From positions 1 to 34,820 of the IMG/VR virus record IMGVR_UViG_3300023184_000323: a stretch of 34,820 nt of DNA. One strand, given 5' to 3'. The notes below the pieces were generated by a model that was given only the letters and a program-made list of their open reading frames with translations, was not told where the DNA came from and ran no database searches. This DNA comes from a virus. Both the position numbers and the translations under genes were made by a program. This document shows positions 1-34,820 of this stretch, in pieces. Each line of letters opens with the position of its first letter. Within the stretch, counting starts at the first letter, position 1.

Positions 1-118
1 TTAATTAAAATTTACAGATTGCTAGAATAATGTAAGTTAATCAAATCTTATAATAAATATTATGTTAAATAGCTTGTGCGTATATAATACTCATAGACGC
101 GGAGTCTTAGGCGAAAGG

Positions 119-571
119 TTACTTAGGGGAGGGGAGAGTCAGAACTTCTTCGTAGTCTTTGAGGGAAATCTCTATCCATCCTGATTCAAAGTCAACCCAT
201 CTTTTTTGTACTTCCAAATGAGCAATCTGCTTGTCCTCTGCCATTAGTGAATCTAAGGTAGATTTGGTTAGGTTATCTATGTCAGGTTTTGATTGGTGGA
301 ATCTGCCATGATGTAATGTCTTTTTTTTCTGTGACCATGACGGTGGGACTGGAATAAAAAAAGTAATGGAAGCTCCGACTGGGGGAAGGACAAATTGCTT
401 GGCTTTGGCTTCTGCTAGTAAATCAATTTTATATTTGTTATAACGCTCTAAACGTAATAACCTTTTCAACCCGGCTGGGCGTAATTTCTCTCTAGGGATT
501 CTGAAAAATATTGAATCACCTTGAGTTGCCCTCACATGGGTTTGGGGTGTTATATTAAGAATTACTTTCAT
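119..571 (-). CDS. rusA: RusA-family Holliday junction resolvase
   Basis: The 150-residue protein has the RusA signature: a PDIDNLTK segment at residues 96-103, then LDSLM and EDKQI up to residue 116. Asp97, Asp99, Lys103 and Asp113 fit the acidic and lysine residues that bind metal and cut in RusA. RusA enzymes are small dimers that resolve four-way junctions during phage recombination and before packaging. The first 60 residues are basic and longer than I expect for the family. The start is the ATG at 571, which overlaps the end of the RHH gene upstream, so the two are probably translated together. Downstream, 1-118 holds no gene that I can support, only a weak hairpin near 95-107. A second junction-processing candidate (NinG type) lies at 6349. 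The family call is confident; activity is inferred. Confidence 0.85.
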   Translation of the reverse strand: MKVILNITPQTHVRATQGDSIFFRIPREKLRPAGLKRLLRLERYNKYKIDLLAEAKAKQFVLPPVGASITFFIPVPPSWSQKKKTLHHGRFHQSKPDIDNLTKSTLDSLMAEDKQIAHLEVQKRWVDFESGWIEISLKDYEEVLTLPSPK

Positions 572-734
572 AACCTACCCCTCCTGTGTATTGAACTATT
601 TTTTTGTGTTTTGCTATCTGTCTTTCTAAGATGTCCTCTACTGTTTTACTTAATGACCATTTTTTCTTCTGAGCCAAAAGTTGTAGTTTAATATAACTTT
701 CTTCTGAAAGGCTGATTGTTATTCTTTTTTTCAT
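555..734 (-). CDS. Small ribbon-helix-helix (CopG/Arc-like) DNA-binding protein
   Basis: This 59-residue protein starts at the ATG at 734 and ends inside the rusA gene, overlapping it by 17 bases. The N-terminus (KKRITISL) is a short basic beta strand, followed by two predicted helices, roughly residues 10-24 and 29-45, with SLSKTVEDIL at the start of the second. This is the layout of ribbon-helix-helix repressors, which bind palindromes as dimers. It is the first gene of a two-gene unit with rusA. Two palindromes, at 761-774 and 787-803, lie just upstream, so it may regulate itself, although either could be the site of another phage repressor. The basic tail (HKK) and short C-terminus carry no sensor domain. 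The fold is fairly sure; the target is inferred. Confidence 0.7.
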   Translation of the reverse strand: MKKRITISLSEESYIKLQLLAQKKKWSLSKTVEDILERQIAKHKKIVQYTGGVGYESNS

Positions 735-760
735 GTGATGCAGTTTGATGCAATTTACAT

Positions 761-774
761 CATGTTATAACATG
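761..774. promoter_or_regulatory. Palindromic operator candidate with GTTATAAC core
   Basis: CATGTTATAACATG is a perfect 14-base palindrome placed 27 bases upstream of the RHH/rusA unit. The same GTTATAAC core recurs twice at 6004-6031, upstream of the recombination operon. Two direct copies of TGATGCA (736-742 and 747-753) lie between this palindrome and the start codon. Operator function is inferred from symmetry, position and recurrence. Confidence 0.5.
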
Positions 775-786
775 TACCAAAAAAAG

Positions 787-803
787 TTCTCTATTAGTGA
801 ACA
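787..803. promoter_or_regulatory. Operator candidate, imperfect copy of the 6108-6126 palindrome
   Basis: GTTCTCTATTAGTGAAC matches the central 17 bases of the perfect palindrome at 6108-6126 (GTTCACGATTCGTGAAC) at 14 of 17 positions, with both GTTC/GAAC ends kept. It lies between the terminator of the 874-1617 operon and the RHH/rusA unit. A shared repressor is the simplest reading. Confidence 0.45.
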
Positions 804-805
804 AA

Positions 806-832
806 TAAAAAACCTCCTTTTTTAAGGGAGGC
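806..832 (-). terminator. Rho-independent terminator of the 1617-874 operon
   Basis: On the minus strand a CCTCC/GGAGG stem with a 9-base loop is followed by a run of T (the A run at 806-813). It lies about 40 bases after the stop codon of the 62-residue gene, where a terminator is expected. Confidence 0.7.
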
Positions 833-873
833 TTCTTTCTTTCAAAATGAGAAAACATAAAACCAACAACAAA

Positions 874-1062
874 CTATTTTCTACCCATTGCTGATAGCTT
901 TGAGAATTTCTTTGCACCATATTTTTTACGGCCTACTTTGGCTGCTATAGCGGCTCCAATTTCTTTTGCTTTAACTGATGACGCTCCTTTACTTTCGTAC
1001 GATTCTGCGGCTTTATTTGCGATTGCAGCGAATCTAGCTCCTGATCCTAATTTTGCTTTCAT
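874..1062 (-). CDS. Small basic phage protein, possibly virion-associated
   Basis: The 62-residue protein is rich in Lys, Ala and Gly and almost without aromatic residues. It opens with KLGSGARFAAI and closes with the pattern GRKKYGAKKFSKL. I recall small proteins of this GSGxRFAA...GRKKYGxKKFxK type in many tailed phages, often near structural genes, with no proven role; DNA or capsid association is a reasonable guess from the charge. It is the last gene of a three-gene minus-strand unit, two bases downstream of its neighbour, and a strong terminator follows. A long plus-strand reading frame covers the same DNA but is judged to be a shadow. Function is unknown. Confidence 0.65.
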   Translation of the reverse strand: MKAKLGSGARFAAIANKAAESYESKGASSVKAKEIGAAIAAKVGRKKYGAKKFSKLSAMGRK

Positions 1063-1064
1063 GT

Positions 1065-1316
1065 TTATTTTTTTATTGGAGGCATTGTCATTGCCATTCT
1101 TGCTTTATTTGAGTAAAATTCGGCTCTTTTTTTATCCTTTAGATCTTGTAGCTTCTGTGCCATTGCCATCTTATATGGGCTTGCAACTGTCCTATCAAGC
1201 TCTTTTCCTTGCTTTACGCTTTCTTCTTCCACCACTTTTTTCTTCATCACCTTTAATTTCTTACCTGATTGAGGCATTTGCACATCCATTTCTGTTGTTA
1301 TTTGTTCTAGTGGCAT
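1065..1316 (-). CDS. Small charged hypothetical protein
   Basis: An 83-residue, Lys- and Met-rich protein that I do not recognise. The middle (residues 18-40) has a dense run of lysines and glutamates, and the C-terminal half (about 48-76) reads as a helix with many Lys, Arg and Ala. No cysteine pair, signal peptide or membrane segment is seen. It is packed one base after the 99-residue gene and two bases before the 62-residue gene, so all three are cotranscribed. The shared charge and Met content suggest a group of virion-associated or nucleic-acid-associated proteins, but no direct evidence for that is present. Confidence 0.55.
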   Translation of the reverse strand: MPLEQITTEMDVQMPQSGKKLKVMKKKVVEEESVKQGKELDRTVASPYKMAMAQKLQDLKDKKRAEFYSNKARMAMTMPPIKK

Positions 1317-1317
1317 T

Positions 1318-1617
1318 TTATTTATTTTTGTTTTTTAAAGATTCTAAAACTGATGGAACATTTTTTCTTAACACTTCCTTTTTTTCTTCTTTCGTAACTT
1401 TGATTCCAGATACCTTATCTCCTACTCCTTCTTCCTTTTTTAATTCATATTTAGGCTTGCCTTTTGAATATCCAGCCGTATCCATTGATTCTCTAGTGTA
1501 CTTGTATGGCTCTACCATTCCTCCAACAGTTGTTCTTTCTTTGGTTGTTTTAAATACACCAAGTTTTTTGCGATTACCAGTAATCACTTCTTGTTTTTTC
1601 ATCATACTCAATGCCAT
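1318..1617 (-). CDS. Lysine-rich hypothetical protein, first gene of a three-gene operon
   Basis: A 99-residue protein with an excess of Lys over acidic residues, including MMKKQEV near the start and a C-terminal helix ending KNKNK. I do not recognise the family. It is the first gene behind the minus-strand promoter at 1632-1641, about 15 bases away, so the leader is very short. The next gene follows after one base. The promoter shares 13 bases with the one in front of the tail gene at 22475, which suggests expression at the same time as the structural genes. No transmembrane segment or known motif is visible. Confidence 0.55.
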   Translation of the reverse strand: MALSMMKKQEVITGNRKKLGVFKTTKERTTVGGMVEPYKYTRESMDTAGYSKGKPKYELKKEEGVGDKVSGIKVTKEEKKEVLRKNVPSVLESLKNKNK

Positions 1618-1631
1618 ACAAAATATTTTAC

Positions 1632-1641
1632 CAAATATACG
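1632..1641 (-). promoter_or_regulatory. Bacteroidota-type promoter for the 1617-874 operon
   Basis: On the minus strand the sequence reads TTTCGTATATTTG, with TATATTTG matching the Bacteroidota -7 consensus TAnnTTTG. The start codon is at 1617. No clear -33 TTTG is seen. The same 13 bases precede the tail unit at 22475 and occur at 29419-29431. Confidence 0.6.
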
Positions 1642-1689
1642 AAATATTTAAACCACCATATTAAGAAAATACAAAAAACTTCTACATCA

Positions 1690-1925
1690 ACATATACTAA
1701 AGCTACCCCCCGCTGAAAAAAAGTCCGCCAAAAAAATGGGGTTTCGGTTTCCCTTGAGTGGGTAGGTCGGTTTGCGGTTTCTCTTGCACCTTTCCCGTCT
1801 TGTGTTGTTGGTGTTGGGTTTCGGTGGGGTTGTGGCTAATTGGTTGGACTCTTGCAATCTTATTGCGTGGTGGTTTGGTTGGGCTGTTGTGTGTTTAGTT
1901 TAATGGTGGGGATAAGGGGGGAAGA
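1690..1925. other. GT-rich non-coding spacer
   Basis: The gap between 1618 and 2009 has no convincing gene. In 1741-1920 a hand count gives A 15, C 23, G 67, T 75: A is nearly absent and G+C is about half, against roughly one third in the flanks. Repeated GGTTTCGG- and TTGGTTGG-like words and G-runs are visible, ending in GGGGATAAGGGGGG. No start codon opens a frame longer than about 27 codons. It could be an origin, a packaging or terminus signal, or a recently acquired spacer; the sequence does not decide. Confidence 0.6.
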
Positions 1926-1999
1926 TGTAGCTACATTTGCTATAATTAATTTAATTTTTGTAGCTACATTTAAAAATTTTCCATAATTTTGTAGCTACA
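1926..1999. promoter_or_regulatory. Three identical TGTAGCTACA operators
   Basis: The perfect 10-base palindrome TGTAGCTACA occurs at 1926-1935, 1959-1968 and 1990-1999, spaced 33 and 31 bases, close to three helical turns. The second overlaps a -33 TTTG and the third overlaps the -7 element of the promoter for the RHH gene at 2010. This is a typical repressor array; binding by the product of the 2010 gene is inferred. Confidence 0.7.
1957..1991 (+). promoter_or_regulatory. Promoter of the 2010 operon
   Basis: TTTG at 1957-1960 and TAATTTTG at 1984-1991 (fits TAnnTTTG) are separated by 23 bases, at the upper end of the accepted Bacteroidota spacing. Transcription would start near 1996, giving a leader of about 14 bases. 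Confidence 0.5.
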
Positions 2000-2009
2000 A
2001 TTATTTTAT

Positions 2010-2306
2010 ATGGCAAAAAGCAAACCAATTGGAGTTAGATTTGACTTAGAAAAGTTAGAATTAATCCAAAAAGAACAAAATTTAAATTCAGCTCAGGCTG
2101 TTTTGAATTATTTAATGGACAATTATGGTCATGGTCAGGTTAAAAGAGGCGCACCATTTAAAAATATGCCTCCTTATGACAGAAACAGCCCAAAATCAGA
2201 GGTTAGTTCCAAATTGGAACAAATACCTGTTGAAAACCATAAAACGCCGCCAAAGGGCTTAAAAGGGATAGATTTAATGATTTGGAAATCGGAAAATGGA
2301 ATTTAA
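2010..2306 (+). CDS. Ribbon-helix-helix regulator, probably autoregulatory
   Basis: The 98-residue protein begins with KPIGVRFD, a likely beta strand, followed by LEKLELIQKEQ and SAQAVLNYLMDNY, two helices in ribbon-helix-helix spacing (residues about 5-40). The C-terminal 55 residues are polar and proline-rich, ending in KGIDLMIWKSENGI, and show no fold that I recognise. RHH dimers bind short palindromes, often in arrays; three copies of TGTAGCTACA sit directly on this gene's promoter, so autorepression is likely. No clear Shine-Dalgarno sequence precedes the ATG. The membrane protein gene follows closely, and the two small basic proteins after it are probably in the same transcript. Confidence 0.65.
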   Translation: MAKSKPIGVRFDLEKLELIQKEQNLNSAQAVLNYLMDNYGHGQVKRGAPFKNMPPYDRNSPKSEVSSKLEQIPVENHKTPPKGLKGIDLMIWKSENGI

Positions 2307-2322
2307 TTCGTATTTTAGTGGT

Positions 2323-2925
2323 ATGAAAAAAATATTATTAGTCTTATCGGCACTTGTAGTTTTAGTTTCTCTTGGTTTTTTAGTTAAGAAACTTACCAAA
2401 ACACAACTTGCCCACGAAAAAGCATTAGTGATTGTTGAAGGTAAATTTGCATTTTGTGGTGCATCTGCGGCAAAACCAACAGGTGATACCATAACTGTAG
2501 AAGGTAAACAATTCTTGGAAGGAGTAGCAGCTTGTCCTGTAATGGATGGCCCTTCTGTTGCAAATAACATATTGGTTCCTAATCCATCAGTGACTCCAGA
2601 TAGCACAGACAAAACAGTGTGGTCTTATTTTTGGTATTACGATTCAGTTCCTCAATCACCAACTTGGGAGAAGTTAGCTACAGTTAATCGCACATTTACA
2701 ATTGGGAATACTCCAGAAACAAGCATGAGCAATATGTGGTGTATGCCTTGTAAAATATTACCACAAAGAGTTAATGGTGTAACTATAGCAGAATGTTTCG
2801 GCCCACTTAATGAGTTAGCATTTCCAATGCGTAGAGCAATTAGAGCAAAGCCGGGTGAAACATCTGTAACACAAGCACCTGTTGGAGCAACATATTCAGT
2901 TGGAACTATAATACCTAAGCAATGA
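2323..2925 (+). CDS. Membrane-anchored or exported cysteine-containing protein
   Basis: With the start at the ATG at 2323 the protein has 200 residues and opens with MKK and a hydrophobic stretch (about residues 4-21), a signal anchor or signal peptide. An upstream ATG at 2296 would add nine residues and overlap the RHH gene by 11 bases; I prefer 2323 because MKK-hydrophobic is a typical membrane start. Beyond the membrane segment there are cysteines at 45, 71, 140, 143 and 158. Residues 139-143 read WCMPC, like the thioredoxin active site, but the flanks do not look like a thioredoxin fold. The role is unknown; an envelope protein or one that alters host surface properties is possible. The stop codon overlaps the next start (ATGA). 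Confidence 0.6.
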   Translation: MKKILLVLSALVVLVSLGFLVKKLTKTQLAHEKALVIVEGKFAFCGASAAKPTGDTITVEGKQFLEGVAACPVMDGPSVANNILVPNPSVTPDSTDKTVWSYFWYYDSVPQSPTWEKLATVNRTFTIGNTPETSMSNMWCMPCKILPQRVNGVTIAECFGPLNELAFPMRRAIRAKPGETSVTQAPVGATYSVGTIIPKQ

Positions 2926-3074
2926 GTAAATTAAAAATGATGAAACGAGCTGACGGATCAACTTCGCCTCGTGGTTTATGGGATAACATTCGTGCTAACA
3001 AAGGAAGTGGAAAGAAACCAACTCCAGAAATGTTAAAGCAAGAAAAGAAAATTAAAGCACAAGAAAAAAAATAA
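2922..3074 (+). CDS. 50-residue basic phage protein
   Basis: A small lysine-rich protein whose centre reads GLWDNIRANKGSGKKPTPEM. Short proteins with the pattern GLWxNIxAxxxxGSGKxP(T/S) are common in tailed phages, in my recollection, and are usually left as hypothetical; some are suspected virion components. The start ATG overlaps the TGA of the membrane protein gene (ATGA), which indicates translational coupling. The next gene begins three bases after its stop. The C-terminal third is a highly charged helix (KQEKKIKAQEKK). I assign no function. Confidence 0.6.
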   Translation: MSKLKMMKRADGSTSPRGLWDNIRANKGSGKKPTPEMLKQEKKIKAQEKK

Positions 3075-3076
3075 CA

Positions 3077-3364
3077 ATGGCATCAGAAGCTTGGCAAAAA
3101 AAAGAAGGTAAAAATCCTGAAGGTGGGCTAAACCAAAAAGGTCGTGATTCATACAATCATGCTCATGGTGGTCATTTGAAAGCCCCTGTTAAAAGTGGAA
3201 CTAACCCTCGTAGAGTTTCATTTGCAGCTAGATTTGCAGGCATGATGGGTGCTATGAAGAAGCCTAATGGTGAACCAACAAGGAAAGCTTTAGCTTTGAA
3301 AGCTTGGGGATTCGGTAGCGTTGAAGCAGCTCGTAAGTTTGCTAATTCACATAAAAAAAGTTAG
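3077..3364 (+). CDS. Basic conserved phage protein (DUF6321-like)
   Basis: The 95-residue protein starts ASEAWQKKEGKNPEGGLN and carries a second conserved-looking block, NPRRVSFAARFAGMMG, then KPNGEPTRKALALKAWGF. This pattern matches a family of small basic phage and bacterial proteins that I recall as DUF6321; the number should be checked. The role is unknown; the composition (Lys, Arg, Gly, Ala, His) fits a nucleic-acid-binding or packaged protein. It ends with TAG, showing that TAG is a stop in this phage. It is the last gene of the plus-strand unit and converges on the minus-strand tRNA-Gln only two bases away. Confidence 0.6.
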   Translation: MASEAWQKKEGKNPEGGLNQKGRDSYNHAHGGHLKAPVKSGTNPRRVSFAARFAGMMGAMKKPNGEPTRKALALKAWGFGSVEAARKFANSHKKS

Positions 3365-3365
3365 A

Positions 3366-3436
3366 TGCTTGTCAAGGATTTGAACCTTGAATGACAGAAT
3401 CAAAATCTGTAGTGTTGCCAATTACACCAACAAGCA
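3366..3436 (-). tRNA. tRNA-Gln (anticodon UUG)
   Basis: On the minus strand the 71-base sequence folds as a full cloverleaf: acceptor TGCTTGT/ACAAGCA, D-arm with AATTGGCA loop, anticodon stem ACAGA/TCTGT with loop TTTTGAT, four-base variable region and T-arm CAAGG/CCTTG with loop TTCAAAT. The anticodon UUG reads CAA and CAG. It lies four bases after the 33-residue gene, so it is probably processed from the 3' end of the 5772-3441 transcript. The CCA end is not encoded. A supply of tRNA-Gln would suit the glutamine-rich portal tail, which is mostly CAA. Confidence 0.9.
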
Positions 3437-3440
3437 TTTA

Positions 3441-3542
3441 TTAATATTGTTCTTTATCTATACGATCATCATAAGATGAACCAATAATCCAACAAATTGC
3501 TAAAGCTATTGCAAAACAACATATTACAATTATTATTTTCAT
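3441..3542 (-). CDS. 33-residue single-span membrane peptide
   Basis: A short reading frame from the ATG at 3542 encodes MKIIIVICCFAIALAICWIIG followed by a polar tail (SSYDDRIDKEQY). Almost the whole N-terminal half is hydrophobic, so a single membrane span with a charged tail is likely. It sits three bases after the 103-residue gene and four bases before the tRNA, in the same direction, which supports it as a real gene. Function is unknown; small phage membrane peptides can act in lysis timing or superinfection exclusion, but nothing here shows that. Confidence 0.45.
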   Translation of the reverse strand: MKIIIVICCFAIALAICWIIGSSYDDRIDKEQY

Positions 3543-3545
3543 AGG

Positions 3546-3857
3546 TTATTTGTTTGGTGTATTTTCATCACTTGGGTAATGCTCTTTTTTAGGTGTTGGT
3601 TCAGATATTATAATAAAATTAACGCCTAATAAATTAAACTTTACATCTTCATTTGGGTTATTATTTAATGGATAATTAATAGGATCACGATGCCAAGCAA
3701 ACTCCCAATTAATATTGCATCTTATTTTATTTTTTGTTTTAGAATCTGTATTTATTAAAACATTGTTTATACCAATTTTATTTAATTGTTCAGCAGCTAT
3801 TTTTAATGGTTCTACTGTATTATCTTCTGGTAATAAAATATCATAATCTCTTTCCAT
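3546..3857 (-). CDS. Hypothetical protein
   Basis: A 103-residue protein that I do not recognise. The N-terminal half (DYDILLPEDNTVEPLKIAAEQLNK) looks like alternating strand and helix, and the C-terminus after residue 85 is polar and proline-rich, probably disordered. It has one cysteine, no membrane segment and no known motif. It lies three bases after the 87-residue gene in the minus-strand operon that includes the PD-(D/E)XK nuclease, so a role in early phage growth or recombination is the only hint from context. Confidence 0.5.
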   Translation of the reverse strand: MERDYDILLPEDNTVEPLKIAAEQLNKIGINNVLINTDSKTKNKIRCNINWEFAWHRDPINYPLNNNPNEDVKFNLLGVNFIIISEPTPKKEHYPSDENTPNK

Positions 3858-3860
3858 AGT

Positions 3861-4124
3861 TTATTTGTTTTCAGCTTGTTGGTCAAGAATAGCTTTACCT
3901 GTATCTGATAATGGTCTAGCAAACAACCTTAACTTTTTACCTGTATTTGGACATAGGAATGTAATACCTACATCCATATAGGACTTCAATACTATTTCCA
4001 TTACTCCATCTGCATTTTCACTAGCTCCAATTACATGTGGATCATCATAGTCAAATTGCATACAAAAATCACATCCTTCTAATGCTTCTTTACCTTCTGG
4101 TATGTTCACTTTTTTCTTTGCCAT
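3861..4124 (-). CDS. Small protein with possible zinc site
   Basis: An 87-residue protein with a CDFC pair at residues 18-21 and a third cysteine at residue 58 in the sequence LCPNTGKKLRLF, which resembles half of a zinc ribbon, with His30 as a possible fourth ligand. The N-terminus is basic (MAKKK). No family is recognised. It is spaced three bases from the next gene and eleven from the previous one in the minus-strand recombination operon. Zinc binding is inferred from cysteine spacing only. Confidence 0.5.
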   Translation of the reverse strand: MAKKKVNIPEGKEALEGCDFCMQFDYDDPHVIGASENADGVMEIVLKSYMDVGITFLCPNTGKKLRLFARPLSDTGKAILDQQAENK

Positions 4125-4135
4125 ATTATTTGGTT

Positions 4136-4477
4136 TTAAATTTCATTTATATCAACAATTTTAACTTCCTCTCCTGCAAGCATAGCATCCAATGTATCTT
4201 CAATTAATTCTCTTTGTTCTGGAGTTAATAAAGCTACCTTTTCTACTATGGCAGGGACTGCATAAACATCGCTTGCTATTTCATGTTTAATACCTTCTCT
4301 TACTTCATCTGTAATAAATGGATGGGTAATTATATCTTTAAACATCCATGTTATTTTATCACCATACAATTTAAACATTTTTTCTCCTTTGCTATCAGGG
4401 TATTGTCTGCGGAAATCATCAAATTGTTCTTGAGCCATCTTTAAATTCTGAATAGCACTTATAATGTTAGCACTCAT
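4136..4477 (-). CDS. Helical hypothetical protein
   Basis: A 113-residue, mostly helical, acidic protein that I do not recognise. Residues 1-30 read as an amphipathic helix (SAIQNLKMAQEQFDDFRRQY), and the region around 85-105 is strongly acidic (LTPEQRELIEDTLDAMLAGEE). There are no cysteines or membrane segments. Its start codon shares one base with the stop of the nuclease gene, so it is translationally coupled to the PD-(D/E)XK protein and may work with it. Confidence 0.5.
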   Translation of the reverse strand: MSANIISAIQNLKMAQEQFDDFRRQYPDSKGEKMFKLYGDKITWMFKDIITHPFITDEVREGIKHEIASDVYAVPAIVEKVALLTPEQRELIEDTLDAMLAGEEVKIVDINEI

Positions 4478-5202
4478 TATTTATTAAAGTTTAAATGCGT
4501 TTGTTCTAATTCTTGTAAAAATGTTCTAGCTTTTAGAACTTTATTTTCAATGCGTAAAATGTCATCTTCACTTCTACTGACGTTAAACATAAGTATTCTT
4601 TCATCCATTAGTATATCATCAAATGTCATATTAAATTCTATCTTCATTGCTTCTTGAATAAACTCTGGGCTTTCCTCTGAAATTACATCCATCTTTTTAA
4701 GCAGATAATATTTCTCTTGTTGAATAATACTTTCTGGTGTGTTAACTAAACAATATGCAATAATAGCTTTTGTTGTTCCAGTAAGCCACATATAAGATTG
4801 CATTTGCCAATAGTATAAATTATCTAACTTATCTGGAATATTACCTAAGAATGTCCAAAGATCGTAACTTGATTTAATATCAATAATTGTATCTCCATTA
4901 ATAATATCTGGCAATCCTGTTATGTAATCATTTTTAAATCGTTCTTCGTTTTTGCTAAATGGTAATTTAAGATACATTGAAAGTAAATCAATAGACTCTT
5001 GTTCTGCTTCTACACCTTTCTTCATTTGCTTTGTTTGTATATCTCGCTTTCTTCCATACTTCTCAGCGATATAAACTTCAATTAAATGTTTTTGTGCAGT
5101 CTTGGATAATACGCCAGCTTCTTTGTCAGCTTTAGTTACAGGTTCGGTCATTAAATAACCTACAGAGCTTGCTCTGATTAGTGTTTCATTAAAATTCATC
5201 AT
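4477..5202 (-). CDS. PD-(D/E)XK nuclease (YqaJ/RecB/Cas4-like exonuclease)
   Basis: The 241-residue protein has the ordered nuclease motifs: an acidic helix GVEAEQE (Glu65/Glu67), GLPDII with Asp99, then IIDIK with Asp108 and Lys110, and a final YWQMQSYMWL helix (131-140) with the glutamine typical of RecB/YqaJ-type enzymes. Such proteins are 5'-3' exonucleases in phage recombination systems, resecting ends for a single-strand annealing protein. No annealing protein is recognised here; the 120-residue neighbour overlapping its start by four bases is one candidate partner by position only. The start at 5202 gives MMNFN; the second Met is equally possible. Family call is confident; direction of cutting is inferred. 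Confidence 0.85.
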   Translation of the reverse strand: MMNFNETLIRASSVGYLMTEPVTKADKEAGVLSKTAQKHLIEVYIAEKYGRKRDIQTKQMKKGVEAEQESIDLLSMYLKLPFSKNEERFKNDYITGLPDIINGDTIIDIKSSYDLWTFLGNIPDKLDNLYYWQMQSYMWLTGTTKAIIAYCLVNTPESIIQQEKYYLLKKMDVISEESPEFIQEAMKIEFNMTFDDILMDERILMFNVSRSEDDILRIENKVLKARTFLQELEQTHLNFNK

Positions 5203-5561
5203 AAAGATTTAAGTTTGTTGTTGTAGTGTTTTAATAATTCTGGATTGCTTTTTGACATTAATTCCCAAGCTTTTAATTCTTCTTTTGTTTTGCAAGAATC
5301 AATAAATTTCTTTGTTTTTTCAGTTAATGTTTCTTTTGATTGAGTAGGAATTATTTCTTCAATTTTTTCTTCATAAAAAAAGTTTAATTCTTTTAATCTT
5401 ATTACATTTTTTTTATGGTATTCTTCAACCAAATCTTTTGCAACATCAAGAGCTTGGTTTGCTGATTCACCTTCATTAATAGAAAGCTCAACGCCAATTT
5501 TTTCAGAAGAATAATTACCTAAATTAAAAGTTCTAGTGTAGTTTACGGTTGTGATTTGCAT
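5199..5561 (-). CDS. Conserved phage hypothetical protein, coupled to nuclease
   Basis: A 120-residue protein starting MQITTVNYTRTFNLGNYSSEKIGVE, a pattern I recall in hypothetical proteins next to YqaJ-type nucleases in other phages. The first 30 residues look like beta strands and the rest are helices with many Lys and Glu. Its end overlaps the nuclease start by four bases (ATGA), so the two are translated together. This pairing suggests a partner of the nuclease, perhaps in DNA binding or annealing, but no motif proves it. Confidence 0.55.
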   Translation of the reverse strand: MQITTVNYTRTFNLGNYSSEKIGVELSINEGESANQALDVAKDLVEEYHKKNVIRLKELNFFYEEKIEEIIPTQSKETLTEKTKKFIDSCKTKEELKAWELMSKSNPELLKHYNNKLKSL

Positions 5562-5574
5562 AGTTTTTTAAATT

Positions 5575-5772
5575 TTATTTTAGTCTGGTTACAGTGGTTA
5601 TTTCATCTACAGCTTTAATTTTAAACACTTTATTTTCGTGTTCTTTTTTTCTTTTTAAGTTAGAAACCATTACCATTACAGATGTATATGGATTATCCAA
5701 CCTAAGGTGTTCCCCTAATTTTAATTCAGCCACCTTGCTTGAAACTGAATCTGGGCTAATGTGTCTTGCCAT
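5575..5772 (-). CDS. Small conserved hypothetical protein, first gene of the nuclease operon
   Basis: A 65-residue protein that opens MARHISPDSVSSKVAELKLGE and has a short strand-rich middle (SVMVMVSNLKRKKE) and end (FKIKAVDEITTVTRL). It is basic, without cysteine, and I do not recognise a named family. It is the first gene behind the minus-strand promoter near 5787 and is followed after 13 bases by the 120-residue gene. The size and charge would suit a DNA-binding accessory protein; that is inference. Confidence 0.5.
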   Translation of the reverse strand: MARHISPDSVSSKVAELKLGEHLRLDNPYTSVMVMVSNLKRKKEHENKVFKIKAVDEITTVTRLK

Positions 5773-5786
5773 GTTATATTTTTGGA

Positions 5787-5794
5787 CAAAATTA
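5787..5794 (-). promoter_or_regulatory. Promoter -7 element of the nuclease operon
   Basis: On the minus strand TAATTTTG fits TAnnTTTG, 15 bases from the ATG at 5772. A -33 TTTG is not evident in the AT-only stretch upstream. It is back to back with the plus-strand promoter at 5839. Confidence 0.45.
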
Positions 5795-5838
5795 ATTTAA
5801 TTAATTTAATTAAAAAAATAAATTTAATTTAATTTGGT

Positions 5839-5846
5839 ATATTTGC
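5839..5846 (+). promoter_or_regulatory. Promoter -7 element of the candidate small RNA
   Basis: TATATTTG fits TAnnTTTG and is followed by CACCGC. No plus-strand gene follows for 1.4 kb, but a hairpin with a T-run follows within 70 bases, so the element seems to drive a short RNA. Confidence 0.5.
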
Positions 5847-5850
5847 ACCG

Positions 5851-5912
5851 CATAGTTTTTTTTAGATTTACGGTCGGAGGTTCGTTTCTACGATGCCTCC
5901 TTCTTTTTTTTG
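5851..5912 (+). ncRNA. Candidate small RNA ending in an intrinsic terminator
   Basis: A promoter-like TATATTTG at 5839 is followed about 30 bases later by a nested hairpin, then eight T (5905-5912). The hairpin has an outer stem GGAGG (5877-5881) with CCTCC (5897-5901), and an inner stem TCGT with ACGA closed by TTCT. The expected transcript is about 60 bases and contains no start codon with a frame. I know no family with this sequence. It could be a phage small RNA, or the remains of a transcript leader. Its existence is inferred from the promoter and terminator pair. Confidence 0.5.
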
Positions 5913-6003
5913 CATAATATGTCATAAAATGCACTTTCTGATGTGCTTTTGTCCTATATAAGTCACATTGAGCCGATTTTGACTTGTATTCGGCTCATTA
6001 GTC

Positions 6004-6031
6004 AAGTTATAACTTTACTATGTTATAACAT
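6004..6031. promoter_or_regulatory. Two GTTATAAC palindromes
   Basis: AAGTTATAACTT and ATGTTATAACAT are perfect 12-base palindromes centred 16 bases apart. The core GTTATAAC also centres the palindrome at 761-774, in front of the RHH/rusA unit, which suggests a common regulator. Confidence 0.5.
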
Positions 6032-6107
6032 TTGTCAAGTTTTAGCTTGACTTTATAATTTAAATACAACAAGATTTTATAATTTAGGTGCGTTCATTTT
6101 ACGACTA

Positions 6108-6126
6108 TGTTCACGATTCGTGAACA
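6108..6126. promoter_or_regulatory. 19-base perfect palindrome, repressor operator candidate
   Basis: TGTTCACGATTCGTGAACA is symmetric over nine bases on each side of a central T, the usual form of an HTH repressor operator. An imperfect copy is at 787-803. The HTH protein at 7294 or one of the RHH proteins could bind it; which one is not shown. Confidence 0.55.
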
Positions 6127-6195
6127 GTTTAAATTAATGAACATTTGCGTAGTACCACTACCAACAATTAACAAATTTTGTTACAATCCTATATA

Positions 6196-6212
6196 AATTA
6201 GTGACACTAATT
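6196..6212. promoter_or_regulatory. 17-base perfect palindrome
   Basis: AATTAGTGACACTAATT is symmetric over eight bases on each side of a central A. It is followed one base later by the first of two GAAATATATTTC palindromes. It resembles a regulator binding site but no other copy was found in the window. Confidence 0.45.
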
Positions 6213-6284
6213 AGAAATATATTTCCAATTTTAGCGTTTTAGCATGAAAAAACAGAAAAATTCATGCAAAAGAGAAATATATTT

Positions 6285-6319
6285 CCAAAAATAACCCCCA
6301 CAATAGAAATTGCAGGGGT
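6285..6319 (-). terminator. Possible terminator of the NinG unit
   Basis: On the minus strand ACCCC (6315-6319) pairs with GGGGT (6294-6298) across a 16-base loop and is followed by TATTTTT. It lies 30 bases after the ninG stop. The stem is short, so confidence is moderate. Confidence 0.45.
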
Positions 6320-6348
6320 ACTTTACTATAAAAACCATCAACCAATGA

Positions 6349-6891
6349 TTACCCTTGTAAAAATTTCTTTTTTACTTGGTTTAGCTTTGATCTATATTCA
6401 ATAATCAAGCTTTTAAGCTCATCTTTTGTCGGTTTCTCAACTTGTCTTGCAATTGTTTGTAAAAATTCAACTATACCCGTAGATTCTTGTTCTAATTTTT
6501 TTGAATAAACCTCTAAATTACCTGATAGAAAACAATTATCATGTTCTGATTGTGGTCTGCAATTATGTTCCATCCATCTTGTTGCTAAATTTGCTCTTGG
6601 TATAAAATGTCCATTATGAATTTTAGTCCAATGAAATTTTTTACCAGATGTAAAACATTCTACCATACCTTCTTTATCAGCATACTTACAACGAATGTAT
6701 TGACTAAATACTACATCAAGATCTTGTACTAAATTCTGAAAGCTTTCAGAATCATCTTCAAATTCTTCCATTCTTTTTTGCGTAGAATGTATAGTAGCAC
6801 ACTGTTTGCACATCTTTTTAGAAAAATGATAATCAATATTACCACAATTAACGCAGCGTTTTTTCTTAACTATTATTGTTGAATTTCTCAT
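6349..6891 (-). CDS. ninG: NinG/Rap-type recombination protein
   Basis: The 180-residue protein opens with a zinc-binding pattern, Cys13-Cys16 and Cys28-Cys31, followed by a helix and then DLDVVFSQYIRCKYADKEG and the block CFTSGKKFHWTKIHNGHFIPR. The segment GHFIPRANLATRWMEHNCRPQ is typical of NinG, the lambda Rap protein, which acts on branched recombination intermediates. The length is close to lambda NinG. It is the last gene of a minus-strand unit behind two tiny genes and is followed by a possible terminator. With the PD-(D/E)XK nuclease and RusA it makes a recombination set. The family call is confident from the motif order. Confidence 0.85.
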   Translation of the reverse strand: MRNSTIIVKKKRCVNCGNIDYHFSKKMCKQCATIHSTQKRMEEFEDDSESFQNLVQDLDVVFSQYIRCKYADKEGMVECFTSGKKFHWTKIHNGHFIPRANLATRWMEHNCRPQSEHDNCFLSGNLEVYSKKLEQESTGIVEFLQTIARQVEKPTKDELKSLIIEYRSKLNQVKKKFLQG

Positions 6892-6892
6892 T

Positions 6893-7054
6893 TTAAAATG
6901 CTTGAATTATACCTTCTTTAATTCTTTTTTTATATGCTTTACTTATTTTAGCAACACACTCTTTGCAATTCTGATAAAGCATATCTTTTGTTTTTACATC
7001 TTTAGAATATTCATAAAGAGGTTTATCTTTTTTGCATTTGTAGCACTTTTTCAT
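6893..7054 (-). CDS. Small protein with two CxxC pairs
   Basis: A 53-residue protein beginning MKKCYKCKKDKPLYEYSK and carrying a second pair, NCKECVAK, near residues 31-34. Two CxxC pairs about 27 residues apart form a treble-clef or HNH-like zinc site. I recall similar KCxxCxxxKPLxxF...CKxC proteins in phages, some related to HNH nucleases without the catalytic histidines. It lacks the HNH histidine pair, so nuclease activity is unlikely. It overlaps the end of the 52-residue gene by 32 bases and stops one base before the ninG start codon. Confidence 0.6.
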   Translation of the reverse strand: MKKCYKCKKDKPLYEYSKDVKTKDMLYQNCKECVAKISKAYKKRIKEGIIQAF

Positions 7055-7181
7055 CTTCTTTTAATTTATATAGCTTGTTATCAATAAATTTATATTTACC
7101 AATATACTTGCCTTCTTTATGTACTTCAATTATCATATTAAGCTTTAAGGCTAATTCGTATATTAGTTCTCTGTTTTCCAT
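7023..7181 (-). CDS. 52-residue hypothetical protein, first gene of the NinG unit
   Basis: A small charged protein opening MENRELIYELALKLNMIIEVHKEG, with an N-terminal helix and then short strands (KYIGKYKFIDNKLYKL). It is not recognised. It is the first gene of the minus-strand unit, and its ATG at 7181 lies only about six bases from the -7 element at 7187-7194, so the mRNA may have almost no leader. The 32-base overlap with the next gene indicates coupled translation. The reading frame is kept mainly because of that arrangement. Confidence 0.45.
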   Translation of the reverse strand: MENRELIYELALKLNMIIEVHKEGKYIGKYKFIDNKLYKLKEDEKVLQMQKR

Positions 7182-7186
7182 TTCAG

Positions 7187-7194
7187 CAAAGGTA
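7187..7194 (-). promoter_or_regulatory. Promoter -7 element of the NinG unit
   Basis: On the minus strand TACCTTTG fits TAnnTTTG. The start codon follows within six bases, so a leaderless transcript is possible. The divergent HTH gene starts at 7294, which makes 7182-7293 a two-way control region. Confidence 0.5.
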
Positions 7195-7293
7195 TATTAT
7201 CAAATTTAAATAAAAAAATAAAAATTTTAAAAAATATATTTTGAAATACCGAATATTGTATTTTACTTTGTGCTTTAATCAAAAAATAAATAA

Positions 7294-7497
7294 ATGACAA
7301 AGGAAAAAATTAGCGTCAAAGATGAAATCCTTTTATATTTGGAGCAAGAAGAACGAAGCCTAGCATGGTTAGCAAGAAAAACTGAAATACCATACGGAAG
7401 CTTATACTCTATTTTCATCCATAGAATAATGATTTTATCTGATGTAAACTTAGCAAAGATAAACAGAGCATTAGACACTGATTTTATTAACAATTAA
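7294..7497 (+). CDS. Small helix-turn-helix regulator (Cro-like)
   Basis: The 67-residue protein has a central helix-turn-helix: RSLAWLARKTEIPYGSLYSIF (about residues 21-41), with Ala and Gly at turn positions, followed by ILSDVNLAKINRALD, the closing helices of an XRE/Cro-type domain. Nothing beyond the domain is present. It starts a plus-strand unit that leads into the replication genes and is divergent from the NinG unit, an arrangement like the control region of lambdoid phages. It is the best candidate in the window to bind palindromes such as 6108-6126, but no site lies in its own upstream 112 bases that I can identify. Confidence 0.65.
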   Translation: MTKEKISVKDEILLYLEQEERSLAWLARKTEIPYGSLYSIFIHRIMILSDVNLAKINRALDTDFINN

Positions 7498-7506
7498 TAA
7501 AATAAA

Positions 7507-7836
7507 ATGACTTACAAAGAAAAATTATTAGATCCAAGATGGCAGAAAAAAAGATTGGAAGTTTTAAGTAGAGATAATTTTACTTGTCAATTGTGTGTAG
7601 AAAATCATAATTCATTACATGTACACCATAAAACATATGTTTGGGGTAAAGATCCATGGGATTATGATATAATTAACTTAGTTACACTATGTTATGATTG
7701 TCACAAACTTGAAACACAATCAAAAGAAGATATAAAAATTATGATAAATAATTTACAAATGGATGGTATTCCATTATTGCATATATCTGAAGATATTAAA
7801 AATAAAATATATTTAAAACATAATTTCAATGGCTAA
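7507..7836 (+). CDS. HNH endonuclease
   Basis: The 109-residue protein has a complete HNH pattern: Cys27-x2-Cys30, His40-His41 in LHVHHKTYVW, Asn57 in YDIINLVTLC, and Cys62-x2-Cys65-His66. The N-terminal block YKEKLLDPRWQKKRLEVLSRD is common to HNH proteins of Bacteroidota and their phages. The enzyme should nick or cut DNA with a metal at the His pair, and zinc held by the four cysteines. It lies ten bases after the HTH gene and overlaps the start of the replication organiser by eight bases. It may be a free-standing homing-type nuclease or serve recombination or packaging; the position in the early unit favours the first two. Confidence 0.8.
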   Translation: MTYKEKLLDPRWQKKRLEVLSRDNFTCQLCVENHNSLHVHHKTYVWGKDPWDYDIINLVTLCYDCHKLETQSKEDIKIMINNLQMDGIPLLHISEDIKNKIYLKHNFNG

Positions 7837-8578
7837 AAGATTTACTGATACTGAGAAGTGGAAGAAGCCCTTTATAAGGGGCTTACAAGGTGCTTATAAG
7901 CTCCTTTGGTTATATATATGTGATGATTGTGACCACGCAGGTATATGGCAAGTTGATATAGATGTAGCTCAAATAAGAATAGGAGAAAAAATTGATTTAA
8001 AAGAGGCAGTTAAAAGTTTTGATGAAAAAATTATAATTTTTGATAAAGGTAATAAGTGGTTTATTCCTTCTTTTTTAGAATTTCAGTACCCATCTGGGTT
8101 AAATCCAGAAAATAGAGCGCATAATTCTGTAATCATATTGCTTGAAAAATATAATTTAATAATATCTAAAAATAAGCCGCTTATAAGCCCCTTGAAAGGT
8201 GCTATGGATATGGATAAGGATAAAGTTATGGATATGGATAAGGATAAAGTAGAACTTAAATCAAAAAAAAGTGAAATTCCGGGAATAGAAGAATTTTTAA
8301 CATATTGTAAAGATTTCATTGTAAATGATATGAAAGAATCTTATGAAGAATATGAATTTTCTTTAAAAGCAAAATATCAAACTTGGATTGAATCTGATTG
8401 GAAAGATGGGTACAATAAACCTATAAAAACTTGGAAATCAAAGATTAAAAATACTTTTCCGCATTTAAAAAAGATGTCAATTAATAAAAATTTTGAACGC
8501 ACAAAAGATAATTCGCATTTATATCAAGATGAAGATTTTTTACAATACAAAAAAATGGCTGAGAAATTAAACAAATAA
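7829..8578 (+). CDS. Replication organiser-like protein (DnaD/phage initiator type)
   Basis: The 249-residue protein opens with KRFTDTEKWKKPFIRGLQ and LLWLYICDDCDHAGIWQVD, which fits the N-terminal winged-helix region of replication proteins found in Bacteroidota phages and prophages. The middle (about residues 117-145) is a linker with a tandem repeat of MDMDKDKV. The C-terminal part, with EFLTYCKDFI and a Trp-rich stretch around TWIESDWKDGY, resembles DnaD-like domains that contact helicase or DNA. It lies directly upstream of the primase-helicase and probably loads it at the phage origin. The N-terminal match is good; the initiator role is inferred from context. Confidence 0.65.
   Translation: MAKRFTDTEKWKKPFIRGLQGAYKLLWLYICDDCDHAGIWQVDIDVAQIRIGEKIDLKEAVKSFDEKIIIFDKGNKWFIPSFLEFQYPSGLNPENRAHNSVIILLEKYNLIISKNKPLISPLKGAMDMDKDKVMDMDKDKVELKSKKSEIPGIEEFLTYCKDFIVNDMKESYEEYEFSLKAKYQTWIESDWKDGYNKPIKTWKSKIKNTFPHLKKMSINKNFERTKDNSHLYQDEDFLQYKKMAEKLNK
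8204..8251 (+). repeat. Tandem 24-base repeat in the initiator linker
   Basis: Two direct copies of a 24-base unit encode MDMDKDKV twice; they differ only in the last base. The unit falls in the acidic-basic linker between the two domains. Copy number is likely to vary by slippage without breaking the frame. Confidence 0.9.
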
Positions 8579-8581
8579 ACG

Positions 8582-10450
8582 ATGATAAGTACTATTTTTA
8601 AAAACATTTTTAGCAAGGAACCGCATTTTATAACAATTGACAAGGCTCTTGAAAGGATTAAGGATGGTTCAAGTAAAAGTTTGGTTATGGAAATCAGACT
8701 TGCCTTGGACAAAGAAAAAGCCAATAAGCTTAAATTGAATTTGCCTTCAGTTTGCTTCAGTGGTAAGTTTGGAATTGACCGAAAGGATGAGCAGTTGATT
8801 CAACACAGTGGTTTTTTGGTATTGGATTTTGATGATGTAGGGGAGCTTAGAGAAAAGCAAACTGAAATTATTTCAAACGATTTTATTTACGCTTGTTGGG
8901 TTTCTCCATCTGGAAATGGGTTAAAAGCATTGGTTAAAATAGCTGATGGCAAAAAACACAGAGAGCATTTCCAAGCTTTGCAAGACATTTTTCCAGAAAT
9001 TGACCGAAGTGGAATTAACGTAAGCCGAGTTTGTTACGAAAGCTTTGATCCAGATATTTACATCAACCAAAATTCTGAAGTTTTTAAGAAAGCTAAGAAA
9101 ATTGAGAAAATTGTTGTGAATGAAGCTCAGAATTTAGATGATTCTGAAAACTTTCGTAGAATACTAAAATGGTTAACGAATAAAAATGATGCATTTGTCA
9201 CTGGAGAGCGAAATACTTACATTTTTAAGCTTGCTTCAGCATGTTGTAGATTTGGAATCAACGAGGAGGCCTCTTTAAGCCTTATTTCGGCCGAGTATTT
9301 GGTGAGCAATGACTTTACCATGTCAGAGATGAGAAGTGCTGTAAAAAGCGGCTACAGGGCAAATAGGAGCAATTTTGGAACGGCATCTTTGCAGAAGGAG
9401 AAATTGATTGACAATGTGACTAGTTATGAAATTAGTGTTAAAAAGGAGCTTTCTTCGGATGAAAAAGGTGAAAATTACCGAGTTGAAGATGTTGTGTATG
9501 GTATTGATGTGAAAGATAAAGCATTGAATATCAATGAAAATGGTTTTGAAAAAGTTTTAGGTATTGGGTATCAAGAATTGGACTATTATTTCAAACCAAA
9601 GAGAGGAGAAATAACTTTAATCACAGGAATTGGTAACTACGGAAAGAGTGCGTTTAAAAAAGCTTACATACTTTGGAGAATAATTTTATTTGGGGAGAAG
9701 ATTGCTACGTTTTCTCCAGAAGATGTGCCTGCGGAAGAGTATTTTCACGACTATGTAGAGATGTTATTGGGTTGCGAATGTACTCCATACAATCCAAATA
9801 AACCACCAAACCAAGTTTATGAGGCTGCTTACGATTTTATTTCAAAACATATTTTTTATATCAGTGCTGAAATGCTTTCGCCTACTCCACAGTACATTAA
9901 GGAAAAGTTTTTAGAGCTTATTATTCAAGAAAAGGTAGATTTCTGTTGCATAGATCCATTTAACCAAATGACAAATGATTACAAAGGATTTGGTGGAAGA
10001 ACCGATAAATATCTTGAAACATTTTTAGCTGATTGCTCAAGATTTGCACAAAAAAATGATGTTTATTTTTGGATAATTGCTCACCCAAAAACAATGGTAA
10101 AAGATAAAAGCGGAAACTACACTTGTCCAGATGTTTATGACATAAATGATGGTGCAATGTGGAATAACAAAATGAGTAATATTTTAGTATATCATAGACC
10201 ATTTGCACAGACAGATCCAAACAATCCTACAGCAGATATTTACTTTAAAAAAATAAAGAAAAAAAGTGTTGGTAAACGCGGATTTACAACAGTTGAGTAT
10301 TTATGGAATAGAAGAAGGTTTTTTATTAATGGAAGAGATGTAACGCAAGATTTATTGAACAAAAGAAATTATGATTTTTGGAAAGCCAAAACTGGCACAC
10401 AGCAATGGGTTCCATACAAAGATGAAAACGGAGAAGAAGTAATATTTTAA
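8582..10450 (+). CDS. Primase-helicase fusion: BT4734-like primase domain plus DnaB/RecA-type ATPase
   Basis: The 622-residue protein joins two enzymes. Residues about 55-165 match the BT4734/VirE N-terminal family of primase-polymerases: LVLDFDD (80-85) with metal-binding aspartates, and SPSGNGLKALV (108-118). A helical linker follows. From about residue 320 there is a RecA-fold helicase core: Walker A GIGNYGKS (349-356) and Walker B VDFCCID (452-458), followed by a histidine-containing IIAHPKT motif. It should unwind DNA and lay primers at the fork, taking the part that a DnaG/DnaB pair or Twinkle-like protein has elsewhere. It begins three bases after the organiser gene. No DNA polymerase is seen in the window, so the host polymerase or an unseen gene must copy the DNA. 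Confidence 0.8.
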   Translation: MISTIFKNIFSKEPHFITIDKALERIKDGSSKSLVMEIRLALDKEKANKLKLNLPSVCFSGKFGIDRKDEQLIQHSGFLVLDFDDVGELREKQTEIISNDFIYACWVSPSGNGLKALVKIADGKKHREHFQALQDIFPEIDRSGINVSRVCYESFDPDIYINQNSEVFKKAKKIEKIVVNEAQNLDDSENFRRILKWLTNKNDAFVTGERNTYIFKLASACCRFGINEEASLSLISAEYLVSNDFTMSEMRSAVKSGYRANRSNFGTASLQKEKLIDNVTSYEISVKKELSSDEKGENYRVEDVVYGIDVKDKALNINENGFEKVLGIGYQELDYYFKPKRGEITLITGIGNYGKSAFKKAYILWRIILFGEKIATFSPEDVPAEEYFHDYVEMLLGCECTPYNPNKPPNQVYEAAYDFISKHIFYISAEMLSPTPQYIKEKFLELIIQEKVDFCCIDPFNQMTNDYKGFGGRTDKYLETFLADCSRFAQKNDVYFWIIAHPKTMVKDKSGNYTCPDVYDINDGAMWNNKMSNILVYHRPFAQTDPNNPTADIYFKKIKKKSVGKRGFTTVEYLWNRRRFFINGRDVTQDLLNKRNYDFWKAKTGTQQWVPYKDENGEEVIF

Positions 10451-10464
10451 TTTGATTAAAATAT

Positions 10465-10474
10465 CGTATATTTG
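10465..10474 (+). promoter_or_regulatory. Promoter for the homing endonuclease gene
   Basis: CGTATATTTG contains TATATTTG (TAnnTTTG), with TTTT about 18 bases upstream as a weak -33 match. The ATG at 10490 follows by 15 bases. A TTG at 10472 lies inside the element and so cannot be the start. Confidence 0.5.
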
Positions 10475-10489
10475 TCAAAAATTGGATAT

Positions 10490-11092
10490 ATGTGTATTTT
10501 AGTCAAAGATATATTGGGTTATGAAAATATTTATGAAATAGATATTAATGGAATTGTTTATGGAAAAAAACGAATTGTTGATAAGTGGGATGGCAAAAGA
10601 TTAATTAAAAAAGCAATTAAAGCTCAGTCTATTTCAAGTAAAGGTTATGCAAGAGTTTCATTATTTAAAAATGGGGTTGGTAAAAAACACAGCGTGCATA
10701 GGTTAGTAGCTATAGCTTTTATTGATAATATTGAAAATAAGCCAGATGTTAATCATAAAGATGGAAATAAATTAAATAATAATGTAAATAATCTTGAATG
10801 GGTTACTAAGAGCGAAAACATTAAACATTCAATAAATATTTTAAAAAACAAAAATGGTTTAAAATTTTATGAAAAAGGCAAAAATTGGTACAAAGAAAAA
10901 AATTTACCAGCCCCAGCATCTAAAAAAGTATTAATGTTTGACAAAAATAATAACCTTATTAAAGAGTTTACAACAGTTACAGAAGCTGGATTATTTTTAA
11001 ATAAGCATCCATCTCAAATATCACATTATATAAATAAAAAAAGAAATAACAAATTTTATAATTTTAAATTTAAAACAAATGATACGTATTAG
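10490..11092 (+). CDS. Free-standing HNH homing endonuclease (NUMOD4-HNH-NUMOD1)
   Basis: The 200-residue protein has three parts. An N-terminal NUMOD4-like region (about 5-50) begins VKDILGYENIYEIDINGIV. An HNH core (68-113) contains VHRLVAIAFI, VNHKDGNKLNNN and NLEWVTKSEN. A C-terminal NUMOD1-like DNA-binding region (146-195) contains TVTEAGLFLNKHPSQISHYI. This is the order found in HNH homing enzymes of phages. The start at 10490 is chosen because an upstream TTG lies in the promoter. The gene is more AT-rich than its neighbours, with many Lys and Asn, and sits between primase-helicase and SSB with its own promoter; its end overlaps the ssb start by 14 bases. Insertion as a mobile gene is likely. 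Confidence 0.85.
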   Translation: MCILVKDILGYENIYEIDINGIVYGKKRIVDKWDGKRLIKKAIKAQSISSKGYARVSLFKNGVGKKHSVHRLVAIAFIDNIENKPDVNHKDGNKLNNNVNNLEWVTKSENIKHSINILKNKNGLKFYEKGKNWYKEKNLPAPASKKVLMFDKNNNLIKEFTTVTEAGLFLNKHPSQISHYINKKRNNKFYNFKFKTNDTY

Positions 11093-11417
11093 TTTAATTG
11101 GTCGTTTAGGCCAAGATGCAGTAGTTAACACAGTGAATGGTAAGACGGTGATTAATTTTTCAATGGCTTACAGCGAAAAGTTTAAAAACCAACAAGGTGA
11201 AGATGTAGATAAAACTACATGGGTATCTTGTGCTTATTGGACTGAAAGAACTGCCGTAGCAACATACCTTAAAAAGGGTACATTGATTTACATGGAAGGT
11301 AAGCCAGAGGCTAAAACTTATTTAAACGATAAAACTAAAGAAACAGTAGCACAGCTCCACGCTAGAGTTACATCTTTACAGTTGTTATCAAGTAATAAAG
11401 ATGAAAATAATATCTAA
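11079..11417 (+). CDS. ssb: Single-stranded DNA-binding protein
   Basis: The 112-residue protein has the OB-fold layout of bacterial SSB: IRISLIGRLGQDA at the start, VINFSMAYSEKF, then TTWVSCAYWTERTAVATYLKKGTLIYMEGK and a closing strand VTSLQLL. It coats unwound strands at the phage fork and during recombination. It is shorter than host SSB; the glycine/glutamine-rich tail is missing and the end (NKDENNI) is acidic but does not carry the usual DDDIPF tip, so contact with host repair proteins may differ. It follows the homing endonuclease with overlap and shares one base with the next gene. Confidence 0.88.
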   Translation: MIRISLIGRLGQDAVVNTVNGKTVINFSMAYSEKFKNQQGEDVDKTTWVSCAYWTERTAVATYLKKGTLIYMEGKPEAKTYLNDKTKETVAQLHARVTSLQLLSSNKDENNI

Positions 11418-11638
11418 TGTTTATTCACGAATTAAAAAACCCTATAGATGTTGAAACACCACTCGGATTTGGAAAAGCAATCGCATGGATTGACTATGGA
11501 ACCCAAGTTAACACTGTTTGGAAAGTCATATTATACGACAATTGCATGGTGCGGAACTTTTACGATGACGACATACTTGTACATCCCAATAAAATGGATG
11601 GGGGTCAAATAGATTTAAACTATTTTAAAAACAAATAA
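11417..11638 (+). CDS. Small hypothetical protein
   Basis: A 73-residue protein opening FIHELKNPIDVETPLGFGKAIAWIDYG, with a second block VWKVILYDN and then RNFYDDDILVHPNKM. It is strand-rich, like a small beta barrel, and I recall similar proteins as unnamed open frames in Bacteroidota phages. It has one cysteine and no catalytic motif. It is coupled to ssb by a one-base overlap (TAATG) and to the winged-helix gene that follows, so it belongs to the replication unit. Confidence 0.55.
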   Translation: MFIHELKNPIDVETPLGFGKAIAWIDYGTQVNTVWKVILYDNCMVRNFYDDDILVHPNKMDGGQIDLNYFKNK

Positions 11639-11639
11639 T

Positions 11640-11912
11640 ATGCAACAAGAATTAGTATTTGATGGGGCTGATTATGTTCATGAAAGAGATGGCAAAAGAT
11701 TAGCTAATAATCATTACAAATTAAAAGAACTAATGCAGGATCAAAGGTTTAGAACGCTTAGTGAAATTTCAGCCATTACTAATATTCCAGAAGCATCAGT
11801 TTCCGCAGGTTTGCGTGATTTTAGAAAAGAAAAGTTTGGTAGGCACACTCTGAATAAAAATTATTTAGAAAATGGCTTATATTCGTACCAATTAATTTTA
11901 AACAAAGAATAA
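11640..11912 (+). CDS. Winged-helix DNA-binding protein
   Basis: The 90-residue protein carries a winged helix-turn-helix: KLKELMQDQRFRTLSEISAIT (about 27-47), then PEASVSAGLRDFRKEKFGRH (about 50-69) as recognition helix and wing, and a closing strand GLYSYQLIL. The pattern LSEISxxTxIPExSVSAxLRDxRK is widespread in phages. There is no ligand or catalytic domain. It may control transcription or assist replication; the gene lies at the end of the replication unit, one base after its neighbour. Confidence 0.65.
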   Translation: MQQELVFDGADYVHERDGKRLANNHYKLKELMQDQRFRTLSEISAITNIPEASVSAGLRDFRKEKFGRHTLNKNYLENGLYSYQLILNKE

Positions 11913-11913
11913 A

Positions 11914-12033
11914 ATGGCCAAACTTACAAATTCAACAAAAATTACCTTTGGTAAACAAAAAACAGGTAGAGCTAAAAAAGCTTATAACAAACATTCTCCA
12001 AGACCAAAAGCATATAGAGGTCAAGGTAAATAA
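11914..12033 (+). CDS. 39-residue basic phage protein
   Basis: A tiny basic protein: MAKLTNSTKITFGKQKTGRA, then KKAYNKHSPRPKAYRGQGK, with about one third Lys and Arg. The ending KHSPRPKAYRGQG resembles small proteins I recall from other Bacteroidota phages. It begins one base after the winged-helix stop, in a tight gene train. A competing frame starting at 11948 overlaps it and is judged false. The role is unknown; RNA or DNA binding fits the charge. Confidence 0.55.
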   Translation: MAKLTNSTKITFGKQKTGRAKKAYNKHSPRPKAYRGQGK

Positions 12034-12043
12034 AATTCAAAAT

Positions 12044-12184
12044 ATGAATAACAAAGCAGCAAAAAAATTAAGAAGATTGTCAGTTTTTATAGCAGCTGGA
12101 AATGGTAAAACATTAGATGATGCTAAAAGAATATATAAAAATCTTAAAGCAGTACATAAAGAAAATAAAAAAGCCCCTCGTTAA
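12044..12184 (+). CDS. 46-residue basic helical phage protein
   Basis: The protein starts at the ATG at 12044 and reads MNNKAAKKLRRLSVFIAAGN, then KTLDDAKRIYKNLKAVHKEN and KKAPR. Two amphipathic basic helices are likely. The pattern NNKxAKKLRxL...YKxLKxxHKE is one that I recall from other small phage proteins. It is ten bases after the 39-residue gene and closes the replication unit, and its last codons form part of the terminator at 12172-12193. Function is unknown. Confidence 0.55.
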   Translation: MNNKAAKKLRRLSVFIAAGNGKTLDDAKRIYKNLKAVHKENKKAPR

Positions 12185-12193
12185 AAAGGGGCT
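12172..12193 (-). terminator. Terminator of the 81-residue gene, shared with the convergent plus unit
   Basis: AGCCCC (12172-12177) pairs with GGGGCT (12188-12193) over a ten-base loop. On the minus strand the stem is followed by TTTTTTATTTT, so it stops transcription from the 12460 gene. On the plus strand a weaker T-rich tract follows, so it may work in both directions. Confidence 0.7.
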
Positions 12194-12214
12194 AATTTAA
12201 ATCTTTTTTAAGGA

Positions 12215-12460
12215 TTAAGCATTTGCTGCTGTAAGAATTTGATTCACTGTAGAAGTAACAATTAATTGTTTGCTTCTTTGATTCAAACCTGTTGGAGGAA
12301 CTGTGATAACAGCATGAGCTGTAGCTCCGTTAACAGGATTTGTGCCTGTGTAAGGAACAGCTACGATACCTTGAGCTGGGATAGCCCATACCACTCCGCC
12401 TGAAGTTGATGTTGAGTATTGGTTTACTTGTAAAACCGTTACTGCGAAAATTTGTGCCAT
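12215..12460 (-). CDS. Isolated 81-residue protein, probably abundant; structural or decoration candidate
   Basis: The protein opens MAQIFAVTVLQVNQYSTSTSGG and is rich in Val, Thr, Ala, Ile and Pro. It contains no acidic residue and only two basic ones, so it is almost uncharged and strand-rich. It stands alone on the minus strand between plus-strand replication and virion genes, with its own promoter (12503), an A-rich leader of about 40 bases and a strong terminator. Its codons (ATC, AAC, TAC, TTC) resemble those of the capsid gene rather than of other genes, which suggests high expression. A small decoration or other abundant protein is my best guess; no family is recognised. Confidence 0.6.
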   Translation of the reverse strand: MAQIFAVTVLQVNQYSTSTSGGVVWAIPAQGIVAVPYTGTNPVNGATAHAVITVPPTGLNQRSKQLIVTSTVNQILTAANA

Positions 12461-12502
12461 TTTTTTTGATTTTAATTGTTATTTAATATTTTTTTGGCAT
12501 AA

Positions 12503-12510
12503 CAAATATA
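12503..12510 (-). promoter_or_regulatory. Promoter -7 element of the 81-residue gene
   Basis: On the minus strand TATATTTG fits TAnnTTTG, 43 bases upstream of the ATG at 12460. TTGACA lies 11 bases further upstream, too close for a -33 box. Confidence 0.5.
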
Positions 12511-12516
12511 ATAAAT

Positions 12517-12546
12517 TTTGTCAAGTTTATAAAATGTTTAACTTTG
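12517..12546 (+). promoter_or_regulatory. Promoter of the packaging genes
   Basis: TTTG (12517-12520), an 18-base spacer and TAACTTTG (12539-12546) make the best match to the Bacteroidota consensus (TTTG-N19-TAnnTTTG) in the window. Transcription would begin near 12550, 15 bases before the ATG at 12565. It overlaps the region of the divergent promoter at 12503. Confidence 0.65.
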
Positions 12547-12564
12547 AATTAAATTAATTAAATT

Positions 12565-13230
12565 ATGAAATTGAAAGCTCCAAGTAATAGAGTAATCATT
12601 AAAGTTGACTTAGAAAGTAAAAATAGCCACACATTTAAAGATGGAACAAAAATAAAGCTAGAAAGAGTATATGATAATTTTAATATGCGTTATGTTAAGC
12701 CGGTTAATGCGGAAGTAGTTAATGCTAAGGATATTCCAGTAGGTTCTGAAATATTGATTCATCATAATGCTACACATGATACTTATAAGATTTTTAATTA
12801 CCAAAGGCCAACGGCTGAGGCTTCTTCTGATGTGCAATATTTTTCAATACCAATTGAAGAGTGTTTTATGTGGAGGAAAGAAAAAGGTTCCTCATGGAAC
12901 CCCCTTAATAATTTTATTACTGGATTGAGGATATTTGAGCCATACACAGGGTTTTTGCAAGGAATTGATCCAACATTGATTAAAAATAAAATTTATGTTA
13001 CAAGCGGAGAGTTAACAGGTAATGTTGTAGGAACAGTAATATCAAGTGATTATGAAATTATTTACCAAGATGATGATGGAACAGAGGGTAAGATTATAAG
13101 ATTAAGATATTATCCAGAAGGAAATGATAGAAATGAAGTAATTTCTATTGAGCATGAATTTACTAATAAGGTTAAAAACGGGGAATTGTTAGTTGGATAT
13201 AATATTTCTGATGCTAAAAAATTAAATTAA
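12565..13230 (+). CDS. Hypothetical protein, possibly GroES-fold (Cpn10-like)
   Basis: The 221-residue protein is strand-rich and I cannot place it with certainty. Its outline recalls a chaperonin-10 barrel: an N-terminal strand SNRVIIKVDL, a loop with HTFKDGTKI, then VNAEVVNAKDIPVGSEILIHHN (compare the VxGxVxxxGxxxxxGDxVxF pattern of GroES), and later FSIPIEECFMWR where GroES has IxxxDILA. Residues from about 120 on add a strand-rich region of unknown type. The true GroES-like gene is at 23780. It is the first gene behind the promoter at 12517, directly before the small terminase candidate. If not a chaperonin homologue it is a packaging or head protein of unknown role. Confidence 0.4.
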   Translation: MKLKAPSNRVIIKVDLESKNSHTFKDGTKIKLERVYDNFNMRYVKPVNAEVVNAKDIPVGSEILIHHNATHDTYKIFNYQRPTAEASSDVQYFSIPIEECFMWRKEKGSSWNPLNNFITGLRIFEPYTGFLQGIDPTLIKNKIYVTSGELTGNVVGTVISSDYEIIYQDDDGTEGKIIRLRYYPEGNDRNEVISIEHEFTNKVKNGELLVGYNISDAKKLN

Positions 13231-13625
13231 TGTCTGTAGAATTAGAAAAAAAGATAAAAGATTTAGAAAAGCAAATTGCTTTTTTACAAGGTAAAAATGC
13301 TTATTATGAACAAGATGGAGTTGGTAAATTATATTATAGTTTACAAAGAAAAGCCAATGAAATGGCTGAATTGCTTAATGATAATAAATTAACAAGTCAA
13401 ATGTTAAGCCCAGATGATCCAAAGGACAAAACATTTGAAAGACTGCAAAAAGTATGGTCAGATGCTGAAAGTGTTTCAAATGCTATAAAATCACTTGGAG
13501 TTTTAGCTGGGATAGGTCAAGAAACAAAAGATGATAAAAAAGAACCAGTTCAAATTAATAGAAAGCCATTTTCTCCAGAAAACATGGCTGATGCTGTGGG
13601 TGAATTAGCTGGTAAAAGATATTAA
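13230..13625 (+). CDS. Putative small terminase subunit
   Basis: The 131-residue protein starts with a charged coiled coil (ELEKKIKDLEKQIAFLQGK), followed by helices with LYYSLQRKANEMAELL and an ERLQKVWSDAESVSNAIKSLG segment; the tail is basic and proline-containing. It sits directly in front of the large terminase, separated by two bases, and overlaps the previous gene by one base. Small terminases are short helical oligomerising proteins that bind the packaging site; size, coiled coil and position fit, but no DNA-binding helix-turn-helix can be seen, so the call rests on context. Confidence 0.5.
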   Translation: MSVELEKKIKDLEKQIAFLQGKNAYYEQDGVGKLYYSLQRKANEMAELLNDNKLTSQMLSPDDPKDKTFERLQKVWSDAESVSNAIKSLGVLAGIGQETKDDKKEPVQINRKPFSPENMADAVGELAGKRY

Positions 13626-13627
13626 TT

Positions 13628-15676
13628 ATGTACGAAAAAATTGAAGGTGGTAGTGTTATAGATATTCAAGGATTAAAGTGTAATTTGCCTCCAGAGGGAT
13701 ATGTCTTTAATATAATCACAAAACAAGTTGAATTTAGGGGAGTACACAAAAGGTCTGAAATTGAATCAGAACAATATTGGAAAAGAATAGCTTTACCAGA
13801 TTGGTATCAAGATACCATGAAGAAGTGGGATGAATTTGATAAGAAAAAGAAAGATGATGAAATTGAATTTTATGATGAAAGATTAGAAGAATATAAAAAA
13901 CAAGAGTGGGATAGAAGATTAAATGGATTTTGGTACATGAATAATGGTAAACCAACATTCTTAACGGGTTTGCATTATTTATACTTACAATGGTGGCCAA
14001 TAGATATTGGTTATCCTAAATTCCGTATTCCAGATTTAGAGAAGTTTTATTTTATGGATTATTGTATTCAAGATCCATTGTGTATGGGGATGCTTGAAGT
14101 AACTAAAAGACGTTTTGGTAAATCATTTGTGGCTGGGTTATTTGTTTCTGAATATATTACAAGAACCAAAATGACCAATGGTGGTATTCAGTCTAAAACA
14201 GGTTCTGATGCCAAAAAATTCTTTGCTAAAACTGTTGTGAATCCATTTAGAAGGCTTCCTAAGTTTTTTAGACCAGAGTATGATATGTCTTTAGGTGTTA
14301 ATCCTAAGACTGAGATGAGATTCCAAAAGACAAATGTAAGAGGTAAAAAAGCAGAAGATAGTGTAGATAAAGATGAATTAGGTTCAATCATTGACCATCA
14401 ATCAGCAGATACAGTTGCATATGATGGACAGAAACTTCATAGATATGTGGCAGATGAGTGTGGTAAAACAACTGAAGTGAATGTATATGACAGACATGAG
14501 GTTGTACGTTATTGTTTGCTAGATGATGAAGGAAAGATTATTGGCAAAGCATTATATACAACTACTGTTGAAAAGCTTACTACCGAAAAGGATGGCGTTC
14601 AAGATGCTTTTAAATTACTTTGGGAAGAAAGTAACCAAGATAAACGACAAGAAAATGGAACTACTTCTAGCGGTCTTTATAGATTCTTTATGTCTGCAAG
14701 GCGTACAAGAAATTTTGATGACTTTGGATATCCAGATGAAAATAAGACATTAGACCAGATTTTAGCTGATAGAGAAACGGTTAAAAACAATTCAAGGGCA
14801 TTATCCGCTCGTGTAAGAAAAGAACCGTTAACTATTGATGAAGCATTTAGTACCGATTCAGATAAGTGTATTTTTAATGTAATGAACATTGGGGCAAGAG
14901 AGCAATATTTAAAAGAAAATCCTGTATTAAAGCGTCATATTGTTTTTTATCGGGATATTGACCAAACTGTTAGGTGGAGAAATATTACAGACAAAGAAGA
15001 GGATTTTCATTGGGTTATTACTCAGTTCCCAAAGCCCGGTGATGAAAACAAACACACATTTGATGTTAAAACTAGAAAACCAGCAAGAACTCATGATGGC
15101 GCTATTGCGATAGATGGATATAGTAATAGTCAAGGTGGTAAATATGGTTCAAAAGCATCAGCTTGGATTGGCAGAAGGTATGATTTATTGAATCCAGAAA
15201 CCACAGGAAAAGCAATAGGTCATTTGTATGGAAGGCCTCAAATTAAGGAAACATTGCATGAGCAAGTATTACTAGCAGCTGAGTTTTATGGGTATCAAGC
15301 ATGGTATGAGCATAACAGTGATGATTACTTATCTTATTTTAGAGATAGAGGAAGGGTTGGGTATTTGGGTTCATATCCATTATCAACAATAGATCCATCT
15401 AAAAGAGAAACAGCAGATAGACATAAGGGTTTCCCGACAACTCCATTTAGTTTGACAAAACAAACCGATGTAGGTATTATGTATTTTGAATCTCATATTG
15501 ACTCCATAGATTTTGAAAATTTGCTAGAAGATGCCAAAAAATTTGATCCAAATAACAGAACTGACTTTGACCAAACGGTGTCATTTTTAATGTTAATTGT
15601 CTGTTTAATGGAGCCAATTCAAAAACAAATTAAGAGAGAACCATTGGTTAAAAGTTACGCCCCTGTGTTTAATTAA
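13628..15676 (+). CDS. terL: Terminase large subunit
   Basis: The 682-residue protein drives DNA into the capsid and cuts it. The ATPase half has a Walker A-like VTKRRFGKS (158-166) and Walker B HRYVADE (271-277) with the catalytic Glu. The nuclease half has GAIAIDGYSN with Asp496, and TDFDQTVSFL with Asp646/Asp648 near the end, in the RNase H-like order. The region GKPTFLTGLHYLYLQWWPID (107-126) before the ATPase resembles large terminases of Bacteroidota podoviruses. It follows the putative small subunit and precedes the portal, which has its own promoter. The family assignment is confident. Confidence 0.88.
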   Translation: MYEKIEGGSVIDIQGLKCNLPPEGYVFNIITKQVEFRGVHKRSEIESEQYWKRIALPDWYQDTMKKWDEFDKKKKDDEIEFYDERLEEYKKQEWDRRLNGFWYMNNGKPTFLTGLHYLYLQWWPIDIGYPKFRIPDLEKFYFMDYCIQDPLCMGMLEVTKRRFGKSFVAGLFVSEYITRTKMTNGGIQSKTGSDAKKFFAKTVVNPFRRLPKFFRPEYDMSLGVNPKTEMRFQKTNVRGKKAEDSVDKDELGSIIDHQSADTVAYDGQKLHRYVADECGKTTEVNVYDRHEVVRYCLLDDEGKIIGKALYTTTVEKLTTEKDGVQDAFKLLWEESNQDKRQENGTTSSGLYRFFMSARRTRNFDDFGYPDENKTLDQILADRETVKNNSRALSARVRKEPLTIDEAFSTDSDKCIFNVMNIGAREQYLKENPVLKRHIVFYRDIDQTVRWRNITDKEEDFHWVITQFPKPGDENKHTFDVKTRKPARTHDGAIAIDGYSNSQGGKYGSKASAWIGRRYDLLNPETTGKAIGHLYGRPQIKETLHEQVLLAAEFYGYQAWYEHNSDDYLSYFRDRGRVGYLGSYPLSTIDPSKRETADRHKGFPTTPFSLTKQTDVGIMYFESHIDSIDFENLLEDAKKFDPNNRTDFDQTVSFLMLIVCLMEPIQKQIKREPLVKSYAPVFN

Positions 15677-15707
15677 TTAAAAATTTTACCAAATTCTTAA
15701 TATTTAG

Positions 15708-15715
15708 TATATTTG
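15708..15715 (+). promoter_or_regulatory. Promoter -7 element before the portal gene
   Basis: TATATTTG fits TAnnTTTG; TTTA lies 19 bases upstream as a near match to -33 TTTG. The portal start TTG at 15735 follows by 19 bases. This would begin the head-gene transcript. Confidence 0.55.
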
Positions 15716-15734
15716 ACAACAAAATACAATCAAA

Positions 15735-18110
15735 TTGGCAGATAGTCCTTTATCAATATCCGCAGCAAATAGTAATGGAGAAGCCTTAAAAAAGTTTCAA
15801 ATTACTACAGATGTGTCGTCTAAAAAAGACTATGCATATGGTAAAAATGTTGCACAAAGCATCTACTCTACAATTTACGGTAACCAAACTTATTTTTGGT
15901 TAAGAAATAATAGATTTAGAAAAAATAGACAAATTGCAAACGGTAAAATAGACATGAGTGTGTTTATGGATCGTTTGGAAATGAATAGCAAAGCTAACTT
16001 TGTAAATATAAATTGGAAATCAATTATTATTGGTAATACAATTGTTGCAAGATTAGTTGGTTCGTGGATGAGTAGAAGTGAAAAAGTTACAGTTACCGCT
16101 ACAGATAGCGCATCTGCAATGCTTAAAAAATCAGCAGCAGATGAAGCTGAATTTATTTATCAAAATAAAGAAATACTTTCTCAGTTACAACAAGAGTCAG
16201 GTATTCCAATTATTCCACAAGATCAATTTATTGCAGAAGATAAAGATGAATTAGATAGATGGATTACTGAGTTTAATCATTTACCAGAAGAAATACAATA
16301 TAGCATTGGATGTAATAATGTATTAGAAGCTAATGGATGGAATGATGTTTTAAAACAAAGATTATTACATGATTCAGCAGAAGTTGGATTAGTGTGTACT
16401 TATACTTGGATGGATGAAGAAGGTGAGGTTCATGTTCAATGGATTAGACCTGAAAATGCAATTTATTCTTATTCTGATTTCCCAGATTTTAGAGATACTA
16501 CTTATAGGGGTCATATTTTATCAATGAAAGTTAGTGAAATTAGAGCAAGATATAGTATTGCAGCTGGTGGAACATTAACAGAGGAAGATATATTTCAATT
16601 AGCAACATCATCAAAAGAATATCAATTAACAGATAAGATTAAGTGGATGCAAGATTGGAATGTTGCTTGGTTAAGACCTTATGATGAATGGAATATTGAT
16701 ATGATGCAGTTTGAAATTAGAACATTAGATTCTGATGGATATACTGTTACTAAGACTAAAAAGAATGGCAGCACTATTATTAGAAAAGGTAAGCCAGAAA
16801 AATTAGATGAGAATCAAGAATATGTAGAAGAGAAAAAATGGAATATATATCATGGTGTATATTGTCCAGTTACTCAAAAAATGATTCAGTGGGGTATTAA
16901 AAAGAATATGATTCGCCCACAAGATCCAAAAGAATTAGGAAACGCAGAGTTTTCATATAGCTTTTATATGTACGATCCATACGATATGCGTAATGTGGCC
17001 GTACCTGAAAAAATTGAAGAGCCAATTGAACAAATGATTTTGGCTAGGTTGAAAATACAACAAATGGTTGCTAAGATGGTACCAGCAGGTGCTTCTATTG
17101 ATGTAGATGCATTGCAAGAACTAGACTTAGGATTAGGGGATTCCGTAAAGCCATTAGATGTTCAAAAAATTTGGGAACAAACTGGTAAACTTTACTATCG
17201 TGGTAGAGATGCAGAAGGAAATAGAATTCCTGTTCCAATTACTGAATTAGCTAATACTGGTTTTGCTCCTCAATTACAAGCGTTAATTCAATTATATCAA
17301 TTCCATTATCAAGTCTTAAAAGATGAGTTAGGAGAAGATCCTAATTTAATGAATCAAGCCGCACAACCAAGAGTTGCTGCATCTAATATTCAAGCTTCAC
17401 AACAACTAGCAAATAACGCAACAGAATATATGTATGATGCATATATTTATGTGATGGAAGAAACATCTAAAAAAATAGCATGTTTATTAAATAAAAGCGT
17501 TACTTATGGAGCTAAAAAATATAGAGATTTATTAAAACAAGAAGATGTAAAAGATAGAAATTTTGTTGCTACAGTTAGAATGATGCCACAAGCTCAAGAG
17601 GTTGCTAATTTACAAATCATGATGAATAATGCTATTGCATCAAATCCTCAATTGGTTATGTATTTAGATCCATTTAAGGTGATGAGAATAGCTAAAGAAA
17701 ATGTTGAATTAGCTGAGTTATATTTTAGACAAGCTCAAAAAAGATTTATAAAAACAGAGCAAGAAAATGCTCAAAATAATTCACAACAAAATGCTGAAGC
17801 TCAACAAGCAAGTATTCAAGCTAAAATGGAAGCTGATACTACTTTGGATGGAAAAAGAGCATTGGCAAGAGAGAAAGAGATTATTTTACAAGGTGTTTTT
17901 GACCTTGCTAAAGCAAATCTTCCAATTCCTCCAGAATTACAACAACTTGTGTCTGATATGTTGCAAAATGTGACAGTTCCGATTGAGGTTCAAAATCAAC
18001 AGCAACAACAAGCTTTAGCTCAACAACAACAACAACAAATGCAGCAACAACAAGGACAAGAACAAATGGCTCCTGAACAAGAACAACAACCTCAATTACA
18101 AGAACAATAA
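15735..18110 (+). CDS. Portal protein with glutamine-rich C-terminus
   Basis: The 791-residue protein follows terL and matches large portal proteins of podoviruses in size, position and content. The N-terminus (residues 30-75) has YGKNVAQSIYSTIYGNQTYFW; a middle block contains NNVLEANGWNDVLKQRLLHD and WMDEEGEVHVQWIRPENAIY; a later block contains MNQAAQPRVAASNIQASQQ, which recalls the stem or wing helix area. The last 55 residues are mainly Gln (runs of five and six), probably flexible inside the capsid. The start is a TTG, the only codon that fits between the promoter and the conserved-looking region. It forms the twelve-fold ring for DNA entry and tail attachment. The call is good from context and sequence. 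Confidence 0.8.
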   Translation: MADSPLSISAANSNGEALKKFQITTDVSSKKDYAYGKNVAQSIYSTIYGNQTYFWLRNNRFRKNRQIANGKIDMSVFMDRLEMNSKANFVNINWKSIIIGNTIVARLVGSWMSRSEKVTVTATDSASAMLKKSAADEAEFIYQNKEILSQLQQESGIPIIPQDQFIAEDKDELDRWITEFNHLPEEIQYSIGCNNVLEANGWNDVLKQRLLHDSAEVGLVCTYTWMDEEGEVHVQWIRPENAIYSYSDFPDFRDTTYRGHILSMKVSEIRARYSIAAGGTLTEEDIFQLATSSKEYQLTDKIKWMQDWNVAWLRPYDEWNIDMMQFEIRTLDSDGYTVTKTKKNGSTIIRKGKPEKLDENQEYVEEKKWNIYHGVYCPVTQKMIQWGIKKNMIRPQDPKELGNAEFSYSFYMYDPYDMRNVAVPEKIEEPIEQMILARLKIQQMVAKMVPAGASIDVDALQELDLGLGDSVKPLDVQKIWEQTGKLYYRGRDAEGNRIPVPITELANTGFAPQLQALIQLYQFHYQVLKDELGEDPNLMNQAAQPRVAASNIQASQQLANNATEYMYDAYIYVMEETSKKIACLLNKSVTYGAKKYRDLLKQEDVKDRNFVATVRMMPQAQEVANLQIMMNNAIASNPQLVMYLDPFKVMRIAKENVELAELYFRQAQKRFIKTEQENAQNNSQQNAEAQQASIQAKMEADTTLDGKRALAREKEIILQGVFDLAKANLPIPPELQQLVSDMLQNVTVPIEVQNQQQQQALAQQQQQQMQQQQGQEQMAPEQEQQPQLQEQ

Positions 18111-18125
18111 AAATAAATAAATAAA

Positions 18126-18764
18126 ATGGCAACATCAATAAGTAAGCTATTAATTAGACTTCAAAAATTCAGTTCAAAAATAAGTAAGGTTGTAGATGCA
18201 ACCGAAAGTTTTAATGTGGGTGGATTCTATATCCAAGATTTATCAGGGTGGGATTCAGCAGTAGTTCAGTTTGGTACAATATCAGCTGAAGGTACAATTA
18301 CTTTTTATACTACCAATGATGACGGAAGCGTAAACGCAGGTCAGTTATTACCAGCTCCAGAAGTTCCAGATAATTTTATACCGGTAAAAGGAGTTGATTT
18401 GGCAACAAAAGGTGATGTATTAGTTGCTAGCAATGATTCAATTGTTGAATTTGGGATTATTGGTAAATATTTATCATTATCAGGAGATACTATAGTTTAT
18501 CCGTTAAGTTATGCTTATGTGTTATCAAAAAATACATATTCAACACCTCAAGAAGCTTATAATGTAGGTGTTTTACAAGGAACTGAAATAGTATATACAA
18601 CAACTTCTACATTATCAAATTCAAATATACTTTTTGCTGATAGTAGATTAACTCAGCCAATTTATGGTGACGGAACTAGTTGGTATGGTATTTCTTTACT
18701 TACAAATGATAGCGTAAAATATGCTATAACTATTGATGGCGAAGCTGCTATAGTTATAGATTAA
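18126..18764 (+). CDS. Strand-rich virion protein, decoration candidate
   Basis: The 212-residue protein has a basic N-terminal helix (SKLLIRLQKFSSKISK), then a beta-rich body: FYIQDLSGWDSAVVQFGT, GTITFYTTNDDGS and FIPVKGVDLAT. The pattern DLSGxDxAVVQ...GTIxFxxTNDxG recurs in hypothetical structural proteins of Bacteroidota phages that I recall. It lies between the portal and the scaffold-like gene, where a head decoration or minor head protein is common. No catalytic motif is visible. A structural role is inferred from location and fold type. Confidence 0.5.
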   Translation: MATSISKLLIRLQKFSSKISKVVDATESFNVGGFYIQDLSGWDSAVVQFGTISAEGTITFYTTNDDGSVNAGQLLPAPEVPDNFIPVKGVDLATKGDVLVASNDSIVEFGIIGKYLSLSGDTIVYPLSYAYVLSKNTYSTPQEAYNVGVLQGTEIVYTTTSTLSNSNILFADSRLTQPIYGDGTSWYGISLLTNDSVKYAITIDGEAAIVID

Positions 18765-18787
18765 AAATAGAAACCAAATAAGCATTT

Positions 18788-19945
18788 ATGCCAGAGAATA
18801 ACCCAGCAGCTCCAATTGAGCTTGCAGAAGGCTTCAATCCGTTTTCGGATGATAATGCACCGAAAGTGCAACCTAAGATAGAAGAAGCCCCTATCTTAAC
18901 AAATGAGCCAGCACAAGCAGCTCCTCCTCAACAAGAGGAAATAAAAGTAGAGGAACAAACACCTACTCAATCATTTGATCCTAATCAGTTTGTTAAAGAA
19001 AGATTTGGATATGAAAGTGTAGAGCAAGCTGAACAAGAATTTAAAAAACTTAAAGAAAAACCAAGTTTTGAATTTAAAGATGATGTTAGTAAAACTTTAT
19101 TTGATGCTATTAGAGAAGGAAAGGCAGATGATGTTTATGAAGTTCTAAATCAACAAAAAAGATTAGATAGATTAACAACTGCTGAATTAAATACTGAATT
19201 AGCTGCTGAAATAGTTAAAACTAATATTAAAAACAAACATAAGGATTTATCATCAGAAGATGTTGACCTTTTGTTTTACGATCAATTTTATGTACCTTTG
19301 AAACCAGAACAAGGTTATGATGAAACTGATGAAGATTACGCTGTAAAAGTTAATCAATGGAAATCACAAGCTGATTATATTGAAAGAAAATTAATGATTG
19401 AAGCTAAGGTTGTTAGACCTGAATTAGCAAAATTAAAAAGTGAAATAGTATTACCAGATATTTATAATGAGGCCGAGTTTAGAGCGCAATCTCAACAAGA
19501 AGAAGAGATGATGCAACAAGCAAGGTCAATTTATGAAAAAACTTTAAATTCTGATTTCCAATCCTTCAATGGATTCAATGTATCGGTAAAAGACGCGGAT
19601 GTTGAAATACCGATTACATTTAATGTAGGTGAAGAAGAAAGATTGGCAATGAAGAATGATTTGGAAGATTTTGACAGTGACTCATATTTTGATAATAGAT
19701 GGTTTACCGAGGATGGGAAACCGAATGTTAAACAAATAATGGCAGATAAATATTTGCTAGAGAATCGTGATAAAATCTTTTCAAAAATAGCAAATGAAGC
19801 TGCATCTCAAAGATTGTTAGCTCATTTGAAAAATAATGGAAATATAAATATCAACCAAACACCCACTCCACAAGGAACGAAACCAGATCTCAATGGCATA
19901 GAAGCTGAAAGGCAAAGAATGGCAGAATGGGCATTTAGTTCGTAA
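18788..19945 (+). CDS. Scaffold-like protein
   Basis: The 385-residue protein is acidic and largely helical or disordered. The first 60 residues are Pro-, Glu- and Gln-rich (NPAAPIELAEG, APPQQEEIKVEEQ), followed by long helices with many Lys and Glu, and a C-terminal end NGIEAERQRMAEWAFSS. It is directly in front of the major capsid gene, the usual place of a scaffold, which guides shell assembly and then leaves. No protease motif is visible. Size, charge and position support this; sequence identity to a known scaffold is not claimed. Confidence 0.6.
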   Translation: MPENNPAAPIELAEGFNPFSDDNAPKVQPKIEEAPILTNEPAQAAPPQQEEIKVEEQTPTQSFDPNQFVKERFGYESVEQAEQEFKKLKEKPSFEFKDDVSKTLFDAIREGKADDVYEVLNQQKRLDRLTTAELNTELAAEIVKTNIKNKHKDLSSEDVDLLFYDQFYVPLKPEQGYDETDEDYAVKVNQWKSQADYIERKLMIEAKVVRPELAKLKSEIVLPDIYNEAEFRAQSQQEEEMMQQARSIYEKTLNSDFQSFNGFNVSVKDADVEIPITFNVGEEERLAMKNDLEDFDSDSYFDNRWFTEDGKPNVKQIMADKYLLENRDKIFSKIANEAASQRLLAHLKNNGNININQTPTPQGTKPDLNGIEAERQRMAEWAFSS

Positions 19946-19954
19946 CTTGGTATT

Positions 19955-19969
19955 GCCTTTGGAGGAGGC
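19955..19969 (+). other. Hairpin with GGAGG in the leader of the capsid gene
   Basis: GCCT (19955-19958) pairs with AGGC (19966-19969), exposing TTGGAGG in the loop, 23 bases before the capsid ATG. The stem is short. It may affect mRNA stability or translation start. Confidence 0.35.
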
Positions 19970-19992
19970 GTAAAAAATAAAAATTCAATATT

Positions 19993-21405
19993 ATGGCAGG
20001 AATACCTACCTCAAATATTTTGCAGCCGGGTGCTATCTCGTTGCAAACCCAGAATAGACAACTTATGGTTGATCTACAATTATTAACACCACAGTATTAC
20101 AAACAATACACTCAAAAGTATGGCAATGAAGATTTTACTTGGTGGTTAGCTGCTCATAGTGGCATGGAAGAAGTTAAAAACTTAAACTACTTCTGGTTTG
20201 AAAACCGCGGTAAATTAATGCCGGGTGTTACAAACGAAAATACAGTGGTTGCTGCAACTGGTGCAACTTTGACTTTAACTTTAGGACAAGAAGCTTACTA
20301 CAACAGTGGTACTCAAACTCCTTTAAGAGTTAATGAAACTTTGCGTGTTGCTTCTTCAAACATTGAAGGGGTTATCATCTCTATTGATGATACTACACCT
20401 TATGCATGGACTTTTGAAGTTGCTCCTAAGCAAACTTCTCAAGCTTTTGCTTCAGCTGGTTCTGGTTCATTATTAGCTGGTGAGGTTTTATTATTCGGTG
20501 GTGATGCAGATGCTGGTGAAGCTTCTCAACAAATCAATCCTTTGATCCAATTAGACCAAAGATATGATAACTATGTAACAGAAATTCGTGATGGTTGGTC
20601 TAACACCGACTTAGCGCAAATGGCTGAAACATATTATGAGTTCCCTGTATCTCCAGATATGGCTCAAAATGGTGTTACTGCATTTACCTACAAAGGTATG
20701 TACAAAACATTGGTACGTTTCAAGAACAACGTAGAAGCTAAATTAATGCGTGGTAATTTACAAAATAACACTGCTATTGATTCTAACTCTCAAGGTTCTG
20801 TAGGTATCATACCTAAAGTTGTTGCTGACGGCGAAACTGTTGGTTACACTCCGGGTACTTTGGATATCGCTAAATTGCACGAAATCACTCGTATCATGGA
20901 TGTTAATGGTTGTGCTAAGCAATCTGCTTGGTTAACTGATATCTTCCAAAGACAAGATTTCTCTGATGGTATCTTTGCTGCTTACCCAGCTGGTGCTTTT
21001 GTTTATGGGCAAGGCGAGAAGTCAAAAGAAGCTTCTGTTGCTTATGGTTTCCAAGAAATCTTTATTGATGGATATTTATTATCTGTTAAAAAGTACGCTC
21101 AATTCAACACTGAGGTTACAACTGGTTTAACTCCAAATGTAGATTACTTCCGTAATTTTGGTTTAATCTATCCAATGGGAGAAACTAAGGATGCGAAAAC
21201 CGCTCAAGTTTACAAGAATATCACTATTATGTATCAACAACCTCCTCAAGGTGGTACTGTTGGTAACGGTATTCGCGTATGGCAATATGGTGGTGGATCT
21301 CCTAATCCAACAGATGGTACAATGACTAATCAAATTGCGATGATCACTTATCGTGGTACTCGTGTTTGTGCAGCAAACCAATTCATCATCGTTCAAGGTA
21401 ACTAA
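19993..21405 (+). CDS. Major capsid protein
   Basis: The 470-residue protein follows the scaffold-like gene and should be the main shell protein, with an HK97-like fold. Visible signs are the opening with NILQPGAISLQTQNRQLMVDLQLL, an early Trp-rich helix (DFTWWLAAHSGM), a strand-rich middle (GATLTLTLGQEAYY) and the ending TYRGTRVCAANQFIIVQGN. Codon use differs from the neighbours: CGT for Arg and ATC, AAC, TTC are frequent, while the portal and tail genes prefer AGA, ATT, AAT and TTT. That is the mark of the most abundant product. A hairpin lies on each side of the gene, at 19955-19969 and 21431-21461. The identification is by order, size and codon bias. Confidence 0.8.
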   Translation: MAGIPTSNILQPGAISLQTQNRQLMVDLQLLTPQYYKQYTQKYGNEDFTWWLAAHSGMEEVKNLNYFWFENRGKLMPGVTNENTVVAATGATLTLTLGQEAYYNSGTQTPLRVNETLRVASSNIEGVIISIDDTTPYAWTFEVAPKQTSQAFASAGSGSLLAGEVLLFGGDADAGEASQQINPLIQLDQRYDNYVTEIRDGWSNTDLAQMAETYYEFPVSPDMAQNGVTAFTYKGMYKTLVRFKNNVEAKLMRGNLQNNTAIDSNSQGSVGIIPKVVADGETVGYTPGTLDIAKLHEITRIMDVNGCAKQSAWLTDIFQRQDFSDGIFAAYPAGAFVYGQGEKSKEASVAYGFQEIFIDGYLLSVKKYAQFNTEVTTGLTPNVDYFRNFGLIYPMGETKDAKTAQVYKNITIMYQQPPQGGTVGNGIRVWQYGGGSPNPTDGTMTNQIAMITYRGTRVCAANQFIIVQGN

Positions 21406-21430
21406 TTAGTTATTAGAACATTTTAATTAT

Positions 21431-21461
21431 GGTAGGGGCAACTTTATTGATTGCCTCTACC
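21431..21461 (+). terminator. Stable hairpin after the capsid gene
   Basis: GGTAGGGGCAA (21431-21441) pairs with TTGCCTCTACC (21451-21461), 11 base pairs with one G-U pair and a nine-base loop. Only TATTTT follows, so it is a weak terminator or a 3' stabiliser that raises capsid mRNA over the next gene. Confidence 0.55.
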
Positions 21462-21486
21462 TATTTTAACATTTAAAAAACCATTT

Positions 21487-22380
21487 ATGGCAAAGTTAAA
21501 GGCTATTGGTATTTCGGATGCCAATTTTTCACAACAAGGTGAAATAAAAGTACAAAGACAACAAGAAGAGGCTGCTCAAGCCCTTGATTTAGCTCCTGCG
21601 TCTAATAACGGAACTACATTTAAAATTTACAAATTATCAGATACAAAGAAGAATGGTAAATACCATATGGAAGGTATTGATGATGTATGGAATCCTGCAA
21701 AGGGTAGAATGGAGAGAATTAGACTTTTAAGAGGATATCCAAGTATTTGGGTTGAAGATCAAAAAGGTCTTGAAAAATCATTTGTAGAACAAAATAGAAG
21801 AAGCTTAATTTTTGACCGTAGGGTTTTAAGAGTAGCTGACTATGATGTAGAAGCACTTGAGTTTTTAAGTCTTTGTAATGCTAATTTAGATAATGCAAAT
21901 AGAAAAGGAACTAGAAAAATTACATTTTTCCAATGGAATCCGCAAAGAACCGCAGAGCTTGAAAGAGCAAAACGAGTTGCTAAAGTTGAAGCTATTAAAT
22001 ATGCTTCACTTGCTAGTGATGAGGAAATGCGCAAACATTGCAATTTCTTAGGAATTACATTTGTAGATGATTTAGGTATGCCAAAATCTATGGAAGCATT
22101 AAGAAACGATTATGAACTTTACGCTGAAGCTCAACCTAATAAGTTTATGCAAAGTGCTGGTTCTAAGGAAGTTGAGATTGCTTTTATAGTTAAAAAAGCT
22201 TTAATTGATAATAAAATTGATACTACAACAAAAAGAGGCTCAGCTTATTGGTCAAATAATGGTGGATTTATCTGCAAAATACCAGCAGACAAAAAACCAC
22301 AAAATTATTTAGTTGAATTTGCAATGTTCTCTCAAGATGAAAGTAGAGCATTTTTAGAGCAATTGAAGAAATTAATGTAA
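21487..22380 (+). CDS. Conserved structural-module protein of unknown function
   Basis: I start this 297-residue protein at the ATG at 21487 (AKLKAIGISDANFS), because the alternative TTG at 21451 lies inside the hairpin. The protein is mixed helix and strand, with a basic C-terminal half (KITFFQWNPQRTAELERAKR) and the last helix SRAFLEQLKKLM. I do not recognise its family. It lies between capsid and terminator, so it ends the transcript of the head genes, and a head completion, cargo or minor head role is likely. It has two cysteines in unlike settings and no catalytic motif. Confidence 0.55.
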   Translation: MAKLKAIGISDANFSQQGEIKVQRQQEEAAQALDLAPASNNGTTFKIYKLSDTKKNGKYHMEGIDDVWNPAKGRMERIRLLRGYPSIWVEDQKGLEKSFVEQNRRSLIFDRRVLRVADYDVEALEFLSLCNANLDNANRKGTRKITFFQWNPQRTAELERAKRVAKVEAIKYASLASDEEMRKHCNFLGITFVDDLGMPKSMEALRNDYELYAEAQPNKFMQSAGSKEVEIAFIVKKALIDNKIDTTTKRGSAYWSNNGGFICKIPADKKPQNYLVEFAMFSQDESRAFLEQLKKLM

Positions 22381-22403
22381 GACCTTCCCCCTCTAAATAA
22401 AAG

Positions 22404-22437
22404 AAGCCCTGTAGCCTAAAAATTACGGGGCTTTTTT
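22404..22437 (+). terminator. Rho-independent terminator of the head-gene unit
   Basis: AAGCCCTGTA (22404-22413) pairs with TACGGGGCTT (22424-22433) with one G-U pair, followed by a run of six T (22432-22437). It separates the head unit from the tail unit, whose promoter begins at 22448. Confidence 0.85.
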
Positions 22438-22447
22438 ATTACTTTTT

Positions 22448-22457
22448 CGTATATTTG
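22448..22457 (+). promoter_or_regulatory. Promoter of the tail unit
   Basis: TTTCGTATATTTG (22445-22457) holds TATATTTG, 18 bases before the ATG at 22475. The same 13 bases occur before the minus-strand 1617 operon and at 29419-29431. It lies right after a strong terminator, which supports a new transcript here. Confidence 0.65.
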
Positions 22458-22474
22458 TTGTATAACTTATTCCA

Positions 22475-23140
22475 ATGAATGTTAATGATATGTATCGTAT
22501 TTGTCAGTTTGCGGTTAATAAAGCGCAAAACGGCTATTTGACTCCATCTGAATTTAATTTGATTATAAATCAAGCACAAGTTTCATATCAAGATTATTTG
22601 TTGGGTGAGTTTCAGCAATATCAATATGGGAGGCCTCAAGCAAGAATTAATTATAGTCAAAATGAAAATATTAGACAAAGATTATCTCCATTAATTACAC
22701 AAGCTACATTAAATATTAATGGGACATCCGGGGAAGCCCCCTATCCTGCTGATTATGTACAAGCTGATGCAATAACAACAACTACTCTTAAAAGAGTTAG
22801 ATATGTTCAACAAGATGCTTTATACTCTTATTACAATAGCGAAATTGATCCAATTGCAACTAATCCTATTTATTTATTAGAACCTACTGGATTTCAATTT
22901 TATCCTGTAACACTTGGCATTGCAATTTTAACTTATGTAAAAGATGCGCCACAAATAGTTTGGGCTTATAATCTTGTTAGCGGAAGGCCTGTTTATGATT
23001 CTGGAGCAAGTGTTCAACCAGTTTGGGATAATGTAGATTTATTAGAAATTATAGCTAGAGGATTAAAATTAATTGGCTTAAATTTACAAGACGGACAAGT
23101 ACAGCAATATGCTAATCAAGTAACTCAACAAGGACAATAA
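22475..23140 (+). CDS. Head-tail connector-type structural protein
   Basis: The 221-residue protein begins MNVNDMYRICQFAVNKAQNG, followed by LTPSEFNLIINQAQVSYQDYLLGEF. I recall this start (MNVNDxYRxxxFxxNKxQxGxxxPSEFN) from many Bacteroidota podovirus genomes, in the first gene after the capsid genes. The middle contains strands with a TTLKRVRYVQ segment and IAILTYVKDAPQIVWAY, and the end is Gln-rich. Position suggests a connector or ring protein under the portal. It overlaps the next gene by one base. Family is fairly sure; exact role is inferred. Confidence 0.65.
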   Translation: MNVNDMYRICQFAVNKAQNGYLTPSEFNLIINQAQVSYQDYLLGEFQQYQYGRPQARINYSQNENIRQRLSPLITQATLNINGTSGEAPYPADYVQADAITTTTLKRVRYVQQDALYSYYNSEIDPIATNPIYLLEPTGFQFYPVTLGIAILTYVKDAPQIVWAYNLVSGRPVYDSGASVQPVWDNVDLLEIIARGLKLIGLNLQDGQVQQYANQVTQQGQ

Positions 23141-23772
23141 TGACTAGATACGCATTTATAGAAAGAATATTAAGGCAGATTTATAATGGGCAACCATCTG
23201 ATGATAGTAGCATTACTTATAATTTAGTTAATCAATGGCTTAACGATGCTATTGGTTCTGTTGTTAAAAAGAATTACATGGATAGCATCCAATTAGATGG
23301 AATAGCTTATGTAAACAATTCATTCTATACAACATTTACTAATTTAGATATTGCAGCTGAAACTGTAGATAACGTAACTTATAGCGTTGATTTACCAATC
23401 ATTCCAATTGCATTGGGTAAAAATGAAGGTGTTGCTACTTTGCAGTTTGTTGGTGACAAGAAAACTTCACAGACAGCTATTCCTTTAAGTATGAATCAAG
23501 TCGCTTATATTGACAATATGAGGCTTATACAGAATAAAATAGTTTATTGGATTGAAGGTAAAAATATTTACGTTAAAAGTTCAATTCCATTAACTAGCTA
23601 TAAAGCTACAATTAGAATGATTAGTGGTGGTGATTCAACTGATTTGAATTCAACATTAATTGTGCCTGATGATTATGTCGCATTTATTGTTGAATATATA
23701 AAAGGTCAATTAGCTTTTGAAAGATCAAGACCTATTGATACAAGTAATGACGGAGTAGATAACAACAACTAA
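23140..23772 (+). CDS. Connector/adaptor protein candidate
   Basis: The 210-residue protein starts TRYAFIERILRQIYNGQPSDDSSITYNLVNQWLNDAIG, an N-terminal helical bundle of the kind seen in head-tail adaptors such as P22 gp4, followed by strands with TVDNVTYSVDLPIIPI and VTYSV-type pairs, and a helix IVEYIKGQLAFER near the end. It follows the first connector gene with a one-base overlap and precedes the co-chaperonin. The fold type is plausible for a ring protein; sequence identity is not claimed. Confidence 0.55.
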   Translation: MTRYAFIERILRQIYNGQPSDDSSITYNLVNQWLNDAIGSVVKKNYMDSIQLDGIAYVNNSFYTTFTNLDIAAETVDNVTYSVDLPIIPIALGKNEGVATLQFVGDKKTSQTAIPLSMNQVAYIDNMRLIQNKIVYWIEGKNIYVKSSIPLTSYKATIRMISGGDSTDLNSTLIVPDDYVAFIVEYIKGQLAFERSRPIDTSNDGVDNNN

Positions 23773-23779
23773 ATAATAT

Positions 23780-24052
23780 ATGAAACCAATTAGAGATTTT
23801 GTTTTAGTAAGACCATTTATGGCTGATGAAATTACAGAAGGCGGCTTATTTATTCCTGAAGGATTCAGAGAAAGAAGTTGCAAGGCAAAAGTAGTTGCTA
23901 CAGGAAAAGGTACATCTAAAATTAAAATGGAAGCTAAAAAAGATGATGTCATTTTTCACATAAAAGGAGCAGGAGAACCAATCGTTGAAAATAACGAATT
24001 GTTTTTTTTAATCCGTCATAACGATATATTAGCTTACGCATCAAATAATTAA
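23780..24052 (+). CDS. GroES-like co-chaperonin
   Basis: The 90-residue protein follows the chaperonin-10 pattern. It opens MKPIRDFVLVRP, then a mobile loop with GGLFIPEGF (21-29), then CKAKVVATGKG (34-44), DDVIFHIKGAG (55-65) and the closing LIRHNDILAYAS. Length and order match GroES. In T4, gp31 replaces host GroES to fold the capsid protein, and this product may do the same with host GroEL for the phage capsid or tail proteins. It sits seven bases after the 210-residue connector gene and two bases before the next one, so it is translated with virion proteins and not with early genes. The assignment is confident; whether it replaces or assists host GroES is inferred. Confidence 0.85.
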   Translation: MKPIRDFVLVRPFMADEITEGGLFIPEGFRERSCKAKVVATGKGTSKIKMEAKKDDVIFHIKGAGEPIVENNELFFLIRHNDILAYASNN

Positions 24053-24054
24053 AC

Positions 24055-24825
24055 ATGTCACAAGTTAGAAATTATATAACACTAGATTCAGTAATCAATG
24101 ATTATATTGATGAAAGTGAGCAATCCGTACATAAATATGCTAAGTTATACAATATAGCTGTTAGGGGTATGGAAAAGCTAGGGCTTGATTTTTTTTATAA
24201 AATAAGAAGTGTAAAAGTTGCAATTGATACAACAAATTATACTGCTCAGTTGCCAAATGACTATATTAGTTATACTAAAATAGGCGTGTTAAATTCAGTA
24301 GGAGAAATTATCCCATTGAAGTTTAACAATAAGATGACATATTACGCAGACCAACAACCAGATAGACTTGCATTAACACAAGATAATACTTTAGCTACAT
24401 GGTATCAAAGAGATTTGCCATTATGGTTTAATTATTGGGATGGATATGGTTTCCAAAATATTTATGGACTACCAAGTGGTTCTCCGTTTGTAGGTCAATT
24501 TAATATAGATGATTCTAATGGAGTAGTTCTTTTAAATGAATACTTCTATTATGATTATTTGATGATAGAATATTTATCTAGCGGTAATCCAGAAGAAACT
24601 TATTCAATACCTATTCAATTTAGAGAAGCATTACTTTCATGGTTATCTTGGAGAGATATAGCTACTATGCCAAGTACAAGAAAAGGAAATTTAGGTGATA
24701 AAAGAGATAGAAAGCAAGAATTTTACAATCAAAGAAGAATTGCTAATGCTCAATTCAAACCATTATACTTGATGCAGGCTTACGAACAAAATTTAGATAC
24801 TCAAAGAATGACTGTTAAGGCATAA
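24055..24825 (+). CDS. Tail-tube/adaptor structural protein candidate
   Basis: The 256-residue protein begins SQVRNYITLDSVINDYIDESEQSVHKYAKLYNIAVRG, helices like those of the neighbouring connectors, then PNDYISYTKIGVLNSVGEIIPL, a strand pair also seen in T7 gp11- and P22 gp4-type adaptors. Near the end, FREALLSWLSWRDIATMPSTRKG and KRDRKQEFYNQRRIA are strongly basic. It lies between GroES and the large stabilisation protein. A ring or tail-tube role fits; the homology is by outline. Confidence 0.6.
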   Translation: MSQVRNYITLDSVINDYIDESEQSVHKYAKLYNIAVRGMEKLGLDFFYKIRSVKVAIDTTNYTAQLPNDYISYTKIGVLNSVGEIIPLKFNNKMTYYADQQPDRLALTQDNTLATWYQRDLPLWFNYWDGYGFQNIYGLPSGSPFVGQFNIDDSNGVVLLNEYFYYDYLMIEYLSSGNPEETYSIPIQFREALLSWLSWRDIATMPSTRKGNLGDKRDRKQEFYNQRRIANAQFKPLYLMQAYEQNLDTQRMTVKA

Positions 24826-24828
24826 AAA

Positions 24829-27800
24829 ATGATAATAAATACTCCTTTTAGTGGTAAGCTTAATTTAGATGATGCTAACTATAGAGTTAGTAATAATGAC
24901 TATATTGATGCTTTAAATGTTACTAAAGATGCCCAAGGGAAAGGGCAGGATAAAGTAGTTTCAAATATACTTGGAAATGAATTAATACCATATTCTGCAC
25001 CTAATGGTACAAATAAGGTTATTGGTTTCTATTCAGATAAAATTAGAAATAGAGCATATTATTTTATTTGGAATAGTAATGGTTATAATACTATTCTTTA
25101 TTATGATTTAAATTCAAATGAAATTGTTCAAGTTTTACAAAGTAAAACAGATAGCAATGGTATTGATATTTTAAATTTTAATCCATCATATAAAATTTTG
25201 TCTATAAATATATTTTATAGAGATTTAGAAGGTGATATCTTGTTTTTTAATGACGCATATAATCAACCAAAAAGTTTAAATGTAATTAATTTGTATGGAA
25301 TAGATTGGAAATTAGAGTATTTGCTTGTTGCAAAAGCTCCTCCAATTATGCCACCAAAGGTTACATATGAAAATGACACTACAATTACAATAAATAATTT
25401 AAGAAATAAATTGTTTCAGTTTTCATATAGATTTGTTTATGATAACAATGAGAAATCTGTATGGAGTTCAAAAAGTATAGTTCCATTACCTCAACAACCA
25501 TCTTTAACACTTACTGATAATATTGCTACAAATAACGCAAGAATAGCTGTATTGTTTTCAACTGGTGGCCCTGATGTAAAAGCTATTGAACTTTCTTTTA
25601 GAGAAACCACAAATGGTTTAACTAGTGATTGGTATTTAATAAAATCTTTTGATAAAATTAGTTTAAATATAGATGATGATGTTGTTTATGATAAATTTAA
25701 GTTTTTTAATGATGCTATTTATAGTCAAATAGATGTTATAGAAAGTGGACAATTACAAGACTGGGTTCCTCAAAAGGCAAATGCTGGAGAATTGGCTAAT
25801 GGAAATGTTTTGTTATATGCTGGTATTACAGAAGGGTACGATAAAACAACTATGGATTTGTCTGTTGAACAAACTACAGATTTAGCATCTTATTTTTATG
25901 ATCAATGTGGTTTATTGTTTTTGGCAACAGTAAATGGAACAGACAGCGGTGTCGGAACCACAATGGATATTTACCTTTATGGTACAGGAACAAATACAAG
26001 TGGAGAAGTTACAACATTAAACAATGCAGCAGGAGGTTATTATATTAACTCATTTGCTTCAGATGGTACAGATTTAAGTACATCTTATTCAACATCTGGA
26101 ATGACAAGCTCTTATTTAGTAAGTGATTTGTTAGATGGTATTTCTGCTGCATTAGTCGCAAAAGGTTATACTCAAGTTTCTTTAGTTGGTAATCATCTTG
26201 TAATGAATTATCCAGATGGATTTGTTTTAACATCCGTTGGGTTTAAAACATTTATTTCATTAGATTCGGATAATACAAGATTTGCGAATGTTTGGGATTC
26301 AGGTTATCAATATGCTATTCAGTATTTTGATGCTCAAGGTAGAACAATAGGAGCGCAAACGTCTTTAGGTGGCACAATTAACACTCCATCAAGAATTATA
26401 GGAAATAATGGTTTTCCTCAAATAAATTTATCTATTTTAAATATACCTCCATTATATGCAACATATTATCAAGTATTAAGATCAAACAATACTACTTATA
26501 ATAAAAGGTTATGTTGGGTAAGTCAATCGGCTTATGCAGGAATTACCAATAACGTAGATAATACAAGATTTTTTTATATAGGAATTGATAATATAGCAGC
26601 TTATAATGAAGCTATAAGTTCAACTCAAAATGTAGTTTCTTACAATTATACAGAGGGAGATAGAATTAGATTTATACAAAGATATGATTCAGACAACACA
26701 GCAAGAACTATTCCGGCTCAATATGATTATGAAATAGTTGGTACTGTTGCCACATTTGAATATAATATTAATTATCCTTCACCAATAGCTCCAGATAATA
26801 ATACATATACGGCTAATGGTAATTTCTTAAAAATAAGATATCCTGAAGCTGATATTGATACAAATAATACAACTGGTTTTCAGTTTCCGGGTACGGCAGA
26901 TTGGCAGCATTATGAAATATTATTATATAATTATTCTACAAATGCTGATACAAATCAAAGATTTTATTATGAATTTGGAAAAGAATATGGTATTGGAGAA
27001 CCGGGTACGGTAAATAGATATCATTTTGGTTTACAGCAAACGCAATCAAGTGAAGATCCAATTAATGTGCCAGCTATTATATCTGTAACAAATGGAGATT
27101 TATTTTATAGACTTAGAAATGTGCCATATAGCGATCATTTTAATTATACATCTGGTGCATTTAGTATAGGCACAAGTGGAGCCTATGATGAACAAAGTGC
27201 TACATTTCCTATAACAGTTACTCCAACAATAACAAATTCTTCTTATATAATACAAACACAGCCAAACTTTGCTGCATCTTTGGGAGTAGGGTCACCAGTT
27301 TGGGCTGATACTAATTACTTTTTTTATAATCAATCTATTACTGAAAAAATATTATCAATTAAGGGTACTTTGCAATTAGCTTCTGATGGAACATCAACAT
27401 TTTCTGTTTATGCTGTTATTTGTACAAATTTAGTGCCTCTTGATCCTAAATATACAGTTTCATTATTACCATTAGAGATTAATAATTTAATTCAAAATAC
27501 AGATACTACACTTGAAATTAATAAAAGATTTAGCGTTCCTCAAACTGGTAAAGTTTGGATAGTTGCTACTTCTACAAACGATTCTGTAGGTGGTAATAAT
27601 GTGATTATACAGCCAATGAATTTTGATTTTGATGTGGTTAAAGATAAGGAAATTGAAATTATTGAACAAAGTTTTAATGATACATATAATTTAGTTACCA
27701 ATAGCAATGGCAGACCATCAGCTATTGATGAAAATGCTAGACAAACATATTTCCCAACTGTAATTAGATTTGGGCAAGCATATCAATCAAATACCAATCT

Positions 27801-28689
27801 TAATGCTACCAATAGATTCTATTATGAAGATTTTGATGAGTATGATAGAACATTTGGTGATGTAATGAGATTGCATGTAAGAGATAGATATGTAAAAGTA
27901 TTTCAACAATTTAAAGTTGGTACTGTGCCTATCTTAACTCAAATAGTTAAAGATGTAACAGGTAATCCATTGCAAGCAAATAGTAATCAACTTATCAATA
28001 AAATACAATATTATGCAGGTAATTATGGCATTGGCGATGCTTCTACAAGTCTTGCTTGGAATAATTTTGCTGATTATTTTGTTGATAATTTTAGGGGAGT
28101 TGTATGTAGATTAAGTCAAAATGGAATTGAACCTATTAGTATTCTTTATAATACAAATGCCTTTTTTGTTGCGACAACAGCCGCATATAGAAAAAATTTA
28201 AATAATGGCGTTAATCCAGAAGGAGTATATACTGGAGATCCATGTATATATGGTGTGTTTGATGCGAATACCAATAAATACATTATAGCTATGGAAGAAA
28301 TAAATAGATATAATGCAAATTGTGATTTTAATGGTGGTTCTGCTGTAATGATTCCTTATCAATGTGAATTTAATGGAGGAAGTGCAGTTATGGCTCCTTA
28401 TTATTGTGATTTTAATGGAGGAAGTGCAGTCGTATTTACACCTCCCGGTGATTACGATTATTATTTAGCAAATGAATATACTTGTGATTTCCCCGGATGT
28501 ACTTTAATTCAAACAAATGTATTAGTCGCTTTTCCAGTAGGATTTAGTTATATTGGAAGTCATTATTACAGTGATTTAGGTCATACTGGAGTTGTATATA
28601 AAATTAATTTCTCTTCAAGCATAGGAACTGCTGTAGTATTAGATACATTAGGTTCTAGTGCAACTTGCAACTTAGCTTGTGGAGCTTAA
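24829..28689 (+). CDS. Tail stabilisation (nozzle/muzzle) protein
   Basis: The 1286-residue protein starts MIINTPFSGKLNLDDANYRVS, followed by NDYIDALNVTKDAQGKGQD and NKVIGFYSDKIRNRAYYFIWN. This N-terminal arrangement is typical of the tail nozzle or stabilisation proteins of crAss-like and related Bacteroidota podoviruses, which close the tail and keep DNA in, like T7 gp12 or P22 gp10. The body is almost all beta, with many Asn and Thr. Residues 1165-1206 hold three copies of a CDFNGGSAV-type repeat, and the last 60 residues have five cysteines and end ATCNLACGA. The C-terminal part usually fused in such proteins may be in the separate gene at 28925. Family call is good. Confidence 0.75.
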   Translation: MIINTPFSGKLNLDDANYRVSNNDYIDALNVTKDAQGKGQDKVVSNILGNELIPYSAPNGTNKVIGFYSDKIRNRAYYFIWNSNGYNTILYYDLNSNEIVQVLQSKTDSNGIDILNFNPSYKILSINIFYRDLEGDILFFNDAYNQPKSLNVINLYGIDWKLEYLLVAKAPPIMPPKVTYENDTTITINNLRNKLFQFSYRFVYDNNEKSVWSSKSIVPLPQQPSLTLTDNIATNNARIAVLFSTGGPDVKAIELSFRETTNGLTSDWYLIKSFDKISLNIDDDVVYDKFKFFNDAIYSQIDVIESGQLQDWVPQKANAGELANGNVLLYAGITEGYDKTTMDLSVEQTTDLASYFYDQCGLLFLATVNGTDSGVGTTMDIYLYGTGTNTSGEVTTLNNAAGGYYINSFASDGTDLSTSYSTSGMTSSYLVSDLLDGISAALVAKGYTQVSLVGNHLVMNYPDGFVLTSVGFKTFISLDSDNTRFANVWDSGYQYAIQYFDAQGRTIGAQTSLGGTINTPSRIIGNNGFPQINLSILNIPPLYATYYQVLRSNNTTYNKRLCWVSQSAYAGITNNVDNTRFFYIGIDNIAAYNEAISSTQNVVSYNYTEGDRIRFIQRYDSDNTARTIPAQYDYEIVGTVATFEYNINYPSPIAPDNNTYTANGNFLKIRYPEADIDTNNTTGFQFPGTADWQHYEILLYNYSTNADTNQRFYYEFGKEYGIGEPGTVNRYHFGLQQTQSSEDPINVPAIISVTNGDLFYRLRNVPYSDHFNYTSGAFSIGTSGAYDEQSATFPITVTPTITNSSYIIQTQPNFAASLGVGSPVWADTNYFFYNQSITEKILSIKGTLQLASDGTSTFSVYAVICTNLVPLDPKYTVSLLPLEINNLIQNTDTTLEINKRFSVPQTGKVWIVATSTNDSVGGNNVIIQPMNFDFDVVKDKEIEIIEQSFNDTYNLVTNSNGRPSAIDENARQTYFPTVIRFGQAYQSNTNLNATNRFYYEDFDEYDRTFGDVMRLHVRDRYVKVFQQFKVGTVPILTQIVKDVTGNPLQANSNQLINKIQYYAGNYGIGDASTSLAWNNFADYFVDNFRGVVCRLSQNGIEPISILYNTNAFFVATTAAYRKNLNNGVNPEGVYTGDPCIYGVFDANTNKYIIAMEEINRYNANCDFNGGSAVMIPYQCEFNGGSAVMAPYYCDFNGGSAVVFTPPGDYDYYLANEYTCDFPGCTLIQTNVLVAFPVGFSYIGSHYYSDLGHTGVVYKINFSSSIGTAVVLDTLGSSATCNLACGA
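28321..28446 (+). repeat. Three tandem 42-base units in the tail protein
   Basis: Units at 28321, 28363 and 28405 encode CDFNGGSAVMIPYQ, CEFNGGSAVMAPYY and CDFNGGSAVVFTPP. The third and second are nearer to each other in DNA than the first. The repeats lie close to the C-terminus, where a surface-exposed segment is expected. Confidence 0.85.
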
Positions 28690-28706
28690 AATATAAAAAT
28701 TAAAAA

Positions 28707-28925
28707 ATGAACGTAACATTAACATTGAATTCTGGACAAGGGGCTGATTTGGGGCCAAATTTTGATTTAACAGCCGATACGGGTGTTGTAGATCCACTTA
28801 CTGCTACCTTAACAGAATTATTAGCTGGAATTATTGTAATTGTGGATGATTTGGCAACAGAAGTTGTTATTACATCAACTGGAAATTGTACTAATTCATT
28901 AACTTTACCAATAACAGCACCATAA
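28707..28925 (+). CDS. Small tail-associated protein
   Basis: The 72-residue protein is strand-rich: MNVTLTLNSGQGADLGPNFD, a middle with LTELLAGIIVIVDDLATEV and an ending STGNCTNSLTLPITAP. It has one cysteine and a lone Asp/Thr-rich outline like a small beta sandwich. Similar short proteins stand next to tail fibre genes in Bacteroidota phages that I recall. It overlaps the next gene by one base and lies 18 bases after the large tail protein. A minor tail or binding protein is the likely role. Confidence 0.5.
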   Translation: MNVTLTLNSGQGADLGPNFDLTADTGVVDPLTATLTELLAGIIVIVDDLATEVVITSTGNCTNSLTLPITAP

Positions 28926-29479
28926 TGCCAAGCGTATTAACATATCATCAAGATCCATTGACTATTTCATTTGATGAAAATGCTAATGCTTTTGAGGCAT
29001 TTTACTCGTATCACCCTGACTTTATGGGAGAAGTTAATACTACCTTATTTACCTTTAAAAATGGTCAAATTTGGAAGCATGGTACTACTCCTTATTGTAA
29101 TTTCTATGGGGTTCAATACAATGCTTCAATTACCAATGTTTTTAACTCTAATTCATTAGATAAAAAGACATGGATTTCCATAATGGAAACCGGCAATATA
29201 ACATGGGCATGTCCTGTAATATATACTCAAATGGACACCGGAGGTAATAGCGATTTAAAGCAAGAAAGTGAGCTTTTAGAGTCAGATTTTGTGTCTTTAG
29301 AATCGCAGTATCAAGCCTCACTTTTAAGGGATTTAAATAGTCCGGGAGGATTGCTAGAAGGGGATAGTCTAAAAGGTAACTATATTGTAGTAAAATTTGA
29401 GAAAGCAAGTGCAAATTCTTTCGTATATTTGAACAGCGCAACGGCTAAGTATATTAACTCACCATTGAATAATAGATAG
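28925..29479 (+). CDS. Stabilisation-protein-like tail domain encoded as a separate gene
   Basis: The 184-residue protein opens SVLTYHQDPLTISFDENANAF and continues with EAFYSYHPDFMGEVNTTLFTF and NGQIWKH. The motif SFDExxNxxxxFYSYHPxxMG...FKNGxxxxH is found, as I recall, near the C-terminus of crAss-like stabilisation proteins. RDLNSPGG near residue 136 and GNYIVVKFEK near 160 also fit. Here it is its own protein, just after the large one and a 72-residue gene, so the two parts are split. It ends TAG. A tail role is likely. Confidence 0.6.
   Translation: MPSVLTYHQDPLTISFDENANAFEAFYSYHPDFMGEVNTTLFTFKNGQIWKHGTTPYCNFYGVQYNASITNVFNSNSLDKKTWISIMETGNITWACPVIYTQMDTGGNSDLKQESELLESDFVSLESQYQASLLRDLNSPGGLLEGDSLKGNYIVVKFEKASANSFVYLNSATAKYINSPLNNR
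29422..29431 (+). promoter_or_regulatory. Internal promoter-like element before the cupin gene
   Basis: TTTCGTATATTTG (29419-29431) repeats the 13-base element of 22445-22457. It lies inside the 28925 gene, 47 bases before the GTG start at 29479, so it may start a transcript for the last tail genes. Confidence 0.4.
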
Positions 29480-29952
29480 TGATTGTAAGAGAAAACGATA
29501 ATAGGATTGATGATTTAGAATTAGCTATGCTAAGTAATTTTGAACCATTGGATTGCCCTGTATCACATACATTTACAAATAATATGTATATACGGGAAAT
29601 TTTTATGCCAGCAGGTTCTCTTATTACTAGCAAAATTCATAAAACAGAACATCCATATACAGTTTCTTATGGTAAAGCAGCTGTTTCTATAGATAATGGA
29701 GAATGGGTAGAAATTACAGCTCCATATACGGGGATAACAAAAGCTGGGACTAGAAGAGTTTTGTATATTATTGAGGATTGCATTTGGACTACATATCACA
29801 TTTTTGATGGCATGAGTTCTGATTTTAATGAATTGTCAGAAGAAGAAAAAAATAAAATAGTAGAAAAAATAGAAGAAAAAATATTAGAACCACATATTAA
29901 TTATTTGACAGGAACTAATATGAATATAGAATATAAAGATTTATTAAAATAA
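29479..29952 (+). CDS. Cupin-like protein in the tail module
   Basis: The 157-residue protein starts with GTG, sharing its first base with the TAG before it. Residues 45-110 fit a small cupin barrel: GSLITSKIHKTEHPYTVSYGK with His54 and His58, DNGEWVEITAPYTGITKAGTRRVLYII, and TTYH with His107. Spacing of His54, His58 and His107 recalls cupin metal sites, although the usual glutamate is not clear. Similar phage proteins with IHKxxHPYxVSxGK and APxTGIxxxGTRR are known to me as unnamed cupin-domain proteins. The end is a charged helix (SEEEKNKIVEKIEEKI). It may be a virion part or modify sugars; the sequence does not tell. Confidence 0.6.
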   Translation: MIVRENDNRIDDLELAMLSNFEPLDCPVSHTFTNNMYIREIFMPAGSLITSKIHKTEHPYTVSYGKAAVSIDNGEWVEITAPYTGITKAGTRRVLYIIEDCIWTTYHIFDGMSSDFNELSEEEKNKIVEKIEEKILEPHINYLTGTNMNIEYKDLLK

Positions 29953-29965
29953 TAAAAGAAACTTT

Positions 29966-30691
29966 ATGGCATGGATAGCAGTTGGCGCAGCAGCAGTACA
30001 AATTGGAACTGGAATTTATCAAGCCGCATCTAGCGGTAAAAACAAAAGAGCTAGAGAGCTTGAGGATTATGCTAAACAAAGTCCATTATATCAAGGTAGT
30101 AAACCAATTAGTGAATATTATCAACAAGCAATGAATAGGTATAATGAAAATCCTTACCAATCACAACAATATCAATTAGGTGCTATGAACGCCAGAAGAG
30201 CTACGGCTCAGGGGTTAGGAGCATTGCAAGATAGAAGATCTGCGATAGGTGGTATTAGCAGATTAGAAGCTGGTCAAAATGCTGCTATGCAAAATTTAGG
30301 CGCACAAGCTGAAGCGCAAAGAAATGCAAGATTTGGGCAACTAGGAGCTGCGACTCAAATGAAAAATGCAGATTTAATGCAACAATTTGATATTAATAAA
30401 ATGACTCCATATAATAGGATGCTTCAATTAAAACAATGGAAAGCTCAGGCAGCAGCAGATCAATACAATGCTGGTATGCAATCAATATCAAGTGGAGCAT
30501 CTAATGTTGCAAGTTATGGTATTAATAAAGGTGGTTTTGGGACAACAGATACATCTAAATTAGATAATTTAAGGGCTGCTAATTTAAAAAGTAATAATGA
30601 AGCATTAAATTTATTTAATACAACAAGACCATCAATTAACCGCGATTATATTCCTGATGCTTATGGCAATTATGGAAATAAGTGGATTTAA
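29966..30691 (+). CDS. Internal virion protein candidate (T7 gp14-like)
   Basis: The 241-residue protein opens with AWIAVGAAAVQIGTGIYQAASSGK, a hydrophobic helix, and then long Ala-, Gln- and Arg-rich helices (MNARRATAQGLGALQDRRSA, AQAEAQRNARFGQLGAATQM). This outline matches small internal core proteins that are ejected with DNA and insert in the cell envelope, as T7 gp14 does. It comes directly after the tail genes and before two larger internal proteins, the expected order. Name is by analogy, not by clear homology. Confidence 0.6.
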   Translation: MAWIAVGAAAVQIGTGIYQAASSGKNKRARELEDYAKQSPLYQGSKPISEYYQQAMNRYNENPYQSQQYQLGAMNARRATAQGLGALQDRRSAIGGISRLEAGQNAAMQNLGAQAEAQRNARFGQLGAATQMKNADLMQQFDINKMTPYNRMLQLKQWKAQAAADQYNAGMQSISSGASNVASYGINKGGFGTTDTSKLDNLRAANLKSNNEALNLFNTTRPSINRDYIPDAYGNYGNKWI

Positions 30692-30711
30692 TAATTAAAA
30701 AATTATAAAAA

Positions 30712-32043
30712 GTGGCAGCAACAGGATTATTAGGTTTTAACCCATATGGAAAAGCGGTATCTTTAGATATTTCATCTAAACCAGTTAATTTAGCTATTCA
30801 ATTACAGCAAAAAGAAGCAGCTAAAAAAGAAGCTTTAGAGAAATCATTTATGGATTATGAAAAATCAATCAACCCTGCTGGTATGCGTAAGGTTGATGGA
30901 GATGTTTTTTTGAAAAAATTAGCTGAAAACAAAGCATTTTATTTACAAAATAGAGATAGGATTTTGAACCCTGCTAAATATGGATATGATGCTCAGAGTC
31001 AATTTATGTCTAATAATAAAGGATTATTAAGTCTTATTGACCAATCAAAACAAGCAGCTGCTAATGAAAAGGTGGTAAATCAAAATGTTTATCAAGCTAT
31101 GCAACAAGGAAAAACATTACATGATGGGTTATTGCAAGAATTAGATAGACAAAAATTATCTGTACTTGATCCTAATTATAAAACAGTTGACGCTTATGCA
31201 TTGCAATTTGACAAGCCGCATGATGAAGCTGTTTTTAATAAAAATGTTTGGGGAAATTTGAAGTTACCTACAAGAGAAATTCCTGAAAAATTACCTAATG
31301 GCCAAGTTCAATATAGAAAAGAATCTTATTTATCACCAGAGGTTGCTCAAACGGCTGTAATTAATGCTATTAATGAATATAAGACAAGTCCAAATACAGC
31401 AAAGCATTTTAATGAATTGATGAAGGATAATTCTATTTTGACAGCGGCCAATGATATATTTGGAAAAACTTTTAAATATATTGATCCGCAAACAAAGAAA
31501 ACGGTTATTCCTAAAATTGAAACACCAGAACAGTTTGTCGCAGGATATGCTTTATTGAAAAAGCCATCAGGAGAAGTTTCAACAAGCAGACCTGATTATC
31601 CTTGGTTATATAAATTTAACGAACAACAAGCAGCGGCAGATAGAAGAGCGGGTATGTATGGGGGAGGTGAAAATGTAAGTGAAGGTAATTTATTTGATAC
31701 ATTGCCTGATGTTGTTTTCCCAGCCGGAGGTGGTAAGATAACTAATGGAACAGCTTTAGATAAAAATGGTAACCCATTTAATGGTGAAGTATATTTTAAA
31801 AAAGAACAATTGCCAGCTCAAATATTTAGTGTAATAGGGGCGCCTGCTGGAAAAGTTGGAGGATTTAAAGTGCGATTTGAAAATGGTATGCCAATAGAAT
31901 TAACAAATCCTAGAATAGGAACTATAACTAGACAAGCTATGGAGAATTACCAATTAAAATATAACACTGAACCTAAAAAAGGGCGTCAGCCTAGATTTGG
32001 TAAAAATGAATTTATTGGGGTGCCAAATGGTGGGTTTAATTAA
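30712..32043 (+). CDS. Internal virion or cargo protein candidate
   Basis: The 443-residue protein starts with a GTG at 30712 (AATGLLGFNPYGKAVSLD). Helices with Lys and Gln fill the first 200 residues; the C-terminal part has strands and turns (FPAGGGKITNGTALDKNGNP, GGFKVRFENGMPIEL). I find no catalytic motif. It stands between the gp14-like gene and the very large last gene, so it is probably carried in the capsid and ejected. A long A-rich spacer with no Shine-Dalgarno sequence precedes it. Function is inferred from order. Confidence 0.5.
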   Translation: MAATGLLGFNPYGKAVSLDISSKPVNLAIQLQQKEAAKKEALEKSFMDYEKSINPAGMRKVDGDVFLKKLAENKAFYLQNRDRILNPAKYGYDAQSQFMSNNKGLLSLIDQSKQAAANEKVVNQNVYQAMQQGKTLHDGLLQELDRQKLSVLDPNYKTVDAYALQFDKPHDEAVFNKNVWGNLKLPTREIPEKLPNGQVQYRKESYLSPEVAQTAVINAINEYKTSPNTAKHFNELMKDNSILTAANDIFGKTFKYIDPQTKKTVIPKIETPEQFVAGYALLKKPSGEVSTSRPDYPWLYKFNEQQAAADRRAGMYGGGENVSEGNLFDTLPDVVFPAGGGKITNGTALDKNGNPFNGEVYFKKEQLPAQIFSVIGAPAGKVGGFKVRFENGMPIELTNPRIGTITRQAMENYQLKYNTEPKKGRQPRFGKNEFIGVPNGGFN

Positions 32044-32054
32044 AAATATTTATT

Positions 32055-34820
32055 ATGCCAGAAGAACAATTACAAGATAATCCAATATTTAAATTCATGA
32101 AAAGTAATAATCTAACTAAGTTAGATGAAAAATCTTTTCTTGATAAATATTCTACGCCAGAAAAGGCAAAAGAGATACATGGATTTATGTTGGCAAATAA
32201 GTTAACAGATTTAGATGAAACAAAATTCTATGACAAGTATTTGAGTTCTGGATTAAAAAAAAAAGAACAAGAAGTTTCACAATACGTTTCTTCTCCTACG
32301 CCATCTCAGTCAGTATCGCCAGATCTTGAAAAAGGTAAGGCTTTTGCTGAGAAGGGTTTTTTAATGAAGGGAGAAGGCACAAAAGAGCAAAAAAGAATAT
32401 CACTTGAACCATCTTTATTTGGAGGTGCGCCAAATATAAAAGTATTACAAGAAGGAGAAGAGCCTTCTGCATTAGCTGATATTAGTGGTGCTGTTGCTAA
32501 AGGATTACTTCAGGGTAAAGTGGCAAACATATTATCAGCAGGGAAAAGACCTACAGAAGATGAGCTTGGTGAAATAGCTCAATTGCAATCAGATGCACAA
32601 TTATTCCCTCAATCAAAATCAGAGAAAGTTTATCAAGAAAAAGGATTAAAAGGATTATTTAAAGAAAATCCATTACTTGGCGCACAGTTTGTGGCTGAAA
32701 CAATGGCAAGTTCATTATCTTCTTTAATTGAAGCAAGCAAAAAAACAGTTCCCGCTGCCGTTATTGCCGGGGCAGGTGTTGGTGCGCCAACTGGTGTAGG
32801 TGCTATGGTTGGTGCTGGTTATGGGTTGCTTGCAGGGCAATCAGCTGCGGGTTATAATCTATCAACATCTCAAGATATTTTAAATTCTCTTTCCGAAAAT
32901 GGTGTTGATGTTTCAGATAAAGCAAGTTTAATAAAAGCTTTTTCTGATGAAAATAAAATGGCTAAAATAAGAAATACGGCTGCTAAATATGGTGTGCCTA
33001 TTTTAATATTTGATGCTGCAACAGCAGGGTTAGCTGGTAAATTAGGTGCTGGTGCTATAGGCAAAAGTTTATCTAAAAAATTATTGGCAGGGCTTGGTGA
33101 AACTGGAATACAGATAGCAGGAGGTATGGGCGGCGAATTGTCTGGTCAATTAGCTTCTGGTAAAAAAGTAAATTGGGATGATATTGTTATGGAAGGGCTT
33201 GCTGAAGTTCCGGGTGGCATTTCGGAAGTTGCCACAGGAATTGCAATAGAAAGGTCTAAATCTTCATCTAATAATAAAACATTAGCTACGCAAATTGCAA
33301 CACAAGGTGTTCAAAATGGAACAGAAGATGCTATTGTTAATTTAAATAGAGATTTATCTAATAATGTTATAACACCAAAGCAATATCAAGAAGGTCTTAG
33401 TTTTGTAGAAAAAGCTTTTCAAGTATATGATAAAATACCAGAAACAGTAACAGGAGAAAATAGAGTAAAATCAATTGAATTATTGGTTGAGAGAAATGAT
33501 ATAAAACAAGCTAATGAAAATTTAATTCAGCAAAAGCAAGCATCTGATGAAGCTTATCATGCAGGAATAGATGAGGAAATAAAAGCTAATGAAGAAAGAA
33601 TTAAAAAAATAGATTCTGAAGTTTATGATATTACAAAGAAGCCAGAAAAAGGAACTAAAAAATATACTGTAGATGGCAAAGAAGTAAGTCAAGAAGAATT
33701 TGATGCGTTGCAAGATAAACCTATAGGTACAAAAACACTAGCAGAGCCTACTGAAATAGGCGGATTAAAAGTTATAAAAAGAGCGCAAGATGCACCTAAT
33801 GGAGAAGCTGTTTATGAGGTAGAAGGAGAAAGATTTTTAACAGCTGATGGAAAAGAATTAAAGGTCGCCAAGGTTGAATTACCAAAAGAAGAAGTTAAAC
33901 CTACTGAAGTAAAAGATGTAAAGCAAAGAAAAGCGGAATTGCAAAAAGAATTAGATGAAGCAGATTTTAAACCTCTTCAAATAGGTAAATCTATTGAAAA
34001 TAAAGATGGTTCTTTCTCATATGAATACATGTCCGATGCAGAGTATAAAGATATACTAGATAGACAAGAAGCTAGAAAAGCAAAAATTGTTTCAGAATTA
34101 AAATCTTTAGAAGAAGTTAAACCAACTGAGATTAAAAATGCAGAAAAGCAAGTTCAAGATAAATTTCCAGTAAAAAACCTTTCAGATTTAATTTCATTTG
34201 ATGATCCGTCAACTGGCAGAAAAAAAGTATTTAAATTAAGTGATTTATATGAACAAAAAAATTGGATGAAAAGGCATTTGCCAAAATTTGAAGGAATGCT
34301 AAAAAATGCAAAAACAAAAAGTGACTTTAATAACGTCATTGATGATTTCCAGCGTGCCAATGGTGGTAGTTTTAATCCATATGAATTAGGGGTTGATAAA
34401 AAGAAAAGTGAAAAAATATTTTTTGATAAGTTAGAATCACTTGGGTATTATCATGATAGTGGATATATTACTGATGTAATGTTAGAGTGGGCTAAAAGAA
34501 CACAAAATGGTATGAAAGTGCCATTAATAGATTTTTTACAAAATGTAGATTTAGGAAAAGAATTTTCTGATGAAGTTATAAAAGCAAAAGAATCAAAACC
34601 AAAAGTTGAAGAAGTTAAACCAACTGAAGTAAAAAGTATAGAAGAAAGAAAACAATTACTTAATCAATTAGAAAATACATTTAATTTAAAAGATCGTGTA
34701 AAAGGGCTTATTGATAACGGCATAATAGATAATTCATATAGTATTGATATGGGTAGGCCTATTGTTATAGCTAACATAGGTGGAATAAAAGTTCCTTTTT
34801 ATAGAAGTTTAAGTGGAACA
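32055..34820 (+). CDS. Very large internal virion / polyvalent protein, cut by the window end
   Basis: The frame opens at the ATG at 32055 and runs without a stop to the last base, giving 922 residues. The N-terminus (DNPIFKFMKSNNLTKLDEKSFLDKY) repeats a short KLDExxFxDKY-like unit. Residues about 215-400 contain small-residue-rich, membrane-like stretches (AAVIAGAGVGAPTGVGAMVG, LIFDAATAGLAGKLGAGAIG). After that come charged linkers with repeats of EVKPTEVK or EVKPTEIK at 33891, 34111 and 34611. Such large multi-domain phage proteins are usually ejected with DNA, in the place of T7 gp16 or as polyvalent proteins with several enzymatic domains. No catalytic motif is certain in the visible part; the C-terminus lies outside. 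Confidence 0.65.
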   Translation, partial: MPEEQLQDNPIFKFMKSNNLTKLDEKSFLDKYSTPEKAKEIHGFMLANKLTDLDETKFYDKYLSSGLKKKEQEVSQYVSSPTPSQSVSPDLEKGKAFAEKGFLMKGEGTKEQKRISLEPSLFGGAPNIKVLQEGEEPSALADISGAVAKGLLQGKVANILSAGKRPTEDELGEIAQLQSDAQLFPQSKSEKVYQEKGLKGLFKENPLLGAQFVAETMASSLSSLIEASKKTVPAAVIAGAGVGAPTGVGAMVGAGYGLLAGQSAAGYNLSTSQDILNSLSENGVDVSDKASLIKAFSDENKMAKIRNTAAKYGVPILIFDAATAGLAGKLGAGAIGKSLSKKLLAGLGETGIQIAGGMGGELSGQLASGKKVNWDDIVMEGLAEVPGGISEVATGIAIERSKSSSNNKTLATQIATQGVQNGTEDAIVNLNRDLSNNVITPKQYQEGLSFVEKAFQVYDKIPETVTGENRVKSIELLVERNDIKQANENLIQQKQASDEAYHAGIDEEIKANEERIKKIDSEVYDITKKPEKGTKKYTVDGKEVSQEEFDALQDKPIGTKTLAEPTEIGGLKVIKRAQDAPNGEAVYEVEGERFLTADGKELKVAKVELPKEEVKPTEVKDVKQRKAELQKELDEADFKPLQIGKSIENKDGSFSYEYMSDAEYKDILDRQEARKAKIVSELKSLEEVKPTEIKNAEKQVQDKFPVKNLSDLISFDDPSTGRKKVFKLSDLYEQKNWMKRHLPKFEGMLKNAKTKSDFNNVIDDFQRANGGSFNPYELGVDKKKSEKIFFDKLESLGYYHDSGYITDVMLEWAKRTQNGMKVPLIDFLQNVDLGKEFSDEVIKAKESKPKVEEVKPTEVKSIEERKQLLNQLENTFNLKDRVKGLIDNGIIDNSYSIDMGRPIVIANIGGIKVPFYRSLSGT

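Follow-up and report, generated by a model that had tools for sequence, protein, structure and literature searches.

The window analysed here, a linear IMG/VR virus record of 34,820 bases, carries three copies of the 10-bp palindrome TGTAGCTACA on the promoter of an operon whose first gene, at position 2010, encodes a 98-aa protein resembling ribbon-helix-helix (RHH) proteins. We consider it very probable that this array is the operator of that operon and that the RHH product of the 2010 gene represses its own expression through it. Several things can be read directly in the window and its relatives: the array is there, it is fused to the promoter, it is conserved, its copies are in helical phase, and it switches together with the head of the protein. 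Autorepression by RHH proteins is a known principle; what is new is the family, the separation of the sites, and the joint switching of head and operator. A widespread, uncharacterised phage protein family hereby gains a testable function and a DNA target.

Proposed operator array, promoter and regulator

The three copies of TGTAGCTACA are exact and lie 33 and then 31 bases apart (start to start), just as the preliminary description had them. No other copy is found in the 34.8-kb window, where dinucleotide shuffles expect 0.01. When one mismatch is permitted, only two further sites appear, at 17564 and 24390, each within a long ORF. The features of the region are listed below.

1926..1935, no strand: operator copy 1, TGTAGCTACA, exact match, about -70 to -61
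1957..1960, plus strand: possible -33 box TTTG, from sequence and the consensus TTTG of PMC2483708, spacing atypical
1959..1968, no strand: operator copy 2, TGTAGCTACA, exact match, over the -33 region
1984..1991, plus strand: -7 box TAATTTTG (TAnnTTTG), from sequence and the Bacteroidota consensus of PMC9723704 and PMC2483708
1990..1999, no strand: operator copy 3, TGTAGCTACA, exact match, overlapping the last bases of the -7 box and the predicted transcription start
1996, plus strand: predicted transcription start, with a leader of about 14 nt, placed from the -12 to -5 position of the -7 box
2010..2306, plus strand: proposed 98-aa autoregulator with RHH head (residues 1-44), linker and conserved C-terminal tail, from homologs, fold matches and swap relatives
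2244..2297, plus strand: part of the gene that encodes the conserved tail TPPKGLKGIDLMIWKSEN, retained upon head exchange, from alignment and zinc-head relatives
2323..2925, plus strand: downstream gene of variable position for a 200-aa membrane-anchored or exported cysteine-containing protein (21 of 80 relatives; alignment)
2922..3074, plus strand: downstream gene for a 50-aa basic protein, P2922 (75 of 80 relatives)
3077..3364, plus strand: downstream gene for a DUF6321 protein (PF19846, Pfam 84 bits against a cut-off of 28.5; 74 of 80 relatives)

The final TG of TAATTTTG is common to the -7 box and operator copy 3. In the Bacteroidota consensus, the distance from the -33 to the -7 box is about 20 bp. 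The TTTG at 1957-1960, whose TG is common to copy 2, is a possible -33 box from its sequence, and since it is separated from the -7 box by 23 bp, it is less certain than the latter. TTTG itself is the Bacteroidota -33 consensus (PMC2483708). The -7 box was mapped at -12 to -5 in Flavobacterium psychrophilum (PMC9723704), and therefore the start is predicted near 1996, within copy 3. Of the promoter overlap proposed before, the part concerning copy 3 and the -7 box holds through the shared TG, whereas the part concerning copy 2 and the -33 box is less certain, owing to the atypical 23-bp spacing. The operator thus overlaps the promoter of the very operon that encodes the 2010 protein, as in an autorepressor.

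In the homolog alignment of the 2010 protein, K3-D12 is a near-invariant stretch, and it is the predicted DNA-reading strand; the tail follows the pattern PP.GLKGIDL.IWK.EN in the relatives. AlphaFold2 places helices at 13-22 and 28-38 after residues 5-11 (pTM 0.33). In this single-chain model, which cannot show an RHH dimer, the predicted helix order after K3-D12 is that expected for RHH, with the strand unpaired in one chain. Five reported VIA fold matches over residues 5-44, including VapB11, DNA-bound CopG, Arc and YiiF, are weak (Z 2.3-3.7), and so are the results of Foldseek alone (best E 2.9). These fold neighbours favour an RHH assignment as support, not as proof. On the other hand, none of 31 family members matched an RHH model in Pfam or PHROGs, and there was no sequence match in PDB, so that an assignment by sequence was abandoned. 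The RHH call made at the outset is therefore backed by the weak fold matches to CopG and Arc but not by any curated sequence model, which weakens the claim to a named RHH family and not to RHH-like action.

The INPHARED phages contain no homolog of the 2010 protein, and the GTDB genomes gave a single match, on a contig of a Taylorbacteria bin that looks like stray phage DNA. The TerL of the window phage is at most about 30% identical to those of Flavobacterium, Cellulophaga and other phages. Judging from the promoter type and from kin, the host would belong to the Bacteroidota. As to the 2323-2925 product, it has invariant cysteines and matches no family, and in related phages a signal peptide that looks cleavable is found instead. 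A structure model of this 200-aa protein was too poor (pLDDT 44) and was discarded.

Conservation of the array and exchange of head and operator

An IMG/VR protein search with the 2010 product returned 136 relatives, of which 80 were kept; the counts for relatives include near-identical contigs. Every RHH homolog whose operon head can be seen, 75 in all, has two or three exact copies of TGTAGCTACA. The remaining five comprise three contigs cut before the operon head (L020, L054, L079) and two with a longer N-terminus and a different head (L036, L037). The preliminary description had suggested searching related phages for the same 10-mer array before an RHH gene, and had named homologs that keep the gene and lose the array as an observation that would count against it. 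The search found the array in 75 of 75 such homologs, and the adverse case did not arise.

Of 79 distinct arrays, 78 end in a copy that runs into TAnnTTTG, the lone exception being L106 with TACCTTG, and because of this fusion to the -7 box the last copy covers the predicted transcription start. Among 116 array spacings, 107 are 31-34, 8 are 42-43 and none is 35-41. These correspond to 3 or 4 helical turns, and therefore the copies lie on one face of the DNA. Between copy 2 and the last copy the spacing in the family is 31-32, with a variant class of 42-43; a spacing of 31-32 could be set by the promoter, but the 33-34 upstream and the 42-43 could not. The array stays in place in operons that have gained a different first gene (PAPS-reductase-like, MDLELIL and others), and also where the P2922-DUF6321 genes are relocated (L006, L024, L028, L033, L046). 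It thus follows the RHH gene. In IMG/VR, paired TGTAGCTACA occurs in at least 120 stretches, compared with 6 for TAGTGCACTA, a palindrome of the same composition. An open PMC full-text search returned no paper describing TGTAGCTACA as an operator.

Some relatives have the same tail behind a head that resembles a zinc finger (C..C...FCSDKC), in some cases joined to GIY-YIG or RHH segments. Their promoters carry a direct-repeat array, ATCGTAACA, with 3-7 CGTAACA repeats and never two palindromes. A tally covered the unique proteins for which 120 nt or more of DNA upstream was available. Of 82 proteins with the RHH head, 81 had TGTAGCTACA (the operon head of the exception is off its contig); CGTAACA accompanied the zinc head in 11 of 12 and the zinc and RHH fusion in 3 of 3, with no crossover. 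The twelfth zinc-head case, L382, has TATATTTGCGTAACA farther upstream. On the tree of the neighbouring RusA, at least 3 independent head switches fall on branches with good support, each accompanied by a change of operator; the three switch pairs are too few for significance. In L399, L400 and L403, one TGTAGCTACA still precedes the new CGTAACA array, apparently as a relic.

In L036, L037 and L409, the small regulator is replaced by fusions of zinc finger, GIY-YIG, RHH and tail, preceded by a CGTAACA array in the first two. The fusions of L036, L037, L324 and L409 retain an RHH part without two palindromes, and thus the array cannot be predicted merely from the presence of an RHH part. The co-switching is our strongest indication that the array is what the head reads; it suggests, indirectly, binding and repression as well. 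It acts as a natural control, in which the operator changes when the DNA-reading head changes. The best reading is that the head and its matching operator form one exchangeable cassette before a conserved tail. The compact autorepressed switch of the preliminary description is supported accordingly, the array being kept in every homolog with a visible operon head and an alternative head coming with an alternative array.

The same observations bear on whether the palindromes are instead bound by a second, Arc-like RHH protein, encoded on the minus strand at 555-734. This protein is encoded 1.2 kb from the array and matches Arc-like repressor families (PHROG E 6e-5, and several RHH Pfam models below cut-off). 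However, no match to it is found in 5 of 8 array-carrying relatives of 57-70 kb, and the array tracks the 2010 gene and changes with the head of the 2010 protein. We regard it as a most unlikely binder.

Proposed mode of action, known systems and reach

We infer binding, repression, cooperativity and timing along the following lines. Dimers of the 98-aa RHH protein would bind the 10-bp palindromes in the major groove, one on copy 3 covering the end of the -7 box and the transcription start, and one on copy 2 covering the -33 region, so that RNA polymerase would be kept off. At infection the promoter would be free and would fire, and the accumulating protein would then silence the operon that encodes it, so that the downstream proteins would come in a pulse or be kept at a set level. 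Copies on the same face would allow joint action, perhaps via the conserved C-terminal tail and not the RHH cores.

In CopG, Arc and MetJ, dimers on adjacent sites touch through core-to-core contacts of the RHH folds. The likeness to these systems is that they are small RHH autorepressors with palindromic operators on their own promoters, and CopG and Arc are among the fold neighbours. The difference is that their palindromes are adjacent, whereas here they are 3-4 turns apart, with gaps of 21-24 bp or 32-33 bp in the family, and the protein has a tail of about 55 aa with a conserved end. Cooperative binding, which had been expected at first by analogy with RHH repressors, is improbable in that form, as the 21-23 bp between the palindromes of the window are too wide for direct core contacts of the CopG, Arc or MetJ type. 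NikR offers another comparison: its RHH dimers sit on half-sites about 2 turns apart and are bridged by a C-terminal metal-binding ACT fold. The sites are likewise separated by a whole number of turns, but the 2010 protein has, in place of the ACT domain, a short tail matched to no family. In the lambdoid CI repressors, the DNA-reading head and the operators change together and the C-terminal part is kept. The co-variation of head and operators with a retained C-terminal part resembles this heteroimmunity; the folds differ, and here there is no evidence of lysogeny and control is apparently limited to one operon.

The same 10-mer also occurs before other RHH genes. In unrelated phages, TGTAGCTACA arrays precede BrnA antitoxins, three of them above the Pfam cut-off, and in L122, L162 and L179 a BrnT toxin gene lies behind a TGTAGCTACA pair spaced by 35 bp, with BrnA following in L122. 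A RelB antitoxin over the Pfam cut-off (L231) and an RHH_3-like protein below it (L136) are also found behind TGTAGCTACA arrays. With such antitoxins behind the same site, and the 2010 product being a small RHH protein with a conserved tail, the operon might be a type II toxin-antitoxin operon whose antitoxin binds a toxin through the tail. Yet it has no constant adjacent gene, as different genes come next in different relatives and some have P2922-DUF6321 at another place; and, unlike in the BrnTA and RelB systems, the 2010 protein is without an accompanying toxin gene or a Pfam match, no toxin family being found among its neighbours with Pfam and PHROGs. We take the toxin-antitoxin reading to be very unlikely.

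A GC-rich actinophage group has TGTAGCTACA arrays with 23- and 34-bp spacings, and the record of L132 contains 43 copies, paired, before many genes. The paired copies are a probable regulon in that group. Six records (L132, L187, L222, L242, L243, L250) are actinophage-like, about 98 kb long, with dozens of TGTAGCTACA pairs 23-24 bp apart and about 38 nt before many genes. By this example, the 2010 protein could be an activator or wider regulator whose sites recruit the polymerase to several phage promoters, and two relatives of the 2010 family indeed have one further promoter-proximal copy. On the other hand, copy 3 covers the predicted transcription start in the 2010 family. The 57-70 kb relatives have only a few single extra copies, mostly within genes and often in Val-Ala-Thr codons, and the one promoter-like copy is kept in only 2 of 17 relatives. 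We therefore discarded a wider regulon for the 2010 family, and activation or wider regulation appears unlikely. The preliminary description had left targets beyond the operon open; no conserved extra target was found in the window or the relatives compared, and autorepression by the 2010 protein looks, from the distribution of sites, like a switch that acts locally, on its own operon.

Two further loci are of interest. In L110, eight exact TGTAGCTACA lie within 125 bp (871-995); the gene behind them looks like RHH and has a C-terminus that resembles a zinc finger. Control pairs were few, and one of them, in L214 with the two TAGTGCACTA spaced by 33 bp, likewise precedes an RHH-looking gene. 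The occurrence of one 10-mer before several unrelated RHH families suggests that the site was adopted by RHH proteins more than once, and such a recurring site would make it easier to find the targets of further RHH genes that lack annotation.

A probable genome end next to the array

The array borders on a region that appears to be a genome end.

1..1925, no strand: left arm of a putative terminal inverted repeat, by homology; the far copy is outside the 34.8-kb fragment

By homology, a palindromic tip is centred near base 2 of the window; the window begins 2 bases before this centre, and therefore bases 1-1925 would be one arm. In all 5 relatives tested, an inverted copy of the sequence stands at the opposite end of the contig, and the inner boundary of the repeat falls between 10 bp before and 2 bp into copy 1. 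The repeat is seen across L322, L327 and L336 and across G012, G014, G015, G016 and G018. Contig ends fall in two places: 27-166 bp before the array in 34 of 75, and just past RusA, where for 64 of 67 RusA loci the contig stops between -192 and +222 bp relative to the end of the gene. L322, L327 and L336 continue past RusA as perfect palindromes over the stretches compared, with arms of 2927, 2541 and 2876 nt, such long arms being shaped by assembler mirroring; array positions in the L322 contig are mirrored about its middle. Several other contigs cross the palindrome centre by 11-63 nt. This pattern would fit a linear tailed-phage genome whose terminal inverted repeat is roughly 2-5 kb long and whose tips are either hairpins or joined head to head. 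In short reads, closed hairpins look the same as joined ends or as a circular form that contains a palindrome. A protelomerase search (PF16684) found none, and a search for a protein-primed polymerase (PF03175) gave no match, with an equally silent control. The hairpin-like genome end may be a bigger discovery than the switch.

RHH proteins such as ParG and omega use arrays for partition. The array might accordingly be mainly a DNA-handling site, for partition, replication or the telomere, with the RHH protein as its binding factor and promoter control secondary; in the 5 relatives it is found where the terminal inverted repeat has its inner edge, and it adjoins a GT-rich element. In those same relatives, however, it is present at just one of the two genome ends, and it is tightly fused to the promoter, which makes a primary role of this kind highly improbable. 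Keeping to an operator read by the 2010 protein, we put forward tentatively, as a possibility that we would not favour at present, that head and operator, placed between the tail and the terminal inverted repeat, make up a cassette that has been exchanged by recombination again and again among freshwater phages, leaving each phage with one out of a set of mutually blind, self-repressing switches. If true, it would amount to a heteroimmunity-like control of co-infection, sited at the inner border of a phage genome end that is tipped by a hairpin.

The GT-rich stretch before the array (about 1687-1925 of the window) has repeated CTTGCA-type motifs and is kept in relatives, and contig ends cluster there. 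The window also encodes two junction-resolving enzymes, RusA at 119-571 and one of the NinG/Rap type at 6349-6891; RusA sits within the terminal repeat and may bear on the resolution of palindromic ends.
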